A DNA stretch of 64,000 bases from an uncultured Lachnospiraceae bacterium. Lineage in GTDB: Bacteria; Bacillota; Clostridia; Lachnospirales; Lachnospiraceae. The stretch covers positions 1 through 64,000 of the forward strand of contig CANQNE010000002.1 of NCBI GenBank assembly GCA_947625135.1, given 5' to 3'. Within the stretch, counting starts at the first letter, position 1; each line of letters opens with the position of its first letter. This document shows, piece by piece, positions 1 to 64,000 of the stretch. A program made the translations under genes and the position numbers. The notes under the pieces are model-generated. The model was given only the letters and a program-made list of their open reading frames with translations. It was not told the origin of the DNA and ran no database searches.

Positions 1-224
1 TTTTCAATCTCCGATGTGTCAAAGGTATCATATCCCAGATCCACGGTAATGGCGTGGAGAGAGAAGGAGCGGGGATAAAACCGCATCAATCCGTGAAGGG
101 CGTACAGCATTGTGAGACTGTCCTTTCCGCCGGAAATCCCCACCGCGATTTTGTCACCGTCTGCGATCATCTGATAGTCGTCCACGGCTTTTCTTGTATA
201 ACTGAGCAGCTGCTGAAGCTTCAT
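1..224 (-). CDS. PP-loop ATPase, TtcA-type tRNA thiolation family (partial, N-terminal part)
   Basis: Only the first 74 codons are present; the gene runs off the left edge. The reading begins MKLQQLLSYTRKAVDDYQMI and contains the PP-loop ATP-binding signature SGGKDS at about residue 30, preceded by IAVGI. That arrangement is typical of TtcA/TilS-like ATPases that adenylate a tRNA base before sulfur insertion. The ATG follows a good Shine-Dalgarno sequence (AGGAGG, 11 bases upstream). Family membership in the PP-loop superfamily is firm. The exact substrate (2-thiocytidine-32 or another) cannot be judged without the CxxC region that lies outside the window. Confidence 0.85.
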   Translation of the reverse strand, partial: MKLQQLLSYTRKAVDDYQMIADGDKIAVGISGGKDSLTMLYALHGLMRFYPRSFSLHAITVDLGYDTFDTSEIE

Positions 225-412
225 GACTGTGAAAACCTCCTGAGATATATTTCAACCGGAATCTTCATAGAGATTGCCGCAGGCCTGCACGGGACTACGA
301 CAAGATTAAGTTCAAGTTTTTTTCATTAAAAAGTACGTTTTTTATTATAGCATGAAAAAAGATGCCTGAAAAGCAGATGAGAAAAAAAGCGAAAAAACTG
401 CAAAAAACAGGC

Positions 413-441
413 TTGACAGAGATATGGATGCAGAGTAGTAT
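413..441 (+). promoter_or_regulatory. Sigma-A-type promoter for the xerS-like gene
   Basis: A perfect TTGACA -35 (413-418) is followed after 17 bases by TAGTAT (436-441) as the -10. A second AT-rich block, TATATA, overlaps just downstream. The only gene it can serve is the recombinase starting at 500. The rest of the 225-499 interval holds no ORF of note, apart from an A/T-rich stretch and the inverted repeat listed separately. Confidence 0.7.
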
Positions 442-449
442 ATAGGTAT

Positions 450-479
450 CACGTCGCAAAATTACAGTTTTACGACATG
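450..479. repeat. 30-bp imperfect inverted repeat, candidate dif-like (XerS) recombination site
   Basis: Two 14-base arms (450-463 and 466-479) match at 11 of 14 positions around a 2-base centre. The repeat lies between the promoter and the ribosome-binding site of the XerS-like recombinase. Read on the minus strand, its middle is AAAACTGTAATTTT (458-471). From memory, the streptococcal/lactococcal difSL site, also found next to xerS, has the core AAAACTATAATTTT, so only one base would differ. The alternative reading is an operator for autoregulation. The symmetry is seen directly; the dif assignment is inference. Confidence 0.5.
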
Positions 480-499
480 AAAGGAGAAAAACGAAAACG

Positions 500-1552
500 A
501 TGGCCGAATATACCTACAAAGAACAAACAGATCTTTCCAATATCCGGAAGCTGCGTGAAGTTACAAAGGAACTTCCCCGGTTCTTAGGAACTTATTTCCG
601 TTCTCTGGAGTCTACCAAATCCACAAGGACCCGATTGTCTTATGCTTATGATCTGAAGGTGTTTTTTACCTTCCTGCAGCAAAACAATCCTGTGTTTCAG
701 GATCAATCGATGGTGAATGTTCCGTTGTCCGTACTGGACGACATCACCGCCATGGATATTGAGGAATATCTGTCCTTCCTGCAGACTTATGAAAAAGACG
801 GCGTCACCAGAGTCAACAAGGATCACGGTATTCTGCGCAAATTATCGGCGCTGCGCTCCATGTACAATTATTTCTTTAAAAAGGAACTCATCCGCACCAA
901 TCCGCCCGCGCAGGTGGAAATTCCAAAATTACATACAAAAACAATTGTTCGGCTGGATCCGGACGAGGTTTCTGAAATGCTGGACATGGTGGAATCCGGA
1001 GAAAAACTGACACCGGCGCAGCTGCGTAATCATAAAAAGACCAAGCTGCGGGACGTGGCGCTGATCACCCTCCTGCTGGGAACAGGTATTCGGGTCTCTG
1101 AGTGCGTGGGACTGAATATTCAGGATGTGGATTTTAAAAATAATAAGGTGAAGATCATTCGGAAAGGCGGAAATGAGGATATCGTCTATTTTGGGGATGA
1201 GGTGGCTGCCGCGCTGTCTGATTATATCGAACTGGACAGGAATACCCTGACGCCCCTGCCCGGCCACGAGGAGGCGCTTTTCATTTCCCTTAAAAACCAG
1301 CGCCTCACTGTGCGCAGTGTGGAACGGCTGGTGAAAAAATACGCCGCCAATGTGACGACTTTGAAAAAGATCACGCCGCACAAACTTCGCAGCACTTACG
1401 GCACCAGCCTGTATCAGGAAACAGGCGATATTTACCTTGTAGCAGACGTTTTGGGGCACAAGGACGTGAATACCACCAAGAAGCATTACGCGGCCATACA
1501 GGAGGACAGAAAGCGTTCTGCGGCCAATGTGGTGAAGCTGCGGGAGCCCTAA
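500..1552 (+). CDS. xerS: XerS-like tyrosine recombinase
   Basis: A 350-aa tyrosine recombinase. The N-terminal SAM-like core-binding domain covers about residues 25-130 and the catalytic domain about 150-345. The active-site set is complete: R198 (TGIRVSE), K222 (IRKGG), H294 and R297 (HKLRST), H320 (LGHKD) and nucleophile Y330. The N-terminal piece VPLSVLDDITAMDIEEY resembles the equivalent segment of streptococcal XerS, a single recombinase that resolves chromosome dimers, and the length (about 350 aa) also fits XerS better than XerC/XerD (about 300). It is monocistronic with its own promoter and terminator, on the strand opposite to its neighbours. The dif-like repeat in its leader supports the assignment. 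A mobile-element integrase is less likely, because no excisionase, cargo or att duplication is visible. Confidence 0.8.
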   Translation: MAEYTYKEQTDLSNIRKLREVTKELPRFLGTYFRSLESTKSTRTRLSYAYDLKVFFTFLQQNNPVFQDQSMVNVPLSVLDDITAMDIEEYLSFLQTYEKDGVTRVNKDHGILRKLSALRSMYNYFFKKELIRTNPPAQVEIPKLHTKTIVRLDPDEVSEMLDMVESGEKLTPAQLRNHKKTKLRDVALITLLLGTGIRVSECVGLNIQDVDFKNNKVKIIRKGGNEDIVYFGDEVAAALSDYIELDRNTLTPLPGHEEALFISLKNQRLTVRSVERLVKKYAANVTTLKKITPHKLRSTYGTSLYQETGDIYLVADVLGHKDVNTTKKHYAAIQEDRKRSAANVVKLREP

Positions 1553-1584
1553 TATGCGCAAAAAAGAGACTGTCAGGAAATATG

Positions 1585-1625
1585 CCGGCGGAGCCTGATC
1601 CAGACTCCGCCGGTTTTGTTATTCT
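1585..1625 (+). terminator. Rho-independent terminator of the xerS-like gene
   Basis: A 9-bp GC-rich stem, CCGGCGGAG (1585-1593) with CTCCGCCGG (1605-1613), encloses an 11-base loop and is followed by TTTTGTTATTCTT. It lies 33 bases past the stop codon. Confidence 0.85.
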
Positions 1626-1687
1626 TAACAGTTTCTTATTTTATATATTTTTATATATTTGCTTAAATGACCCCACAGGATGATGGA

Positions 1688-3532
1688 TCATGACGACGCG
1701 CCTTCCGCGGGATGATAAACGTCGCTGGTCCAGTCCTTGCCGTCGATGGTCACTTTCAGACGGTAATATTTCGCTGCGTCAATATTGTTGATCCGGATAT
1801 TACCGCCGGAAACACCGAGATTGTGGGAAACGGTTTCCTTGTCTTCTGTGTCTGCCACCGGTTCAAACGTACCGTCTGCGCTGTCGGCAACCTCCCACTG
1901 GAAAACAGTGTGTTCGCCGTCTTCAATGGCGCCGGAAGAATAATCCAGAGAAATCTGCTGTGCACTGGCCTTTTCTTCCAAGATCGTAAAGTTATCAGGA
2001 GAAGGAACATATTCCCCGTCGGGATAGGCTTCGCCATTAAAGGTACAGCCCTCAAAGTACAGGCCGTCGATGTTCAGCAGGTTCAGCTTCAGATCCGCGC
2101 CTGTGAAGGAACAGTTCTTGAAATTCACGTTTTTGACAGGGCTGCGTCCATAGCCGAAAATGGCGATGGTATCCTGCTGGCTGTCAGGATTCATACAGGT
2201 GATATCGCAGTCCTCGATATAAATATTCTTGATCTCCGGCGTGGTTTTTTCTGTATCGCCTTCTTCATAGTGCATGGTGATCAGCACCGCGCGGTCTTCC
2301 ACATTGGCGGATTTAATACCCTTAAAATAGATATTTTCAATGGTGCCGCCCCGGTCGCCGTTGGTCTTGATGCTGATGGCCTGCAGATGCTCCACAGTCT
2401 CCTCACTCACATTATCTTTGAAGAAAATGTTCTTTACACCCCCGGACATTTCGCTGCCGATGGTGCCGCAGGCGCCTTTGCCGGTGTTAAAGGTATTGTT
2501 CATCGCCACCACGTTCTCACAGGGCTTGCCGATGGTTCTGCCGTCATTGTCACGGCCGGATTTGATGGCGATACAGTCGTCTCCTGTATTAAAAGTACAG
2601 CCGTCGATGACAACCATATTACAGCTGTCGGGATTTACGCCGTCGTTGTTGTAACCGTGACTTTCCACTGTGATCCCGCGCACGGTCACATACTCGCAAA
2701 ATGTAGGCTGCACCATCCAGAAAGGAGAATTGATGATCTTCACGTCCTCGATCAGCACATTTTTACATTCATAAGTCTGCAGGAATGTGGGACGAAGATA
2801 ATGCCCGGAGCCAAACACACGTTCTTCAACATCCGTACCGTCCTCTCCCATCTTCCGCAATGCCTTCTGGTCATCATCCTGCGTCTCGTCGGGAAGCACC
2901 TTTTTGTTCTTCCACGGTAACCAGTATTGCTCTACTGTTGCCTGTCCGTCCAGCACACCCTTTCCGGTAATGGCAACATTTTCCTTTTGATAAGCATAGA
3001 TCATTGGGGAATAATTGTAGCACACAACGCCCTCCCATCTTGTGAGAACATTGGGATACTGGCTGTAATCAGTGGTAAACATTACATTTGCGCCGTCTTC
3101 CAGATGCAGGTTGACGTTATTGTCAAGATGGATGGCGCCGGTATAAGTATATCCCTCCGGGATCAGCACAGTGCCGCCGCCCTCATGAGCAGTGACGTCC
3201 GCAATGGCCTTTGCAATGGCCTCCCCGTTCTTCTTGGCGAGGGTCGCCTCTTCCGTTTTGTCTGTAATCTTCTCTGTTTTGATCTCTGCGCCGAAATCTT
3301 CGATCTTTACTTCATAATCGGAAAATTCCGGCATTTTTGCAGCTACTTCCTCCACGATGGAATCAGCAAGCGCCCAGCCTTCGCCGGAGGCTTCCGTATC
3401 GGTATTTCCGCCTTTTTCTCCGCCGTCCTTGTCCGTTTTGCCGGTCTCTTTGCCGCATCCGAAAAGAACCGTACAGGAAAGCAAAAGCATTGCGGCCAGA
3501 AAGCTGATGTGTCTGATGGTTTTTTGTCTCAT
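1688..3532 (-). CDS. Glycoside hydrolase family 28 lipoprotein (exo-polygalacturonase-like)
   Basis: A 614-aa secreted lipoprotein. The signal peptide ends in a lipobox (LFGC, Cys26), followed by a low-complexity G/T/D/E linker to about residue 50. Residues about 80-510 form a right-handed beta-helix with GH28 signatures: NNDG (295-298), GDDC (317-320) and GSEMSGG (359-365). At the usual RIK position the sequence reads SIK (387-389), so the conserved arginine is replaced. Residues about 520-605 look like an Ig-like beta-sandwich. GH28 enzymes cleave galacturonan-type pectins; the GSEM motif suggests exo-acting relatives. The start has a strong GGGAGG site. The gene lies only 24 bp after rsfS on the same strand, so it probably shares that transcript, which is an odd setting for a CAZyme. 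Substrate is not determined. Confidence 0.85.
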   Translation of the reverse strand: MRQKTIRHISFLAAMLLLSCTVLFGCGKETGKTDKDGGEKGGNTDTEASGEGWALADSIVEEVAAKMPEFSDYEVKIEDFGAEIKTEKITDKTEEATLAKKNGEAIAKAIADVTAHEGGGTVLIPEGYTYTGAIHLDNNVNLHLEDGANVMFTTDYSQYPNVLTRWEGVVCYNYSPMIYAYQKENVAITGKGVLDGQATVEQYWLPWKNKKVLPDETQDDDQKALRKMGEDGTDVEERVFGSGHYLRPTFLQTYECKNVLIEDVKIINSPFWMVQPTFCEYVTVRGITVESHGYNNDGVNPDSCNMVVIDGCTFNTGDDCIAIKSGRDNDGRTIGKPCENVVAMNNTFNTGKGACGTIGSEMSGGVKNIFFKDNVSEETVEHLQAISIKTNGDRGGTIENIYFKGIKSANVEDRAVLITMHYEEGDTEKTTPEIKNIYIEDCDITCMNPDSQQDTIAIFGYGRSPVKNVNFKNCSFTGADLKLNLLNIDGLYFEGCTFNGEAYPDGEYVPSPDNFTILEEKASAQQISLDYSSGAIEDGEHTVFQWEVADSADGTFEPVADTEDKETVSHNLGVSGGNIRINNIDAAKYYRLKVTIDGKDWTSDVYHPAEGASS

Positions 3533-3556
3533 AAAACAATATCCTCCCTTTTTGAT

Positions 3557-3910
3557 TTATGCAATGGATGCAATGTCAATGGATTTGCCATCTCTCCAAA
3601 TACGTTCCAGATCATAAAACAGCCGGTCCTCCTCCGAGAAGACATGCACGATAAAATTGCCGTAATCCATAAGGATCCAGCCGGCGGTGCGATAGCCTTC
3701 TATCTGCTTGGGATGGCAGTCCAGCTTTGCCAGTTCATCCTGTACATTGTCGGTCATCGCCTGGATCTGATTTTTATTCTCACCGCTGGCGATGATAAAA
3801 TAATCCGCCAGAATGGAGATCTCGCTGATATCCAAAATCCGGATATCCACGGCCTTTTTGTCCTCCAATGCCGCATAAGCGGCCTTTACCAAATCTGTAG
3901 TAGTTGACAT
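3557..3910 (-). CDS. rsfS: Ribosomal silencing factor RsfS
   Basis: A 117-aa protein of the RsfS/YbeB/Iojap family, which binds ribosomal protein L14 and blocks subunit joining when nutrients are short. Diagnostic segments are DYFIIASGENKNQIQAMTDN (about 36-55), the EGYRTAGWILMDYGNFIVHV block (about 71-90) and YDLERIWRD near the C-terminus. Length is normal. It follows yqeK by 4 bp, the usual nadD-yqeK-rsfS order in Firmicutes. No oddities. Confidence 0.95.
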   Translation of the reverse strand: MSTTTDLVKAAYAALEDKKAVDIRILDISEISILADYFIIASGENKNQIQAMTDNVQDELAKLDCHPKQIEGYRTAGWILMDYGNFIVHVFSEEDRLFYDLERIWRDGKSIDIASIA

Positions 3911-3914
3911 ACGA

Positions 3915-4502
3915 TCATGCCTCCTTTGTCCGTTGATTCTTATAATATTCGTAGGTGCGCTGCGTCACCGGGTCCACGTCGCCGTCAATGCTCCGGAGAT
4001 AAGCAAGGGTATCCTCCAGAATCATAAACAGGGCGAGATCCAGATCCGTAAAAGCGGTCTTTCGGATCTCCTGCAGCCTTGGTGCTTTGCTGCGCCGGGG
4101 TTCTATGTAGTCCGCAACATAAATAATTTTATCCAGCAGTCCCATATCGGGTTTGCCTGTCGTGTGATTTAAAATTGCGCTGATAATCTCCTTGTCATTG
4201 ATATTAAATTTTTTCATGGCAAGAAACGCGCCCAGCTTTGCGTGGAGCAAAAACGGATTATTATGCTCCACCTCCGTCATCTGGATATTGTATTTCCTGC
4301 ACAAAGAGATTTTCTTTTCCGGCGGAATACATTTTGCGCTGTCGTGAAGAAGGCCCGCGATCCTGGCCTTTTCAATATCATACTCCCAGCGCATGGCCAT
4401 GGCCGCCGCCGTATAGGCAACGCCGATCGTATGATCAAAGCGCTTTTGATCCAGCTTTTTCTTCAGCTCCTGCTCAATCTGTCTTGTATGAAAGGATTTC
4501 AT
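3915..4502 (-). CDS. yqeK: YqeK-type HD-domain hydrolase (probable Ap4A hydrolase)
   Basis: A 195-aa HD-superfamily protein. Metal-binding residues are visible at H24 (RFDHTIGVA), H53-D54 (LLHDSAK) and in the later HAKLGA, AILNHTTG and IYVADYIEP motifs. YqeK proteins hydrolyse diadenosine tetraphosphate symmetrically, which fits the HD metal site. Position between nadD and rsfS, with a 6-bp gap to nadD, supports the assignment. Confidence 0.92.
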   Translation of the reverse strand: MKSFHTRQIEQELKKKLDQKRFDHTIGVAYTAAAMAMRWEYDIEKARIAGLLHDSAKCIPPEKKISLCRKYNIQMTEVEHNNPFLLHAKLGAFLAMKKFNINDKEIISAILNHTTGKPDMGLLDKIIYVADYIEPRRSKAPRLQEIRKTAFTDLDLALFMILEDTLAYLRSIDGDVDPVTQRTYEYYKNQRTKEA

Positions 4503-4508
4503 AGGCGA

Positions 4509-5144
4509 TCACTCCTGCAAGTGGTTTTCCTCCTGAGAGAGGTAGAGACGGTGTTCCTGAATATAATCTACAACTGCATCCGGCGTATAATAGCGGATGG
4601 AAGCACATTTTCTGACTTTGTCCCGGAGTGCGCGGGAAGAAATCTCCAGCGCCGGGATACGCAAAAGCCGCACATCTCCGCCGTATTCACGGCAGATATA
4701 CTCAATCTGCTCAAGCAATTCCCTATCCGGCTCTTCGCTCCTGTTGGCCACCAGAATGGTACACAGGGAAGCGATGATCTGTGGATTCCGCCATTTCTGA
4801 AAATCAAACAGGGAATCCGCGCCCATAATAAAATAATAATGCCTGTCCGGATTTTGAGAGGTGAGCAGCTGCAGTGTCTCATAAGTGTAGGTATAGCCCT
4901 CCCGCTCCATCTCAAAGAGAGACAGCCGGAAACCAGGAGAACCGGCTATGGCGAGCCGGGTCATTGCAATACGGTGTGCCGCCGGCGTGATACCGTTCCG
5001 GGATTTGTGGGGAGGAGCCTTGGCAGGCATCACAAGAACCTCATCCAGATCAAATTGTTCCATGGCTGTCTGCGCCAGTATCAGATGTCCGAAATGTATG
5101 GGGTCAAATGTTCCGCCCATGATTCCCGTTTTTATCTTGTTCAT
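4509..5144 (-). CDS. nadD: Nicotinate-nucleotide adenylyltransferase NadD
   Basis: A 211-aa nucleotidyltransferase that makes deamido-NAD from nicotinate mononucleotide and ATP. It has the N-terminal GGTFDPIHFGH motif (residues 10-20, with the HxGH signature), a MGADSLFDFQKW core segment and the C-terminal ISSRALRDKVR motif that binds the ATP phosphates. It lies 12 bp after yhbY in the same transcription unit, and length is typical. Confidence 0.96.
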   Translation of the reverse strand: MNKIKTGIMGGTFDPIHFGHLILAQTAMEQFDLDEVLVMPAKAPPHKSRNGITPAAHRIAMTRLAIAGSPGFRLSLFEMEREGYTYTYETLQLLTSQNPDRHYYFIMGADSLFDFQKWRNPQIIASLCTILVANRSEEPDRELLEQIEYICREYGGDVRLLRIPALEISSRALRDKVRKCASIRYYTPDAVVDYIQEHRLYLSQEENHLQE

Positions 5145-5156
5145 ATAGCAAAGCTC

Positions 5157-5444
5157 CTAAGGCAGCACGATTTTTTTATGTTCCTTTGATTCCCGGTACA
5201 GGACGATCCTCCGTCCGATCACATGCACTACCTGAGCGCGGGTGCGCTCTGCAAGTAAAAAGCTGATGTCCTTCGGATCTTCCAGACAATTTTTTAAAAC
5301 AGTGATCTTGATCAGTTCCCTTGCATCCAGCGCTTCATCAACGGAAGCGGTCACCTCCGGCGTCATGCCGGATTTGCCGATCTGAACAACAGATTCCATG
5401 GTGGAAGCAAGGCTTTTTAAATAGGCTCGCTGTTTACTGGTCAT
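5157..5444 (-). CDS. yhbY: YhbY-family ribosome-associated RNA-binding protein
   Basis: A 95-aa single CRM-domain protein. It begins MTSKQRAYLKSLASTM and carries the conserved VQIGKSGMTPEV loop (about 25-36), which is the GxxG-like RNA-binding element, and the DARELIKITVLKN strand. The longer reading frame has a second, upstream start, but GGAGAGG lies directly before this ATG and family members begin here. It is the first gene of the yhbY-nadD-yqeK-rsfS unit. Members associate with pre-50S ribosomes. Confidence 0.9.
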   Translation of the reverse strand: MTSKQRAYLKSLASTMESVVQIGKSGMTPEVTASVDEALDARELIKITVLKNCLEDPKDISFLLAERTRAQVVHVIGRRIVLYRESKEHKKIVLP

Positions 5445-5492
5445 AATAGCCTCTCCAATATTTTTGTAAAAATTCATAACATTCTATTACAT

Positions 5493-5521
5493 ATCATACC
5501 ATTATTTGTATAAATATACAA
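5493..5521 (-). promoter_or_regulatory. Promoter of the yhbY-nadD-yqeK-rsfS operon
   Basis: On the minus strand, TTGTAT (5516-5521) and TATGAT (5493-5498) are separated by exactly 17 bases, about 50 bp before the yhbY start. The region is very AT-rich relative to the flanking genes. Confidence 0.65.
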
Positions 5522-5525
5522 CTCC

Positions 5526-6818
5526 TTATTTGAAATAGTCAAATTGAAGCCCGTATATTTTCACGGTATCGTTTTCCTGTATGCCGGCTTTTTCCAACGC
5601 CTCCAGAATCCCCTGCTCTTTCAGATATTTCTGGAAAAAGAGAAACCCTTTTTCAGAATCCAGATTGGTATAGCCAAGCATTTTTTCAATAGAAGCGCCC
5701 TCTACCACATAGGCGCCCTCCTCGTCTCTGGTAACGGTAAAACCGCCTTCTCCAGCCGGAAGCTCCTCGTCGGGGAAATATTCCTGCCGGAACACAACAG
5801 GGTCGTCTCCCAGAGTGCGCAGGGCTTCCCTGACAAAATAAAGGAGTTCGTTCAGTCCCTTGCCGCTGACTGCAGAAATGGGAAATACAGACACGCCCTG
5901 AGGCTCAAATTCTTCCCGCAAACGGGCAAGCATCGCATTGCACTCCTCTTCTGTCATGGCGTCGGTCTTGTTTGCGGCGATGACCTGGGGCCGGTGCTTC
6001 AGATCCGCGCTGTATGCCTCCAGCTCCCGGTTGATGGCATAGATATCACTGACGGGATCACGGCCTTCCACCGAAGCTGCGTCTACCAGATGGATCATCA
6101 TCTTTGTTCGTTCAATGTGCTTTAGAAATTCATGCCCTAATCCCACGCCTTCGCTGGCGCCTTCGATCAGGCCGGGAATATCCGCGATGACGAAGCCGTC
6201 CCCGTCCGGCAGATCCACCACGCCCAGATTAGGCTGCAGCGTAGTAAAATGATAATTGGCGATCTTGGGCTGAGCGTTGGTCACTCTGGAAAGCAGGGTG
6301 GATTTTCCAACATTGGGAAAACCGATGAGCCCCACGTCCGCAATCACCTTCAACTCCAGAAGGATGTCCATTTCCTTCGCCGGCTGTCCCGGCTGAGCAT
6401 ATTTCGGCGCCTGCATGGAAGCTGTGGCGTAATGCTGGTTCCCCTGTCCGCCCCGGCCACCCGTAAGGATCACATACCGGTGATTCTCTCCGGAAAGATC
6501 GGTGATGATCTGCCCGCTTTCCGCCTCTTTGATGATCGTGCCGGCGGGCACCTTCAGGATCAGATCCTCGCCGTTTTTTCCATGGCAGTTCCGTTTGCCC
6601 CCGGGCTCCCCGTCCTGAGCCTGAAATTTTCTCCTGTGCCTGTAATCGGCCAGGGTGTTCATGCCCGGGTCGGTGACGAAGATCACACTGCCGCCGTTTC
6701 CGCCGTCCCCACCGTCCGGGCCGCCGTTCGGCACGTATTTTTCACGGCGAAAGCTCACATGGCCGTCTCCGCCTTTCCCTGAACGTATATAGATTTTTGC
6801 GCTGTCTGCAAATGCCAT
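5526..6818 (-). CDS. obgE: Obg-family GTPase CgtA/ObgE
   Basis: A 430-aa ribosome-assembly and stress GTPase. The glycine-rich Obg fold occupies residues 1-158 (GKGGDG, GGPDGGDGGNGG). The G domain follows with P-loop GFPNVGKS (about 166-173), switch motif DIPGLIEGA and an ANKTD base-recognition motif. The C-terminal OCT domain ends in YGLQFDYF. The open frame extends 33 codons upstream, but the family start MAFADSAKIYIRSGKGG fits the ATG chosen here, which has AAGGCGG upstream. It follows rplU-prp-rpmA, the conserved Firmicutes order, after an intervening terminator. Confidence 0.96.
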   Translation of the reverse strand: MAFADSAKIYIRSGKGGDGHVSFRREKYVPNGGPDGGDGGNGGSVIFVTDPGMNTLADYRHRRKFQAQDGEPGGKRNCHGKNGEDLILKVPAGTIIKEAESGQIITDLSGENHRYVILTGGRGGQGNQHYATASMQAPKYAQPGQPAKEMDILLELKVIADVGLIGFPNVGKSTLLSRVTNAQPKIANYHFTTLQPNLGVVDLPDGDGFVIADIPGLIEGASEGVGLGHEFLKHIERTKMMIHLVDAASVEGRDPVSDIYAINRELEAYSADLKHRPQVIAANKTDAMTEEECNAMLARLREEFEPQGVSVFPISAVSGKGLNELLYFVREALRTLGDDPVVFRQEYFPDEELPAGEGGFTVTRDEEGAYVVEGASIEKMLGYTNLDSEKGFLFFQKYLKEQGILEALEKAGIQENDTVKIYGLQFDYFK

Positions 6819-6854
6819 ACATGTCACCGCCTTATCTTTGATTTTCCCATGACA

Positions 6855-6894
6855 TAAAAAACTGCTGCAAAAGTAAGGAATACTTTTGCAGCAG
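6855..6894 (-). terminator. Terminator/attenuator between rpmA and obgE
   Basis: A perfect 14-bp stem (6862-6875 with 6881-6894) has a 5-base loop and is followed on the minus strand by TTTTTT. It sits 20 bases past the rpmA stop and 37 bases before the obgE start. It should end most transcripts of the ribosomal-protein genes, with partial readthrough into obgE, since no clear promoter is seen after it. Confidence 0.9.
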
Positions 6895-6913
6895 CACATT
6901 CCACCAGATCGGA

Positions 6914-7204
6914 TCATTCGTTACTGGCTGCCGGATAGACAGAAACCTGTTTCTTATCTCTTCCTTTTCTCTCAAAACGAACAATACCGTCTTTCAATGC
7001 AAACAGTGTATCGTCACCGCCGATTCCCACGTTAGTGCCGGGATGGATTCTGGTTCCGCGCTGTCTGTATATGATATTTCCGGCCTTTGCAAACTGGCCG
7101 TCCGCTCTTTTTGCGCCCAGTCTCTTGGATTCGGAATCTCTGCCGTTCTTGGTAGAGCCCACACCTTTCTTATGAGCAAAAAGCTGTAAATTCATCTTCA
7201 TCAT
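6914..7204 (-). CDS. rpmA: 50S ribosomal protein L27 (precursor with cleavable N-terminus)
   Basis: A 96-aa bL27. The N-terminus [20 protein letters not shown] carries the Firmicutes-type extension ahead of AHKKG. In Staphylococcus this extension is removed by Prp after the LxLFA-type motif to free the mature N-terminus at the peptidyl-transferase centre. The conserved [10 protein letters not shown] and GDDTLFAL segments are present. The start is preceded by AAGGAGGTG. The neighbouring prp gene is 6 bp upstream, as expected for the protease-substrate pair. Confidence 0.97.
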
Positions 7205-7210
7205 GACTGA

Positions 7211-7540
7211 TTACACCTCCTTGAAAGTGATCGTGATATACTTTGTTCCGTACGTTTCCCGGATGGATCTGCATCCGAGAAGAAGGGCGTCCAGTAAAAG
7301 CGCCGCTTCTTTGGAAGCCGGCCTGTGAAATCTGCAGGTTACCGTTCCGGTGTCCTCGTCCGAATGGCTTTCGATCTCATCGGACGTCAGCGTTTCAATG
7401 CTTTGCACCGTCGTGATGACTAATGCTGAAACACCGGCGCAGACAATATCCTGTCCATGGGTGCCGTAACCGGCATGTCCTTTACAGGTGAACCCTGCAT
7501 AGCCGCCTTCTGCCTGTTTGTACATGGTCAACCGGATCAT
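7211..7540 (-). CDS. prp: Ribosomal-processing cysteine protease Prp
   Basis: A 109-aa YsxB/Prp family protease. The catalytic dyad is visible as His in CKGHAGYG (about residue 21) and Cys in DIVCAGVSAL (about residue 34). It lies between rplU and rpmA and trims the N-terminal extension of L27. Length and spacing are normal for the family. Confidence 0.93.
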   Translation of the reverse strand: MIRLTMYKQAEGGYAGFTCKGHAGYGTHGQDIVCAGVSALVITTVQSIETLTSDEIESHSDEDTGTVTCRFHRPASKEAALLLDALLLGCRSIRETYGTKYITITFKEV

Positions 7541-7552
7541 GATACGCTCCGG

Positions 7553-7861
7553 TCAGGCGTTGATCTTTTCGATCTTGACCTGTGTATAAGACTGTCTGTG
7601 ACCGTTCTTTTTGTGATAGCCGCTTTTTCTCTTATACTTATACACGATAACTTTGCGGTATCTGCCTTCTGAAACTACAGAAGCAGTTACGGTTGCACCG
7701 TCTACAAGGGGATTACCGACAACCAGTGAACCGTTATTTACAGCCAATACCTGATCGAATGTAACATTGTCGCCTTCCGCTGCGCCAAGTTTTTCTACCT
7801 TGATCACATCGCCCTCGGCAACCTTGTACTGCTTACCGCCTGTTGCAATAATAGCGTACAT
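7553..7861 (-). CDS. rplU: 50S ribosomal protein L21
   Basis: A 102-aa bL21 beginning [14 protein letters not shown], with the C-terminal [16 protein letters not shown] block that contacts 23S rRNA. An in-frame GTG three codons upstream would add MPY, but AGGAGGTG is placed correctly (6 bases) for the ATG used here, and the GTG lies within that Shine-Dalgarno sequence. It is first in the rplU-prp-rpmA-obgE unit. Confidence 0.97.
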
Positions 7862-7990
7862 ATAGGGCACCTCCTATTTTACATTACTCGCCAATTTCGG
7901 TGATCTGCAGATTTACTGCCTATTCTTATAACCTCATTGTGCGGCATACTCACTAAACCTACCATACCTTGCTTGAAAAGTCAAGGTTTT
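7862..7990 (-). promoter_or_regulatory. rplU leader region, candidate L21 autoregulatory leader with promoter
   Basis: The region between the membrane protein gene and rplU reads on the minus strand as TTGACT, 17 bases, TAGGTT, then about 100 nt of leader. A small GCAG/CTGC hairpin lies close to the ribosome-binding site. Firmicutes rplU genes often carry an L21 leader RNA here. I cannot confirm the fold by eye, so the class is tentative. Confidence 0.35.
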
Positions 7991-8024
7991 CGGTAAAAAA
8001 ACACACAAATTGCATAAGAAACAC

Positions 8025-8921
8025 TTAAGAGAGATATTTATTTTCCTCTCCCCGGAACGAGAAGATCAATACGCTAAACAGGATATTCAAGATTCCGGAT
8101 ATCAGAGCTGCGATATTGATGGTATTTGACAAATTGAACACTGTGCCGATCAGAGAAGCAACGCCGCCGATCATCAGGATCACCGCTACAAACAGGGACG
8201 TCCGTTTTGCTGCGGTTCCGTCAATGACGATCTTACGTGCCTGCTTTACCATGCCGGCCGCCTTTGCGTAAAACAGGATAGAAAGAACAGATCCCACAAG
8301 TATGACCACCCAAATCCAGATCACGATGATCGTTGCAGCCTGACTTACATCACCGGAAGTGATCTGGCGCGGAAGAATCATATTCAGATAGTAACTGATC
8401 ACATCCCATGTTCCGGAAATGGAGCCGTCAAACAATCCCAATGTTATCAGGACGCCGCCCAGTATCAAAATCACTGCACAGATGCTGATCACCACAAGCT
8501 CAAATACAAGGACGCCGCGAACCAGACTGAATCCGCCTGTTTCAATGGGGGAATTGTCTTTCTTTTTGCAGGAAGTGTAGATCTTCCAGAGTCCGATGCA
8601 GATCAAAATTCCCGGAATCGCTCCGACCAGAGAAATCACGGAAGAATATGACATTGCATTCTGAGCTGACATTCCCGAAAGACCGTAATAGGTCAGCGTT
8701 TGATTGGTAAAGGAAGTAATGATTGACCAGATCAGATTTGCAGTGTATAAGATCACCGTAACAAGAAACAGTGACGAAGCGCCCTTTTGCTTTAACGCCT
8801 GTAAAAGCGGGTATGGATTTTGAGCGCCGGCAGGCTGTCCATTGGACAGGGAAGCGCCGCATTGTCTGCAGAACTGATCTTCATCTGCATTTTGACAACC
8901 ACAATTGTTACAAATTTTCAT
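8025..8921 (-). CDS. Zinc-ribbon multi-pass membrane protein of unknown function
   Basis: A 298-aa protein. The N-terminus carries a four-cysteine zinc ribbon (C4, C7, C18, C21: MKICNNCGC and FCRQCG). About five or six hydrophobic segments follow, at roughly residues 50-70, 93-113, 135-158, 200-225, 244-266 and 270-290, and the tail is short and charged (FRGEENKYLS). Such zinc-ribbon membrane proteins are common and uncharacterised in Clostridia. The gene has a clean start (AGGAGG) and its own promoter, and it is not obviously linked to either neighbour. Confidence 0.8.
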   Translation of the reverse strand: MKICNNCGCQNADEDQFCRQCGASLSNGQPAGAQNPYPLLQALKQKGASSLFLVTVILYTANLIWSIITSFTNQTLTYYGLSGMSAQNAMSYSSVISLVGAIPGILICIGLWKIYTSCKKKDNSPIETGGFSLVRGVLVFELVVISICAVILILGGVLITLGLFDGSISGTWDVISYYLNMILPRQITSGDVSQAATIIVIWIWVVILVGSVLSILFYAKAAGMVKQARKIVIDGTAAKRTSLFVAVILMIGGVASLIGTVFNLSNTINIAALISGILNILFSVLIFSFRGEENKYLS

Positions 8922-8960
8922 GCTTACTCCTCCTAACAGGTTTATTTTAAATATAAAACA

Positions 8961-8989
8961 ATTTTACTATAGCTGGCATTTCTTGTCAA
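8961..8989 (-). promoter_or_regulatory. Promoter of the zinc-ribbon membrane protein gene
   Basis: On the minus strand a perfect TTGACA (8984-8989) and TAAAAT (8961-8966) are separated by 17 bases. The -35 overlaps the stop codon of the RNase G gene, so the gene starts its own transcript directly at the end of the preceding operon. Confidence 0.8.
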
Positions 8990-10191
8990 ATACAATCCTC
9001 CCGCAAAACGCCGGCTGAAGCTGAAAAGATTTCGTGAAGGGGGCGCTGGCTTTTTTTTCTTGTGATCTCCACCAGCCCCAGTTCGGTGATATCCACAAGC
9101 AGGGGATGCTGGGGATCTTCCTGCAGATATCCTCTGAGCGCATCTAAAAGGGCCTGTGTATGGCTTTTCTCAGCCATATTGATAAAGTCTGCGATAATAA
9201 TTCCGGAAAGCCTTCTGAGGCGGATCTGACGGGCGATCTCCGCCGCCGCTTCCAGATTGATCCGGAAAAAGGTCTCTTCCCTGCTCCTGCCTGTCTCACA
9301 CTTGCCGGTATTTACATCGATGGCAACAAGGGCCTCCGTTGGCTGGATCACAAGATAAGCGCCGGATTTCAGCCATACCCGGGGCTTTAATGCGTCCTGG
9401 ATCTGTTTGTCCAGATTGTAGAGCTTCGACAGGGGATATTGGCTGTCTTCATAAAGCCGGACCGGTTTATCGGTAAGGCCGGAAAGACGCGCATATTCTT
9501 CCGGGCTGTCTGTCACCAGTTCATCATAAGCGTTTTGTGGATAATCCCGCCAGGAACAATCGGACTCTTCGGATGGATCATAGAGCAGGGAAAAGCATTT
9601 CTGATAGGGCGCTTTTTTCAATATGGACGCCAGCCTGTCGCAGAGGGCATCGTATTCTTTTCGGATCTCCTCCGGGGCGGCAAAAGCGCCGTTGGTGCGC
9701 AACAAAAGGCCGAAAGGCTCTCCGCAGCCGGAAAGGGCTTCCGTCAGCCGCTTCTTCTCTTCTTCCGATAGACGGGAGGAGCATCGGATGCCGTGAAAAT
9801 CCGACGCTGCCACACAGAGCCGTCCGGGAAGGGACAGTTTGGTGGACACAACCGGCGCCTTGGATTTTACCGGTGCCTTTACCACCTGCACCAGCAGTTC
9901 ATCTCCCGGACTGAGGGGCTTTTTGCCTTTCTTGGCGGTAAATACTGCAAAGGGAAGCTCTTCCATGGAATAATAGCAGTTCTGCCCTCTCTCAATTTCG
10001 ATAAACGCCGCGTTCAGGTTCCGGGTAACAGACTGTACTTTCCCCACATAAATATTCTGAAGGATGGATTCCTGCTGCTCTTTCCGGAATCGGATCTCCG
10101 TCAGTTTTTCATTTTTCAGATAGGCAAGGACTCTGTCATTGCCGCTGCATGCAACCGATGTAAACAATAGTTTGTCAGACAATTTCTTCAC
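8986..10191 (-). CDS. rng: Ribonuclease G/E family endoribonuclease
   Basis: A 401-aa RNase E/G catalytic-type protein. An S1-like RNA-binding region lies near residues 35-105 (IYVGKVQSVTRNLNAAFIEI). The DNase-I-like catalytic part holds the metal-binding aspartate in ALVAIDVNTGK (about 290) and the GIIIADFINM segment (about 335). The KKSQRPLHE segment near the C-terminus is the usual family ending. It lacks the long scaffold tail of E. coli RNase E. It overlaps the upstream DUF2344 gene by 17 bp, an arrangement often seen with the TIGR03960/TIGR03936 pair in Clostridia. Confidence 0.9.
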   Translation of the reverse strand: MKKLSDKLLFTSVACSGNDRVLAYLKNEKLTEIRFRKEQQESILQNIYVGKVQSVTRNLNAAFIEIERGQNCYYSMEELPFAVFTAKKGKKPLSPGDELLVQVVKAPVKSKAPVVSTKLSLPGRLCVAASDFHGIRCSSRLSEEEKKRLTEALSGCGEPFGLLLRTNGAFAAPEEIRKEYDALCDRLASILKKAPYQKCFSLLYDPSEESDCSWRDYPQNAYDELVTDSPEEYARLSGLTDKPVRLYEDSQYPLSKLYNLDKQIQDALKPRVWLKSGAYLVIQPTEALVAIDVNTGKCETGRSREETFFRINLEAAAEIARQIRLRRLSGIIIADFINMAEKSHTQALLDALRGYLQEDPQHPLLVDITELGLVEITRKKSQRPLHEIFSASAGVLREDCI

Positions 10192-10897
10192 CTAACTTTT
10201 CCAGCGGCACAAAAAAGGGATCCAAAGAACCGGCGTCTCTTTTGTCCGCATATAATTCCAGCCGATGTACCTGTATCAGATGAGGCTTTTCTTCAAGGAG
10301 CGCCCGCAGCTGGGGGCACAGCGGACTCATAGCCTCCAGTACCTGCACGGGCTTTATGTTGGCGGCGCTGCCGGCAGCAAGGCGCATGAACAGACCGCCG
10401 TCCTGTACCCGCAGTTTATGGATCATGGGCTTTAAATCCAGTTCCAGCTCATTCTTCTTTGTCTTTTTCACATAAGGAATGGCTTCTGCAGAAAGAAAAC
10501 GCGCCGCCGTTTCTTCCAGAGGAGGCAGGGATGCCGCTTTGTCAAATGATACAAGATAATCTGCCGCCGCCACAAGAGACATGGCATTTTTGGCTGAGTC
10601 CGGCAGAAGGACATAGGATACCACCTCCACGCCGTCCGCCATCACAGCGTTCAAGGCGTCTACGGCCTGCCGGGAGGACATGGTGCTGTTCACCTCAATA
10701 TCCAGATATTCTCCGTCGCTTGTAAGTCCAAGCCCAAGTGGAGAGGCAAAGCTCATGATCTGGTGGGGACTGTAGCCTGCCGTATAGCTGATGTCAATAG
10801 AGGCTCTGCGCATGGCCTTCTGAAAATAACGCATGATATCAAGATGGCCCACGAATTTCATCACGCCCCATTTTCTGAATTTAATCCTGATTTTCAA
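10175..10897 (-). CDS. TIGR03936/DUF2344 radical-SAM-linked protein
   Basis: A 240-aa protein of the family encoded next to, or fused with, the TIGR03960 radical-SAM protein. Recognisable segments are KIRIKFRKWGVMKFVGHLD at the N-terminus and YSPHQIMSFASPLGLGLTS (about 42-60). The start is a TTG placed five bases after GGGAGGTG. The frame is open further upstream, but only inside the radical-SAM gene, and that part does not resemble the family. The TTG start overlaps the radical-SAM gene by 17 bp, so translation is probably coupled. The reaction is unknown. Confidence 0.85.
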   Translation of the reverse strand: MKIRIKFRKWGVMKFVGHLDIMRYFQKAMRRASIDISYTAGYSPHQIMSFASPLGLGLTSDGEYLDIEVNSTMSSRQAVDALNAVMADGVEVVSYVLLPDSAKNAMSLVAAADYLVSFDKAASLPPLEETAARFLSAEAIPYVKKTKKNELELDLKPMIHKLRVQDGGLFMRLAAGSAANIKPVQVLEAMSPLCPQLRALLEEKPHLIQVHRLELYADKRDAGSLDPFFVPLEKLGEEIV

Positions 10898-12746
10898 AGC
10901 AGACACCTCCCTTGTAGGATCGCGCGCCGCAGCCCGCGCACTTTGCACGGCAGTTTGGCGTCACACTCGCTTCCATGGCGCGGTGGTATTCCCGGAGGAG
11001 AAAGTCCTTTGTAACGCCGGCGTCAATGAAATCCCATGGGAGGATCTCATCCTCCGGGCGGATCCTTCCCGCATAAAAATCCGGATCAATGCCGCAGTCA
11101 GCAAAAGCCTGCATCCATTTCTCATGATCAAAAAATTCTGTCCAGCTGTCAAAAAGGCAGCCGAGACGGTAAGCACGCAAAAGCACCGGGGCCAGCCTTC
11201 TGTCCCCTCTTGCAAATACGCCTTCCAGCAGGGAGAGATCAGCCTCGTGCCAGTTGTACCGCAGACTTTTGTGATTCAGCTGTTTTTTCATTTCTTCATT
11301 GACTGTCCTTGCCTTATCCAGAAACTCTTTTTTTGTATTCATTCCCACCCACTGGAAAGGGGTGAAGGGTTTGGGCACAAAGAAGGAGGAGCTTGCGGTG
11401 ATCTGACATTTTCCATTGCGCTGCTCTTTTGGAAGCTCATAATATTTTTTTGCAATCTTTTCACAGAGATGCGCGATTTCTCTGATATCCTCTTCCGTTT
11501 CCCCGGGCAGCCCCAGCATAAAGTACAGCTTGACTTTCTGCCAGCCGCCCTTAAAGGCCTCCCATGCGCCATTTAAAATGACCTCCTCGGTCAGTCCCTT
11601 GTTGATCACATTCCGCATACGCTGGGAACCGGCTTCAGGGGCAAAAGTAAGACTACTCTTGCGCACATCCTGTACCTTGCTCATCACCTCCAGCGAAAAC
11701 GCGTCGATCCGCAGGGATGGAAGGGAGATATTGACACCCTGGCTGCCGAACTGTTCAATGAGAAACCGTACCAGCTTTTCCAGAGCGCGGTAGTCGCTGG
11801 AACTTAAAGAACTTAAACTGATCTCTTCATATCCGGTATTCTTCAGCATTTTGTAAGCATAATCCTTCAGCAGCTCCACGTCCCGCTCCCGCAAGGGCCG
11901 GTAGATCATGCCCGCCTGACAGAACCGGCAGCCGCGGATGCAGCCCCGCTGGATCTCCAGTACTACCCGGTCTTGTGTGGCCTTTACAAAAGGCACCACC
12001 GGTTTTTCCGGATAATAAGTGTGATTCAGATCCATCTGAAGTTCTTTTTTGATCACGGCGGGGATTCCCGGACGGTTTGGCTTAAACGAGGCGATGGTGC
12101 CGTCTTCCTGATAAGTCACATCATAAAAAGCCGGCACATACAGTCCCGGCAGTCTGGCGGCTTTCTCAAGAAAGGCTTCCCTTGACAGGCCTTCCTCTCT
12201 GGCCTCTCTGTAGGTATCAATGAGGGTTCCGTATATGGTTTCTCCCTCTCCAATGTAAAAAATATCAAAAAACGGGGCCACCGGCTCCGGATTATAGGTG
12301 CAGGGGCCGCCGCCGATCACGATGGGATCTTCTCCTGTCCGCTCCGCCGCAAGGAGGGGGATCTGCGCCAGCTCCAGGATCTGCAGGATATTGGTATAGC
12401 ACATTTCATACTGCAGGGTGATCCCGAGAAAATCAAACCATTTTACCGGATCCTGACTTTCCAGCGCAAAGAGGGGGATCCGTTCCCTCCGCATGATCTG
12501 ATCCAGATCCGGCCATGGGGAATATACCCGTTCACAGTACACGCCGTCCATTTTGTTGAACATGTCATAGAGGATCTGAATACCAAGGTGGGACATGCCG
12601 ATCTCGTACACATCGGGAAAGCACATACAGAACCGGACATCTGTCTCCTTTGGATCCTTCTGCACACTGTTGATCTCGTTGCCGATGTAACGGGCCGGTT
12701 TGTCGATTTTCAGTAATATTTCATCAGATAACGCCAGTTTTTTCAT
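10881..12746 (-). CDS. TIGR03960-type B12-binding-like radical SAM protein
   Basis: A 621-aa radical-SAM protein. The N-terminal about 250 residues form a B12-binding-like Rossmann region (VCFPDVYEIGMSHLGIQ-type start, IGGGPCTYNPEP). The [4Fe-4S] cluster motif is CIRGCRFC with cysteines at 269, 273 and 276. The SPOUT-like/HemN-type core continues to about 500, and the C-terminus carries another cysteine cluster (NCRAKCAGCGA). The family's substrate is not established; its linkage to RNase G and L21/L27 genes in many bacteria hints at RNA or ribosome modification. It is 15 bp from hisIE and may be read with the his genes. Confidence 0.88.
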   Translation of the reverse strand: MKKLALSDEILLKIDKPARYIGNEINSVQKDPKETDVRFCMCFPDVYEIGMSHLGIQILYDMFNKMDGVYCERVYSPWPDLDQIMRRERIPLFALESQDPVKWFDFLGITLQYEMCYTNILQILELAQIPLLAAERTGEDPIVIGGGPCTYNPEPVAPFFDIFYIGEGETIYGTLIDTYREAREEGLSREAFLEKAARLPGLYVPAFYDVTYQEDGTIASFKPNRPGIPAVIKKELQMDLNHTYYPEKPVVPFVKATQDRVVLEIQRGCIRGCRFCQAGMIYRPLRERDVELLKDYAYKMLKNTGYEEISLSSLSSSDYRALEKLVRFLIEQFGSQGVNISLPSLRIDAFSLEVMSKVQDVRKSSLTFAPEAGSQRMRNVINKGLTEEVILNGAWEAFKGGWQKVKLYFMLGLPGETEEDIREIAHLCEKIAKKYYELPKEQRNGKCQITASSSFFVPKPFTPFQWVGMNTKKEFLDKARTVNEEMKKQLNHKSLRYNWHEADLSLLEGVFARGDRRLAPVLLRAYRLGCLFDSWTEFFDHEKWMQAFADCGIDPDFYAGRIRPEDEILPWDFIDAGVTKDFLLREYHRAMEASVTPNCRAKCAGCGARSYKGGVCFENQD

Positions 12747-12761
12747 GCCGTATCCTTTCCA

Positions 12762-13991
12762 TTATCTGTTTTCCAGTTCATCCGTAATCTGCTTCCATGT
12801 AATTTCTTTTTCCGCCATAAGCACCATCACATGATACAGAAAATCCGCGATCTCATATTTGATTTCCTCCGGCTCCGGATTCTTTGCGGCAATAATGATC
12901 TCTGCGGCCTCCTCTCCAACTTTTTTCAGGATCTTGTCAATTCCTTTGTCAAAGAGGTAGTTGGTATAGGAGCCCTCTTTGGGGTGCTGCTTTCTGTCTG
13001 TGATCACATCGTATACCCGTTCAAATACGGTCAGGGGATTTTCCTCCCGGTAATTTTTCTTCATGATCTCTTTGAAAAAACAGCTGGTGCTGCCGGTGTG
13101 GCATGCGGGACCGATCTGCGCTACCTTTGCCAGCAGCGTATCACTGTCGCAGTCTGTGGAGAGAGATTTTACATATTGAAAATGGCCGCTTGTCTCCCCT
13201 TTGACCCAGAGACAGCTCCGGCTGCGGCTATAGTAGGTCATTTTTCCCGTTTTCAGCGTCTGCTCATAAGCCTCCTCATTCATGTAGGCGACCATCAGCA
13301 CCTGATTGGTCAGGTAGTCCTGCACAACTACGGGGATCAGGCCGTTTTCCCCTGTGCGAAGCGCGGAGAAGGGAATACTGCCCTCCATGGCGGAGACCGG
13401 GCAGCCCTGCTCCTTCAGCATGGCTTTCAGCTCTGTGATGTTTCCGCCCTTTCCGTTCACATAGCTGCCGGAAATACCGTAAACAGTCTCGTCCATGCAC
13501 AGATCGATCAGCTCCTGAACATTTTCGGACTTGGAGATTACCAGCACCGGAAAATCCGTGTCGATGGATTCTTCTGAAACCAGCAGGCTGCAGTTTTTCT
13601 TGATGTCCTCCGCGTGATCAAAGAAGTCGTCTACGGTTTTTGCATAAGCGGCCAGCTTTTCTTTTCCAAATCTTGCGGCGCCCTCCTTTAACACTTCTAT
13701 TCCCGTATCGGGACGGACGTCTACCAGCGCCCGTTTCGCGCCTGCGTATAACAATTTTTTTACATCCTCAAACCGGGGCGTATACCCGCCGCAGAGAATG
13801 GGCGCGTCCACTTTGCGGGCAATATCCCGCAAAAAGAGAAGGGCCTGCTCATGTTCCTCCGATGAATTGGAAAAATCAAACAGGAGCAGTTCATCTGCGC
13901 CGCCTCTGTCGTAATCCTGTAAAAGTGTTCGGTCGCTTTCTGTCATTTCACCGGAAATGACCATGCAGGGGGCAATTACTTTTTTATTCAT
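12762..13991 (-). CDS. hisIE: HisIE bifunctional protein with N-terminal HisF-like barrel
   Basis: A 409-aa protein. The C-terminal half is standard: HisI (phosphoribosyl-AMP cyclohydrolase, about 205-310, with the zinc-site segments STDCDSD and [11 protein letters not shown]) and HisE (phosphoribosyl-ATP pyrophosphatase, about 320-405, [12 protein letters not shown] and EIADFLYH). The first about 200 residues resemble HisF: a [11 protein letters not shown] strand, [20 protein letters not shown], and [17 protein letters not shown] at the end. However, the first barrel strand reads [11 protein letters not shown] where HisA/HisF have their catalytic aspartate, so this barrel is probably not an active cyclase. 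Starts at ATG or at an upstream TTG are both possible; the ATG fits the family better. Confidence 0.88.
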
Positions 13992-14023
13992 AATCTGACT
14001 CTGTCTCCTCTGTATCAATTTCT

Positions 14024-14644
14024 TTAGGCAAGGGTGCCCTTTGTGGACAGCACATCCGTAATGCGGGGATCCATGGTCACAGCCTCGTCCAGCGCCTTTG
14101 CAAAGGCTTTAAAGATGGCTTCTGCAAGATGATGGTTATTGACGCCGGCAAGCTGTCTGATGTGCAGGTTCATGCCGGCTGTGTAGGAAATTGCATAAAA
14201 GAATTCCCGCACCATCTCCGTGTCCATATATCCGATCTTTTCCGATGTGAAATTGACTTCATAACCAAAATATGGTCTTCCGCAAAGATCTGCCGCGCAG
14301 AGTACAAGGGCGTCGTCCATAGGGAGGATCATGCTGCCGTACCGCTTAATGCCCTTCTTGTCCCCAACGGCTTTGCGAATGGCAATGCCCAGAGCAAGGC
14401 CGGTGTCCTCAATGGTATGGTGACAGTCAACAAGAAGATCTCCCTTTACTTTCACCTGAAGATCAAAAAGCCCGTGTTTGGCAAAACCCTCCAGCATGTG
14501 GTTCAGAAAACCGATGCCGGTATCCACGGACGCCTTTCCGCTGCCGTCCAGATTCAACTGGATCTGTATCTGGGTTTCCGCCGTGCTGCGCTCTACCTTA
14601 GCGCTCCGTCCGGACGTGGACTGATAATTGGCTGTTTCACTCAT
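14024..14644 (-). CDS. hisB: Imidazoleglycerol-phosphate dehydratase HisB
   Basis: A 206-aa monofunctional HisB that converts imidazole-glycerol phosphate to imidazole-acetol phosphate. Manganese-binding motifs are visible: [10 protein letters not shown] (about 72-81) and the later NNHHLAEA (about 169-176). The [17 protein letters not shown] segment is also characteristic. No phosphatase domain is fused. The start overlaps hisD by 8 bp and has AGGAGG upstream, which suggests translational coupling. Confidence 0.96.
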
Positions 14645-15953
14645 GATTCACTTCCTCCTGTTCTTTTTCAAACCGCACGCGAATGGAATTTGCATGGGCG
14701 GTCAGCTGTTCTGCTTCCGCAAAATAAATAATATCCTGATAAATGTCTTCCAGCGCCTCTCTGGAATAAGAGATGATGCTGGATTTCTTGATAAAATCAT
14801 CCACGCTCAGGGGTGAAAAGAATTTTGCCGTTCCGTTGGTAGGCAGTACATGATTGGGCCCTGCAAAATAGTCCCCCAGAGGTTCGCTGCTATATTCTCC
14901 CAAAAAGATGGCCCCTGCGTTCCGTATCCTTGTCATGACCTCAAAAGGATTTTTGGTCAGGATCTCCAGATGCTCCGAAGCGATCTCATTGGCGGCCTCG
15001 ATGGCGTCGTCCATCGTGGGCGCCACAAGAATGTAGCCGTAATTGTCCAGTGATTTTTGCAGGATCTCTTTCCGGGAAAGGCGGCTGACAAACCCATCCA
15101 CTTCTTTGGAGACTGCTTCCGCCAGCTCCCTGCTGGTGGTGACCAAAATGGCGCTTGCCAGCTCGTCGTGTTCTGCCTGGGACAACAGATCCGCCGCCAC
15201 GAACCGGGGATTTGCGCTCTCATCGGCAAGCACCAGAATCTCGCTGGGACCTGCGATGGAATCAATGCTCACATGTCCGTATACCGCCCTCTTGGCAAGG
15301 GCTACATAGATGTTTCCCGGGCCGACGATCTTATCTGCCTTGGGAATACTTTCCGTACCAAAGGCGAGGGCAGCCACCGCCTGGGCGCCGCCAGCCTTGT
15401 AGATCTTGTCCACTCCAGCTTCCGCCGCTGCTACCAGTGTGGGAGGATAGACTTTTCCGTCCTTTCCGGGCGGGGTGGTCATGATGATCTCCTCTACACC
15501 GGCCACCTTTGCAGGCAGCACATTCATCAGAACGGAGGAAGGATAGACGGCCTTCCCGCCGGGCACATAAACCCCCACGCGCTTCAGGGGCGTAATCTTC
15601 TGTCCGAGGATAGTTCCCGAAGGCTTGCTGTCAAACCAGCTGTACTGCCGCTGCTTTTCATGATAGGAGCGGATGTTTGCGCCGGCTTTTCGGATCACGT
15701 CCACCAGCCGCGGGTCCACCAGCCGGTATGCCTCCTGTATCTCCTCCTCGGTTACCAGTACGTTGCCGGCATGGATCTGTGCCTGGTCAAATTTTGCCGT
15801 ATATGCGAACAGCGCTTCGTCTCCCTTTTCTCTCACGGCGTTTACGATTTCTGCAACGGCGCCCTCATAAGCGCCGTAATTTGATGGACTTCTCTTTAAC
15901 AGGTTTTCCAGAAGCGCCTGCCTGCTCTCTTCCGTCAATGTAATGATCTTCAT
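14637..15953 (-). CDS. hisD: Histidinol dehydrogenase HisD
   Basis: A 438-aa zinc-dependent, NAD-linked enzyme that catalyses the last two oxidations of histidine synthesis. Signatures seen are VYVPGGKAVYPSSVLMN (about 125-142), the DSIAGPSEILVLAD segment (about 240), the HDELASA zinc/catalytic region and the C-terminal GPNHVLPTNGTAKF (about 353). The ATG lies 6 bp after hisG; the only clear ribosome-binding sequence, GGAGGT, is inside the hisG end, 14 bases away. Confidence 0.97.
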   Translation of the reverse strand: MKIITLTEESRQALLENLLKRSPSNYGAYEGAVAEIVNAVREKGDEALFAYTAKFDQAQIHAGNVLVTEEEIQEAYRLVDPRLVDVIRKAGANIRSYHEKQRQYSWFDSKPSGTILGQKITPLKRVGVYVPGGKAVYPSSVLMNVLPAKVAGVEEIIMTTPPGKDGKVYPPTLVAAAEAGVDKIYKAGGAQAVAALAFGTESIPKADKIVGPGNIYVALAKRAVYGHVSIDSIAGPSEILVLADESANPRFVAADLLSQAEHDELASAILVTTSRELAEAVSKEVDGFVSRLSRKEILQKSLDNYGYILVAPTMDDAIEAANEIASEHLEILTKNPFEVMTRIRNAGAIFLGEYSSEPLGDYFAGPNHVLPTNGTAKFFSPLSVDDFIKKSSIISYSREALEDIYQDIIYFAEAEQLTAHANSIRVRFEKEQEEVNHE

Positions 15954-15959
15954 TTTTGC

Positions 15960-16613
15960 TTATAGTACCTCCGTTTTCTGTATTGCGGCTCTCAGATCGC
16001 CGATGATCTTCATGATCCGCTGATGCTCGGTCTTCATGCTGATCTGATTGACGATCATCCGTGCGGACAGGGGGCAGACCTCTTCCAGCACTTCCAATCC
16101 GTTTTCTCTCAGTGTAGACCCGGTTTCTACGATGTCCACGATCACATCCGCCAGCTCCACAATGGGCGCCAGTTCGATGGAACCGTTCAGCTTGATGATC
16201 TCTACTGTCTGATGCTTTTTGTTAAAAAAGTAATCTTTTGTAATATTCGGATATTTGGTAGCTACCCGGATCAGATCCTTATGCTGCAGATATTCCTTTG
16301 CATCCCGGGGACCACAGACACACATCCGGCATTTGCCGAAGCCCAGATCCAGGACTTCATAGAGCTTCCTGCCCTCCTCCATAATGGTGTCCTTTCCCAC
16401 CACGCCGATATCAGCGGCGCCGTATTCCACATAAGTGGGAACATCCGGCCCCTTGGACAGGAAGAACTTCAGCTTCAGCGCCTCGTTGACAAAGATCAGC
16501 TTCCGGGACTCCTTATCCTTCATCTCCTCGCAGGTAATGCCCACCTGCTCCAGCATCTCCAGTGTTTTATTTGCCAAACGCCCTTTCGCAAGGGCAAAAG
16601 TAAGATATTCCAT
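15960..16613 (-). CDS. hisG: ATP phosphoribosyltransferase, short form HisG
   Basis: A 217-aa catalytic subunit of the first step of histidine synthesis. The short form lacks the C-terminal feedback domain and works only in a complex with HisZ. Motifs include the N-terminal LTFALAKGRLANKTLEML and the phosphoribosyl-binding region DVIVDIVETGSTLRENGL (about 155-172). HisZ is encoded directly upstream with a 3-bp gap, as expected for this hetero-octameric type. Confidence 0.96.
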   Translation of the reverse strand: MEYLTFALAKGRLANKTLEMLEQVGITCEEMKDKESRKLIFVNEALKLKFFLSKGPDVPTYVEYGAADIGVVGKDTIMEEGRKLYEVLDLGFGKCRMCVCGPRDAKEYLQHKDLIRVATKYPNITKDYFFNKKHQTVEIIKLNGSIELAPIVELADVIVDIVETGSTLRENGLEVLEEVCPLSARMIVNQISMKTEHQRIMKIIGDLRAAIQKTEVL

Positions 16614-16616
16614 AGA

Positions 16617-17828
16617 TTATAACTCCTCGATCTGACCGTCGTTATTGATATATTCTATATGGGCGGCATGATAATGAACGGATGTTTCCCGATAAAACGA
16701 AAGTTCCCGGTTTGGATCCCGGGGGATCATAAAAACGGGAATATTCCGGCTCCGGAGCGACCCGGCATGCTGGATGGCCTGTGCTGTCCGTCCCTGTTCG
16801 TAAAGCACCAGCACACCCTGAGGCGTGGTGAGGAGGGGCACCTTCTGCCGGTAAAGGGCGGAAAGCAGATGATCCACAAAGATCACCAGTCCCACTGCCG
16901 GGGATTCCTTCCCGAAATACTGCATCAGATTGTCATAGCGGCCTCCCGCGGCAAGGGCCTGTCCGATACCATAAGTGTAGGCCCTGAAAATAATCCCGGT
17001 ATAATATTTGTATTTACTGAGCATACCCAGATCAAATGACACATATTCTTCGCAGCCGTAAACCTTCAGAAGCTCATACAGGGCGGTCAGACGTTCAATG
17101 GCCTGCAGCGCCCGCCGGTTTCCTGTCCAGCTCTTTGCCTCCTCGATCTTTTCAATGGAGCCAAAAGCCTCCGGAAGCTGCAGAAAAACATTTTTCAGAT
17201 GATCGTCGATGGATTTTGCGGACAAAAGCTCGTCGATGCCGAAAAAACTTTTCTGAGAGATCAGGGTGCGCAGTGTTTCCCCTTCCTCCTCATCAAGGCC
17301 CGCCTCCTGCAAAAGTCCTTTAAAAAACTCTACCTGACCGATCTCCACCTGAAATTTGGTGAGGCCGGACACCTTCAGGGCATCCACCAAAAGGGCGATC
17401 ATCTCTGCGTCTGCCTGGAGGCTGTCGTCGCCGAAAAGCTCCGCGCCCATCTGCGTGGTCTCCTTCAAGCGGCCCTGATAGACAGCGGATTCATTGATAA
17501 AAGCGTTTCCGCTGTAGCAGAGACGAACGGGCAGGGGAACATCTCCGTAATATTTCGCGGCGGAGCGGACGACAGAGGGAGTAAAGTCCGGCCGCAGGAC
17601 AAGGGTATTGCCCTCCCGGTCAAAAAATTTGAACAGATCCTTTGAGGGGGTGGTGCCCACCTCCCGGCTGAAAATATCGAAATATTCAAAAGTGGGAGTC
17701 TGAATATCCTGAAATCCGTAATTTTCAAAGATTCTGTGCATTTCCTTCTCAAGCGCCAGCTTGCGCTTACATTCTTCGTTATAAATATCCCGTACACCCT
17801 CGGGGGTGTGCAGCAGTCTTTCTTCCAT
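16617..17828 (-). CDS. hisZ: ATP phosphoribosyltransferase regulatory subunit HisZ
   Basis: A 403-aa HisRS paralogue without aminoacylation function. It keeps class II synthetase motif 2-like segments (TLVLRPDFTPSVVRSAAK) and the family GGRYDNLMQYFG motif (about 302). The anticodon-binding-like tail is degenerate. It binds short HisG and carries histidine feedback regulation. It is the first gene of the his operon; a true hisS would contain the histidine-specific motifs intact and is not present here. Confidence 0.94.
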   Translation of the reverse strand: MEERLLHTPEGVRDIYNEECKRKLALEKEMHRIFENYGFQDIQTPTFEYFDIFSREVGTTPSKDLFKFFDREGNTLVLRPDFTPSVVRSAAKYYGDVPLPVRLCYSGNAFINESAVYQGRLKETTQMGAELFGDDSLQADAEMIALLVDALKVSGLTKFQVEIGQVEFFKGLLQEAGLDEEEGETLRTLISQKSFFGIDELLSAKSIDDHLKNVFLQLPEAFGSIEKIEEAKSWTGNRRALQAIERLTALYELLKVYGCEEYVSFDLGMLSKYKYYTGIIFRAYTYGIGQALAAGGRYDNLMQYFGKESPAVGLVIFVDHLLSALYRQKVPLLTTPQGVLVLYEQGRTAQAIQHAGSLRSRNIPVFMIPRDPNRELSFYRETSVHYHAAHIEYINNDGQIEEL

Positions 17829-17893
17829 AAAAATCCTCGTTTTCTTTTCAAGTGCTTTAATATAGTAAAGTGCTAATTCGCTACTAGGTTAAT

Positions 17894-17922
17894 AGTATAC
17901 GCAATCCCCCGTTATCTGTCAA
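17894..17922 (-). promoter_or_regulatory. Promoter of the his operon
   Basis: On the minus strand a perfect TTGACA (17917-17922) is followed after 17 bases by TATACT (17894-17899). The -35 overlaps the final codons of recU. The 65-base leader contains two direct copies of AAGTGCT on the plus strand but no T-box and no terminator, so control is probably by a repressor or unregulated. Confidence 0.8.
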
Positions 17923-18452
17923 TCCCTTAATTCCAAATCTGTTTTCAGGGTTTCCAGATAGTGTACCGGGGCTCCGGGGGCGCTCAGAATAAAGAATTTC
18001 GGGTCAAGCTCCTCAAAGCGGAAGCTCTTGCGCCCGCCGTTTTCCATCCGCTTCCAGAATTTCAGTAGCTGCCGACAGGGAAGATAATAGTAGATTTCTC
18101 TTGCAGTATAATACAGGATCAAAAATGAAATACCGCCCTGTTTTTCAAAGTTCTCCATAAAGGAAATCTGATGAGGGTGAATATTGGCAAGGGGAAACGT
18201 GTCCTTGTTGCATTCTTTGGCGTCAAAGCACACGGGAATCCCCTGCACGGCGCCGATATAATCCACCGTACTCTTCTGCTCAAAATAGGCAAGGGTAATA
18301 TGCCGCTTCTGCTTGTCAATGTTGATGGGCGTGATCGGCGTAGGTATTTTCTGGATCAGAGCAAGCTGCTGTTCCAGATAATGCTCATTGGTTCGGTTGA
18401 TCAGATCCTCAAGGGTAGAACCCCGAAGGCCTCTGGAATTCCATGTGGCCAT
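17919..18452 (-). CDS. recU: RecU-family Holliday junction resolvase
   Basis: A 177-aa nuclease-fold protein of the RecU type, which cuts recombination intermediates. The N-terminal NSRGLRGSTLEDLINRTN is the family opening. The catalytic core is visible as D64 (VDYIG), then D77 and K79 (CFDAKEC), followed by HPHQISFMENF. It follows the pseudouridine synthase gene after a 2-bp gap. Length is close to the family norm (about 170-200). Confidence 0.88.
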   Translation of the reverse strand: MATWNSRGLRGSTLEDLINRTNEHYLEQQLALIQKIPTPITPINIDKQKRHITLAYFEQKSTVDYIGAVQGIPVCFDAKECNKDTFPLANIHPHQISFMENFEKQGGISFLILYYTAREIYYYLPCRQLLKFWKRMENGGRKSFRFEELDPKFFILSAPGAPVHYLETLKTDLELRD

Positions 18453-18454
18453 GC

Positions 18455-19489
18455 TTACCTCCCATCTCCATCAATGGGTTTTAAGTTTTCTCCCCTGCAG
18501 ATCTCTTTAAATAAACGGGGCTCCTTGGCGGTCACGGTAAGATTGGAGCATTGGGACAGAACGCCGGTAAGCTCCGGAAATACCAGCCTGCAGGAATGGA
18601 GAAGCTGGTATTTCAGCCCGTAATCATGAAACAGCCGCCGGTTCAGGGCTTCGTCCCCGTATTTGCTGTCGCCGGCAAGGGGATGGCCGATGGAAGCCAG
18701 ATGGGCCCGGATCTGATGGGTGCGCCCCGTAATCAAATGAACTTCCAGCAGCGTCAGCTGGCCGTTTGTGGAAAGGGGCGTATACATGGTGTCAATGGGG
18801 CGTACGGGAGCGGATTCTTCTGAAACGCCCGGAAGCTCCGGCTGTCCAGATTCCCGCAGCTCTGACGCCGGGATCACCACCGCGCGGTTGTTCACTTCAT
18901 CTTTTGTCAGATAGCCCCGGATTCTTCTGGACTCCCGTATCTCTCCCTTTACAAGGCAGTGATAATATTTTTTTACCGTTCTGTCCCGGAACAGGGCCGA
19001 CAATGCCTGCAGGGCGGGCAGAGTCTTTCCGGCCACCACAAGGCCGGTGGTGTTTCGATCCAGCCGGTTGCACACGGAAGGGTGAAAGGTTTTCAGCTCT
19101 TCCTTTGTAAGCTGTTTGGTATCGATCAGATAGGAGATCACCTGCTCCACCAGAGAAATGTCGGAATCCTTTGCTTTCTGGGACAGGACGCCGGCGGCCT
19201 TGTTCAGCACCAGTATGGCGTCGTCTTCATAGACAATGCGGGGATGCGGCGTCCTTACTACAGTGACCTGTCCCGTAAACTTGTCAATGGTTTCGTCTGA
19301 AAGAAACAGCTTGATCTCGTCTCCCGCATGGAGAAATTCGCTGCCGTCCGCCTTCTTTCCGTTTCGGGTAATGTTTTTTTTGCGCAGCATTTTGTAAATA
19401 AAGCTTTTGGGCGCATTTTTAAAATATTTGAACAGCATTTTGTCAAGGCGCTGTCCGGCTTCGTTGCCGCCGATAAATAGTTGTCTCAT
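18455..19489 (-). CDS. RluA-family 23S rRNA pseudouridine synthase
   Basis: A 344-aa protein with an N-terminal S4 RNA-binding domain (about 1-75) and the RluA-type catalytic domain. The catalytic aspartate lies in VCNRLDRNTTGL. The C-terminal GRTHQIRAHLASIGHPLAGDSKYG motif is intact. Asn replaces the common His before RLD, which is tolerated in the RluC/D group. The longer frame has an upstream Met, but GAGAGGAAGC precedes the ATG used here and the family starts with MRQLFI-like residues. The target uridines cannot be told from sequence. Confidence 0.9.
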   Translation of the reverse strand: MRQLFIGGNEAGQRLDKMLFKYFKNAPKSFIYKMLRKKNITRNGKKADGSEFLHAGDEIKLFLSDETIDKFTGQVTVVRTPHPRIVYEDDAILVLNKAAGVLSQKAKDSDISLVEQVISYLIDTKQLTKEELKTFHPSVCNRLDRNTTGLVVAGKTLPALQALSALFRDRTVKKYYHCLVKGEIRESRRIRGYLTKDEVNNRAVVIPASELRESGQPELPGVSEESAPVRPIDTMYTPLSTNGQLTLLEVHLITGRTHQIRAHLASIGHPLAGDSKYGDEALNRRLFHDYGLKYQLLHSCRLVFPELTGVLSQCSNLTVTAKEPRLFKEICRGENLKPIDGDGR

Positions 19490-19521
19490 GCTTCCTCTCA
19501 TTCTGCCCTGTACGGACATGG

Positions 19522-21429
19522 TCATTTCTGTTTCTTTTTGTGAATATTGCGTATCGTTCCGGTTTTCTTCTTTTTGCTTTCAGGCAGCCGGAAACCTTTT
19601 TCCTTTCTGGGTCGGATCAGACAATGTTTCTGAAAGCCGATCAGGTCTTTCCGGCCGGCCTTTGTCAGCGCTTCATAAACCAGATCATAATTTTTTGGAT
19701 CCCGGTATTGGATCAGCGCCCGCTGCATCGCCTTCTCATGAGGATTGGAAGGCACGTAAACCGGCTCCATGGTCCGTGGATCCACGCCGGTATAGTACAT
19801 ACAGGTGGACAATGTGGAGGGGGTGGGATAAAAATCCTGCACCTGCTCCGGCATATAACCCAGATCCCGGAGAAATTCCGCAAGAATCACCGCATCCTGC
19901 AGGGTGGAGCCGGGATGGGAAGACATCAGGTAAGGAACCAGATACTGTTTTTTCCCAAGACGTTGATTTACCTGCTCATAGCGTCTGGCAAAGGCACGGT
20001 ACACCTGAACCGGCGGCTTGCCCATCTTCTCCAGCACCCGGTTGGACACATGCTCTGGGGCAACCTTCAGCTGCCCGCTGATATGATTCCGGCAAAGCTC
20101 CGTAAGAAAAGCGTCGTCGTTATCCAGCATCAGATAATCAAACCGGATCCCGGAACGGATGAACACCTTTTTTACCCCCGGGAGGGCGTCCAGTTTTTTC
20201 AGCAGGGCGACATAGTCCTCATGCCCCCTTTTCAGATTGGGACAGGGCTCGGGGAACAGGCACTGCCTGTCCCTGCATGCACCTGCAGTAAGCTGTTTAT
20301 TGCAGGCCGGAAAGCGAAAATTCGCCGTGGGGCCTCCTACATCGTGAATATATCCTTTGAAGTCCGGATCCTTTGTCAGCTCTTTTGCCTCCGCCAGAAT
20401 GGATTCATGGCTTCTGGACTGAATGATCCTGCCCTGATGAAAGGTCAGGGCACAAAAGCTGCAGCCGCCGAAGCAGCCCCGGCAGCTGACAAGGCTGAAC
20501 TTCACCTCGGACAAGGCGGGCACGCCTCCCTCCTTCTCATAAGAGGGATGATAGGTGCGCATATAAGGAAGGGCATAAATATCGTCCATTTCCTGTGTAG
20601 TCAGCGGCTTTGCCGGAGGATTCTGTATCACATACATCCCGTTTGGATAGGGTTCGATCAGCGGCTTTGCCGTAAAAGGATCCGTATTCTGATACTGGGT
20701 ATAAAAGCTCTCGGCATAAGCGCGCTTATCTGCCTGCAGCGCCTCAAAAGAAGGAAGCAGGATTCCGTCAAACACCTGCCCGGTCGTTTTGGACCGGTAC
20801 ACTGTGCCGGGGACAAAGGTAATATCCTTAATGGAAATACCGGCTGACAAGGCATCTGCAATTTCCGTCACAGCCTTCTCTCCCATGCCGTACATAAGCA
20901 GATCCGCACCGGAATCCAGCAAAACAGAACGTTTTAATTTTCCCGACCAGTAATCGTAATGAGCCAGCCTGCGAAGGCTTGCCTCGATGCCGCCGATGAG
21001 GATGGGGATATGCTTATACGTCTGGCGGATCAGATTGCAGTAGACCGTCACCGCATGATCCGGACGTTTGCCCGGTGCCCCGCCCGGCGTGTAAGCATCC
21101 CCGCTCCGGCGTTTTTTGGAAACCGTATAATGATTCACCATGGAATCCATATTTCCGGCAGATACCAGAAAACCCAGTCTCGGCGGGCCGAATATCTGCA
21201 CGCTCTCCGGCTTTTTCCAATCCGGCTGTGAAATGATACCCACACGATACCCCCGGGCTTCCAGGACCCGGCTGATGATGGCATGTCCGAAGCTGGGGTG
21301 ATCCACATAAGCGTCGCCGATGACGTAAACAAAATCCAGTTGGCTGAGTCCGGCCTGTTCCATTTCCTGTCTGCTGACAGGCAGAAACCCTTTTTCCTGC
21401 GTCACGGATCCGGTCCTCGATTCCATCAT
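19522..21429 (-). CDS. ygiQ: YgiQ family (UPF0313) radical SAM protein
   Basis: A 635-aa protein. The N-terminal region has DAYVDHPSFGHAIISRVLEARGYRVGI (about 39-65). The radical-SAM cluster motif is CFGGCSFC (cysteines 319, 323 and 326). YDLV-rich segments and a basic C-terminal tail (KKKKTGTIRNIHKKKQK) complete the family pattern. The function is unknown for the whole family. The start shares an ATGA overlap with the stop of the upstream HAD gene. Confidence 0.92.
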   Translation of the reverse strand: MMESRTGSVTQEKGFLPVSRQEMEQAGLSQLDFVYVIGDAYVDHPSFGHAIISRVLEARGYRVGIISQPDWKKPESVQIFGPPRLGFLVSAGNMDSMVNHYTVSKKRRSGDAYTPGGAPGKRPDHAVTVYCNLIRQTYKHIPILIGGIEASLRRLAHYDYWSGKLKRSVLLDSGADLLMYGMGEKAVTEIADALSAGISIKDITFVPGTVYRSKTTGQVFDGILLPSFEALQADKRAYAESFYTQYQNTDPFTAKPLIEPYPNGMYVIQNPPAKPLTTQEMDDIYALPYMRTYHPSYEKEGGVPALSEVKFSLVSCRGCFGGCSFCALTFHQGRIIQSRSHESILAEAKELTKDPDFKGYIHDVGGPTANFRFPACNKQLTAGACRDRQCLFPEPCPNLKRGHEDYVALLKKLDALPGVKKVFIRSGIRFDYLMLDNDDAFLTELCRNHISGQLKVAPEHVSNRVLEKMGKPPVQVYRAFARRYEQVNQRLGKKQYLVPYLMSSHPGSTLQDAVILAEFLRDLGYMPEQVQDFYPTPSTLSTCMYYTGVDPRTMEPVYVPSNPHEKAMQRALIQYRDPKNYDLVYEALTKAGRKDLIGFQKHCLIRPRKEKGFRLPESKKKKTGTIRNIHKKKQK

Positions 21430-22115
21430 GGGCTGTCACTCCTGATTTTCTCCAATGTCTCATAGGTGCCGTCCAGCACCTGGTCAAAATGTGCAATATA
21501 GTAATGGGCAAGTCTGCGTTTTTCCGGCTCCAGCCCGCTGGAAAAATCGTCCGCTACCCCGCAGACCTCCATTCCGGCCCGCAGCCCCGCCAAAATACCC
21601 TGGGGGATGTCCTCAAAGACCAGACAGTCTTCCGGGGCAACGCACAGCTTTTCAGCTGTCTTTAAATAGATATCCGGAGCCGGTTTTCCGACGTTGATCT
21701 CATCGGATGTCAAAATAGAATCAAACCCCAAAAACAGAGGATCGGACTTTATCAGCGCATTCATGAGCATCCGGGAATTGCTGGTACAGATCGCAGTTTT
21801 GATCCCCTGCTTTTGGGCGTAAGAAAGAAGCGCAGCCGCGCCGGGTTTGAGAGAGACCTCCGCCGCATACGTCTGATAGGCCATCTCGTTCCATTCCTCC
21901 ATAATCTCTTCCACGGACTGCAGAAGCCGGAAACGCTTTTTAAAATAGCAGGCCGTTTCATAAAAACTCATTCCCTCAATGTCGTGGTGCATCGTATCAG
22001 GAAGGGTAAAATGATATTTTTCAGCAAATCGGTCGTCGATCTTTGTCCATACCCACATGGAATCTACCAGAGTTCCATCCAGATCAAATAGGATCGCTTT
22101 CTTATGTTTCAGCAT
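21426..22115 (-). CDS. HAD-superfamily phosphatase, beta-phosphoglucomutase/GPH-like
   Basis: A 229-aa class I HAD enzyme. Motif I is FDLDGTLVDS (about 10-19), motif II CTSNSRML (about 112), and motif III/IV runs KPAPDIYLKTAEKL and VFEDIPQGILAGLRAGM. The helical cap between motifs I and II fits the phosphoglycolate phosphatase / beta-phosphoglucomutase subgroup. Substrate cannot be inferred. It overlaps the upstream pseudouridine synthase gene by 14 bp. Confidence 0.88.
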   Translation of the reverse strand: MLKHKKAILFDLDGTLVDSMWVWTKIDDRFAEKYHFTLPDTMHHDIEGMSFYETACYFKKRFRLLQSVEEIMEEWNEMAYQTYAAEVSLKPGAAALLSYAQKQGIKTAICTSNSRMLMNALIKSDPLFLGFDSILTSDEINVGKPAPDIYLKTAEKLCVAPEDCLVFEDIPQGILAGLRAGMEVCGVADDFSSGLEPEKRRLAHYYIAHFDQVLDGTYETLEKIRSDSP

Positions 22116-22824
22116 GTTGGGACTGTCCTTTCAAAACAGCGATTTCTTCTGAAGTCAGAGAACGGTATGCGCCCGGGGCAAGTTCAGCATCCAGCGTAAG
22201 AGGGCCCATGCGCAGCCGCTTCAGATAAACCACCTCCAGACCGACGGCGGCAAACATCCGCTTGATCTGGTGGAATTTACCTTCTTGTATGGTGATCCTG
22301 CAAATACGGGAATCTTCCTGTGTACAGATGATTTTTGCAGGCAGCGTAACGCGCTTCTCTCCGATATCGATCCCCGCTTCCAATTGCGCCTTATTTTCCT
22401 CCGTAATCGGCAGATCCGTGCGGACGAAATAAGTCTTATCCACATGCTTTCCGGGGGAAAGAAGCTGATGGGCAAGGGGCCCGTCATTGGTAAGGAGCAA
22501 AAGCCCCTCCGTGTCCCTGTCCAGCCGCCCTACGGGGAACAGATCCTTTCGGAGCTCCCGGGGCAGCAGATCCAGCACCGTCCGGTCAGTTTCGTCTCTG
22601 GTGGCGGAGATCACGCCCTGAGGCTTGTTCATCATATAATAACGGAAAGGCGTATAAGTAAGAAGGACATTTTTGTACCGGATCTGATCCTTCTGGGGAT
22701 CTATATGGGTTTCCGGCCGCTTGACGGGGACTCCGTTCACCGAAACCAGCCCCTTCCGTATATCCTGTTTCAGAGCGCTTCTCGTGCCCGATCCCAGTTC
22801 AGACAAAAATTTATCCAGCCGCAT
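22102..22824 (-). CDS. RsuA/RluB-family pseudouridine synthase
   Basis: A 240-aa protein with an N-terminal S4 domain (MRLDKFLSELGSGTRSALKQ), the catalytic GRLDRDTEGLLLLTNDG motif (about 100-116) and the KIDP-like HQIKRMFAAVGLEV motif near the C-terminus. This fits the RsuA subfamily that modifies 16S or 23S rRNA. The chosen ATG is preceded by GGAGG at 10 bases. It ends up 1 bp beyond the start of the neighbouring methylase stop, so the two are tightly packed. Confidence 0.9.
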   Translation of the reverse strand: MRLDKFLSELGSGTRSALKQDIRKGLVSVNGVPVKRPETHIDPQKDQIRYKNVLLTYTPFRYYMMNKPQGVISATRDETDRTVLDLLPRELRKDLFPVGRLDRDTEGLLLLTNDGPLAHQLLSPGKHVDKTYFVRTDLPITEENKAQLEAGIDIGEKRVTLPAKIICTQEDSRICRITIQEGKFHQIKRMFAAVGLEVVYLKRLRMGPLTLDAELAPGAYRSLTSEEIAVLKGQSQHAET

Positions 22825-22825
22825 A

Positions 22826-24196
22826 CTATTGAATCCTCCAGCCGGGTGCATATTTATTTTTCAGGCTGCCGTCCGCCGCCTTTCCCCACCCAAGAGGAAA
22901 CCCGTCGGTACAGACAAGCTGCCAGCCTTTTTCCGTATCGGGATCTGTTGGGATGGTTTCTCCCTTCAGATATTTAACGGTTCGTATATCCTCTCTGGAA
23001 AGATTCAGGCACCGGGCATACTGGGTGTTCTTTAGGGTCAGGGCAAGATCCTGTGAGGGGGTGAACCGGTTGTTCTTTATGGTACCGAGAAGCAATCCGT
23101 TGCGCAGTGTCCGCAGGCCGGCGGGATTGGGATACCCATCCGGCAGCAGATAAAGATATTCATGCACCGCAAAGAGCCTGTCTGTATCCAACGGATAAGC
23201 ACAGTCCTCCATAAACCCGAAGAAATCCGTTTTGGAGAGCGCTTTCAGCAGTTTTTTATCTCCCGGCGTCCCTGCCTGTGAAGCCGGGGAAAAAGAAGCG
23301 GCGTCCGCCTCCTTTGCAAACAGGGCCAGAAAATGCCCCTCTCCGGCCATCTTGTGAGGCCATATCCGCACACATTGCTCCGTGCCGGGAAGAAGTCCGC
23401 AGCCAAAATCCCTGTATGGGGCAGGCGGCACAAGAGACAGCTCCGGAAACTGTTTCAAAAGCCAAAGGACGTTTTCCTCATTTTCCTTTTGGGAAAAGGT
23501 ACAGGTAGAATACAACAGCATCCCGCCGGGTTTCAGCATGACTGCGGCATACTTTAAAATCTCCCGCTGCATGGGGGGATAAATGCTTTTGTCCTGCTTG
23601 TCCCAGTTTTTGATCACACCGGGATCGCGCCGGAACATGCCCTCCCCTGAGCAGGGGGCGTCTACCAGTATTTTCTCAAAAAAGCCGGGAAAGACCGCCG
23701 CCAGTCTTTCCGGTGTCTCTACTGTGATTACCGTGTTGTCCAGCCCGGCCAGCTTTACGTTTTTCAAAAGCGCTTTTGCACGGGAGGGACTAATGTCGTT
23801 GGACACAAGGAACCCACTGCCCTGCAGCTTCCCGCCAAGTTCTGTGGTCTTTCCGCCCGGAGCTGCGCACAGGTCAAGTACCCGGTCTCCGGGAGAAACA
23901 GGCAGCCTGTTGGCCGGAGTCATCGCGCTTGGCTCCTGCAGATAATAAAGTCCCCCGTAATAGTAGGGAGCTTTTGCCGGAGAGACCGTATCCTGATACG
24001 TATAGCCGTTGTCGATCCACGGAACGGGCTTTAAGGGAAACGGCGTGATCCTCTCCCACAGCGGGGGCTCCAGCTTCAGGCGGTTGATGCGCAGCCCCTG
24101 ACAACAGGGCTGCTCATAGCTGTCCAAAAAAGCCTGATACGCACTGCCCAGCAATTCCTGCATTTCCCTCAGAAAAGAATCGGGTAATCTGATCAT
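22826..24196 (-). CDS. rsmF: RsmF-like rRNA (cytosine-C5) methyltransferase
   Basis: A 456-aa NOL1/NOP2/Sun-family methyltransferase. The SAM-binding motif LDLCAAPGGKTTEL lies near residue 110. The catalytic cysteines are in DAPCSGEGMFRRD (motif IV) and STCTFSQKENE (motif VI). The C-terminal extension (about 300-456, including a PUA-like end) matches the RsmF group of Firmicutes rather than the shorter RsmB. An upstream in-frame Met was discarded because AAGGAG precedes MIRLPDSF. Confidence 0.92.
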   Translation of the reverse strand: MIRLPDSFLREMQELLGSAYQAFLDSYEQPCCQGLRINRLKLEPPLWERITPFPLKPVPWIDNGYTYQDTVSPAKAPYYYGGLYYLQEPSAMTPANRLPVSPGDRVLDLCAAPGGKTTELGGKLQGSGFLVSNDISPSRAKALLKNVKLAGLDNTVITVETPERLAAVFPGFFEKILVDAPCSGEGMFRRDPGVIKNWDKQDKSIYPPMQREILKYAAVMLKPGGMLLYSTCTFSQKENEENVLWLLKQFPELSLVPPAPYRDFGCGLLPGTEQCVRIWPHKMAGEGHFLALFAKEADAASFSPASQAGTPGDKKLLKALSKTDFFGFMEDCAYPLDTDRLFAVHEYLYLLPDGYPNPAGLRTLRNGLLLGTIKNNRFTPSQDLALTLKNTQYARCLNLSREDIRTVKYLKGETIPTDPDTEKGWQLVCTDGFPLGWGKAADGSLKNKYAPGWRIQ

Positions 24197-24226
24197 CCTT
24201 TGCTTCTCCTTTTTTACAATACTATT

Positions 24227-24255
24227 AGTATACATGATTTTTGCGGTTTTGTATA
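24227..24255 (-). promoter_or_regulatory. Probable promoter of rsmF and downstream genes
   Basis: On the minus strand TATACA (24250-24255) and TATACT (24227-24232) are 17 bases apart, within the 65-bp gap between the M23 peptidase gene and rsmF. The -10 is strong and the -35 is four of six. Confidence 0.55.
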
Positions 24256-24261
24256 GAAAAA

Positions 24262-25140
24262 TCATGAGGAAAACCGATAAGTCAGTTTTTTATCCTCGAT
24301 GTACTTCAGGACCCAGTAGGGATTTACACTCAGCTCCTCATAGTTGGGCGTCCGAATATAGATCCCCAGATGGAGATGGACGTCAAAATTGCCTGTGGTG
24401 CCCTCAATCTCGCTGTAGCCGGTGTCCCCCATGAGCCCCAGAAGATCTCCTGCCTTCACCGCATCCCCCTCCTGAAAATCCCGGGCGTACGCTGCCAGAT
24501 GCGCATAATAAAAATAGCCGCCATGAGGGCTACGCACGCCGATACGGTAACCGCCCTGTGGAAGCCAGCCTATTTTTTCCACTATACCGTCAGTCATAGA
24601 GAGAACCGGATAATAGCCCCGCCTGTTGACCGCAGCCATAAGGTCTGTTCCCTCATGACGCCGCTCTCCTCCATAATTTCTCGCAGACTGCCAGCTGTCC
24701 TCAAAGGCTACCGTTGCATTCGGATCATCAGAAGAAGCGGCTACTGGAAAATACCGGACATCTTCCCAGACGGCGGCAAGGGCATTTGTAAGTACAAGAA
24801 GCGCCTGCTTCTTCCGGTTCTGTTTTTCAGTCAGCCCGGCGACGAGTTCTGCTTTTTGAAAAGACATGCTGCTATCCTTTGCAAGCTGCCAGTTTCTGTC
24901 AAAATAGCAGGACGCCAGAAGGGCCGGAAAAGAAAGCTCCTCGTCGGCGCTCAGCTTTGACAGCTCCGAAATAACCCCGGGCGCAATATTCATGGCGCGA
25001 AATCCGTCGGACTCTGCCGCTTCCTCCGTAAAGGCCGCCAGACTGGATTCCCACAGGAGACGCTGCTGCAGGATTGTCAAAAAAATGCCGACTGTAATGA
25101 TGAGAACCACCCAGACTCCATATTTTTCCAGAATTTTCAT
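24262..25140 (-). CDS. Membrane-anchored M23 (LytM-type) peptidase
   Basis: A 292-aa protein. It has an N-terminal transmembrane anchor (about residues 8-26, WVVLIITVGIFLTIL) and a C-terminal LytM/M23 domain. Zinc ligands are visible as RRHEGTDLMA (HxxxD) and the HLHLG (HxH) motif near the end. Such enzymes cut peptide cross-links of peptidoglycan outside the membrane, or act as inactive regulators. Here the metal ligands are present, so activity is plausible. Two ATGs two codons apart (25146 and 25140) are both possible starts. The role is unknown; a sporulation function is possible given the neighbouring coat genes. Confidence 0.85.
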   Translation of the reverse strand: MKILEKYGVWVVLIITVGIFLTILQQRLLWESSLAAFTEEAAESDGFRAMNIAPGVISELSKLSADEELSFPALLASCYFDRNWQLAKDSSMSFQKAELVAGLTEKQNRKKQALLVLTNALAAVWEDVRYFPVAASSDDPNATVAFEDSWQSARNYGGERRHEGTDLMAAVNRRGYYPVLSMTDGIVEKIGWLPQGGYRIGVRSPHGGYFYYAHLAAYARDFQEGDAVKAGDLLGLMGDTGYSEIEGTTGNFDVHLHLGIYIRTPNYEELSVNPYWVLKYIEDKKLTYRFSS

Positions 25141-25271
25141 GGACATCCATTCCTTTCCTCGGTATATCCAGTATATGCGTTCTTCTGTTTTCTGCAATTT
25201 GTCCGCATAAAATTTTCTTTTCTCCACAAACTAAAGACGTAATGATTTATGTAAATGAAGGAGGTCATCTT

Positions 25272-25454
25272 ATGGCAAATTTATCTGAGTTGGATGTGCA
25301 GAATCTGCGCCACCTTTTGACGGGCTATGATATCAGTCACTGCAAAATGACTGAATATGCGTCGCAGGCCCAGGATCAGTCTGTAAAGCAGTTTTTCGGA
25401 AAGGCTGCCCAGTCCGCGCTGGAAAACAAAAAAGAGTTGCTGAAGTTTCTGTAG
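25272..25454 (+). CDS. Small CotF-like spore coat protein (N-terminal-half type)
   Basis: A 60-aa, mainly helical protein beginning MANLSELDVQNLRHLLTGYD, with segment QDQSVKQFFGKAAQSALENKKELLKFL. It resembles the first helices of CotF-family (ferritin-like helical) spore coat proteins. AAGGAGGT lies 6 bases before this ATG; the longer frame starting 10 codons earlier lacks a ribosome-binding site. It is 15 bp before the second coat-like gene on the same strand. A sequence like a sporulation-sigma -10 (CATAAAAT, 25206-25213) is upstream, but I see no matching -35. Confidence 0.7.
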   Translation: MANLSELDVQNLRHLLTGYDISHCKMTEYASQAQDQSVKQFFGKAAQSALENKKELLKFL

Positions 25455-25472
25455 GTCGATAGGAGGGATATG

Positions 25473-25718
25473 ATGTTAGACGATAAGACAATGGTAGCAG
25501 ATACGCTGATGGGCGTAAACAGTGAGCTGAAAATGTTTGGAGATATGATTCCCCAGACAGAGTGTCCGGAGCTGAAGAGCAAACTGAAACAGTTCCGCAA
25601 TCAGTGCGAGCAATCTCAGGAGGAAATCTATCAGATTGCCAGAAGCAAATCTTACTATGTTCCCGCTGCACAGGCAACAGAGGAAGAAATGCAGCATGTA
25701 AAATCACTGTTCAGCTAA
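25473..25718 (+). CDS. CotF-family spore coat protein
   Basis: An 81-aa helical protein, MLDDKTMVADTLMGVNSELKM at the start, ending YYVPAAQATEEEMQHVKSLFS. The LxDxLMxxK-like opening, the ECPELKSKLKQFRNQCEQSQEEIYQIA helix and the tyrosine-rich KSYYVPAA tail are characteristic of clostridial coat F proteins. Two tandem ATGs are available; the second (used) is 6 bases from AGGAGG. Together with the preceding 60-aa protein it looks like a two-gene version of the CotF fold. A coat location is family knowledge, not shown here. Confidence 0.78.
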   Translation: MLDDKTMVADTLMGVNSELKMFGDMIPQTECPELKSKLKQFRNQCEQSQEEIYQIARSKSYYVPAAQATEEEMQHVKSLFS

Positions 25719-25754
25719 GGGCGGTCAAGTATAACCGGCCATCAACAAAAAAGA

Positions 25755-25791
25755 AGGACATCCCACGAAATATGGGGTGTCCTCTTTTTTT
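25755..25791. terminator. Bidirectional terminator between the coat genes and fabT-like gene
   Basis: An 11-bp stem (25755-25765 with 25773-25783, one G-T pair) is followed by CTTTTTTT on the plus strand and by TTCTTTTTT on the minus strand. It lies between convergent genes, so it can end both the coat-gene transcript and the acpP-marR transcript. Confidence 0.88.
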
Positions 25792-25795
25792 CATG

Positions 25796-26281
25796 TCATA
25801 GATTCCGGATATCCAAATCCCTGTCTTTATCCTGAAACTGCGGGGCATATTCCGAAAAAAACACGGTCAGCGCATCCAGTGTCTTTACAAGGACGGGCAG
25901 CTCCTGTTCATCCAAATTATCCATGATGGCCTGCGTCAGCTGTCGATGATAGTCCTCATGATGGAGATAGGCCCGAACCCCCTTCTCAGTCAGCCGGACA
26001 AATACCACGCGCCGATCCCTGTCGCTTCTTTTCCGCTGTACATACTTCTTTTTTTCCAGATTATTGACCGCGGTAGTCAGAGATCCTACTGTGATATTCA
26101 GCTTCCCTGCAATGGCGGACATATAGTTGCCCTTTCCAAGTCCGATGGCCTCGATCACGTGCATATCATTATTGGTGAGATTTTGAAATTCTTCGGTAAT
26201 GATCGCCTTTTCCTCCAGCTGCCATATTTGATTGATCAAATTCACCAGAACGTCGTTAATGACGCTGTATGCTTTTTCCAT
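25796..26281 (-). CDS. fabT: FabT-like MarR-family regulator of fatty-acid synthesis
   Basis: A 161-aa MarR-type winged-helix protein. The recognition region ITVGSLTTAVNNLEKKKYVQRKRSDRDRRVV (about 63-93) closely follows streptococcal FabT (VTLGTVTTSLNNLERKGYIERVRS...DRRVV), and MHVIEAIG matches FabT's MHTIDVIG. FabT represses fatty-acid synthesis genes with long-chain acyl-ACP as co-repressor. Here the gene lies directly after acpP on the same strand, and three palindromes like FabT boxes sit in front of acpP, so autoregulation with acpP is likely. FapR is excluded by fold. Confidence 0.82.
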   Translation of the reverse strand: MEKAYSVINDVLVNLINQIWQLEEKAIITEEFQNLTNNDMHVIEAIGLGKGNYMSAIAGKLNITVGSLTTAVNNLEKKKYVQRKRSDRDRRVVFVRLTEKGVRAYLHHEDYHRQLTQAIMDNLDEQELPVLVKTLDALTVFFSEYAPQFQDKDRDLDIRNL

Positions 26282-26342
26282 GCCTGCCTCCGTTTCCTTT
26301 CAGACGGGTTTGTGACCGTGTTTACACGGTTCCTGCAGCAGA

Positions 26343-26567
26343 TTACTGTCTGCTTTCGATATAGGAAATTACATCGCCTACTGTCCGAATGTTTTCCAGA
26401 TCTTCGGTGGGGATTTCCAAATTATACTCGTCTTCCAGGGTTGTCACGATTTCAAAGAGATCCAGAGAATCCGCCTCCAGATCATCTTTAAATGAGGTGG
26501 CTTCTGTGATGGAATCCGCGTCTACATTTAAATTTTCCGCAATCAGTTCTTTCAGTTTTTCTAACAT
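26343..26567 (-). CDS. acpP: Acyl carrier protein
   Basis: A 74-aa acidic four-helix protein. The phosphopantetheine attachment serine lies in EADSLDLFEI (about residue 36). The remaining ATTS, YNLEIPTEDLENI and TVGDVISYIE segments are typical. The start MLEKLKEL has AAGGAG 7 bases upstream; an ATG two codons earlier is too close to that site. The motif DSLDLFE with Phe instead of the common Val/Met is seen in type II systems of Clostridia. The fab genes themselves are not in the window. Confidence 0.93.
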   Translation of the reverse strand: MLEKLKELIAENLNVDADSITEATSFKDDLEADSLDLFEIVTTLEDEYNLEIPTEDLENIRTVGDVISYIESRQ

Positions 26568-26602
26568 GGTCATTCTCCTTTATTTTTTATACATTTTTAT
26601 GT

Positions 26603-26628
26603 AAACCGCAGGCGGATGCCCGCAGTTT
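26603..26628 (-). promoter_or_regulatory. Strong hairpin in the acpP leader
   Basis: An 11-bp stem (26603-26613 with 26618-26628, two G-U pairs in RNA) with a 4-base loop lies about 36 nt before acpP. No U-run follows, so it is not an ordinary terminator. The leader between the operator cluster and the start is about 190 nt, unusually long and GC-rich, with further self-complementary runs (GGGAAC...GCTTTCC). Confidence 0.5.
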
Positions 26629-26736
26629 ATATTCATTCCGGCAGGAAAGCGCCCGAAAGCAGTTCCCGCTGTCTTTGCCGCCGCCCGCCGCGTCAGCCTT
26701 TCAACTGCTCTCCGGCAGCCATAAAAAAGAAATCGT

Positions 26737-26771
26737 TTCAAGAGTAATACATCGTGCAGGACTTGTCAAGT
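26737..26771 (-). promoter_or_regulatory. Candidate promoter of the acpP-fabT unit
   Basis: On the minus strand TTGACA lies within the first palindrome (about 26763-26768) and is followed 17 bases later by TACTCT. The -10 is weak. If correct, a repressor bound to the palindromes would cover the -35. Confidence 0.45.
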
Positions 26772-26806
26772 GACTTGACTGTCAAGTAATATGACTGTCA
26801 AGTATT
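26761..26806. promoter_or_regulatory. Cluster of three FabT-like operator palindromes
   Basis: Three sites follow one another: ACTTGTCAAGT (26761-26771, perfect), ACTTGACTGTCAAGT (26773-26787, perfect 7-1-7) and an imperfect copy with intact right half GACTGTCAAGTATT (26793-26806). They share the TTGA...TCAA symmetry of FabT boxes from streptococci (TTTGAnTnTCAAA, from memory). The nearest regulator gene, two genes away, is FabT-like. The palindromes are seen directly; the ligand is inferred. Confidence 0.7.
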
Positions 26807-26834
26807 TTGAACACCCAATCGTTCTTGAGCCAGA

Positions 26835-27710
26835 TCATATTTTTGCTTCCGGCGGCTCCCGGAACATGGCGATTTCCTCCTTATAAGGCGGAATGGCGCG
26901 CTTCTCTCCCTCCGGCGTGTCCAGATAGGGCGTTTCCAGAATTTTGGGAATATGCTCAAAATCAGGGTGATGAACTATGTAGTAAAGGGCTTTGAAGCCA
27001 ATCTCTCCCTTGCCGATATTGGCGTGACGGTCCTTGGCAACCCCCATCGGATTTTTACTGTCGTTAATGTGAAAGACCGCGATCTGATCCTTGCCCAGAA
27101 TACGGTCAAATTCTTCCATGACACCGTCAAAATCGTGAGCAACGTTATAACCGGCGTCATGGGTATGGCAGGTATCGAAGCAGACACGTAATAGATCTCT
27201 GCGCCTTACGCCCTCATAGATCCGCGCAAGCTCCTCAAAGCTGCGGCCTATCTCGGAACCCTTCCCGGACATCGTCTCCAGCGCGATATGACAGGTCACG
27301 TCATCGGTCAGCACCTGATTTAAGCCCCTGATGATCTGCTCGATGCCTGCATCCGCGCCTGCTCCTACATGGGAGCCGGGATGAAGGATCAGAATATTGC
27401 TGCCCATAGCTGTAGTTCGCGCAAGCTCCAATGTCAGAAATTCTACCGCAAGCTGAAAAGTCTCGGGCTTTACGGTATTCGCAAGATTGATGATATAAGG
27501 CGCGTGTACCACAAATTCCGTAATGCCGTGGGCTTTCATATAGTCCCATCCCGCTTCAATATTCAACTGAGAGATCTCCTTGCGTCTGGTATTCTGGGGC
27601 GCGCCGGTATAGACCATAAAGGTGTTGGCGCCATAACTGACAGCCTCCTTTACTGAATTCAGGAACATATCCTTTCCCGCCATGCCCACATGGGAACCGA
27701 TCTTCAACAT
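26835..27710 (-). CDS. nfo: Endonuclease IV (AP endonuclease)
   Basis: A 291-aa TIM-barrel AP endonuclease for base-excision repair. Zinc ligands are visible in [31 protein letters not shown] (about 176-188) and the later [11 protein letters not shown]...HANIGKG segment. The family start [17 protein letters not shown] fits this ATG; the frame is open further upstream only across the promoter. Length is normal (about 280-290). Confidence 0.95.
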
Positions 27711-27747
27711 GCCTGTCCATCCCTTCCTTACATGATTTCCTCTGTTT

Positions 27748-27776
27748 ATTATATAATCTTCCCATTCTTCCGTCAA
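27748..27776 (-). promoter_or_regulatory. Promoter of nfo
   Basis: On the minus strand TTGACG (27771-27776) and a perfect TATAAT (27748-27753) are separated by 17 bases, 38 bases before the nfo start. Confidence 0.82.
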
Positions 27777-27864
27777 TCACTGCTTTTTTGTCTCCGCCAC
27801 AGGATTTTCATGATCCGCGGATAGCTGCATTGTCGGAATCGAAGTTTGACAACACTGATCAGAA

Positions 27865-27915
27865 TAAAAAGGCTGCTGTAAAATCGCTCCCCGGGGGACA
27901 CTTTACAACAGCCTT
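27865..27915 (-). terminator. Terminator of the rubrerythrin gene
   Basis: A 12-bp stem (27871-27882 with 27902-27913, one G-U pair) with a GC-rich 19-base loop is followed on the minus strand by TTTTTATT. It begins 20 bases past the rubrerythrin stop. Confidence 0.88.
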
Positions 27916-27932
27916 ATCATGCAGTTAGGCGA

Positions 27933-28544
27933 TCATCCGTACATCAGGCTGGGTTCTATGCAGTCCAGCTTCAGATTGTAGAAATATCCCTGATCATGCC
28001 TGCATACAGGACACTGGGGCGGCGCCTCCAGTCCGGTAAGCACATGTCCGCAGTTTAAACAGATCCATGTCGTCTCATTTGCGGAGCTGAACAAAAATCC
28101 CTGTTCCATCAGGTCTGCAAACTTGCCGAATCGGTCGCCGTGTGTCTTTTCAATCTGTGCGATCTGATGAAAGGAACGGGCGATATCCGTAAAGCCCTCC
28201 TCCTTTGCAATGTCACCAAACGTCTGATACACCGGCTCATACTCTTCATATTCGTTGTGCTGCGCGCTGCGCAGCAGCCTGGCCACATCGTCGTAAATGT
28301 CAACCGGATAACCGCCGTCCACGGTGATGGTCTCTCCTGCCAGATCTTTTAAATATTGATAATATATCTCTGCATGCTCCTTTTCCTGATTGGCGGTAAA
28401 CTGAAATACCGCGGATATCACATACAGTCCCGCATTTTTGGCCTGAGACGCCGCAAAGGTATATCGGTTTCTTGCCTGACTTTCGCCTGCAAAAGCGCGC
28501 ATGAGATTCTCTTTTGTTCTGCTTTCTCTGAATTCAACTGCCAT
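27933..28544 (-). CDS. rbr: Rubrerythrin
   Basis: A 203-aa non-haem iron peroxidase. The ferritin-like diiron domain (about 1-150) shows the ExxH-type ligands in AGESQARNRY, NQEKEHAEIY and QIEKTHGDRF. The C-terminal rubredoxin-like domain has CLNCGHVL and CPVCRHDQGYF (CxxC twice). It reduces peroxide in anaerobes using NADH-derived electrons. Start at the second Met is preferred because GAGGATGG precedes it. I see no PerR box in the 98-bp upstream gap, only a short GCTG/CAGC hairpin. Confidence 0.92.
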   Translation of the reverse strand: MAVEFRESRTKENLMRAFAGESQARNRYTFAASQAKNAGLYVISAVFQFTANQEKEHAEIYYQYLKDLAGETITVDGGYPVDIYDDVARLLRSAQHNEYEEYEPVYQTFGDIAKEEGFTDIARSFHQIAQIEKTHGDRFGKFADLMEQGFLFSSANETTWICLNCGHVLTGLEAPPQCPVCRHDQGYFYNLKLDCIEPSLMYG

Positions 28545-28642
28545 AGTTTCCATCCTCGCTTTACTTATTTGCTGCTTGGAACAGCTTTAAACATAGTATT
28601 GCTAAAAAATGGGACTACTATACATTTTCTGGAATCTGTTTG

Positions 28643-31600
28643 TCAGATATTTTTCACCGTGGCAATATCCACCATTGTCAATGTGGTGATATCCGCGTTT
28701 TCCAGACTGGACACAAGGGCAAAGGCCGTGTCAAGACTTGTGAGCACGTTGACGCCGGTCTCAATGGCGTTTCGTCGGATCTGGAAGCCGTCGTGGCTGT
28801 GAACGCTGCCCTGATTGGGAATGTCGATGACAAGGTCGATCTTATGTCCAAGGATCAGATCCAGAATATTGGGAGACTCCTCCTCGATCTTGCGGGTCTG
28901 CAGAACCTCCACGCCATTGGCGCCAAAATATTCCTGTGTCCCCCTTGTAGCATAAATCCGATATCCCAGCTTTCCAAACCGCTTCGCCAGATCCAATGCG
29001 TCCGCTTTTTCAGAATCCTTGATGGTCATGATCATCTGCTTATGCTTCGGCAGAGAGATCCCTGCCCCCAAAAATGCCTTGTACAGCGCCTCGTCAAAGC
29101 TCTTTGCAATGCCAAGCACCTCGCCGGTGGACTTCATCTCCGGTCCAAGGCTGATATCCGCGCCTCTTAACTTTTCAAAGGAGAAAACGGGCATCTTTAC
29201 GGCTATATAATCCGCTTCAGGCTGCAGCCCGGGCGTATATCCCATATCCTTTAATTTATTTCCGATGATCACCTGTGTGGCAAGCGCCACGATGGGGATC
29301 CCCGTCACCTTGCTGATGTAAGGCACAGTACGGCTGGAACGAGGATTCACCTCGATCACGTACACCTCGTCGCCGCAGACAATAAACTGAATGTTGATCA
29401 TCCCCACTACATGGAGAGACTTTGCCAGCCTGCGGGTGTATTCTACAATGGTGTCCTTGCTCTTTTGAGAGATGGTCTGGGCCGGATATACGGAGATGCT
29501 GTCGCCGGAATGAACCCCGGCCCGCTCGATATGTTCCATGATGCCCGGAATCAGAATGTCCTCTCCGTCACAGACCGCATCTACCTCCAGCTCCTTGCCC
29601 ATGAGATATTTATCTACCAGAATGGGATGCTCCTGGGCAATCCGGTTGATGATCCCGATAAATTCGTCGATATCCTGATCGTTGATGGCGATCTGCATAC
29701 CCTGACCGCCCAGCACATAAGAGGGACGCACAAGTACGGGATAGCCCAGTTTTGCGGCGGCAGCCTTCGCCTCCTCCGCGGTAAACACTGTCAGTCCTGC
29801 GGGACGGGGGATCTCACACTGCTCCAGGATCTCATCAAAAAGCTCCCGATCCTCGGCGGCGTCCACATTCTCCGCGGAGGTTCCAAGGATAGGAACGCCC
29901 ATTTTCATCAGACTCTCTGTGAGCTTGATGGCGGTCTGCCCGCCGAACTGCACCACGGCGCCGTCCGGATGCTCCAGTTCCACGATATTTTCTACATCCT
30001 CCGGCGTCAGCGGTTCAAAATACAGCTTGTCCGCAATGTCAAAGTCGGTGCTTACTGTTTCGGGATTGTTATTTACGATAATGGTCTCGTAACCTGCCTT
30101 TGAAAAAGCCCAAGTGCTGTGCACGGAACAATAGTCGAACTCAATGCCCTGCCCGATCCGGATGGGGCCGGAGCCAAGCACCAGTACTTTTTTCTTCTGC
30201 CTTGTTTCAACCAGTTCGTTTTCGCTGCCGAACACAGAATAATAATAGGGTGTGCTTGCCGCAAACTCTGCGGCGCAGGTATCTACCATCTTAAAGGCCG
30301 CATGAATCCCGAATTCATCCCGCAGCTCTTTAATCTGACGTTCTGTCTTCCCCGTCAGTCTGGCGATCACACAGTCTGGAAATTCTATGCGCTTTGCCTC
30401 TGCCAGAAGCTCTTTTGTCAGAGCTTCTGATTTCAGCCGCTGTTCCATCTCCACAAGAATCGCGATCTTGTCAATAAACCAAAGATCGATCTGTGTAAAC
30501 TCATGGATCGTCCTGTAGGAAATTCCCCGGCGGATCGCTTCCGCGATCACAAAGATCCTTCGGTCATCTACCCGGTGCAGCTTCTTTAAGAGCTTCTCTT
30601 CAGAAAGATCTGCATAATCCTCCACGATCAGACTGTCCACATGCTGCTCAAGAGAACGGAGCGCTTTCATCAGCGCACCCTCAAAATTGCTGCATATACT
30701 CATGACCTCGCCGGTGGCTTTCATCTGCGTGGTCAGTTTTCGGCTGGCGGAAATAAACTTGTCAAATGGCAGGCGGGGGATCTTTACCACGCAGTAGTCC
30801 AGCATTGGCTCAAAGCTGGCATAAGTCTTGCGGGTAATGGCATTCTTGATCTCGTCCAGCGTGTAACCGAGGGCGATCTTTGCCGCAACTTTGGCGATGG
30901 GGTAGCCCGTTGCCTTAGAGGCAAGGGCGGAACTGCGGCTGACACGGGGATTGACCTCGATAACGCAGTATTCAAAACTGGAAGGATGCAGGGCAAACTG
31001 TACGTTGCAGCCGCCGGTGATGTTCAGCTCATTGATGATGTTCAGCGCAGAGGAACGGAGCATCTGGTATTCCTTGTCCCCAAGCGTCTGGGAAGGCGCC
31101 ACAACGATGCTGTCTCCGGTATGTACGCCTACCGGATCGATATTTTCCATATTACATACGGTAATGCAGTTGCCGTTTGAATCCCGCATTACTTCATATT
31201 CAATCTCTTTCCAGCCGGCAATACAACGCTCCACAAGTACCTGCCCCACCCGGCTCAGACGAAGGCCGTTTGACAGGATCTCGATCAGCTCTTCCTCATT
31301 GTGCGCGATACCACCGCCGCTGCCGCCCAGTGTGTAGGCAGGACGAAGCACCACCGGATAACCGATGGTATTGGTAAACGCGATGCCGTCGTCTATATTG
31401 GTTACTACCTGAGAAGGGGCGCAGGGCTCCCCGATCTTCTCCATTGTCAGCTTGAATTCCTCACGGTCTTCCGCCTTCTTGATGGTCTCCGGTTTCGTGC
31501 CGATCAGACGTACATTATTTGCCTTCAGAAACCCGGATTCTTCCAGTTCCATGGCAAGATTTAATGCAGCCTGTCCGCCGAGAGTAGGCAGCACGCTGTC

Positions 31601-31849
31601 CGGTCTCTCGATCTGAATGATCTTTTCCAGTACCTTTGCCGTCAGCGGCTCGATATAGACGTTATCTGCAATATCCTTATCCGTCATGATGGTAGCCGGA
31701 TTGGAGTTTACCAGCACGACATGGATCCCCTCTTCTTTCAGGGAACGGCAGGCCTGCGTGCCTGCATAATCAAATTCCGCAGCCTGTCCGATGACGATCG
31801 GGCCGGAACCGATGACTAACACTTTTTTGATATCCGGATTCTTTGGCAT
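28643..31849 (-). CDS. carB: Carbamoyl-phosphate synthase large subunit
   Basis: A full-length 1068-aa CarB, with two homologous ATP-grasp halves (about 1-400 and 550-930), the oligomerisation domain between them, and the C-terminal MGS-like allosteric domain (about 935-1068). The start PKNPDIKKVLVIGSGPIVIGQAAEFDY and the repeat KKVLVLGSGPIRIGQGIEFDYC mark the two halves. It makes carbamoyl phosphate for pyrimidine and arginine synthesis. It begins at the last base of carA (TAATG), so the two are translated together. Confidence 0.98.
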   Translation of the reverse strand: MPKNPDIKKVLVIGSGPIVIGQAAEFDYAGTQACRSLKEEGIHVVLVNSNPATIMTDKDIADNVYIEPLTAKVLEKIIQIERPDSVLPTLGGQAALNLAMELEESGFLKANNVRLIGTKPETIKKAEDREEFKLTMEKIGEPCAPSQVVTNIDDGIAFTNTIGYPVVLRPAYTLGGSGGGIAHNEEELIEILSNGLRLSRVGQVLVERCIAGWKEIEYEVMRDSNGNCITVCNMENIDPVGVHTGDSIVVAPSQTLGDKEYQMLRSSALNIINELNITGGCNVQFALHPSSFEYCVIEVNPRVSRSSALASKATGYPIAKVAAKIALGYTLDEIKNAITRKTYASFEPMLDYCVVKIPRLPFDKFISASRKLTTQMKATGEVMSICSNFEGALMKALRSLEQHVDSLIVEDYADLSEEKLLKKLHRVDDRRIFVIAEAIRRGISYRTIHEFTQIDLWFIDKIAILVEMEQRLKSEALTKELLAEAKRIEFPDCVIARLTGKTERQIKELRDEFGIHAAFKMVDTCAAEFAASTPYYYSVFGSENELVETRQKKKVLVLGSGPIRIGQGIEFDYCSVHSTWAFSKAGYETIIVNNNPETVSTDFDIADKLYFEPLTPEDVENIVELEHPDGAVVQFGGQTAIKLTESLMKMGVPILGTSAENVDAAEDRELFDEILEQCEIPRPAGLTVFTAEEAKAAAAKLGYPVLVRPSYVLGGQGMQIAINDQDIDEFIGIINRIAQEHPILVDKYLMGKELEVDAVCDGEDILIPGIMEHIERAGVHSGDSISVYPAQTISQKSKDTIVEYTRRLAKSLHVVGMINIQFIVCGDEVYVIEVNPRSSRTVPYISKVTGIPIVALATQVIIGNKLKDMGYTPGLQPEADYIAVKMPVFSFEKLRGADISLGPEMKSTGEVLGIAKSFDEALYKAFLGAGISLPKHKQMIMTIKDSEKADALDLAKRFGKLGYRIYATRGTQEYFGANGVEVLQTRKIEEESPNILDLILGHKIDLVIDIPNQGSVHSHDGFQIRRNAIETGVNVLTSLDTAFALVSSLENADITTLTMVDIATVKNI

Positions 31850-32922
31850 TATGCTGTCACCTCCATCATGCTGATAAACTGGTCAAAGAGCGATGCGGAA
31901 TCCTGAGGACCCGGGCAGGCTTCCGGATGAAACTGTACGGTAAAAATGTTTTTGTTCAGATATCGGAGCCCCTCTACCGTACCGTCGTTCACATTGACGA
32001 AGGCCACTTCCGCAATGGACGGATCCATTTTTTCCGTGTCCACCACGTAGCCGTGATTTTGAGAGGAAATATATACTCTGTTGGTCTTTATATCCTTCAC
32101 CGGATGGTTTCCGCCCCGGTGTCCGTATTTCATCTTGTGCGTGTCCGCGCCATTTGCAAGCGCCATCAGCTGATGCCCAAGGCATATAGCAAAAATGGGA
32201 ATATCGGAGTCATATAGCTTTTTCAGTTCTTCAATGATCGAAGCACATTCCTTTGGATCTCCCGGTCCGTTGGAGAGCATGATCCCGTCAGGCCTTGCTG
32301 CAAGGATCTCTTCCGCAGAGGTGAACGCCGGGTAGACCGTTACCTGACACCCTCTCTGGTTCAGGGACTTTGCAATGTTGTTTTTGGCGCCGAGATCAAG
32401 AAGGGCGACTCTTTTGCCGGTGCCCGGCAGCGTATAGGGAGCTTTGCAGGTCACTTTTTCCACTACCTTGCCGGTTCGATAGGATTTCAACTTGGGAAGA
32501 ATCTCTTCAAGACAATACTGCTCATTGACGGTGATCATGCCGTTCATGGTACCTTTCTCACGGAGAAGCTTTGTCAGCGCTCTTGTATCAATCCCGGCGA
32601 TCCCTGGAATATCATATTTTATTAAGAACTCCTGAATGGATGCCTCGCTTCTGAAATTGCTGGGCAGACGACTCAACTCACGAACAATATACCCGTCAGG
32701 CCATGGACGTTCGGACTCCATGTCCTCATAACAAATGCCGTAATTTCCGATCAACGGGTAGGTCATCACTACAGCCTGTCCTGCATAGGACGGATCTGTA
32801 AGCACCTCCAGATAACCGGTCATAGACGTGTTAAAAACGATCTCGCTGATCACGTCCTTTTGGGCTCCAATACTGGTGCCTGCAAAAACGGTTCCGTCTT
32901 CCAAAATTAAAAAAGCTTTCAT
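31849..32922 (-). CDS. carA: Carbamoyl-phosphate synthase small subunit
   Basis: A 357-aa glutamine amidotransferase subunit. The N-terminal CPSase_sm domain (KAFLILEDGTVFAG) is followed by a class I GATase domain with catalytic Cys in FAICLGHQLMAL (about 240) and His-Glu in FTVQFHPEACPGP near the C-terminus. It delivers ammonia to CarB. Only carA-carB are together here; the pyr genes are elsewhere. Confidence 0.97.
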   Translation of the reverse strand: MKAFLILEDGTVFAGTSIGAQKDVISEIVFNTSMTGYLEVLTDPSYAGQAVVMTYPLIGNYGICYEDMESERPWPDGYIVRELSRLPSNFRSEASIQEFLIKYDIPGIAGIDTRALTKLLREKGTMNGMITVNEQYCLEEILPKLKSYRTGKVVEKVTCKAPYTLPGTGKRVALLDLGAKNNIAKSLNQRGCQVTVYPAFTSAEEILAARPDGIMLSNGPGDPKECASIIEELKKLYDSDIPIFAICLGHQLMALANGADTHKMKYGHRGGNHPVKDIKTNRVYISSQNHGYVVDTEKMDPSIAEVAFVNVNDGTVEGLRYLNKNIFTVQFHPEACPGPQDSASLFDQFISMMEVTA

Positions 32923-33004
32923 TGCAATCACCTGTCCTCCCAATTGACAGCCCTGCTTTTTTTTGCCATCATTTTCAGGAGTGGCCTCCTGTTTTTGCTC
33001 AAAA

Positions 33005-33028
33005 AAAAAGACAGAAACATGCCTTTTT
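33005..33028 (-). promoter_or_regulatory. Hairpin with U-run at the 5' end of the carA transcript (candidate attenuator)
   Basis: A 9-bp stem (33005-33013 with 33020-33028, one G-U) with a 6-base loop ends, in minus-strand RNA, in nine consecutive U (plus-strand A run 33001-33009). It begins within about 10 bases of the expected transcription start. No PyrR binding-loop sequence is recognisable. Confidence 0.45.
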
Positions 33029-33041
33029 GCAAATTTTTTCT

Positions 33042-33070
33042 ATTTTACCACAACATCTTGTACATTTCAA
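33042..33070 (-). promoter_or_regulatory. Promoter of carAB
   Basis: On the minus strand TTGAAA (33065-33070) and TAAAAT (33042-33047) lie 17 bases apart, about 120 bases before the carA start. Confidence 0.75.
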
Positions 33071-33108
33071 TATGTAAATCACAAGATTTTAAAAATTATC
33101 AAAAATAA

Positions 33109-34485
33109 TTAGGTACGCTCTTCACTTTGCGGATGCTCTTCCGGCAGTGTCCGAAAGAAGTGAATGGCAAAGGGTATGGTAATGGGCAGAGACAAAACCA
33201 GCGAAAGGGGCTGCGCCTCCTGAATGCCGTACTGTCCCCGAAAATGAGAAAGCAGCAAAAGAAGCGGAATGAACAGCACTCCGTTTCTCAAAGCAGAGAG
33301 AACCGTTGCGCCAAGCCTCATTCCCGTACTTTGAAACAGCATTTCCGTTGTCATGCAAAAAGGCAGCGTAAGTGTGGCAAGAGCCTGCAGCTGTAATGCC
33401 CTGGTTCCGATCGTGATCACTTCCGGATCATCCCGGAAAATACCGATCAGACTGCCGGAAAAGAAAAAGAGGATCACACAGCCCAACGCAATGATCCCTT
33501 CTGAGACCAACGCGGTAAACTGAAACCCTTTTTTCAGCCGGGAATATCTGCCGGCACCATAATTAAATGCAGAAACAGGCTGAAACCCCTGCCCTACACC
33601 AATGGCAATAGAAAAAGCAAAGAAGACGATTCTTGAAACGATACTCATGGCCGCAACGGTGGCATCGCCATAGGCGGCGCATTGTCCGTTGAGCAGTACT
33701 GTAGTAAGGCTGTTCAGCCCCTGCCGCAGCAGGCTGGGAAATCCTGTCGCCATAATATTCCCGAGAACACGGGGGCTGGTATGAAACACACATTTGACGC
33801 CGAGCTTCGTCTCTGTTTTTCCGGAAAGAAACATCACCAGCAAGACAACCCAGCTGATGATCTGGCTGACAGCTGTGGAGAGTCCCGCGCCGGCAATCCC
33901 CATGTCCAGGCCAAACATCAGAATGGGATCCCCGATCATGTTGAGAACCGCGCCAAGCATCAGCCCGATCATTCCAAGGGATGCTTTTCCCTCATAGCGA
34001 AGAATATTATTCAGCGTCAGGCTGCCGCTCATAAAAGGAGCCGCAACCAAAATGTAGGCGATATATGTTTTGGCATAAGGCGCAATGGTTTCCGTACTCC
34101 CAAGAAACATGACGACATCATCCAGCCAGACAAAACCGATTATCGTGATCAGCAGCCCGCAGAACATGGAACCAAAAAAACCAACAGAAGCATGAACAGA
34201 CGCATTTTCCTTATCCCGCTGTCCCAAAGCCCTTGACAAAATACTGCCTGCGCCCTGTCCGAACATGAAGCCGAATGCCTGTATGATTGCCATAAAACCA
34301 AATACAACGCCTACAGCTCCGCTGGCGCTTGTTCCCAGATGCCCCACAAAGGCAGTATCTACCAGATTGTAAATATTGTTGATCAGCATGGAAAGAATGC
34401 TGGGGATCGACAAGGTCAGTATCAGCCGCGGGATAGGCGTGCCTGTCATGATATCAAATTGTGTTTTGATTTTCTTTTCCTGCAT
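33109..34485 (-). CDS. MATE-family multidrug efflux transporter
   Basis: A 458-aa, 12-helix MATE protein. It opens GTPIPRLILTLSIPSILSMLINNIYNLVDTAFVGHLG, the classical first-helix region, and repeats the fold in the second half (ATGFPSLLRQGLNSLTTVLLN). Such proteins export cationic drugs or metabolites using Na+ or H+ gradients. The upstream in-frame Met was discarded; AAAAGGA precedes MQEKKIKT. It stands alone between its own promoter and the carA promoter. Confidence 0.92.
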   Translation of the reverse strand: MQEKKIKTQFDIMTGTPIPRLILTLSIPSILSMLINNIYNLVDTAFVGHLGTSASGAVGVVFGFMAIIQAFGFMFGQGAGSILSRALGQRDKENASVHASVGFFGSMFCGLLITIIGFVWLDDVVMFLGSTETIAPYAKTYIAYILVAAPFMSGSLTLNNILRYEGKASLGMIGLMLGAVLNMIGDPILMFGLDMGIAGAGLSTAVSQIISWVVLLVMFLSGKTETKLGVKCVFHTSPRVLGNIMATGFPSLLRQGLNSLTTVLLNGQCAAYGDATVAAMSIVSRIVFFAFSIAIGVGQGFQPVSAFNYGAGRYSRLKKGFQFTALVSEGIIALGCVILFFFSGSLIGIFRDDPEVITIGTRALQLQALATLTLPFCMTTEMLFQSTGMRLGATVLSALRNGVLFIPLLLLLSHFRGQYGIQEAQPLSLVLSLPITIPFAIHFFRTLPEEHPQSEERT

Positions 34486-34520
34486 GGTAATCGTTCCTTT
34501 TAATTCGTTTGCATTTTTGC

Positions 34521-34549
34521 ATGATAGCACGTGTTTCTGAATATTTCAA
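34521..34549 (-). promoter_or_regulatory. Promoter of the MATE transporter gene
   Basis: On the minus strand TTGAAA (34544-34549) and TATCAT (34521-34526) are 17 bases apart, 35 bases before the start codon. Confidence 0.75.
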
Positions 34550-34551
34550 TA

Positions 34552-34591
34552 GGCAGCACACCGAAAAATACAATTTTTTCGGAATGCTGCC
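34552..34591 (-). terminator. Long hairpin after the SpoIID-like gene, probable terminator
   Basis: Arms of 17 bases (34552-34568 with 34575-34591, two mismatches) lie 29 bases past the stop of the SpoIID-like gene and right before the MATE promoter. The inner stem is A/U rich (CCGAAAAA with TTTTTCGG), but there is no true U-tail after it. A short TGCTGCC repeat precedes it. Confidence 0.5.
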
Positions 34592-34620
34592 AGTGCTGCC
34601 GGTGCTGCGGCAATCTTTTT

Positions 34621-35883
34621 TCAATTTAATTCCGCGATCCTGCTGATGCCCACATAGATTTCTGAAATCTTATACCATGTTGGATAATCCACAATGCCCG
34701 ACTGCCCCAGCTTGAAGATTTCCTGAAATTTTCTGACGGCGCCTTCTGTTGCCGGGCCGTAAATGCCGTCCACGGAAATCTGGGGAATGGCGGTATACAC
34801 CTCTGCAACGGCGTTCAAAAGCTCCTGAACCTGACTGACTGCCTCTCCTCTGGAGCCCACAGTAAGATTTTCACCGGGCCATGAGGCGGGAATACCGGAG
34901 ATCGCCTCCGCGTTGTTGATGTAAACACTTTCTCCGTAATAGTATTTCAGGATCGCCTCCGCGGTATAATTCTGATCCCCCAGATATTTGGAACCCCACT
35001 GGGACATCCAGTTTGGACAGGTGACCCGCTTTCCGTCGCAGTACTGGGTGAGAAGCGGCTGCAGTACATTGGGACGGGAAACATAGGCGGAAAAAATCTC
35101 ATCCACGATCTGGGAAATGTTTTCAAAGATATTTCGGCCGTAAATCCATTTATGATCGTATGCGGTAGAGGACGTAATGGTAAAATTATAGCCCTTGTTC
35201 CGGTACCATTCCGTGAAAACCCGATTCAGGGTAAAGGACATGATGGCGATCACGTTGGCGCGAATGGTCTCCTCCGGCCATGTGGCATAGATCTCGCTGC
35301 TGGCCACGTTTTTAATATAATCCTTGTATCGTACATAATAGTTTTCTGCCGCCCCATCATTGGGCGGTCCGTCATGCACCACCACAAACTCCGGAACCAC
35401 TACCCTGGTAAGGACGATCTCTCCCGTTTCGGATATGGGCTTGATTTCCGCCTCCGCAATTTTCGGCGGATAGTCTCCAAACAAGGTATGCGGGCCGATA
35501 TCAATGCCCTCGGGCTGATCCGATACCTCTGTGGGCGTCATGATCACAGGCTGAATAGAGGTTTCGTTTGGAAGGATCTCGGAACCTGTAATATCCACCG
35601 GTTCATATCCGTCCGCTTCCACATGAAGGGTGTATTCAGAATAAGGCTGCACCTCACTTGGCTGCAGGCTGTACTGCAGGGGCGGCGCAGGCAATTCGAT
35701 CTCATCTGTCTGGCCGTTTTCATTGGTAGTCACACTGGTGATGGTTCCCGAGGGATCACCGGAATAGGTGATATTGATGACAGCGTTTTCAATGGGGATC
35801 AGATTGACGCCGGAATTGACGTTGATCGTCAGTCTGCCGCTGTCCGTTTCATTCTGCATCATAGAAATCATTTTTCTCTGCAT
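34621..35883 (-). CDS. SpoIID-like protein with C-terminal peptidoglycan-binding domain
   Basis: A 420-aa protein without a signal peptide. Residues about 15-130 look like two small beta-sandwich (carboxypeptidase-regulatory-like) units: GRLTINVNSG...IPIENAVINITY and YSEYTLHVEADGYEPVDITG. A SpoIID/LytB-type region follows at about 185-330 (NYYVRYKDYIKNVASSEIYATWPEETIRANVIAIMSF, recognised by this pattern), and a PG_binding_1 domain lies at about 345-410 (VGSRGEAVSQVQELLN, GIYGPATEGAVRKFQ). This suggests a spore cortex or wall-associated role in the mother cell. The start codon abuts a hairpin; internal Mets at codons 5, 8 and 9 are alternatives. Confidence 0.78.
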   Translation of the reverse strand: MQRKMISMMQNETDSGRLTINVNSGVNLIPIENAVINITYSGDPSGTITSVTTNENGQTDEIELPAPPLQYSLQPSEVQPYSEYTLHVEADGYEPVDITGSEILPNETSIQPVIMTPTEVSDQPEGIDIGPHTLFGDYPPKIAEAEIKPISETGEIVLTRVVVPEFVVVHDGPPNDGAAENYYVRYKDYIKNVASSEIYATWPEETIRANVIAIMSFTLNRVFTEWYRNKGYNFTITSSTAYDHKWIYGRNIFENISQIVDEIFSAYVSRPNVLQPLLTQYCDGKRVTCPNWMSQWGSKYLGDQNYTAEAILKYYYGESVYINNAEAISGIPASWPGENLTVGSRGEAVSQVQELLNAVAEVYTAIPQISVDGIYGPATEGAVRKFQEIFKLGQSGIVDYPTWYKISEIYVGISRIAELN

Positions 35884-35921
35884 AAAAAAACCTCATCTGG
35901 TATTTCTACCATTATATGAGG
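35884..35921 (-). promoter_or_regulatory. Hairpin with U7 tail abutting the start codon of the SpoIID-like gene
   Basis: On the minus strand CCTCAT (plus 35916-35921) pairs with ATGAGG (plus 35891-35896), with an inner GGTA/TACC stem, and is followed by seven T and then the ATG. The only Shine-Dalgarno-like sequence, GATGAGG, is in the 3' arm. It looks like an intrinsic terminator that also masks the ribosome-binding site. The segment CATATAAT within the 5' arm resembles a sporulation-sigma -10, which would put transcription start inside the hairpin. Confidence 0.55.
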
Positions 35922-36015
35922 CTCCGTGCAAAAAAATTATTCTGTTTCATCATGGGACTTTCGGCGTCCGCGGCAGTAATCCGATGCACTCCGGCTTATG
36001 ATGCGTACAGCCCCA

Positions 36016-36237
36016 TTAAGGCATCTCCATCGCAGCCTGATAGTCTGCGGCCGTCTGCACATCGGTCATTGCAGCGGCATCGACACTGGATCTGGCGGCA
36101 AAAATCGTTCCTGTTAACAATAATGTAATAATTGAGATCGCCACAATGATTACATTCAGTTTTACCTTTCGTTTTTCTACCTCATAAAATTCTGTCTGCC
36201 GTCTCATAAGTGCCACACTTTCTATCTTTCGTACCAT
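36016..36237 (-). CDS. Small single-pass membrane protein of unknown function
   Basis: A 73-aa frame with a basic N-terminus (MRRQTEFYEVEKRKVKLN), one strong hydrophobic helix (about 28-48, VIIVAISIITLLLTGTIFAA) and a short acidic tail (SSVDAAAMTDVQTAADYQAAMEMP). The first ATG has only AAGG at short distance; the Met ten codons later may be the true start. The hydrophobic pattern and the absence of any competing frame support a real gene, but family recognition fails. A YneA- or FtsL-like shape is possible and unproven. Confidence 0.45.
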   Translation of the reverse strand: MVRKIESVALMRRQTEFYEVEKRKVKLNVIIVAISIITLLLTGTIFAARSSVDAAAMTDVQTAADYQAAMEMP

Positions 36238-36341
36238 ACCTTAACAATTTTGTAAGGAATTTTTAATTTATTAAATGATATCACACTTTTGTAACATTAT
36301 CTACTTTTTTCGACAGATTTCGATGTAGAATCCATCGCCTG

Positions 36342-36359
36342 CAAACGCAATAACGTTTG
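36342..36359. promoter_or_regulatory. Palindrome CAAACG-N6-CGTTTG
   Basis: Two perfect 6-base arms (36342-36347 and 36354-36359) separated by CAATAA lie between the stop of the 198-aa membrane protein and the small membrane protein. The position fits an operator for the small gene. It is not the Bacillus-type LexA box (GAAC-N4-GTTC). Confidence 0.4.
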
Positions 36360-36389
36360 TGTAGTTTTGACAAAACATTCGTGCGCCGA

Positions 36390-36986
36390 TCAGCTGGAAT
36401 GGCTTTCCAGAAAATCAAACACCTCCGACAGATCCTTGAAATACAGGCCTTTTACCACCTGCAGGCGCACGTCGTTAGGCAAAGACGACGTTTCGATACT
36501 GGTGTATTCATAAACGGTCTTGCGGTCGATATAATAGACAGTCAGAAGCCCCCGTTCGCTGAGGATACAGTATTTATAACCGGCATGATCGGAATTGTAA
36601 TTTTTCCGGAGTACGATTCGTTCCGGTGAAAAATAGACGAGGGAAAAGTCCATAAAACCCGCCTCCAGATCTTCAATAGAAGGATTTTCGTTGTAATCCG
36701 CAAGCTGATCTGTGATCTCCTCTCTCGTACAGCCGATATACTGCACGGGAATATGCGCGGATTCTTCGGATATGGTGCTGGTCTTGATATCATAGGTTTC
36801 CATCACGTATTCTGTTTGGTCACTGGTGATCTCTTCCTGACTGGCCGCTTCCAGTGCGGGCGGATCATCTTCTCTGGTGATCAGATTCTTCTTCATCTGC
36901 AGATAGGTAACGGCAAAGGAACCGAAAAAAACAATCACTGCCAGGATCACTAAAATTAAAATGCCGATAACTGCGGATCTTTTCAT
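36390..36986 (-). CDS. Membrane-anchored protein with BofC-like C-terminal domain (unknown function)
   Basis: A 198-aa protein with an N-terminal transmembrane anchor (about 5-28, AVIGILILVILAVIVFFGSFAVTYL) and an extracytoplasmic remainder. The C-terminal about 80 residues (YKYCILSERGLLTVYYIDRKTVYEYTSI...LPNDVRLQVVKGLYFKDLSEVFDFLE, described here in pieces) have the layout of BofC C-terminal domains: a strand for a gene-product readout, then a helix that ends in ...ELxxxLE. BofC controls SigK processing in Bacillus, but this relation is inference only. AAGGAG precedes the ATG; the longer frame starts at GTG inside that site. Confidence 0.65.
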   Translation of the reverse strand: MKRSAVIGILILVILAVIVFFGSFAVTYLQMKKNLITREDDPPALEAASQEEITSDQTEYVMETYDIKTSTISEESAHIPVQYIGCTREEITDQLADYNENPSIEDLEAGFMDFSLVYFSPERIVLRKNYNSDHAGYKYCILSERGLLTVYYIDRKTVYEYTSIETSSLPNDVRLQVVKGLYFKDLSEVFDFLESHSS

Positions 36987-37072
36987 AGTATTCACTCCTT
37001 TATCCGTAGTATCGGCATTCCAAAATCGTTTTATTCAGTTTTTTGGTTTTATCAGCAATATGGCCTGTCCAG

Positions 37073-38722
37073 TTACATCAAATGGAGCTTTTTGGCGGTT
37101 TTCACAAGAATAGCGCCCTTTGGGAAGCGTTTCAATTCTTCTTCATTGACCCCGCCCAGCTTGATCAGCGAGATAAAATAACTGACTGCCGCAACAGGCA
37201 GAGCCAGAACGGTAGCGGGTTTTTCGCCGATCAGGCCGTTAAGGCCAAACCGTATTGCCAGAAGGATCACGCCCATGATCAGAGAAGCCAGCGCAGGCAG
37301 GATAAAGGTCTTTTTCAATTCCTGCCTGTAACCGCTCTCCTTCCGTATGGCGGTGCCATTGAGGAAACACATGAGGGCGGCAAAGAAAATGTTGGAAAAA
37401 ACTACCGCATAAATACCGGTTTTGAATATCTGAAGCAGAACCACAAGGAGAATCAGATGCAGGATCAGCGAGATCAGCGCGTTGCGGACAGGGATCCGCA
37501 TGCGGTCGATACCCTGCAGGATTCCGTTTGTGAGAGTGGACAATCCGTAAAGCACAACGGATATACTGCCAACGGTGAGCATGATCTCCGCTTCCTCATT
37601 GCCGGAGTGCCATAACAGCCGCAAAATCGGGCCTGCAAGTACGGTAAGCCCCACTGCGCAGGGAATGGTAAGCACCATGGTAAACCGGACGGAATCCTGT
37701 ATTTTTTGGAGCATACCGTTTCTGTCACCGGATACCCTTGCCGCCGTGATACTGGGAATGGCGGACACGGAAAGGGCGGAGGCAATGGCGATAGGCACGT
37801 TGGTGAGCAGCCGGTACCTGCCGCTGAAGGAACCCCACATAGTATTATACTGCCGGCTTGTATAGCCCTGTCCGAGGAGCAGATTGTTAAAGATACCCTG
37901 ATCGATCACGTTGCTGATATTGTAAACCGCCGTGCTTAAGATCACCGGGATGATCGTCACCAAAAGGAGCTTGTAGATCTCCCCGTTGGAATCCAAAACC
38001 CCTGTTTTGTCCCGCTTCAGGGAGCGTTTCACCACTCTGTGGTACATCCAGAAAATAAAGATCAGGATAACCAGTCCGGAGAGCGCGCCCATGGTAGTGC
38101 CCAGCGTTCCCCCTGCAGCGGCATAGGCTACCGACAGCTCGTCTGCCCGCTCTACGCTCTTCAGGCCGATATCAAAGAGAATCTTTGCCGCAACGACACT
38201 GACAACGGCGTTGACGATCCCCTCCACGATCTGGGAGACCGCTGTGGGGATGGTCGTTCCAAGTCCCTGAAAATAGCCCCGGAACACACCCAGTATGGCC
38301 ACGATAAAGATACAGGGAGCCAGTACCCTGAGCGCGTATGCGCTTAATGGAGATTTCAGCAGAGTTCCCGCAAAAAAATCAGCGCAGAAATAGGTCAGGA
38401 TGCCTACTGACGCCCCTACAATGAAAGCAAACAGAAAGGCCCGCTTAAAATAACGATAGGCATTCCGATACTGGCCTTTTGCGATGGTGGCGGACACCAG
38501 CTTGGAAACCGCCAGGGGAAGGCTGTAGGAAGAGATCAAAAGCAGGATGCTGTATATCTCATAGGCATTGGAATAGATACCGTTTCCTTCGTTCCCCAGA
38601 ATATTCGTAAGGGGCACACGGTAGAGCATACCGATCACTCTGACGACGATGGAAGCGATTGCCAGAATACTGCCCTGAATAATAAAATTTGATTGTTTTC
38701 GTTTCTTCTGATTGTTATCCAT
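37073..38722 (-). CDS. Polysaccharide/lipid II-type flippase of the SpoVB/MurJ family
   Basis: A 549-aa integral membrane protein with about 14 hydrophobic segments. The N-terminal SNFIIQGSILAIASIVVRVIGMLYRVPL and the FRGYFQGLGTTIPTAVSQIVEGIVN segment (about 143-166) are characteristic of the MVF/SpoVB-YtgP group that flips undecaprenyl-linked wall precursors. Several paralogues usually occur in spore formers; the gene context does not tell whether this is the vegetative MurJ or a cortex-specific SpoVB. Confidence 0.88.
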   Translation of the reverse strand: MDNNQKKRKQSNFIIQGSILAIASIVVRVIGMLYRVPLTNILGNEGNGIYSNAYEIYSILLLISSYSLPLAVSKLVSATIAKGQYRNAYRYFKRAFLFAFIVGASVGILTYFCADFFAGTLLKSPLSAYALRVLAPCIFIVAILGVFRGYFQGLGTTIPTAVSQIVEGIVNAVVSVVAAKILFDIGLKSVERADELSVAYAAAGGTLGTTMGALSGLVILIFIFWMYHRVVKRSLKRDKTGVLDSNGEIYKLLLVTIIPVILSTAVYNISNVIDQGIFNNLLLGQGYTSRQYNTMWGSFSGRYRLLTNVPIAIASALSVSAIPSITAARVSGDRNGMLQKIQDSVRFTMVLTIPCAVGLTVLAGPILRLLWHSGNEEAEIMLTVGSISVVLYGLSTLTNGILQGIDRMRIPVRNALISLILHLILLVVLLQIFKTGIYAVVFSNIFFAALMCFLNGTAIRKESGYRQELKKTFILPALASLIMGVILLAIRFGLNGLIGEKPATVLALPVAAVSYFISLIKLGGVNEEELKRFPKGAILVKTAKKLHLM

Positions 38723-38760
38723 ACAGGTTTATCCTCAATCTTTACCTGATCTTCTCTTTC

Positions 38761-39258
38761 TTACCTTTCAATACCCATGTCTGCCAGAATCCGCCGCTGC
38801 CGTTCTTCCATAGCTGCCGCATCCTGTTCCTCCAAATGATCCCAGCCGAACAGATGCAGCATACTGTGTACGATGAGAAAGGCGTATTCCCGCCTCTGGG
38901 AATGGCCGTACCGGTGGGCCTGTTCGGCGACCTTGTCCAGAGAAACCACAATATCGCCCAGCACCAGCTCCCCGGTCTCCGGGTCGAAGTAATCCTCCTG
39001 CTTTTCTTCCAGACGGTCATAGTCCAAAAAATCCCCGGCTTCCAGCATGGGAAAGGAAAGCACGTCCGTTTCCCTGTCGATCTGCCGGTATTCTCTGTTC
39101 ATCCTGCGGATCGTTTCGTTGTCTACCAGAAACAGACTGACCTCACATTCATAAGGGCAGGCCTGATCGGCAATGACTGCCTCCACAGCGGCCTGCGCAG
39201 TCTGTTCAAGATCCGCGTCTATGGGAAGGTCATATTCTTTTTCGATATGAAGACTCAT
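38761..39258 (-). CDS. ybeY: Endoribonuclease YbeY
   Basis: A 165-aa zinc-dependent rRNA-maturation enzyme. The H3 metal site is HSMLHLFGWDH (about 118-128). The LNREYRQIDRETDVLSFP-like segment and LGDIVVSLDKV are also conserved. GAGGAGG precedes MSLHIEKE, excluding the longer upstream start. It overlaps phoH by 29 bp, the widespread phoH-ybeY pair of 16S rRNA processing. Confidence 0.95.
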   Translation of the reverse strand: MSLHIEKEYDLPIDADLEQTAQAAVEAVIADQACPYECEVSLFLVDNETIRRMNREYRQIDRETDVLSFPMLEAGDFLDYDRLEEKQEDYFDPETGELVLGDIVVSLDKVAEQAHRYGHSQRREYAFLIVHSMLHLFGWDHLEEQDAAAMEERQRRILADMGIER

Positions 39259-40234
39259 TGCGTCCTCCTCTTTGGGCGGTTTTCTTTTCGTATTCCTCAT
39301 AAGCAGTCACAATCTTCTGTACAAGAGGATGCCGTACAACATCTTTGCTGGTGAGCTTGCAGAAGGCGATGTCGTCCAGTTTTTCCAGCACCCGCATCGC
39401 CACATCAAGCCCTGACCGCACGTCCTTCGGCAGATCCTTTTGGGTGGAATCTCCGGTGACGATCACCTTGGAGCCAAAGCCGATACGGGTGAGAAACATT
39501 TTCATCTGGGCGGGAGTGGTATTCTGGGCCTCGTCCAGAATAATAAAAGCGTTATCAAGCGTCCGCCCTCTCATGTAGGCAAGAGGCGCCACTTCAATGA
39601 GCCCCTTTTCCATATTCCGCATGAAGCTCTCCGGCCCCATGATCTGATATAACGCGTCATACAGCGGGCGCAGATAAGGATCTACCTTGCTCTGGAGATC
39701 CCCGGGCAGAAACCCCAGCTTCTCTCCCGCTTCAATGGCAGGCCGTGTCAGGATGATCCTTCCCACTTCTTCGCTTTTAAAAGCGGTTACTGCCATGGCC
39801 ATGGCGAGATAGGTTTTTCCTGTACCCGCCGGCCCGATGCCGAAGGTGATCATCTTATGCCGGATGCTGTCTACATACTCCTTCTGCCCTAATGTTTTGG
39901 GCTTGATCGGTTTTCCCGTGACCGTGTGGCAGATACAGTCCCTGTCGATCTCCAAAAGGGCGTTTTTGTTTTCTTCAAAAGAAAGCGCAATGGCGTAATC
40001 GACCTGCTGTTCCGTAATGACGGTTCCTCGTTTTGACAGCTCCACCAGCTGAAAAAAGACCATCTGGGCCCGCTGCAGCGCCGTCTCATTTCCGATCAGC
40101 TTTAGTTCTCCATTCCTGGCGATCACGGTAACCGTCAGCGCCTTTTCAATCTTCTTTACATACTGATCAAATTGGCCAAACACATTTTTTTCATGCTCGG
40201 CTGGTATTTCCATTGTGGCTTCCACAATACTCAT
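39230..40234 (-). CDS. phoH: PhoH-family ATPase
   Basis: A 334-aa P-loop protein. The N-terminal region (1-110) resembles the KH-like part of PhoH. The ATPase domain has Walker A GPAGTGKTYLAMA (about 138), the TRPAIEAGEKLGFLPGD segment and Walker B IILDEAQNTTP. The open frame extends 47 codons upstream inside yqfD, but GGAGG precedes MSIVEATMEIP. It follows yqfD, with its stop overlapping ybeY, as in Bacillus (yqfC-yqfD-phoH-ybeY). Confidence 0.94.
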   Translation of the reverse strand: MSIVEATMEIPAEHEKNVFGQFDQYVKKIEKALTVTVIARNGELKLIGNETALQRAQMVFFQLVELSKRGTVITEQQVDYAIALSFEENKNALLEIDRDCICHTVTGKPIKPKTLGQKEYVDSIRHKMITFGIGPAGTGKTYLAMAMAVTAFKSEEVGRIILTRPAIEAGEKLGFLPGDLQSKVDPYLRPLYDALYQIMGPESFMRNMEKGLIEVAPLAYMRGRTLDNAFIILDEAQNTTPAQMKMFLTRIGFGSKVIVTGDSTQKDLPKDVRSGLDVAMRVLEKLDDIAFCKLTSKDVVRHPLVQKIVTAYEEYEKKTAQRGGRNESSYRKRI

Positions 40235-40260
40235 GTTCTGCCTCCATCGTGCGACTGTTT

Positions 40261-41520
40261 TTATTCCTGCCCCTGAGGAGGGGATGTTTCCCCGGGAGCG
40301 GTGTCCTCCAAAGATTTCATAGGCACGTGAGTGCCGGTAGATTTGATCACCGTCAGCGTGCCCGTTGTGACACACTCCCCTTTCATCAAAACTATTTTAA
40401 CATTATTTTCGATAATTTCTACCCCCTTTTTAGCCAAATCTTCCGTAAAGCGCCGGAAATTTTCATTGGCAAGGGCTTTTGCTTCTTCTTTGGAATAGGA
40501 TTCCATGTGATTTTCATATTCCCGCATGAGGGTCAGTTCATAGACGACAGGCAGATAAAAGGAACTGCCGATCACCAGCGTTTTTTTGGTAGTTTCTTTT
40601 TTATAGAAAGGAAATTTCGGCTTTCCGGAAAATATCTGAAACTTTTTCCCAAATATCCACAGGGTCAGATTGCGTTTGACTCTTTTTTGGGGAACCTGAA
40701 CCTGATGTTCATAAGGGAACCGATCCTCATAAGAAAGCACCGTCTGCAGCCGGATGTCCCCGTCGGCGTACCCCTCTGAATACCCCGTCACCGTGCCGCT
40801 GTCGTCAAGATGGGCCTCCCTGCCTGAGATCAGCACCTGCCCTGCCTCCACCTGCTGTCCTACAGAGGTCATCGGCGTCCCCGTTCTGGTCACCATCTCC
40901 ACAACCGTGCCGCTGTCGTCAGATACAATGTCCGCAGTGCCTTCCGGCGTTTCCTCCTGCTCAAAATTTTCTACATTTTCCTTGATCTGAATGTGCAGAT
41001 TGGTGCCCTCCAAAGAAGCCGCCACCCAGACGATGTCCGGAAATTGGGCCCGGATGGAAGATTCCACATAACCGCAGTCCACCTTTGATTTGCGCATACC
41101 GTATCGGATCTGCTCCTGCTCCAGAAATTCCAGAATTTCCGACGGGCTGTGCCGCTCAAGCCCGGAAATCTCGATCTGCCAGATGAACAGCGTCAGCAGA
41201 TAGATAAACAGAACACAAAGGCATACGGAAGGGATAAACAACTTTCTGGACTTATATTTCTGAAAAAAAAAGGGCATTCCATAATGCCCTGTTACCGTTA
41301 CCTTTGTTTTGGTTTTTCTGACAATATCCCGGATTCTGAAAAAATCCCGGATGCTCATATACATTTCGTAAACAACCTGGCCGTCGGTCCCGCTGCCCGG
41401 CGTAAGCCCCCACAGCACAATATGGTGAAATGCGCACAGGTTCAGGAACCGCTCCGGCAGATGGCTGTCGATGCGGATACGCACATACCCTTTGAAATAT
41501 CGAATAAATCTCCCCGGCAT
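40261..41520 (-). CDS. yqfD: Sporulation protein YqfD
   Basis: A 419-aa membrane protein. The N-terminal half carries a hydrophobic segment (about 88-110, LFIPSVCLCVLFIYLLTLFIW). The RIRIDSHLPERFLNLC opening, the LEQEQIRYGMRKSKVDCGYVESSIR region and the AHLDDSGTVTGYSEGYADGDI segment are recognisable for the family. In Bacillus yqfD is under SigE and needed for efficient sporulation. AGGAGG precedes MPGRF; the earlier in-frame start has none. Confidence 0.88.
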   Translation of the reverse strand: MPGRFIRYFKGYVRIRIDSHLPERFLNLCAFHHIVLWGLTPGSGTDGQVVYEMYMSIRDFFRIRDIVRKTKTKVTVTGHYGMPFFFQKYKSRKLFIPSVCLCVLFIYLLTLFIWQIEISGLERHSPSEILEFLEQEQIRYGMRKSKVDCGYVESSIRAQFPDIVWVAASLEGTNLHIQIKENVENFEQEETPEGTADIVSDDSGTVVEMVTRTGTPMTSVGQQVEAGQVLISGREAHLDDSGTVTGYSEGYADGDIRLQTVLSYEDRFPYEHQVQVPQKRVKRNLTLWIFGKKFQIFSGKPKFPFYKKETTKKTLVIGSSFYLPVVYELTLMREYENHMESYSKEEAKALANENFRRFTEDLAKKGVEIIENNVKIVLMKGECVTTGTLTVIKSTGTHVPMKSLEDTAPGETSPPQGQE

Positions 41521-41528
41521 ATATCCTC

Positions 41529-41783
41529 CTAGCAATACACGATCTCGCGGATTTGTCCGCTGATTTTCATCTCATCGGCAGTGTAATAAGAGATCAACAG
41601 ATCCTCGCCCAGAATCTCTACCTGACATTCCTTTGTCTGCAAAATGATTTTGCCGGGGGTATATTCCAATATTCCTTTATAATTTTCGATCATCACGTCA
41701 TTGCGGCCGCTGGCGGTCACAGTCACGGCACCCGTGGCAAGATCCTTAGGCAACTGTAAATGCTCGGCGATCTCTCGTTTCAT
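41529..41783 (-). CDS. yqfC: Sporulation protein YqfC
   Basis: An 84-aa protein of the YabP/YqfC family, mostly beta-strand (VTVTASGRNDVMIENYKGILEYTPGKIILQT). It is paired with yqfD in spore formers and expressed in the mother cell. Either the GTG two codons upstream or this ATG could be the start. It is the first gene of yqfC-yqfD-phoH-ybeY; no clear sporulation-sigma promoter is recognised in the 58-bp gap before it. Confidence 0.88.
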   Translation of the reverse strand: MKREIAEHLQLPKDLATGAVTVTASGRNDVMIENYKGILEYTPGKIILQTKECQVEILGEDLLISYYTADEMKISGQIREIVYC

Positions 41784-41847
41784 TTCCACGCACCCTGAGA
41801 ATCGTTACCTAACTATATGTGCCACGGCTTGCCTTATATACCTGATT

Positions 41848-42870
41848 TCAGCTGGGATCTTTGTCATATCCGTCTGGATTTTGGCTTTGCCATCTCCATG
41901 CGTCCTCACACATTTTTTGCAGATCCCGCTCTGCCTTCCAGCCCAGTTCCTTCTCCGCAAGGGATGCGTCCGCATAGCAGGTATCAATATCTCCGCTTCT
42001 CCTGTCGCAGATCTGGTAGGGGATCTTATGTCCCACCACCTGTTCAAAGCTGCGGATGATCTCCAGCACGCTGTACCCGATACCGGTACCAAGATTGTAG
42101 ATTTTGACACCCTCACGGTCGTGAAGATGCCGGATGGCTTTCACATGGCCGATGGCAAGATCCACCACATGGATATAATCCCGGACGCCGGTGCCGTCGG
42201 GAGTATTGTAATCGTTTCCGAATACATTTACATGATCCCGCTTGCCCACAGCCACCTGTGTCACATAGGGAACCAGATTGTTGGGGATTCCTTTGGGATC
42301 CTCTCCGATCATACCGCTCTCGTGAGCGCCAATGGGATTGAAATACCGGAGAAGGGTGACGTTCCACTGGTGATCAGACACATAAAAGTCCTGAAGGATC
42401 TCTTCGATCATCAGCTTGGTTCTGCCGTAAGGATTGGTGACGGAAAGCGGAAAATCCTCACGGATCGGCACGGTCTTCGGCGCGCCATATACGGTAGCGG
42501 AGGAGCTGAACACAATGTTCTTTACGCCGTGCCGGCGCATCACATCACAGAGTATCAGCGTGCCCGTCACATTGTTATGATAATATTCCAGCGGTTTTTC
42601 CACGGATTCGGGAACTGATTTCAGACCCGCAAAATGAATAACCGCATCAATGGATTCCCTGCTGAAAATCTCTTCAAGACCTTCCCGGTCCAAAATGTCC
42701 GTCTTGTAGAACGTAATCTGTTTGCCGGTCAGTTTTTCGATCCGTTTCAGACTTTCCTCACTGGAATTGTAAAGATTATCTACTACCACTGTCTGATATC
42801 CGGCCTCCAAAAGCTCCAGACAAGTATGGCTGCCGATAAAGCCTGCGCCTCCCGTAACTAAAATTGCCAT
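41848..42870 (-). CDS. galE: UDP-glucose 4-epimerase GalE
   Basis: A 340-aa short-chain dehydrogenase-type epimerase. The NAD-binding motif is TGGAGFIGSHT (about 6-16) and the catalytic pair lies in the YxxxK element PYGRTKLMIEE (about Y148, K152). The SSATVYG segment supplies the catalytic serine/threonine. It interconverts UDP-glucose and UDP-galactose for sugar use and surface polysaccharides. It follows the rpsU terminator, and I see no separate promoter in the gap. Confidence 0.96.
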   Translation of the reverse strand: MAILVTGGAGFIGSHTCLELLEAGYQTVVVDNLYNSSEESLKRIEKLTGKQITFYKTDILDREGLEEIFSRESIDAVIHFAGLKSVPESVEKPLEYYHNNVTGTLILCDVMRRHGVKNIVFSSSATVYGAPKTVPIREDFPLSVTNPYGRTKLMIEEILQDFYVSDHQWNVTLLRYFNPIGAHESGMIGEDPKGIPNNLVPYVTQVAVGKRDHVNVFGNDYNTPDGTGVRDYIHVVDLAIGHVKAIRHLHDREGVKIYNLGTGIGYSVLEIIRSFEQVVGHKIPYQICDRRSGDIDTCYADASLAEKELGWKAERDLQKMCEDAWRWQSQNPDGYDKDPS

Positions 42871-42904
42871 AAACGTACCTCCGCGTTTTCATCTGAAATT
42901 TTAA

Positions 42905-42935
42905 AATAAGAGCATATCCAAAGATATGCTCTTTT
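42905..42935. terminator. Terminator between rpsU and galE
   Basis: An 11-bp perfect stem (42908-42918 with 42923-42933) with a 4-base loop is followed on the minus strand by ATTTTAAAATTT. On the plus strand it is followed by TTTTTATA, but no plus-strand gene precedes it. Confidence 0.85.
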
Positions 42936-42946
42936 TTATAAACATA

Positions 42947-43123
42947 TTAGTTATATTTGCGTTTTCTTGCCGCTTCTGATTTTTTCTTACGCTTTACGCT
43001 GGGTTTTTCGTAATGTTCTCTCTTGCGGATTTCCTGCTGGATACCTGCCTTGGCGCAATTCCTTTTAAATCTGCGAAGTGCGCTGTCAAGAGTTTCATTT
43101 TCTTTCACGACTACGTTTGACAT
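42947..43123 (-). CDS. rpsU: 30S ribosomal protein S21
   Basis: A 58-aa basic protein, too short for a 60-codon cutoff. Translation reads [20 protein letters not shown], then [20 protein letters not shown], with a lysine/arginine-rich tail [18 protein letters not shown]. This is the standard bS21 sequence, including the SALRRFKR motif. GGAGGGAGG lies a few bases before the ATG. It has its own promoter and terminator, so it is monocistronic here. Confidence 0.97.
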
Positions 43124-43138
43124 AACCTAACCTCCCTC

Positions 43139-43166
43139 CAGTTGTCAGATTGTGCAGATACAACTG
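43139..43166 (-). promoter_or_regulatory. Stem in the rpsU leader
   Basis: A 7-bp perfect stem (43139-43145 with 43160-43166, ACAACTG with CAGTTGT) encloses 14 bases, and a second small GTGC/GCAC hairpin lies upstream near 43170-43181. Together they structure a leader of about 60 nt directly before the ribosome-binding site. Confidence 0.4.
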
Positions 43167-43190
43167 TTAGGTGCTTTTGCACTAAAAAAA

Positions 43191-43218
43191 ATTATAACAT
43201 ATTTTTTAAATTCGTCAA
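43191..43218 (-). promoter_or_regulatory. Promoter of rpsU
   Basis: On the minus strand TTGACG (43213-43218) is followed after 16 bases by a perfect TATAAT (43191-43196), then a T-run. It is one of the strongest-looking promoters in the window. Confidence 0.82.
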
Positions 43219-43237
43219 CCGTTATTGCAATATTTAT

Positions 43238-45883
43238 TTAGTTTTTTATCATATTCGCCAAAAGCGCGCCGGCTTTTGACAGTGCGTCGTCGATCCCGGC
43301 AGGATTTTTGCCGCCGGCCTGAGCCATATTTGGCCTGCCGCCGCCGCCGCCACCGATGAAGGAGGCGATGCCTTTGATCAGATTTCCCGCATGGGCGCCT
43401 GATTTTATGGCGCCGTCCGTTGCCATAGCCATCAGGTTCACCTTGCCGCCATGTTCGGAAGCAAGCACCACAACGCCTTCACCCAGCTTTTCCTTCAGCT
43501 GGTCGCCCAGATCACGCAGACCGTTCATATCCACATTGGACAGCTTCAGCCCAAGGAACTTGCAGCCGTTAATCTCCTGCACCTGATCGGTCACATCTCC
43601 CATGGCTTCCTTTGCCGCCTTGCTCTTTAAGGATTCGTTCTCGCTCTGCAGCGCCTTGATCTCCGTATTCAAAGAGTGGATCTTTGCAGCCAGCTCTCCC
43701 GGCGTTGTCCGTGCTTCCCGGGCTGCCTGCTGCAGCTGTTCTTCCAGCTGTGCAAAATAAGCCAGCACGCCGGAGGCAGTTACCGCCTCGATCCGGCGCA
43801 CACCTGCCGCAATTCCTGTCTCAGACAGGATCTTAAACACGGAAATGGCGCTGGTATTGGACACATGGGTGCCGCCGCAAAGCTCAATGGAATACTCTCC
43901 CATATTCACTACCCGGACGATATCCCCGTACTTCTCGCCGAACAGCGCCATTGCGCCGGTCTTCTTTGCCTCATCGATGCTCATCAGATCCGTGCGTACC
44001 GGATAAGCCTGTTGGATACTCTCGTTCACAAGCTGCTCTACCTGCTGAAGTTCCTCCGCCGTCATAGGCGCAAAATGGGTAAAGTCAAAACGGAGGCGGT
44101 CAGCATTTACCATGGAACCGGCCTGCTCCACATGAGTTCCCAGCACAGTGCGCAGCGCTTTATGAAGAAGATGTGTAGCGCTGTGATTCTTGGCGGTGGA
44201 CTGACGTTTTTTCTCATTGACCTGCAGGGAAACCTGATCGCCCACTGCGAACATGCCCTTTGTCACCTTGCCCACATGGCCGATCTTGCCTCTGGACAGC
44301 TTCACTGTATCGCAAACGACAAATTCCGCTCCGTCCTTTGTGATCAGTCCGGTATCGGCCTCCTGACCGCCGCTTGTGGCATAGAAAGGGGTGGCGTTTA
44401 CGATGACCGTTCCGGCGTCCCCTTCCGCAAGAGCCTGTACAAGCTCTGTTTCTGTAGTAAGGACGGTGATCTCTGACTGTCCCGTCAGCGTTTCATAGCC
44501 GGTAAACTCAGAAGTGACAGACGGATCGATGGACTCATATACCGTTACGTCCGCGCCCATATAATTGGTGACCTTTCTGGCCTTTCTCGCCTTTGTCCGC
44601 TGCTCTTCCATACAGGATTTAAATCCGGCTTCCTCCACAGTAAATCCGGCTTCCGCCAAAATCTCCTTTGTCAGATCAAGGGGGAATCCGTAAGTATCGT
44701 ATAATTTAAATGTATTCTCCCCGGACAGCTCTGTGACGCCTGCAGCCTTCATTTCCTTCTGCATTTCCGTGAGAATGGAGAGACCCTGATCGATGGTCTT
44801 CGCAAATTTATGTTCTTCCTCTGTCAACACCCTGAAGATCATGGACTGCTTTTCCTCAAGCTCCGGATAACCGGATTTGGAACCTTCAATCACCGTGCCG
44901 CTGAGTTTGGCTAAAAATTCACCCTGAATCCCCAGAAGTCTGCCGTGCCTTGCAGCCCGGCGGATCAGGCGGCGAAGCACATAGCCCCTTCCCTCATTTG
45001 AGGGCATGATGCCGTCGGAGATCATAAAGGTAGCGGAACGGATATGGTCCGTGATCAGACGGATGGATACATCCTTTGCCTCATCTTCTTTATAGACTGC
45101 ATGGGCAAGGCTGCAGACATGATCACGCAGCGCCTTTACTGTATCTACATCGAAGATGGAATCCACGTCCTGCACCACTGCGGCCAGCCGCTCCAGTCCC
45201 ATGCCGGTGTCAATATTTTTGTGTTCCAGCTCCTCATAGTTGCCTTTGCCGTCGCCGTCAAACTGGGTGAACACGTTGTTCCAGATCTCCATATAGCGAT
45301 CGCAGTCGCAGCCTACCGTACAGTCCGGTTTTCCGCAGCCGTAGCGCTCGCCTCTGTCATAATAGATCTCGGAACAGGGGCCGCAGGGGCCTGCGCCGTG
45401 TTCCCAGAAATTGTCTTCCTTCCCAAAACGGAAAATACGCGCCTTGGGAATACCGATCTGCTCGTTCCAGATCCGGAAGGCTTCTTCGTCATCCTCATAG
45501 ATAGAAGGATATAACCGGGATTCATCCAGCCCGATCACTTTGGTGAGAAATTCCCATGACCAGGCGATGGCCTCCTCCTTGAAATAATCCCCAAAAGAGA
45601 AATTCCCCAGCATTTCAAAAAAAGTACCGTGTCGGGCAGTTTTCCCCACATTTTCAATATCCCCGGTACGGATACATTTCTGGCAGGTAGTCACCCGCTT
45701 TCTGGGCGGTGTCTCCTGACCTGTAAAATAAGGCTTCAAAGGCGCCATGCCGCTGTTGATCAGCAGCAGGCTGTCGTCATTGTGAGGTACAAGGGAAAAA
45801 CTCTTCATCGCCAGATGCCCTTTACTCTCAAAAAACTCTAAAAACATTCTGCGCAGTTCGTTTACGCCATATTTCTTATTCAC
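43238..45883 (-). CDS. alaS: Alanyl-tRNA synthetase
   Basis: An 881-aa class II synthetase. The aminoacylation domain opens NELRRMFLEFFESKGHLAMKSFSLVP; the editing domain has the HxxxH zinc site HSATHLLH and CGGTHV. The C-terminal C-Ala domain ends with the glycine-rich GGGGGG stretch and ALSKAGALLANMIKN. The start is a GTG (V as first codon, read as Met) with GGGAGG upstream; the earlier ATG frame does not match the family. It overlaps the 47-aa membrane ORF by 8 bp. No T-box is present in the short leader. Confidence 0.96.
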   Translation of the reverse strand: MNKKYGVNELRRMFLEFFESKGHLAMKSFSLVPHNDDSLLLINSGMAPLKPYFTGQETPPRKRVTTCQKCIRTGDIENVGKTARHGTFFEMLGNFSFGDYFKEEAIAWSWEFLTKVIGLDESRLYPSIYEDDEEAFRIWNEQIGIPKARIFRFGKEDNFWEHGAGPCGPCSEIYYDRGERYGCGKPDCTVGCDCDRYMEIWNNVFTQFDGDGKGNYEELEHKNIDTGMGLERLAAVVQDVDSIFDVDTVKALRDHVCSLAHAVYKEDEAKDVSIRLITDHIRSATFMISDGIMPSNEGRGYVLRRLIRRAARHGRLLGIQGEFLAKLSGTVIEGSKSGYPELEEKQSMIFRVLTEEEHKFAKTIDQGLSILTEMQKEMKAAGVTELSGENTFKLYDTYGFPLDLTKEILAEAGFTVEEAGFKSCMEEQRTKARKARKVTNYMGADVTVYESIDPSVTSEFTGYETLTGQSEITVLTTETELVQALAEGDAGTVIVNATPFYATSGGQEADTGLITKDGAEFVVCDTVKLSRGKIGHVGKVTKGMFAVGDQVSLQVNEKKRQSTAKNHSATHLLHKALRTVLGTHVEQAGSMVNADRLRFDFTHFAPMTAEELQQVEQLVNESIQQAYPVRTDLMSIDEAKKTGAMALFGEKYGDIVRVVNMGEYSIELCGGTHVSNTSAISVFKILSETGIAAGVRRIEAVTASGVLAYFAQLEEQLQQAAREARTTPGELAAKIHSLNTEIKALQSENESLKSKAAKEAMGDVTDQVQEINGCKFLGLKLSNVDMNGLRDLGDQLKEKLGEGVVVLASEHGGKVNLMAMATDGAIKSGAHAGNLIKGIASFIGGGGGGRPNMAQAGGKNPAGIDDALSKAGALLANMIKN

Positions 45884-46019
45884 TATCTTTCCTCCCAAGC
45901 GCATCCTTTGCGTCTTTTTTCTTTCGCAAAAATTTTCCCAAAAAAACGCCGGCAATGGCAACCGCCACCAGCAGCGCCGCTTCAATAAAGTACGTCAAGA
46001 AAGAGCTTACTATAGCCAT
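45876..46019 (-). CDS. 47-aa membrane protein overlapping alaS start
   Basis: A short frame reads MAIVSSFLTYFIEAALLVAV, then a continued hydrophobic stretch AIAGVFLGKF and a lysine-rich end LRKKKDAKDALGRKDSE. It has one transmembrane helix (about 9-29) followed by a basic tail, so the tail probably stays in the cytoplasm. AAGGAAAGGTGAG lies just before the ATG, and the stop overlaps the alaS GTG start by 8 bp in another frame. The layout suggests that alaS is translated by coupling to this small gene. I do not recognise a family. Confidence 0.65.
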   Translation of the reverse strand: MAIVSSFLTYFIEAALLVAVAIAGVFLGKFLRKKKDAKDALGRKDSE

Positions 46020-46073
46020 ACGCTCACCTTTCCTTCTGTTTTGTTTAACATCTGCATTTTACACACTGTTAAA

Positions 46074-46102
46074 ATGATAGCATACCAGTTTCGTTATTTC
46101 AA
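46074..46102 (-). promoter_or_regulatory. Promoter of the small membrane ORF and alaS
   Basis: On the minus strand TTGAAA (46097-46102) and TATCAT (46074-46079) are 17 bases apart, about 55 bases before the 47-aa ORF. Confidence 0.75.
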
Positions 46103-46109
46103 GTAAAAA

Positions 46110-46583
46110 CTAAAGTCCCTCATCCGTCATAAGCCCGTCTCCGTCCGCCGCGGAGGTAGCCAGCTTGTCGCAGCGCTCATTATAGGCATGTCCGTTGTGC
46201 CCTTTTACCCATATAAATGTGACACTGTGGGGCTTCATTGCCCTTAGCAGCCGCTGCCACAGATCTACATTCTTCACGGGGCCGCTGCTTCCCCGCCAGT
46301 TTTTTTTCAGCCAGCTGTCCATCCAGCCCTTATTAAAAGCATCCGTCAGATATTTGGAATCACTGTAAAGATCCACCTGACAGGGTTTTGTCAGCGCCTC
46401 CAGCCCTGCGATGGCGGCCATCAGCTCCATGCGGTTGTTGGTGGTGCGCACATACCCGCCGGAAAATTCTCTCGTATGTAAGGTTCCCTTAGAATCCAGA
46501 AAGGTCAGGACAGCGCCGTAGCCTCCCGGCCCCTCCGGGTTGCCTCTTGCGGCGCCATCCGTGTATAAATCTACATGTGTCAT
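46110..46583 (-). CDS. rnhA: Ribonuclease HI
   Basis: A 157-aa RNase H. The catalytic residues are visible: D in VDLYTDGAARGNP, E in NRMELMAAIAGLEAL, D in DLYSDSKYLTDAF and the last D in CDKLATSAADG. It removes RNA from RNA-DNA hybrids. GAGG precedes MTHVDLYTD, so the longer upstream frame is not used. A gap of 25 bp separates it from the upstream membrane protein gene. Confidence 0.95.
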   Translation of the reverse strand: MTHVDLYTDGAARGNPEGPGGYGAVLTFLDSKGTLHTREFSGGYVRTTNNRMELMAAIAGLEALTKPCQVDLYSDSKYLTDAFNKGWMDSWLKKNWRGSSGPVKNVDLWQRLLRAMKPHSVTFIWVKGHNGHAYNERCDKLATSAADGDGLMTDEGL

Positions 46584-46608
46584 ACGTTTCCTCATTTCAA
46601 AAATATGC

Positions 46609-47085
46609 CTAATATTTCTGTCTTTCCGGCAGAAAAATCTGCAGATAGTCCGGCTGCTCCTCTTCAAAAACCAGCCAGCGGATCAGGTCGTCCAGTACAA
46701 TCGCCACCAGGCACAGCGCTGAAAAGGCCAGCGCCATAGGCAGGCAGATCTGTCCCATCAGGTTAAAGGGCATATTGTGGTAATCCCATACATGCCAGCC
46801 CTTCCAGAGATTCACCATGCAGCCGGTGACAAATTCCCCGCAAAGCACAAAAATATCGCAGCGGATCACCTGCTTCCACAGAGGCGCCTGCCATGCAGGC
46901 TGTTCATTCTGGACAGAGCAGAATAAAAAACAGATTGCGCCCAGAAGGTACATGGACCAGTGGGACCAGCCCCGGTGCAGCACCTCGATGTAATAGTAGG
47001 CGCAGCCGCCTAAATGAAACAGTAATACATATTTAAATATCTGTCTTGATAATCGTCTTGCCATTTGTCTGTACGTTGTCTTCAT
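46609..47085 (-). CDS. Putative PF06541-type membrane protein (ABC_trans_CmpB-like)
   Basis: A 158-aa protein with about four hydrophobic segments (near 21-40, 48-62, 85-100 and 118-140) and the motif GWHVWDYHNMPFNLMGQICLP, typical of the putative ABC-transporter type IV membrane family PF06541. Function is unknown. Start is uncertain: neither this Met nor the one at MARRLSRQ has a clear Shine-Dalgarno sequence, and the frame is open slightly further upstream. Confidence 0.7.
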   Translation of the reverse strand: MKTTYRQMARRLSRQIFKYVLLFHLGGCAYYYIEVLHRGWSHWSMYLLGAICFLFCSVQNEQPAWQAPLWKQVIRCDIFVLCGEFVTGCMVNLWKGWHVWDYHNMPFNLMGQICLPMALAFSALCLVAIVLDDLIRWLVFEEEQPDYLQIFLPERQKY

Positions 47086-47115
47086 AAAGACAAGTATGCG
47101 CAGAATCAAAACAGA

Positions 47116-48414
47116 CTATGCACAAATTCTCTCTACAATGCGGGCGCATTGCCGGTAGATCATGTTTGGATCTTCATCGATATAGAACTTTCTGTCCTCA
47201 TAGAGGATCTTGCCGGCGATCATAGTCAGGGCCACGTTATCCTTGCTTCCACTGTATACAAGGTTCTTTACAAGATCGTTTATGGGCTGCATATTTGGTC
47301 TTTGCAGGTCGATGAGGATCAGGTCTGCCTGTTTGCCCTCTGCCAGCACGTCGCAGTCCGGCAGGCACATAGCGCCGGCGCCGCCAGTGGTGGCCGCCTT
47401 CAGCACCAGATCGGCGGGCATGGCCGCGGAATCCTTCCTTTTCAGCTTCTGCAATCCGGTCATCAGCGCCATTTCCTTGAACATATCCAAACAGTTATTG
47501 CTGGCAGGCCCGTCTGTCCCGATGGCAAGTGAGATTCCCATCTCCGCCATAGCCGCAAGAGGCGCGATACCGCTTGCCAGCTTCATATTGGAGCCCGGAT
47601 TTGTCACTACCCACATGTGATGGTTTCGGAAGATTTCCATATCTCCCTTTGACACATGCACACAGTGGAACCCTCCGCCGCCATATTCAAACATGCCCAG
47701 ACTTTCCAGAAATACGGTGGGGGTCACGCCGTAACGCTCTATGCAGCCTGCTACCTCCGCCGCCGTCTCCGAATTATGCGTGTAAACCGGCGCCTTCAGC
47801 TTGCGCGCCAGCTTTGCCACATCCTTCAGCATAGATTTACAAGTGGTGTATTCCCCATGAAAACCAAGCTGGTATGAGATCAGCGGATGCACCTGATTAT
47901 ACTGCATATACTCTTCCTCCAGCGTCTGTACATTGCCGCCGAAATCATTGATGCGTCCGCACAGCACCGAGCGGAAGCCAGTCTCTATGGACGCCTTCAC
48001 AAATGCCTCCGGCTCCATATACATATCAAAGCAGGCGGTGATGCCGCTTGTAAGATATTCCAGAAAAGCCAGCTTTGACAGCCAGTATACATCGTCTGCG
48101 GTGAGCTTTGCCTCTCTCGGAAACACCTGCCGCTCCAGCCAGTCCTGCAGAGGCAGGTCATCGGCAAGGGAGCGCAGGAAGGTCATGGCAGAATGGGTGT
48201 GGGCATTTTTAAAACCCGGCATCAGAAGGTTTCCGGCGCCGTCGATCTCCCGATCCCACTTTATGGACGCATACTGATCCGCTGGGAAATCCTGAGATCC
48301 TTTTCCTGCGCCCACATAAGCGATCCGATCGTCAAAAACCCACAGCTCGCCCTCAAAAATGTCCTTTCCTTCCTCCATAGTCAATATTTTCGCATTATAG
48401 ATTCGTGTATTCAA
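47116..48414 (-). CDS. Amidohydrolase, 5-methylthioadenosine/S-adenosylhomocysteine deaminase-like
   Basis: A 432-aa metal-dependent deaminase of the MtaD/SsnA/chlorohydrolase group. Metal ligands are visible as NAHTHSAM (about 66), LGFHGEYTTCKSM (about 183), VYTHNSETAAE (about 215) and GTDGPASNNCLDMFKEM (about 298). The ring-deaminating group includes MTA/SAH and guanine deaminases; the adjacent purine nucleoside phosphorylase fits a purine or MTA salvage role. The start is a TTG six bases after AAAGGGGA, giving the family-like N-terminus MNTRIYNAKILTMEEGKD. Confidence 0.85.
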   Translation of the reverse strand: MNTRIYNAKILTMEEGKDIFEGELWVFDDRIAYVGAGKGSQDFPADQYASIKWDREIDGAGNLLMPGFKNAHTHSAMTFLRSLADDLPLQDWLERQVFPREAKLTADDVYWLSKLAFLEYLTSGITACFDMYMEPEAFVKASIETGFRSVLCGRINDFGGNVQTLEEEYMQYNQVHPLISYQLGFHGEYTTCKSMLKDVAKLARKLKAPVYTHNSETAAEVAGCIERYGVTPTVFLESLGMFEYGGGGFHCVHVSKGDMEIFRNHHMWVVTNPGSNMKLASGIAPLAAMAEMGISLAIGTDGPASNNCLDMFKEMALMTGLQKLKRKDSAAMPADLVLKAATTGGAGAMCLPDCDVLAEGKQADLILIDLQRPNMQPINDLVKNLVYSGSKDNVALTMIAGKILYEDRKFYIDEDPNMIYRQCARIVERICA

Positions 48415-48459
48415 ACGAGTTCCCCTTTTCTTTCATGCTGTCCCTTATGTTGTCATCCT

Positions 48460-49293
48460 TCAGAGCATGTCCCCCATGGCGGCTACAGAAGCCTTTATGA
48501 GACTTTTGAACAGCGGCGCCACCCGGTCTGCCGTCTCCTTGACTTCCTCGTGGGTAAGCGGCTTTGGAGAAATGCCCGCTGCCAGATTGGTGATGCAGGA
48601 AATGCCGCACACCTTCATGCCGGCGTGAACGGCTGCAATGGCTTCACAGGCGGTACTCATCCCCACTGCGTCCGCGCCCATCGCACCGGCCATGCGGATC
48701 TCCGCAGGAGTCTCATAGCTTGGGCCAGTCAGCTGGATATAAACACCTTTTTTCAGCGGGATCTGCAGTTTTCCGGCTTCCCGTTCTATGATCCCGTTCA
48801 GTCCGGGATCATATACATGGGACATATCCGGGAAACGCACGCCCAGTTCGTCAATATTCTGGCCGATCAGGGGATTGGGCACAAAGCTGGCAATATGATC
48901 TGTGATTACCATAAAGTCTCCTGCCCGGTACGTATGGTTAATGCCGCCGGAAGCGTTTGTCAGAAATAGGAGCTTCGCTCCCATCCGGCCCATGAGACGG
49001 ATGGGCAGTACCACATCTGTGATGGAATATCCCTCGTAATAATGTACCCGTCCCTGCATGATCACAACAGGCACGTCCTGAATGTGAGAAAACACAAACC
49101 GGCCTTTATGTCCGAATACGGTAGATATTGGAAACCCTTCGATCTCATTATACTCAATGACGCCCTCCTGCAAAAGCTCGTCGGCAAGGGCCCCAAGACC
49201 GGAGCCCAATACAAGCGCAGCTTTTGGGGTAAAGGGAATTTTATTGCGGATGCTCTGATAACAGAGTTCCAGCTTCTGATATACCGGATTCAT
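48460..49293 (-). CDS. punA: Purine nucleoside phosphorylase
   Basis: A 277-aa trimeric-type PNP that splits inosine and guanosine to base and ribose 1-phosphate. Motifs are AALVLGSGLGALADELL (about 22-38), VIMQGRVHYYEGYS (phosphate-site His), GPSYETPAEIRMAGAMGADAVGMST (base-site Glu and Met) and ITNLAAGISPKPLTHEEV. GGGAGGG precedes MNPVYQ; the longer frame starts over the hairpin. A gap of 45 bp separates it from the deaminase gene. Confidence 0.95.
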   Translation of the reverse strand: MNPVYQKLELCYQSIRNKIPFTPKAALVLGSGLGALADELLQEGVIEYNEIEGFPISTVFGHKGRFVFSHIQDVPVVIMQGRVHYYEGYSITDVVLPIRLMGRMGAKLLFLTNASGGINHTYRAGDFMVITDHIASFVPNPLIGQNIDELGVRFPDMSHVYDPGLNGIIEREAGKLQIPLKKGVYIQLTGPSYETPAEIRMAGAMGADAVGMSTACEAIAAVHAGMKVCGISCITNLAAGISPKPLTHEEVKETADRVAPLFKSLIKASVAAMGDML

Positions 49294-49335
49294 TTCAGCC
49301 CTCCCAAAATTGCATACATAACAGACAACACAACA

Positions 49336-49374
49336 GGAAAAAACCACTTGCAGTTTTGTCAAATGGTTTTTTCC
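49336..49374 (-). terminator. Perfect 11-bp inverted repeat after spoIVA, before punA
   Basis: GGAAAAAACCA (49336-49346) pairs perfectly with TGGTTTTTTCC (49364-49374) around a 17-base loop. The stem carries its own U-rich run, so it may act as the spoIVA terminator. Read for punA, it would be in the leader, because a promoter-like TGGACT-N17-TATAAT lies between spoIVA and it. Confidence 0.5.
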
Positions 49375-49430
49375 GTTTTCTTGATTATATGAAATTTTAT
49401 GGAAAAAGTCCAGTCTATTTGTCCGGTTTA

Positions 49431-50906
49431 TCAGATAATAATGCAGACCATGCCGCCGTTGGAATCGTTGACAATTTTTTTCATGGTGTCCTGCAGCTTT
49501 TGCTGACATTCTTCCCCCATGAGGGCAAGCTTGCTTCGGATCCCGTCGTCCACCAGCTGCTCAATGGATTTTCCGAAAATATTAGTACTCCAGATCCCGC
49601 CTTCCGCCTGCTGATTTTCCTTGATAAAGCTGATGAGATCCTCAGCCTGCTCCTGGTTTCCTACGATCGGGGCGATTTCCGTCTCGATATTGGCGCGGAT
49701 CATGTGGATGGAGGGACTGGACGCCCGAATTTTCACACCGAACTTATTGCCGTGCCGGATGACTTCCGGCTCCTCCAGACTGATCTCATCCCGTGCCGGT
49801 GTCACAACGCCGTACCCCTTCTGCCGGACAGATTCCATAGCGGAGAGTACCTTATCGTATTCCTGCTTCATCTGGGACAGATCCCGGATCAGGCGGATCA
49901 ACCGGTATTCTCCGTCAATGTCGATCCCGGCAAGCTGGCTTAACATTTCATAATAATATTTTTCATGGAACTCCAAATACATTTTTATATTGCCGGTGGC
50001 AAGATCCACCGCATCCATCCGCATACGCTTTATGTAGTCCGTTTCTAATTGGGGCGGCTGTTCCTTTACATCCCTGACTTTTCCGTTATCCTCCATAAAT
50101 TTCTTCACATATCGGATCAGCTCTGTTTTAATGGGATTGTCATTGGACAGCATTTCCACCCACTTGGGCACATAAATCTCCAGAGAAGCGATGGGAAATT
50201 CATAAAGGATCTGTTCCATGATCTTGTGGATCTCTTCTTTTCTAAGCTGATTACAGTTTACGGGCATCACCGTGACGCCGTATCGTTTGGACAGCTGTTC
50301 CGCAAGATGCGTCGCCTCGTCGCTGTAGGGCTTTTCCGAATTCAGGAGAACGATAAAAGGCTTGTTGATCTCTTTCAGTTCTTCAATGGTGCGCTCTTCC
50401 GGCACCACAAAGCTGTCCCGTGGGATTTCTCCGAAGGAACCATCGCCGGTAATGACGATCCCGATGCCAGCGTGGTCGTGAATGACTTTATGCGTCCCGA
50501 TCTCCGCTGCCTTTGAAAAGGGAATCTCATAGTCCAGCCATGGCGTTTTCACCATCCGTTCCGTCTGTTCCCGGCCCTCTCCCGCTCCTGCGCCCTTAGC
50601 CATATAGCCAACGCAGTCAATGAGTCTGACCTTTACGGCAATATTGTCCGCTAGCTTTATCTGCGCCGCATCCTTTGGAATGAATTTCGGTTCCGTGGTA
50701 GTTACGATGGCGCCAGGCGCAGAAAGGGGCAGTTCATCCACAGCACGCTCCTTTGCAGCCCCTTCTTCCATGTACGGCAGTACCATCAGATCCATAAACC
50801 GTTTGATAAATGTAGACTTTCCGGTACGCACCGGCCCCACGATCCCTATATAGATCTCGCCGCCTGTACGCGCCGCTATATCCTGATAGACCGCAAAATT
50901 GTCCAT
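49431..50906 (-). CDS. spoIVA: Stage IV sporulation protein A (SpoIVA)
   Basis: A 491-aa morphogenetic ATPase that builds the base of the spore coat around the forespore. It opens DNFAVYQDIAARTGGEIYIG and carries the Walker A VGPVRTGKSTFIKRF (about 24-38). The family C-terminus ends MKKIVNDSNGGMVCIII, the region that anchors SpoIVA to SpoVM. Length is the family's norm. It is monocistronic, with a sporulation-type promoter. Confidence 0.97.
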   Translation of the reverse strand: MDNFAVYQDIAARTGGEIYIGIVGPVRTGKSTFIKRFMDLMVLPYMEEGAAKERAVDELPLSAPGAIVTTTEPKFIPKDAAQIKLADNIAVKVRLIDCVGYMAKGAGAGEGREQTERMVKTPWLDYEIPFSKAAEIGTHKVIHDHAGIGIVITGDGSFGEIPRDSFVVPEERTIEELKEINKPFIVLLNSEKPYSDEATHLAEQLSKRYGVTVMPVNCNQLRKEEIHKIMEQILYEFPIASLEIYVPKWVEMLSNDNPIKTELIRYVKKFMEDNGKVRDVKEQPPQLETDYIKRMRMDAVDLATGNIKMYLEFHEKYYYEMLSQLAGIDIDGEYRLIRLIRDLSQMKQEYDKVLSAMESVRQKGYGVVTPARDEISLEEPEVIRHGNKFGVKIRASSPSIHMIRANIETEIAPIVGNQEQAEDLISFIKENQQAEGGIWSTNIFGKSIEQLVDDGIRSKLALMGEECQQKLQDTMKKIVNDSNGGMVCIII

Positions 50907-50933
50907 ACAAATACCCCCTTGCTATGCTGATTA

Positions 50934-50961
50934 AGTATATGCAGGGGGGTATATAAAATAT
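50934..50961 (-). promoter_or_regulatory. SigE-type sporulation promoter of spoIVA
   Basis: On the minus strand ATATTT (plus 50956-50961), 14 bases, then CATATACT (plus 50934-50941) match the mother-cell SigE pattern (ATATTT-N14-CATACANT) at all but two -10 positions. A sigma-A -35 is lacking. SpoIVA is a known SigE target in Bacillus, so class and gene agree. Confidence 0.7.
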
Positions 50962-50972
50962 ACATGTGACTG

Positions 50973-52652
50973 TCAACTGTCAGGAAATGTGACACTGATC
51001 TCCGTCCCTTTCCCCGGCGTACTTTCCAAGCGGATCACCGCATGATGGAGGAGGGCGCCGTGCTTGACAATAGACAGTCCCAGACCAGTGCCGCCGCTTT
51101 TTCTGGAATGGCTTTTGTCCACCCGATAAAACCGCTCAAACACCCGATCCTGATCATCTTTCGGAATACCGATGCCGGTGTCCGCCACAAGGATTTTCCT
51201 GCTGCTTTTGCCGCCGGATATCTCTACCCGGACACTGCCGCCGTCTACATTGTATTTGATAGCATTGTCGCACAGATTATAGATCATTTCCTCCAGAATA
51301 TTACGGACGCCGTTTATCGATACCGACTGTCCTGTTACGGACATCTCAATCTGCTTTTGGGCCGCCTCCGGCTGCAGATAGGTGACAACCTGCTCCGCAA
51401 GCTCCTTTAAATCTACAACTTCGGAGATATGTGTAAGCTGCGCGTCATCCAGTTCAGATAATTTAATGATATCCTCCACAAGGGTTGTCAGCCGTCTGGC
51501 TTCCTGAAAGATCCTTTGAGAAAACCGGGGAATATCCTCCTCTTTGGCGATACCGTCCTGAATGATCTCCGCATAGCCGGAAATAGACATCAGCGGCGTT
51601 TTCAGTTCGTGGGAAACATTAGCAACAAATTCCCGGCGCTGCTGTTCTGCATGTATGGCGGCAGTCACATCCTTTACGAGAAGAATGGCCCCGGAGATCC
51701 GGCCGCTATCCGTCACAGGATTGGCAAGAATCTGATAGCATTTTTCCTGAAGCGTGATCAAAGACTCTGAGGTATTGCCGGATAAGGCGGATTTTACCGC
51801 CTCTGTCAGCTCTTTTCTCCGACTGATGGTCAGATAATGCCGCCCGATATCGGCTTCGCCGTCACAATCAAAAATATTCCGCGCGGCCTCGTTGATCAGC
51901 AGGATTTCTTCCCCGTTATTCAGCAGGATCAGCCCTTCCTGCATATTCTGCGTCACCGTCTCAAAATCCTTTTGTTGCCTGCGCTCCTTCTCAATCTGCT
52001 CCTGTATCTGCCGGTTCTGATTTTCCAGACGCAAAAGCAACGGAGAAAGTTCCTCGTATACTTCGTTTTCCAGCGGCCGCTCTAAATCCAGAACATTGAT
52101 GGGCGCGGTGAGCCGCTTTGCCTGCTGGTTGGCGGCAATAAAGGAAATTCCGATCGTCATAAGCACAAACAGGATCAGCAGCGGCAGTCCGTTGCGCAGG
52201 GCAATGAACACACTGGAAACGGTGCTGGAAAGCCGCAGGACAGAGCCGTCCTGAAGCCTCACCGCATAATAGTAGGTCTGCTCCCCAAGCGAGCCGGAAT
52301 AGCGAAAGGATTCCCCGTATTCCTCCCGAACGGCCTGTATGAATTCTTCCCGGTCACCGTGATTTTCCAGCTGCCCCGCATCCTCCACAGAATCATACAG
52401 CACCGCGCCGTCCTTTGCGATCAGCGTGATCCGGTGATTTTCGCCGCCTCTGGGAAGGCCTTTCAGATAATCCAGTCCTTCCTCTTCTACTGCCGCTTTT
52501 ATATAAGTCATGCCGTTTCTGACTTCCCATTCCATCCGATTCAGAAACTGCTGATACATCAGCCATGTAAATAAAATATCAGAAATGATCAGAACCGCCA
52601 GTACAAGACAGTTGGTACTTCTGAATATTTTTGATTTCATATTATTTTTCAC
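50973..52652 (-). CDS. phoR: PhoR-type sensor histidine kinase
   Basis: A 559-aa membrane kinase: a helix at about 15-32, an extracytoplasmic sensor domain (about 35-155), a second helix (about 157-177), HAMP-like linker, PAS domain (about 220-320), then HisKA with phospho-His in FVANVSHELKTPLMSISGYAE (about 340) and HATPase with NLCDNAIKYN, DTGIGIPKDD and GGTGLGLSIV. Coupling with the downstream-oriented pst genes identifies it as PhoR. The start is GTG, close to AGAGGAA; the ATG four codons later is too far from that site. Confidence 0.93.
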   Translation of the reverse strand: MKNNMKSKIFRSTNCLVLAVLIISDILFTWLMYQQFLNRMEWEVRNGMTYIKAAVEEEGLDYLKGLPRGGENHRITLIAKDGAVLYDSVEDAGQLENHGDREEFIQAVREEYGESFRYSGSLGEQTYYYAVRLQDGSVLRLSSTVSSVFIALRNGLPLLILFVLMTIGISFIAANQQAKRLTAPINVLDLERPLENEVYEELSPLLLRLENQNRQIQEQIEKERRQQKDFETVTQNMQEGLILLNNGEEILLINEAARNIFDCDGEADIGRHYLTISRRKELTEAVKSALSGNTSESLITLQEKCYQILANPVTDSGRISGAILLVKDVTAAIHAEQQRREFVANVSHELKTPLMSISGYAEIIQDGIAKEEDIPRFSQRIFQEARRLTTLVEDIIKLSELDDAQLTHISEVVDLKELAEQVVTYLQPEAAQKQIEMSVTGQSVSINGVRNILEEMIYNLCDNAIKYNVDGGSVRVEISGGKSSRKILVADTGIGIPKDDQDRVFERFYRVDKSHSRKSGGTGLGLSIVKHGALLHHAVIRLESTPGKGTEISVTFPDS

Positions 52653-52681
52653 GCTGTTCCTCTTCTTTCAGAATATAATAC

Positions 52682-53350
52682 TCACAGGATTCGATAGCCG
52701 ACGCCGCGGATCGTCTCGATGAACTGACCGGCGCCGCCAAGCTTTTGCCGCAGGGTGTTGATGTGTACGTCCACCGTTCTTGTCTCGCCCTCATAGTGAT
52801 ATCCCCAAATCATAGTCAGAAGCTGATTTCTGCTGACTACAGCGCCCTGATTCTGAAAAAGATACCGGAGCAGATCAAATTCTTTTACCGTCAGTCTGAC
52901 CTCTTCTCCATCCACGGTCACACTGTGTTTTTTCATATCCAGCATCAGATTTTCCTTCGTAAAGACCGTTTTCTCCTCATGGGCTTTGGTACGCCTGAGA
53001 AGGGCGCGGACCCTTGCAAGAAATTCCACCATGCCGAAAGGCTTGGTGATATAGTCGTCGGCGCCCTCGTCAAGGCCGGATACCTTGTCAAATTCTGCGC
53101 TTTTTGCCGTAATCATGATAATAGGAAGATGTCTGGTATTTTCCGCGGCCCGCAGCTTTTTCAATATCTGGATGCCGTCCTCTCCCGGCAGCATGATGTC
53201 CAATAGCACAAGTTCCGGCATGTTTTCCCTGACTGCCTCAAAAAATGTGCCGCTGTCCGCAAAGCCTCTGGCTTCATAGCCGGCGGAACGAAGGGTATAG
53301 ATTACCAGCTCTCTGATATTCAGTTCATCTTCCACATAATAGATCATCAT
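52682..53350 (-). CDS. phoP: PhoP/PhoB-type response regulator
   Basis: A 222-aa OmpR-family regulator. The receiver has the acidic pair (VEDE), phospho-Asp in LVLLDIMLPGEDG (about D54) and Lys in YITKPFG (about 104). The winged helix contains EFDLLRYLFQNQGAVVSRNQLL and TRTVDVHINTLRQKLG. It sits between phoU and phoR and should bind the TT-ACA repeats ahead of pstS. Confidence 0.94.
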   Translation of the reverse strand: MMIYYVEDELNIRELVIYTLRSAGYEARGFADSGTFFEAVRENMPELVLLDIMLPGEDGIQILKKLRAAENTRHLPIIMITAKSAEFDKVSGLDEGADDYITKPFGMVEFLARVRALLRRTKAHEEKTVFTKENLMLDMKKHSVTVDGEEVRLTVKEFDLLRYLFQNQGAVVSRNQLLTMIWGYHYEGETRTVDVHINTLRQKLGGAGQFIETIRGVGYRIL

Positions 53351-53369
53351 TCTTCAGCGCCTTTCACTG

Positions 53370-54032
53370 TCAACAATGTTTTCCTGTGATTGAAAATTCC
53401 ACCCATTCTGCAATATTGGTGGCATGATCGCCGATCCGTTCATAGTACTTGCCGATCATCAGCAGATCCACCGCGCACTCGCTGTTATGCTCTGGAACGG
53501 GCCCCTCCCGGAAGGAGGAAATATACAAGATCAGATCTTTTTTCAGGCGGGCAAATTCTTCATCCACCTTATCGTCATATTGTATCACACTTTGCGCCAG
53601 AGCTAAATCATTTTTTATATAGGCGTCAATGCTGTCTTTCACCATTTTTCGGGTATCCTCAGACATGAGCCTGATCTGGTTAAAAATTTCCGTATGATCC
53701 AGTTTCGATTCTATGATGATCTCGGCGATATCTTCCGCATGGTCGCCGATCCGCTCCATATCGGTGACCATCTTCAGCGCAGAAGAAATCCGCCGCAGAT
53801 CTCTTGCAACCGGCTGCTGGCGGAGCAGCAGATTCAGGCAGCGGCGTTCGATATCCCGTTCAATATGATCGATCTCATTGCCGTTTTCCATGATCTGCCT
53901 TGCCAGCTCTTTGTCATTTTTTAAAAGCGCCTGAGAAACATCTGAGATTGCCTCCTCGCAAAGGGCGCCCATTTCCATCAGCTGTATATGGAGCTGTTCC
54001 AGTTCCTGGTCGAATTTACTTCTTGTCGTCAT
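53370..54032 (-). CDS. phoU: Phosphate transport regulator PhoU
   Basis: A 220-aa all-helical protein of two PhoU repeats (about 10-105 and 115-205), with the metal-binding-like segments DMERIGDHAEDIAEI (about 89-103) and KYYERIGDHATNIAEWV (about 190-206). It links the Pst transporter to the PhoR kinase. The start MTTRSKFDQELEQL begins 1 bp after the pstB stop; the longer frame lies inside pstB. Confidence 0.95.
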   Translation of the reverse strand: MTTRSKFDQELEQLHIQLMEMGALCEEAISDVSQALLKNDKELARQIMENGNEIDHIERDIERRCLNLLLRQQPVARDLRRISSALKMVTDMERIGDHAEDIAEIIIESKLDHTEIFNQIRLMSEDTRKMVKDSIDAYIKNDLALAQSVIQYDDKVDEEFARLKKDLILYISSFREGPVPEHNSECAVDLLMIGKYYERIGDHATNIAEWVEFSITGKHC

Positions 54033-54033
54033 A

Positions 54034-54795
54034 TCAACCAAACCTTCCTGTAATATATTCCTCTGTTTTCTGATTTTCAGGATCGGAAAACAGCTTTTCC
54101 GTATTGTCATACTCGATGACTTCTCCAAGAAGAAAGAACGCTGTCTTATCTGAAATTCTGGCAGCCTGCTGCATGTTGTGGGTCACCATGATGATGGTAT
54201 AGCTGTCTTTTAGTTCCAGACAAAGATCCTCGATTTTTGAAGTGGAGATAGGGTCCAGCGCAGAAGTAGGCTCATCCATAAGGATCACTTCCGGCTGCAC
54301 CGCCAGCGCTCTTGCAATACAGAGACGCTGTTGCTGTCCCCCGGACATGCCCAGCGCGGATTTTTTCAGCCGGTCTTTACATTCGTCCCAGATTGCCGCG
54401 CTGCGCAGAGAACGTTCCACGATGTCGTCCAGCTTTGCCTTGCCTCTGATCCCATGAGTTCTTGGACCAAAGGCAATATTGTCATAAATACTCATCGGAA
54501 AAGGATTGGGTTTTTGAAAAACCATGCCCACCCGCTTTCTCAGCAGATTTACATCCATTCCCTTGTAAATTGTCTGTCCGTCCAGCCGCACATCACCGGT
54601 AATCCGGCATCCCTCCACCAAATCATTCATCCGGTTCAGGGATTTTAAAAGCGTTGATTTGCCACATCCGCTTGGACCGATGAAAGCGGTGATCTCTTTT
54701 TCGGCGATTTCCATATTGATGGATTTTAACGCGTGAAAATCTCCGTAATACAGTTCCAGATCCTGTATACTGATCTTAGAAGCATTTGTATCCAT
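54034..54795 (-). CDS. pstB: Phosphate ABC transporter ATPase PstB
   Basis: A 253-aa ABC ATPase with Walker [20 protein letters not shown], signature [16 protein letters not shown], Walker [14 protein letters not shown] and the H-loop in [11 protein letters not shown]. The N-terminal segment [21 protein letters not shown] is typical of PstB. It energises phosphate uptake with PstC-PstA. Confidence 0.97.
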
Positions 54796-54799
54796 GATG

Positions 54800-55690
54800 T
54801 CAGTTCCCCTTTACCAGTTTTTTTGCGATCCATCCGGACAGCAGATTGATCCCGATAACCATCACAAGCAGCACAAGGGCTGTACCATAAGCCTGATCCA
54901 CATGCAGTCCCTCTCCGGACAGCACGTACATGTGTACTGCCATAGTTCTGCCGGATTTCATGAGAAAATTCAATCCAGATGGCCCTCTGGCGACGGTGCC
55001 CGCTGTATAGATCAAGGCTGCCGTCTCTCCCACAATTCTGCCGATCCCCAGAATAACCCCGGACAGTATGCCGGGAATGGCCGACGGAAGCACAATGCAA
55101 AATACAGTGCGCAGTTTTCCGGCTCCCAGACCGAAGCTGCCTTCCCGATAGGAATTGTCCACCGAGAGAAGCGCTTCCTCTGTGGTACGCATGATCAAAG
55201 GCAGAATCATGATCGTCAGGGTGAGGGAGCCTGCCAACAGGCTGTAATCCATTTTTAAGGCTACCACAAAAAACAGCATCCCGAACAGCCCGTATACAAT
55301 GGAAGGAATACCTGAGAGGGTTTCGGCAGTCACCCGGATCAGCGATACAAGCCGGTTGCCCCGCCTTGCATATTCCGCAAGATACACGGCGGCGAACACG
55401 CCTAATGGTACGGCAATCAAAAGGGAAACCGCGGTCATAATCAGCGTATTCCAAAGCGCCGGCATCAGGGAACCGTTTTCAGACGTGTACTGCAAGGCAA
55501 ATAAATCCTTGTTCAGATGGGGCGCACCTGAAATCACAATATAACCAATCAAAAAAATCAGACATACAAATGTGAGGATGGCTGCGCCGTGTACAAGCAG
55601 CGTCCAGACTGCAGCCGCCGGATGCTTTGTATAAGCATGGAGCTTATCTTTCCGGCTTTCTCTGTTGATTGCAGGTAAATTTTTTTCCAT
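54800..55690 (-). CDS. pstA: Phosphate ABC transporter permease PstA
   Basis: A 296-aa, six-helix permease. The EAA loop reads [43 protein letters not shown] (about 198-240), the motif that docks onto PstB. The [17 protein letters not shown]-terminus is basic. AAGGAGG lies directly before the ATG. A 242-aa frame on the same strand over this gene is a shadow. Confidence 0.95.
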
Positions 55691-55745
55691 ATCCTCCTTA
55701 CCTCATTTTCCAGTTGATCTTAAACCGATAATACCGGCTGTGCCG

Positions 55746-56600
55746 TCAGTTTTTTGCACTCTTGTATTTGATGAGTGAAACACATAAATTGATGATCAGG
55801 ATGAATACGAACAGTACCACTGCCGTGGCGATCAGCGCTTCCCTGTGCAGGTCCGTGGCGTACCCCATTTCCATGACGATGTTGGTAGTCAGCGTACGCA
55901 CTCCTTTAAAAAGGCTTGAGGGCATTTTGGGCTGATTGCCCGCCACCATGATTACCGCCATGGTCTCGCCGATAGCCCGGCCAATACCGAGTACGATCCC
56001 GGCAGCAACTCCGGATTTAGCTGCTGGAAGCACAACGGCAAACACGCTTCGTTCATGGGTAGCGCCAAGGGCCAGCGCTCCCTCATAATACTGCTGCGGT
56101 ACAGTCCGGATGGCGGCTTCCGCCACACCAATGATGGTAGGCAGGATCATAATCCCCAGAAGAATGGAAGCAGTCAGTATGTTTGTTCCATTTCCCGGAA
56201 AATGGGCCCGCACAAACGGAACAATGACCACCAGTCCGAAAAAACCGTATACCACCGAGGGAATTCCCGCCAGCAGCTGGGTAGCCTCTTTCAGAACGCC
56301 ATAGATCCGTTTGGGACAGAATTTTGCCATAAAAACAGATGTCAGAATACCAATGGGGACACCGATGAGAACAGCGCCTCCGGTGACGTAGATACTGCCA
56401 AGGATCATCGGCATGATACCGTAAATATCATTTCCCGGACGCCATTTGGTTCCCAAAAGAAAATCCAGAAAACCGATCTCTTTCATAGCGGGAACGCCGT
56501 TGGCAAACAGGAATAAACAGATCAGGAACACGGCAAGGACAGAGGTAAATGCTGCGATAAAGAAAATCACCCGCATAAATACTTCAAAAAAACGGTTCAT
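55746..56600 (-). CDS. pstC: Phosphate ABC transporter permease PstC
   Basis: A 284-aa, six-helix permease with the EAA loop EGALALGATHERSVFAVVLPAAKSGVAAGIVLGIGRAIGETMAV (about 176-218) and VYGFFGLVVIVPFVR near residue 115. It pairs with PstA to form the phosphate channel. It lies 20 bp after pstS and 55 bp before pstA in the same run. Confidence 0.95.
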   Translation of the reverse strand: MNRFFEVFMRVIFFIAAFTSVLAVFLICLFLFANGVPAMKEIGFLDFLLGTKWRPGNDIYGIMPMILGSIYVTGGAVLIGVPIGILTSVFMAKFCPKRIYGVLKEATQLLAGIPSVVYGFFGLVVIVPFVRAHFPGNGTNILTASILLGIMILPTIIGVAEAAIRTVPQQYYEGALALGATHERSVFAVVLPAAKSGVAAGIVLGIGRAIGETMAVIMVAGNQPKMPSSLFKGVRTLTTNIVMEMGYATDLHREALIATAVVLFVFILIINLCVSLIKYKSAKN

Positions 56601-56620
56601 ACTGTTCCTCTTTTCCGGAT

Positions 56621-57544
56621 TTACTGTACCTCATCCCATGTTGTGATCTCGCCTATGTAAATATTTTTTACCTGCTCGCTTGTGAGTTCCTCAATGGGAT
56701 TCTCGTTATTGACGATCACCACAATCCCATCCATAGCAATGGTGATCGGCACCAGTCCGGCTCCTGTCTCGCTTTCTTTCAATTCTCTGGAAGCCATTCC
56801 GATATCACAGATTCCGTCGATTGCAGAGGTCATTCCTGTAGTGGAGTCGCTTGTATTGATTTCCACATCCGCCTGCTCATTCAATTTCTGGTATGCTTCC
56901 GCCAGCTTCTCCATTACCGGAGATACAGAGGAGGAACCTGCGATGGAAAGGGAACCCTCCGGCTGATCCGTTGTAAAGGATCCGGCAGGATCCATCGGAA
57001 TGTAACCTTCCTCCCTCACAATTTCCTGTCCCTCATCACTCATGATAAAATTGATAAAATCTTTTGCAACAGGGTTTGTCACTTCGCCCTTTGTGGCGAT
57101 ATTAAAAGGACGTGCAACTTTATAAGTACCGTTCTCAACGTTTTCCACTGTAGCTTCCGTTCCGTCAATACTTACCGCCTTTACGGTGTCATTCAGCGAC
57201 CCGAGGGAGATATAACCGATGGCTGACTGATCTCCTGCAACGGTGGTCATCATGACGGAAGTGTTATTGGTCACATTGGCGTCCTCTGTAGTCCGATCCA
57301 CGGACTCGCCGCTTTCATCTTTTTCTTCAATGCCAACCAGCTCCACAAAAGCGCCTCTTGTTCCGGAACCGTCCTCACGGGACACAACCGTAATTTCACC
57401 TGAAGTATCAAATCCGCTTCTTTCAGATCCGACATCCGACTGATTCGACGCGCCGTTGTTTTCCCCGCATCCTGTAAATACGGCTGCCGTCATTGCTGCT
57501 GCCAGTAACATACACATCGTTTTCTTTTTCCAATTCTTTTTCAT
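56621..57544 (-). CDS. pstS: Phosphate-binding lipoprotein PstS
   Basis: A 307-aa lipoprotein. The signal peptide MKKNWKKKTMCMLLAAAMTA leads to the lipobox FTGC (Cys about 26). The protein shows two PBP-like lobes: SREDGSGTRGAFVEL (phosphate loop, about 55-69) and SIAGSSSVSPVMEKLAEAYQ (about 198-217), followed by ITIAMDGIVVIVNNENP. The order of the two phosphate-binding segments along the chain (the DGSGTRGAF loop first and the GSSSVSP loop second) is swapped relative to the common PstS order. This fits the Firmicutes double-domain forms. AAAAGGAG precedes the ATG. Confidence 0.93.
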   Translation of the reverse strand: MKKNWKKKTMCMLLAAAMTAAVFTGCGENNGASNQSDVGSERSGFDTSGEITVVSREDGSGTRGAFVELVGIEEKDESGESVDRTTEDANVTNNTSVMMTTVAGDQSAIGYISLGSLNDTVKAVSIDGTEATVENVENGTYKVARPFNIATKGEVTNPVAKDFINFIMSDEGQEIVREEGYIPMDPAGSFTTDQPEGSLSIAGSSSVSPVMEKLAEAYQKLNEQADVEINTSDSTTGMTSAIDGICDIGMASRELKESETGAGLVPITIAMDGIVVIVNNENPIEELTSEQVKNIYIGEITTWDEVQ

Positions 57545-57572
57545 CTTTTTTTCTCCTTTTGAAACATATTGT

Positions 57573-57592
57573 CTTGTAGGAATTCTTACAAG
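57573..57592. repeat. 20-bp palindrome in the initially transcribed region of pstS
   Basis: CTTGTAGGAATTCTTACAAG reads nearly the same on both strands (two non-symmetric bases). It lies directly after the -10 element and can form a hairpin in RNA or bind a dimeric regulator. Confidence 0.5.
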
Positions 57593-57595
57593 AGT

Positions 57596-57651
57596 ATTAT
57601 AAAATGAGGCATGTTAAATCTGTAACCGCGGCTGTGTAAAGTTCTTGTAAA
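57596..57651 (-). promoter_or_regulatory. Pho-box-type promoter of pstS
   Basis: On the minus strand the -10 is a perfect TATAAT (57596-57601). Upstream lie TTAACA (57612-57617), GTTACA (57621-57626), TTTACA (57635-57640) and TTTACA (57646-57651), the last two 11 bp apart. Bacillus PhoP boxes are TT(A/C/T)ACA repeats with about 5-bp spacers. There is no -35 match, as expected for an activator-dependent promoter. Confidence 0.7.
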
Positions 57652-57672
57652 ATATATATTTTATCGGTGAAG

Positions 57673-57720
57673 CAAAAAAATGCCGCAGAACAGACATTTG
57701 CTTGTCTGCTCTGCAGCATT
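57673..57720 (-). terminator. Terminator of the der-plsY-gpsA run
   Basis: An 18-bp near-perfect stem (57679-57696 with 57703-57720) with a 6-base loop is followed on the minus strand by TTTTTTT. It is placed 60 bases past the gpsA stop and 22 bases upstream of the Pho-box region of pstS, so it separates the two operons. Confidence 0.92.
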
Positions 57721-57779
57721 TTCGTAACAGGACTTTTCCTGTCTTCCTATCTGTTACAACTATATATGGTACGGCTTTC

Positions 57780-58790
57780 TCAATCCCACGGAAGCTGCCG
57801 GTATTCCTCCGTCTTGTCCCTGTGCATCAGTTCCTTCAGGGACTCTGCAGGACTCTTTCCTTCAAAGAGAACCATGTTGACTTCCTCTACGATCGGCATA
57901 CTGATCTGATATTTGTCGGCCAGCGCCTTTGCGGCTTTTGCGGAATATACCCCTTCCACGACCATCTGTACCTGATCCATTGCCTCCTGCATGGTATAGC
58001 CCTGTCCGATGAGCATACCCGCCCTCCGGTTCCGGCTGTGACGGCTTTCACAGGTGACGATCAGATCGCCCATGCCGGAAAGGCCGCTGAATGTCTCCTT
58101 CTTTCCGCCTATGGCAACTCCAAGACGGGTGATCTCCGCAATGCCTCTTGTGATCAGCGCGGCCTTTGCATTGTCGCCGCAGCCCAGTCCGTCTGCGATC
58201 CCAGCCGCCAGGGCGATCACATTTTTCAAAGAGCCCCCAAGCTCAATGCCCAGAATATCAGGGCTTGTATATACCCGGAACACCGCATTCATGAAATTGT
58301 CCCGAACAAATTCCGCCGTCTTCCTCGATCTGGCGCCTACCACCACAGTAGTGACCAGTCCTCTTCCTACTTCCTCCGCGTGGCTGGGGCCGGACAATAC
58401 CGCCACATCCGCCTGAGGGATCTCCTCGCTGATCACCTGAGACATGGTAAACAGTGTGGATTCTTCGATCCCCTTTGCCACATTGACAATGATCTGCCCT
58501 TTGCCGATCCATTCCTTCATTTTTGCGGAAGTGCTTCTGATATAGGGAGAAGGAACTGCCAGCACCACAATGGACGCCCCTGAAAGTGCCTTTTCCATGT
58601 CTGTGGTAAACTGCATCTCATCCGGCAGGAAAATGCCCGGGAGCTTGCTTTTGTGCTCCCGTTCCTGATCTAACATCCGGATCTCCTGTTCGTCTATAGA
58701 CCAGACTGTTACCTCATGATGGTTGGTGTGCAGCAGCAAAGCCAGCGCAACGCCCCAGCTGCCCGCACCGATCACACATACTCTTGCCAT
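57780..58790 (-). CDS. gpsA: Glycerol-3-phosphate dehydrogenase [NAD(P)+]
   Basis: A 336-aa enzyme making sn-glycerol 3-phosphate for phospholipid synthesis. The dinucleotide-binding motif VCVIGAGSWGVALALLLH is at the N-terminus; the catalytic Lys lies in ELGGSLKNVIALAAGIADGLG (about 190-210). Its product feeds PlsY, encoded directly upstream. Confidence 0.96.
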   Translation of the reverse strand: MARVCVIGAGSWGVALALLLHTNHHEVTVWSIDEQEIRMLDQEREHKSKLPGIFLPDEMQFTTDMEKALSGASIVVLAVPSPYIRSTSAKMKEWIGKGQIIVNVAKGIEESTLFTMSQVISEEIPQADVAVLSGPSHAEEVGRGLVTTVVVGARSRKTAEFVRDNFMNAVFRVYTSPDILGIELGGSLKNVIALAAGIADGLGCGDNAKAALITRGIAEITRLGVAIGGKKETFSGLSGMGDLIVTCESRHSRNRRAGMLIGQGYTMQEAMDQVQMVVEGVYSAKAAKALADKYQISMPIVEEVNMVLFEGKSPAESLKELMHRDKTEEYRQLPWD

Positions 58791-58817
58791 AATCTACCCC
58801 TCATCTTATTGCTATCG

Positions 58818-59501
58818 TTATTGCTCCTTTTTCTGCTGCGCCTTTGCCGAACCCTGTCCGGAAAAGCTCAGTTTGTTTTCTGTATGGTTCAGCAGTCTTT
58901 GAATATTTGCTCTGTGCTTAAAAATAGAAATGCACACTACCACAGCCACGATCCCGTACCATTCGTACAGATAAGGCGGCTTCAGGTTTGTAAACAGCCC
59001 CATCTGACCGAAGATCAGCACTTCTATGAGAAACATCAGCATCAGGCAGATGGAACCGAGAGACACATACCGGGTAATTGCCGTCACTGCCACAAACAGG
59101 ATCACACCGGACAGAATGATCGGCCAATATCCGAAGATAATGCCCAGCCCTGCGATGGTGGCGATCCCCTTGCCGCCGTGGAATCCGAGATAGATGGGAA
59201 ATATATGGCCCAAAACCGCCCCTGCGCAACTGTACATGCAGAGCAGCTTGCTCATATCCGGGTAACGCGCATGAAACAGCAGCCATACGATCAGATAGGC
59301 TACCATGGGCTTCAACAGATCACCCAGAAGAGTGAGCACCCCGGCCTTCTTTCCCATGGTCCGCAGCGCGTTGGTCGTACCTGCGTTGCCGCTTCCGTAA
59401 TTACGGATATCAATGTTGGAAAGTCTTCCCAGAATATAGGAGGTCTGGAACAATCCACAGACATATCCGATCAGGACACAAATCAATCTCACTATCATCA
59501 T
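58818..59501 (-). CDS. plsY: Glycerol-3-phosphate acyltransferase PlsY
   Basis: A 227-aa membrane acyltransferase using acyl-phosphate. Conserved loops are SGNAGTTNALRTMGKK (about 38-53), the GHIFPIYLGFHGGKGIAT segment (about 100-117) and IFKHRANIQRLLNHTENKL near the C-terminus. Five hydrophobic segments are visible. It lies 17 bp after der and 27 bp before gpsA, a functional pair of the first steps of phospholipid synthesis. Confidence 0.95.
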   Translation of the reverse strand: MMIVRLICVLIGYVCGLFQTSYILGRLSNIDIRNYGSGNAGTTNALRTMGKKAGVLTLLGDLLKPMVAYLIVWLLFHARYPDMSKLLCMYSCAGAVLGHIFPIYLGFHGGKGIATIAGLGIIFGYWPIILSGVILFVAVTAITRYVSLGSICLMLMFLIEVLIFGQMGLFTNLKPPYLYEWYGIVAVVVCISIFKHRANIQRLLNHTENKLSFSGQGSAKAQQKKEQ

Positions 59502-59518
59502 ATACCTTCCTCCGACGG

Positions 59519-60841
59519 TTACTGTTCTTTTCTCTCCCGGATGATAAACTTTAAGGGCGTGCCTCTGAATCCGAAGGTCTCCCGTATCCGATTTTCCAGA
59601 TATCTGGTATAAGAAAAGTGCATCAGTTCTTTATCGTTTACAAAGATCACAAAGGTGGGCGGCTTTACGGCCACCTGCGTGATATAAAATATCTTCAGCC
59701 GTTTCCCTTTGTCTGTGGGCGGCTGCTGCAGCGCCACCGCCTCGGAAACGATTTCGTTGAGTACGCCTGTTGCGATCCGCATGGACTGATATTGGATCAC
59801 TACGTCGATGAGATCAAACAGCTTTCCAAGCCGCTGTCCGGTCTCTGCAGAAATAAACAGCATTTCCGCATACGGCATATAGGAAAGGGTATTGCGGATC
59901 CGCCGCTCATGCTCATAGATGGTCTTGTCCGTTTTTTCCACGGCATCCCATTTGTTGACGGCAATGATCACGCCCTTGCCCCGCTCATGAGCGATGCCGG
60001 CAATTTTGGCATCCTGTTCCGTGATGCCCTCGGTGGCGTCGATGACTACGATAACCAGATCCGACCGATCCACTGCAGTTACAGTACGTATGATACTATA
60101 ACGCTCCAGTTCTTCTTTGATGCGGCTCTTCCGGCGCAGTCCCGCCGTGTCGATAAACACATAAGGCTTTCCGTTCCACCGGATCTCCGTATCTATGGCG
60201 TCCCGGGTGGTTCCGGCAATATCCGACACGATCACCCTGTTCTCTCCCAGCAGCTTATTGATGATGGAGGACTTGCCCACGTTTGGCTTGCCCACCACCG
60301 CGATCTTCGGCCGTTCATCCTCCTCATCCTCATCGGCAATATGCGGAAAATACCGGGTCACGATATCCAGCATATCTCCGATCCCCAGCTTAGAGGCGGC
60401 GGAAATGGGAACGGGATCTCCGATCCCCAGATTATAAAATTCATATACGTCCGGCATCATTTTCTGGAAATGATCCACCTTATTGACTACAAGTACCACG
60501 GGTTTTTTGGACCGGCGCAGCATGTCGGCGACCTTGGCGTCGGAATCCACAAGCCCCTGCCGGACATCCGTCATAAATATAATGACGTCGGCAGTATCAA
60601 TGGCGATCTGCGCCTGCTCCCGCATCCGGGACAGGATCACATCCTTGCTCTCCGGCTCAATCCCCCCTGTATCCACAAGGGTAAAGGTCATATTCAGCCA
60701 CGACACGTCCGCATAGATCCGGTCCCGGGTCACACCCGGAGTGTCCTTCACAATAGAAATCTGTTCGCCTGCCAGCGCGTTGAACAAGGTGGATTTTCCT
60801 ACATTTGGCCGCCCGACAATGGCGATAATCGGTTTACTCAT
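59519..60841 (-). CDS. der: GTPase Der (EngA)
   Basis: A 440-aa ribosome-assembly GTPase with two G domains in tandem: VGRPNVGKSTLFNAL (about 8-22) and VGKPNVGKSSIINKL (about 183-197), each with its DTxG (DTGGIEPE; DTAGLRRKS) and NKxD motifs. A KH-like domain occupies about 355-440 (GTPLKFIIRER). Length is standard. Confidence 0.97.
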   Translation of the reverse strand: MSKPIIAIVGRPNVGKSTLFNALAGEQISIVKDTPGVTRDRIYADVSWLNMTFTLVDTGGIEPESKDVILSRMREQAQIAIDTADVIIFMTDVRQGLVDSDAKVADMLRRSKKPVVLVVNKVDHFQKMMPDVYEFYNLGIGDPVPISAASKLGIGDMLDIVTRYFPHIADEDEEDERPKIAVVGKPNVGKSSIINKLLGENRVIVSDIAGTTRDAIDTEIRWNGKPYVFIDTAGLRRKSRIKEELERYSIIRTVTAVDRSDLVIVVIDATEGITEQDAKIAGIAHERGKGVIIAVNKWDAVEKTDKTIYEHERRIRNTLSYMPYAEMLFISAETGQRLGKLFDLIDVVIQYQSMRIATGVLNEIVSEAVALQQPPTDKGKRLKIFYITQVAVKPPTFVIFVNDKELMHFSYTRYLENRIRETFGFRGTPLKFIIRERKEQ

Positions 60842-60844
60842 AAA

Positions 60845-62200
60845 TTATTCTGCCTTTCCGAGAATTGCGTTCAGGAAGTCTCTTCCATTTAATTTTACAA
60901 TTTCTACAGAAACTTGTAAAGTATTTTTCAGCTCCTCCACGGTAATATCGTCCAAAAAACAATCCTCCTGGGCCCGGAGCATATTGGCGGGAAGCAAAAG
61001 CCTTTCCCCCAGAGGCTTTCCGGCAAGCTGTGTGAGCAGATCCTGTCCGGTGATCAGCCCGGATACTGTGATCATTTGACCGAAAAAGCAATTCTCGATC
61101 TCATATACATGGACAGTAAGATCCGGACACTGGGCCATGACCCGTTCGGCCATGGCTTTGACGGAAGGATATGCCAGTCTGCCCGTGGCAATGGAACAGC
61201 TCTGTTTCTCCGACGGGATCATGTTGGGAGACTGCGCCTCCCCCAAAATCGTATTTTCAAAATATTCTTTATAGGCCTCCTCAAATTCATTGAGGAAGGA
61301 ACGCATCATCCCCACACCGTTTTCTATCTGCAGATAGCCGTCATATATCTCCTCCTCAGGGAACGGCTCCCCTGCCAGAATATACCACTCGTCGGAGGCA
61401 TGAATAAAATGCAGGCCCCATTTTTGGTAAAATATCTTCTGTCTGTCTCGGATCAGTTCCAGTACTTTTTTCGCGTCCTCACGGGTAAAGGGTTCCAGTG
61501 GATACAAGCCCTCCCTGTATTTTGTCAGTCCTACCGGCACTACGGACACACTCTTTAAGTGGGGCAGATAACCGGAAAGATCTTCAATGGTACGGACCAG
61601 TTCCTCTCCGTCGTTGACGCCCTTGCAGAGTACGATCTGCCCGTTCATTTCTGTTCCCGCCTGATATAAACGTGCTACCTTTTGAAGGGCTTCCCCCGCG
61701 AACCGGTTGTTCAGCATCCGGCATCGAAGCTGCGGATTGGTCGTGTGAAAAGAAATATTGATCGGAGCCAGCTTATAGCGGATGATCCGGTCAATATCAC
61801 TGTCGGACATATTCGTCAGCGTCACATAATTTCCCTGCAGAAAGGACAAACGGGAATCGTCATCCTTGAAATACAGGGTGTCCCGCATGCCGGAAGGCAT
61901 CTGGTCGATGAAGCAGAAAATACATTTATTCCGGCAGGAGCGGTATTCGTCCATGAGCGTATTTTCAAACAGGATGCCCAGTTCCTCATCCTCGTCCTTT
62001 TCTACCTGCAGCAGCCATTCCTCCTGATCCTGTTTCCGGATCAGCACCTCGATATAGGTGTCCTCCGACAGATAGTGATAATCAAAAATATCTTCGATCT
62101 CCTGTCCGTTAATAGCCAGCAGCACATCGCCCGCTTCGATTTCCAGCTCCTCGGCAATGCTGCCCGGCAAAACGCTGCTGATGACATGTTCATGATTCAT
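60845..62200 (-). CDS. DUF512 radical-SAM-like protein with N-terminal PDZ domain
   Basis: A 451-aa protein. The N-terminal PDZ-like part (about 5-60) includes SVLPGSIAEELEIEAGDVLLAINGQEI. A CRNKCIFC cysteine cluster (C-x3-C-x2-C, about 90-97) matches the radical-SAM-like motif of this family, and the C-terminal DUF512 domain covers about 250-450. The family is widespread in Clostridia and Cyanobacteria, often beside der (EngA), and its reaction is unknown. GGAGG precedes MNHEHV, so the longer frame is dismissed. It touches der with a 3-bp gap. Confidence 0.88.
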   Translation of the reverse strand: MNHEHVISSVLPGSIAEELEIEAGDVLLAINGQEIEDIFDYHYLSEDTYIEVLIRKQDQEEWLLQVEKDEDEELGILFENTLMDEYRSCRNKCIFCFIDQMPSGMRDTLYFKDDDSRLSFLQGNYVTLTNMSDSDIDRIIRYKLAPINISFHTTNPQLRCRMLNNRFAGEALQKVARLYQAGTEMNGQIVLCKGVNDGEELVRTIEDLSGYLPHLKSVSVVPVGLTKYREGLYPLEPFTREDAKKVLELIRDRQKIFYQKWGLHFIHASDEWYILAGEPFPEEEIYDGYLQIENGVGMMRSFLNEFEEAYKEYFENTILGEAQSPNMIPSEKQSCSIATGRLAYPSVKAMAERVMAQCPDLTVHVYEIENCFFGQMITVSGLITGQDLLTQLAGKPLGERLLLPANMLRAQEDCFLDDITVEELKNTLQVSVEIVKLNGRDFLNAILGKAE

Positions 62201-62213
62201 AGAAATCCTCCGT

Positions 62214-63080
62214 TCAAATCGCAGGGGCTGTTTCATCCCGGATAGCCATAAATGCGGAGAGCGCGCCCCGCTTCCCGTGGCTTGCCCGATGGGAATGAAG
62301 CAGCGTCGGATTACAACAAGTGCAGATATCCGTGACCTGAAGATGCGCAGGCAGGATCCCTGCCTCCGTCAGTACAAACTCATTGGCTTTCCACAGATCC
62401 AGCTGGTACTTTCCATTGTCTTTCCGATAAAAAATCTGCGGATGATATTTCTCCGGAAACGATTCCCGGAACTGCAGGATCACATCTTCGCTCACCTCAT
62501 AACAGTCCCGGCATATAGACGGGCCGATCGCCGCATATACCTGTGACGGCAGCGTGCCGTACGCTCTGTGCATCACATCCAGCGTTTTCCTTCCGATATG
62601 CCCGACTGTTCCCCGCCATCCGGAATGAGAAAGGCCGATCGCCTTATGTACCGGATCTACAAAATACAGCGGAACACAATCTGCAAATGAAGTGGTAAGC
62701 ACCACTCCCGGGATATTTGTCACCAGCCCGTCCACATCCGTGTAATCCCGCTCTTTCCCATACCCTTTTCCAATATCTTCCTTCGTTACCACACGCACGT
62801 TGGTGGTATGGGTCTGCTGAGACATGACGATCCGTTCCGGATCGGCGCCGATGGCAGTGACAAAAAGCCGGAGATTTTCTTTTACATTGGCCGGATCATC
62901 TCCCTGACCGTAACTGAAATTCATTTCTCCCAGATATCCGGGACTGACCCCGCCGATGCGGGTGGAAAATCCCTGTATCACCATACCGGTCTGCTCCAGA
63001 AGTGGAAATACCAGATAGGGAATTTGGTTCTTCACCCGCAGCGCAAGCACCGGCTCTTTATATTTTCTTTTAAATTCCAT
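62214..63080 (-). CDS. pgeF: YfiH/PgeF-family laccase-domain protein
   Basis: A 288-aa protein of the laccase-domain (DUF152) family, which acts on purine nucleosides or proofreads wall precursors (PgeF). Zinc-site residues are visible as MSQQTHTTNV (His), TSFADCVPLYFVD (Cys) and GLSHSGWRGTVG (His). The start with GGGAG upstream can be this ATG or the one a codon earlier. It has a 13-bp gap to the DUF512 gene. Confidence 0.92.
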   Translation of the reverse strand: MEFKRKYKEPVLALRVKNQIPYLVFPLLEQTGMVIQGFSTRIGGVSPGYLGEMNFSYGQGDDPANVKENLRLFVTAIGADPERIVMSQQTHTTNVRVVTKEDIGKGYGKERDYTDVDGLVTNIPGVVLTTSFADCVPLYFVDPVHKAIGLSHSGWRGTVGHIGRKTLDVMHRAYGTLPSQVYAAIGPSICRDCYEVSEDVILQFRESFPEKYHPQIFYRKDNGKYQLDLWKANEFVLTEAGILPAHLQVTDICTCCNPTLLHSHRASHGKRGALSAFMAIRDETAPAI

Positions 63081-63131
63081 CATAACTCCCATTTTTATAT
63101 GATCTTTTTACTGCTTCTTACAAGTCCGCCT

Positions 63132-63509
63132 TTATCTCCAATTATAAGGAAACGCGTCTTCAATATGCCGGATCTGATTTCCAAGGATCTCGATCACATC
63201 AAATCTGCAGGAAATCCGTTCCCAGATCCCATGGGCGGCAAGATATTGGGCGGCGGCTCTGGAAATACGCCGCTGTTTTGCAAGGTTCACCGCCTCCGCA
63301 GGCGCGCCGCAAGCGCCGTTCTTCCGGTATTTTACCTCTACAAACACCAGCACTTCTCCCTGCAGGGCGATAATGTCGATCTCACTTTGACGGATGCGGT
63401 AATTCTGCTCCAGAATCTTATAGCCCTGCCGCTTCAGATAGTCAGCCGCCAGATTCTCATAGACCGCGCCGATCCTTCGCAAATTTTGATCTGATTTTTG
63501 ATATGCCAT
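63132..63509 (-). CDS. yraN: YraN/UPF0102 endonuclease-fold protein
   Basis: A 125-aa protein with a restriction-endonuclease-like fold. The core reads GAVYENLAADYLKRQGYKIL, then EIDIIALQGEVLVFVEVKYR (the D-x(n)-ExK motif), and SCRFDVIEIL. Family function is unresolved. It is encoded after rnhB, as in many Firmicutes. GGAGG precedes MAYQKSDQN, so the short upstream extension is not used. Confidence 0.9.
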   Translation of the reverse strand: MAYQKSDQNLRRIGAVYENLAADYLKRQGYKILEQNYRIRQSEIDIIALQGEVLVFVEVKYRKNGACGAPAEAVNLAKQRRISRAAAQYLAAHGIWERISCRFDVIEILGNQIRHIEDAFPYNWR

Positions 63510-63562
63510 ACCATCCTCCATCCGGCGCGGATACGCAGCGGGACAATGTGCCTCCGGCGCAT

Positions 63563-64000
63563 TTACGTAAAGTTTCCGATAAAACTGTGTCTATGTATGG
63601 GACAGGGGCCGTATTTCCGCAGTGCGGCAATATGCTCCTGGCTGCCGTAGCCTTTGTTTTTGGCAAATCCATACTGAGGAAACAGGGAATCGTATTCTTC
63701 CATCATCCGATCCCTTGTCACCTTGGCCACAATACTTGCCGCCGCGATGGTCAGACTTTTGGCGTCACCGTGAATGATGGGGATCTGCTTCATAGACAGT
63801 CCCGGAATGGTAACGGCGTCGTTCAAGAGCAGATCAGGCGTCAGGGGCAGCTTTGATACCGCCTCCCGCATTGCCTCGTAAGTCGCCTGCAGAATGTTGA
63901 TCTCGTCGATCCGCTGATGGCTGACGCAGCCGATGCCAACGCCCACTGCCTGCCGGAGTATCTCTTCATAAAGTGTCTCACGGACATGCGCGGACAATTT
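63563..64000 (-). CDS. rnhB: Ribonuclease HII (partial, C-terminal part)
   Basis: The visible part (about 145 codons) is the C-terminal portion; the N-terminal region with the first catalytic acids lies past the right edge. Characteristic segments are HGDAKSLTIAAASIVAKVTRDRMM and GFAKNKGYGSQEHIAALRKYGPCPIHRHSF. It removes ribonucleotides from DNA and heads the rnhB-yraN-pgeF-DUF512-der-plsY-gpsA run. Confidence 0.93.
   Translation of the reverse strand, partial: KLSAHVRETLYEEILRQAVGVGIGCVSHQRIDEINILQATYEAMREAVSKLPLTPDLLLNDAVTIPGLSMKQIPIIHGDAKSLTIAAASIVAKVTRDRMMEEYDSLFPQYGFAKNKGYGSQEHIAALRKYGPCPIHRHSFIGNFT

Follow-up and report, generated by a model that had tools for sequence, protein, structure and literature searches.

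The 30-bp imperfect palindrome at positions 450-479 of the window, by which we mean the whole 64,000-nucleotide stretch analysed, is very likely a conserved chromosome dimer-resolution (dif) site for the neighbouring XerS-like recombinase, which is predicted to act alone. We favour this reading because the site is conserved, is linked to the recombinase gene and is unique in its genome at up to two mismatches, because GC skew flips at the equivalent position in several relatives, and because the classes of site agree with the clades of recombinase. In the mechanism that we propose, each arm of the palindrome would be bound by one of two recombinase subunits. When chromosomes have fused into a dimer, its two sites would meet at the division septum, probably through the action of FtsK, and an exchange of strands within the 6-bp centre would then set two monomers free.

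The Lachnospiraceae include very common human gut bacteria. If the reading is correct, most of this family gains an identified dif site together with its recombinase, and draft genomes gain a precise landmark for the replication terminus and a defined single-copy locus for genetics. It would also provide a natural series of matched sites and tyrosine recombinases whose specificity shifts in step with the DNA arms. The literature pairing XerS or a dif site with Lachnospiraceae, mainly open-access, yielded no account of this system or of how the family separates its dimers.

The palindrome and its neighbouring recombinase gene

The first base of the window is also that of contig C2 (97,638 bases), which belongs to a source genome of 2.29 Mb that consists of 75 contigs and is 97% complete. 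Positions 450-479 read CACGTCGCAAAATTACAGTTTTACGACATG, that is, CACGTCGCAAAA-TTACAG-TTTTACGACATG, in which two 12-nt arms flank a 6-nt centre and pair at 10 of 12 positions; adding T449 and A480 brings the pairing to 11 of 13. The middle of the site on the minus strand is AAAACTGTAATTTT, as stated in the initial annotation, which had also placed the palindrome between a promoter and a ribosome-binding site. The promoter-like hexamers with their 17-nt spacing, the AAAGGAG element and the 350-aa open reading frame confirm that placement (Table 1). The site ends 20 bp ahead of the recombinase start codon.

Table 1 Features of the window around the putative dif site
Feature	Position	Strand	Basis or remark
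Divergent TtcA-like gene, N-terminal part	1..224	-	flanking marker for site rearrangement
-35-like hexamer TTGACA	413..418	+	similar element by eye ahead of the site in L007, L008, L073, L009
-10-like hexamer TAGTAT, 17 nt after TTGACA	436..441	+	site starts 8 nt later
dif-like site, class I arms (CATGTCGCAAAA type), 30-bp imperfect palindrome	450..479		sequence, conservation, uniqueness
Core matching GTCGYAAAA-N6-TTTTRCGAC without mismatch	453..476		likewise gene-adjacent sites in G100, G027, G073, G019
Ribosome-binding-site-like AAAGGAG	480..486	+	by eye
XerS-like tyrosine recombinase, 350 aa	500..1552	+	ORF, family scores, alignment

As a bare palindrome the site is ordinary, with six places in the 64-kb window pairing at 11 or more of 13 positions at the same spacing (mean of 0.8 places over 50 shuffles that preserved base composition only). 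What lifts 450-479 above chance is its conservation beside the orthologous gene in relatives. Within the source genome it is the sole match to GTCGYAAAA-N6-TTTTRCGAC at up to two mismatches; at three mismatches, two more places match the pattern and 11 match the backwards control. A short segment of the window at 394-403, AAAACTGCAA, is complementary at 9 of 10 positions to 462-471 within the site; it lies upstream of the promoter and may be a half-site by chance.

The recombinase contains a PF00589 domain (119.6 bits, cut-off 27.1). Its best NCBIfam match is XerS (NF003462), at 207 bits, which fails the cut-off of 267. Residues R198, K222, H294, R297, H320 and Y330, which correspond to the catalytic R-K-H-R-H-Y set of the family, are unvarying across 20 aligned recombinases, that of the window included. 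Counterparts at E ≤ 1e-30 were found in 110 of 120 Lachnospiraceae genomes, counting the source genome, and the gene is single copy in 108 of these 110. Across 391 genomes of the class Clostridia, we read from the list that 19 other families have matches above about 415 bits; below that score there is a gap down to about 300 bits, and the next score is 237 bits. A second group of XerS-like proteins, in families f5, f14 and f60, scores about 210-237 bits against profile A1.

Conservation, site classes and co-variation with the recombinase

In the nearest relatives (L007-L011), GTCGCAAAA-N6-TTTTACGAC lies 17-206 bp ahead of the gene. A combined pattern searched in 112 loci matched at zero or one mismatch in 56 (control, 0) and at up to two mismatches in 62 (control, 8). 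The sites fell into five classes: class I, the window type (CATGTCGCAAAA); class II, the commonest (CTATTCGYWAAA); class III (CTATACGACAAA / TTTTTCAAATAG); class IV (CTATCGGATAAA); and class V, from other families (CTATGCGCAAAA). Class I and class II sites are nearly symmetric, and class III sites are clearly asymmetric.

The initial annotation had pointed to the xerS-like genes of relatives as the place to look for the same repeat, and the linkage is indeed conserved: the five patterns together gave a site in 93 of 133 family loci when up to three mismatches were allowed (reversed control, 0 of 133) and in 97 when up to five were (reversed control, 8), counts in which the consensuses were drawn partly from the loci counted, a bias that the reversed control corrects incompletely. 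L032 and L037 were dropped before counting as duplicates of G037 and G104, and species may recur across the two genome collections. Among the 80 family loci with at least 5 kb upstream, 69 had a site at up to five mismatches and 11 did not. Twenty loci picked from other Clostridia families gave 11 sites at up to three mismatches (control, 0) and 13 at up to five (control, 2), leaving seven without a site at the latter threshold. L077, L078, L080 and L143 are among the loci without a site.

Freer of this bias is a whole-genome search with TTCGYAAAA-N6-TTTTRCGAA, which at up to one mismatch matched in 31 of 120 genomes (control pattern, 12 of 120). The match lay within 12 kb of the XerS-like gene in 24 of those 31 genomes, 23 times upstream and once downstream, the latter in G105, where a class IV site lies closer to the gene. 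With GTCG arms at two mismatches, 37 of 120 genomes matched and the backwards control matched in more, so that only mismatch-free matches were kept. These occur in six genomes, beside the gene in five. The sixth, in G098 (L279, C29:194782-194805), is a class I type site, GTCGCAAAA-N6-TTTTGCGAC, which lies on another contig than the gene and shows no skew flip.

Overall, the site was upstream of the gene in 108 of 110 site-bearing loci, at distances of up to 8.8 kb, and downstream in two; 53 sites lay within 250 bp upstream and 55 farther upstream. In addition to a class II site nearer the XerS-like gene, one locus (L229, in G140) has, 3.2 kb ahead of that gene, a perfect palindrome, AAGGTTAACATAATATAATTATGTTAACCTT, whose half-sites resemble those of canonical dif.

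The classes of site are mirrored in the recombinases. In a tree of 82 proteins, for which class II was subsampled and class IV and G019 were left out, the nine class I rows formed one recombinase clade (support 96/81) and so did the 18 class III rows (support 93/86). Twelve alignment columns, chosen by our own filter, separate class I from class II recombinases. Genome G019 has class I arms, yet its protein shows no more than 41-45% identity to those of class I. It shares four of the 12 class I columns exactly, a number also reached by the best of 90 other sequences; when K and R are pooled it shares six, and the best others share four. These comparisons suggest that arms and protein changed together twice. 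By aligned ranges, window residue R276 falls close to XerH K290, which is given as an arm contact in the available part of PMC5357621.

GC skew, the replication terminus and the gene leader

The strongest evidence that the palindrome is a dif site, and not a mere operator, is that the cumulative GC-skew maximum tracks the site over the gene. Where site and gene are more than 2.5 kb apart, the maximum is closer to the site in 13 of 15 loci. It falls within 50 bp of the site in four separated loci (L087, L094, L100, L113), and in L100 it is 1 bp from the site and 8.8 kb from the gene. L104 and L123, in which the maximum is closer to the gene, count against this, and the left arm of L082 has the wrong sign. 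Among 70 loci with a site and enough flank, whose stretches were cut around the gene, skew was higher on the left than on the right in 69, positive on the left in 67 and negative on the right in 60.

A skew extremum at this locus had been proposed as a check in the initial annotation, and in relatives it was found at or near the site in most loci. The maximum lies inside the XerS-like gene in G087 (400 kb), 0.3 kb from the gene in G037 (200 kb) and 4 kb away from it in G104 (400 kb); G027 shows no clear flip. In the closer relatives G073 and G100, for which the stretches were shorter, it is 3.3 and 2.3 kb from the site, respectively, with skew near zero to the right of the gene in G073. Within the window, skew is negative in all sixteen 4-kb steps, which matches the expectation for an arm replicated towards base 1, and the site is 450 bp from the contig end.

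The position of dnaA was also considered. In G037, G048 and G087, each a single contig, and in G104, where contig C1 accounts for 3.59 of about 3.7 Mb, it lies about opposite the gene, at 0.47-0.49 of the chromosome. Among the 12 genomes checked, G064 (five contigs) was the only further one in which a single contig carries the two genes. The distance between them is about 0.4 Mb, or 18% of 2.2 Mb, which is a misfit with a terminus; the skew of G064 nonetheless changes sign at the site.

Sites away from the gene gave a mixed picture, with a skew flip in L284, L285 and L277 and none in L279, L280 and L283, in a comparison that left out L278, L281, L282, L286 and L287. The L284 site (G090), whose gene is on another contig, is within 40 bp of the skew maximum. 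Genome G078 holds two mismatch-free class II sites, L020 (C7:27608-27631) and L277 (C51:9697-9720); the latter, which is the one away from the gene, is no more than about 40 bp from the point at which GC skew peaks in its stretch.

The placement of the site in the window raises the alternative that the palindrome is only an operator, through which the recombinase or another factor represses the gene, and has no role in recombination. In five of seven class I loci, namely the window and, by eye, L007, L008, L073 and L009, the site starts 8-13 nt past a -10-like hexamer, and nearly half of all sites are within 250 bp upstream of the gene. However, no such promoter is visible by eye ahead of the site in L010, L011 and G019, the remaining sites lie farther upstream or even downstream, and the skew maximum follows the site in most of the separated loci. 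We consider an operator without a recombination role improbable.

Repression and dimer resolution may nevertheless be combined in the window, as the initial annotation had suggested. A dif site there would sit at the predicted transcription start, where binding of the recombinase could repress its own gene. This leader placement is a trait of the window's lineage and autoregulation is not the general role of the site, since 57 of 110 sites lie outside the 250 bp ahead of the gene. The flanking gene, which we take to be TtcA-like from its SGGKDS motif, and the recombinase gene are divergently oriented in the window and in the five class I relatives where the former was found (seven searched), whereas in all five class II loci searched the TtcA-like gene is co-directional and lies between site and recombinase gene. 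From this difference in orientation, it was probably a local inversion that brought the site into the leader.

A palindrome in a 5' leader would be transcribed and can fold as a stem, and it might thus act as an RNA hairpin of the recombinase gene. Yet its folding is no better than that of shuffled sequence (z -0.16; 86 of 200 shuffles fold equally well or better), and over half of the conserved copies lie elsewhere than in the 250 bp ahead of the gene, which makes a hairpin function highly improbable.

A tyrosine recombinase beside a palindromic core site also resembles a mobile element equipped with an integrase of its own, with the palindrome as its attachment site. Genome G005 (L270) offers a possible parallel. 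It has two XerS-like genes 3.8 kb apart (C2:103222-104235 and 107055-108098), with different palindromes nearby: a variant palindrome is ahead of the first gene, and a class II site is 3.6 kb upstream, at the skew maximum. This double-gene locus could be an element with its own recombinase and site. For the palindrome of the window, however, an attachment site is very hard to reconcile with a gene present in one copy in nearly all genomes that have it, with a location where skew flips in relatives and with a source genome that holds no second site at up to two mismatches, and we give this alternative very little credence.

Relation to known Xer/dif systems

XerC/XerD-dif resembles the system described here in its 6-bp centre and its tyrosine recombinases, and XerD (1a0p) is the best PDB sequence match of the window recombinase. 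The initial annotation had held that a canonical xerC/xerD plus dif pair elsewhere in the genome would speak against its reading, and a XerD is present. Protein L003 (contig C20) passes the XerD model (364 bits, cut-off 329.6), and its gene presumably adjoins a SpoIIM-like gene. In contrast, none of the ten Xer-like proteins of the source genome passes the XerC cut-off of 335, the best score of 296 being that of XerD itself. The best matches to canonical dif were at shuffle level in the window, which was the part of the source genome covered, and in the terminus regions of G087, G104 and G037, in a search with two queries. With the XerD of the source genome as query (E 1e-35), 69 of 120 family genomes had a match. 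At the thresholds used, 49 of 120 had the XerS-like gene without a XerD match, eight the reverse and two neither. Given a XerD without XerC in the source genome and the 51 of 120 genomes with no XerD match, XerD may serve another task where it is present. In the available part of a 2011 survey, canonical dif was predicted in 97 of 100 Firmicutes with XerCD (PMC3025954), which weighs against our reading, although any Lachnospiraceae among them are not evident in that part.

The source genome also has two sets of three adjacent tyrosine recombinase genes, on C73 (L004/L006) and C46 (L158); such recombinase triplets are known from mobile elements. In family f108, canonical-dif-like palindromes occur about 1 kb upstream of XerS-family genes in L247 and L249, with 10 and 6 mismatches, respectively, to a B. 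subtilis dif.

XerS/difSL shares with the window a single recombinase of about 350 aa, a gene-adjacent site and an AAAA/TTTT core, and the terminus position of difSL has been published (PMC2731167, PMC5357621; both as far as the available parts go). The initial annotation had assigned the locus to a system of this type. Its XerS-like recombinase, its dif-like site and their conserved linkage hold up, but the system is not XerS/difSL proper, as the score of 207 against 267 bits indicates. The difSL of L245, TTTCCGAAAAACTATAATTTTCTTGAAA, starts 79 bp ahead of its XerS-family gene, and its arms as given in the accessible text of PMC5357621, TTTCCGAAAA / TTTTCTTGAAA, differ from CATGTCGCAAAA / TTTTACGACATG in the window; clostridial arms have CATGTCGC or CTATTCGC where difSL has TTTCCG. 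The two half-sites of difSL are unequal, unlike the nearly symmetric class I and II sites. The cores of difSL and the window are identical at 13 of 14 positions, but the AAAAC..TTTT core is the least diagnostic part of the site, because its centre bases differ even among the nearest relatives and because the same 14 bases, AAAACTGTAATTTT, form the core of C. jejuni RM1221 difH (PMC2731167, Table 2). The match to difSL proposed in the initial annotation did not survive alignment of the arms. XerS-family proteins fall in a clade apart from the clostridial recombinases, on long branches; a sister relationship of the two in the tree was considered and set aside as unsure, since long branches meet there. 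Moreover, the source genome also encodes XerD, unlike the single-Xer genomes with XerS/difSL.

It could still be argued that a standard XerS/difSL module was gained from streptococci or lactococci. XerS is the best NCBIfam match, the site adjoins the gene, the core is nearly that of difSL, and xerS is found outside streptococci in Lactobacillus helveticus, according to the part of PMC3025954 available. Such a gain is quite unlikely in view of the sub-cut-off score, the presence of the gene throughout the family, the separate clade, long-branched as it is, and the different arms.

XerH/difH of Campylobacter and Helicobacter likewise combines a single recombinase, an often linked site and an AAAA-N6-TTTT core. 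The window recombinase matches XerH (5jjv) weakly, at 42.7 bits, the hosts of XerH belong to another phylum, and the difH arms, TTGAAAA / TTTTCAAA in Table 2 of PMC2731167, are unlike those of the window. Archaeal XerA/dif also pairs a single Xer recombinase with a dif-type site, as far as the available part of PMC5357621 describes it; the window recombinase scores 169.7 bits under the XerA model, for which the cut-off is 220.

Set against these systems, a dif site with one XerS-like recombinase that is family-wide, and partly class-wide, would be new among single-recombinase Xer/dif systems; we infer its function from position, conservation and co-variation. A broader reading, which we advance tentatively and regard as falling just short of an even call, is that much of the Clostridia resolves chromosome dimers by a third, undescribed single-recombinase Xer/dif lineage. 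In that lineage the arms would have switched sequence on two or more occasions (CTATTCG to CATGTCG), with matching changes in the recombinase (residues K7, K40, I220, K265 and R276 of the window protein), and in the lineage of the window an inversion would have put dif at the transcription start as an autorepression switch. Such a lineage would stand apart from both XerS/difSL and XerH/difH.
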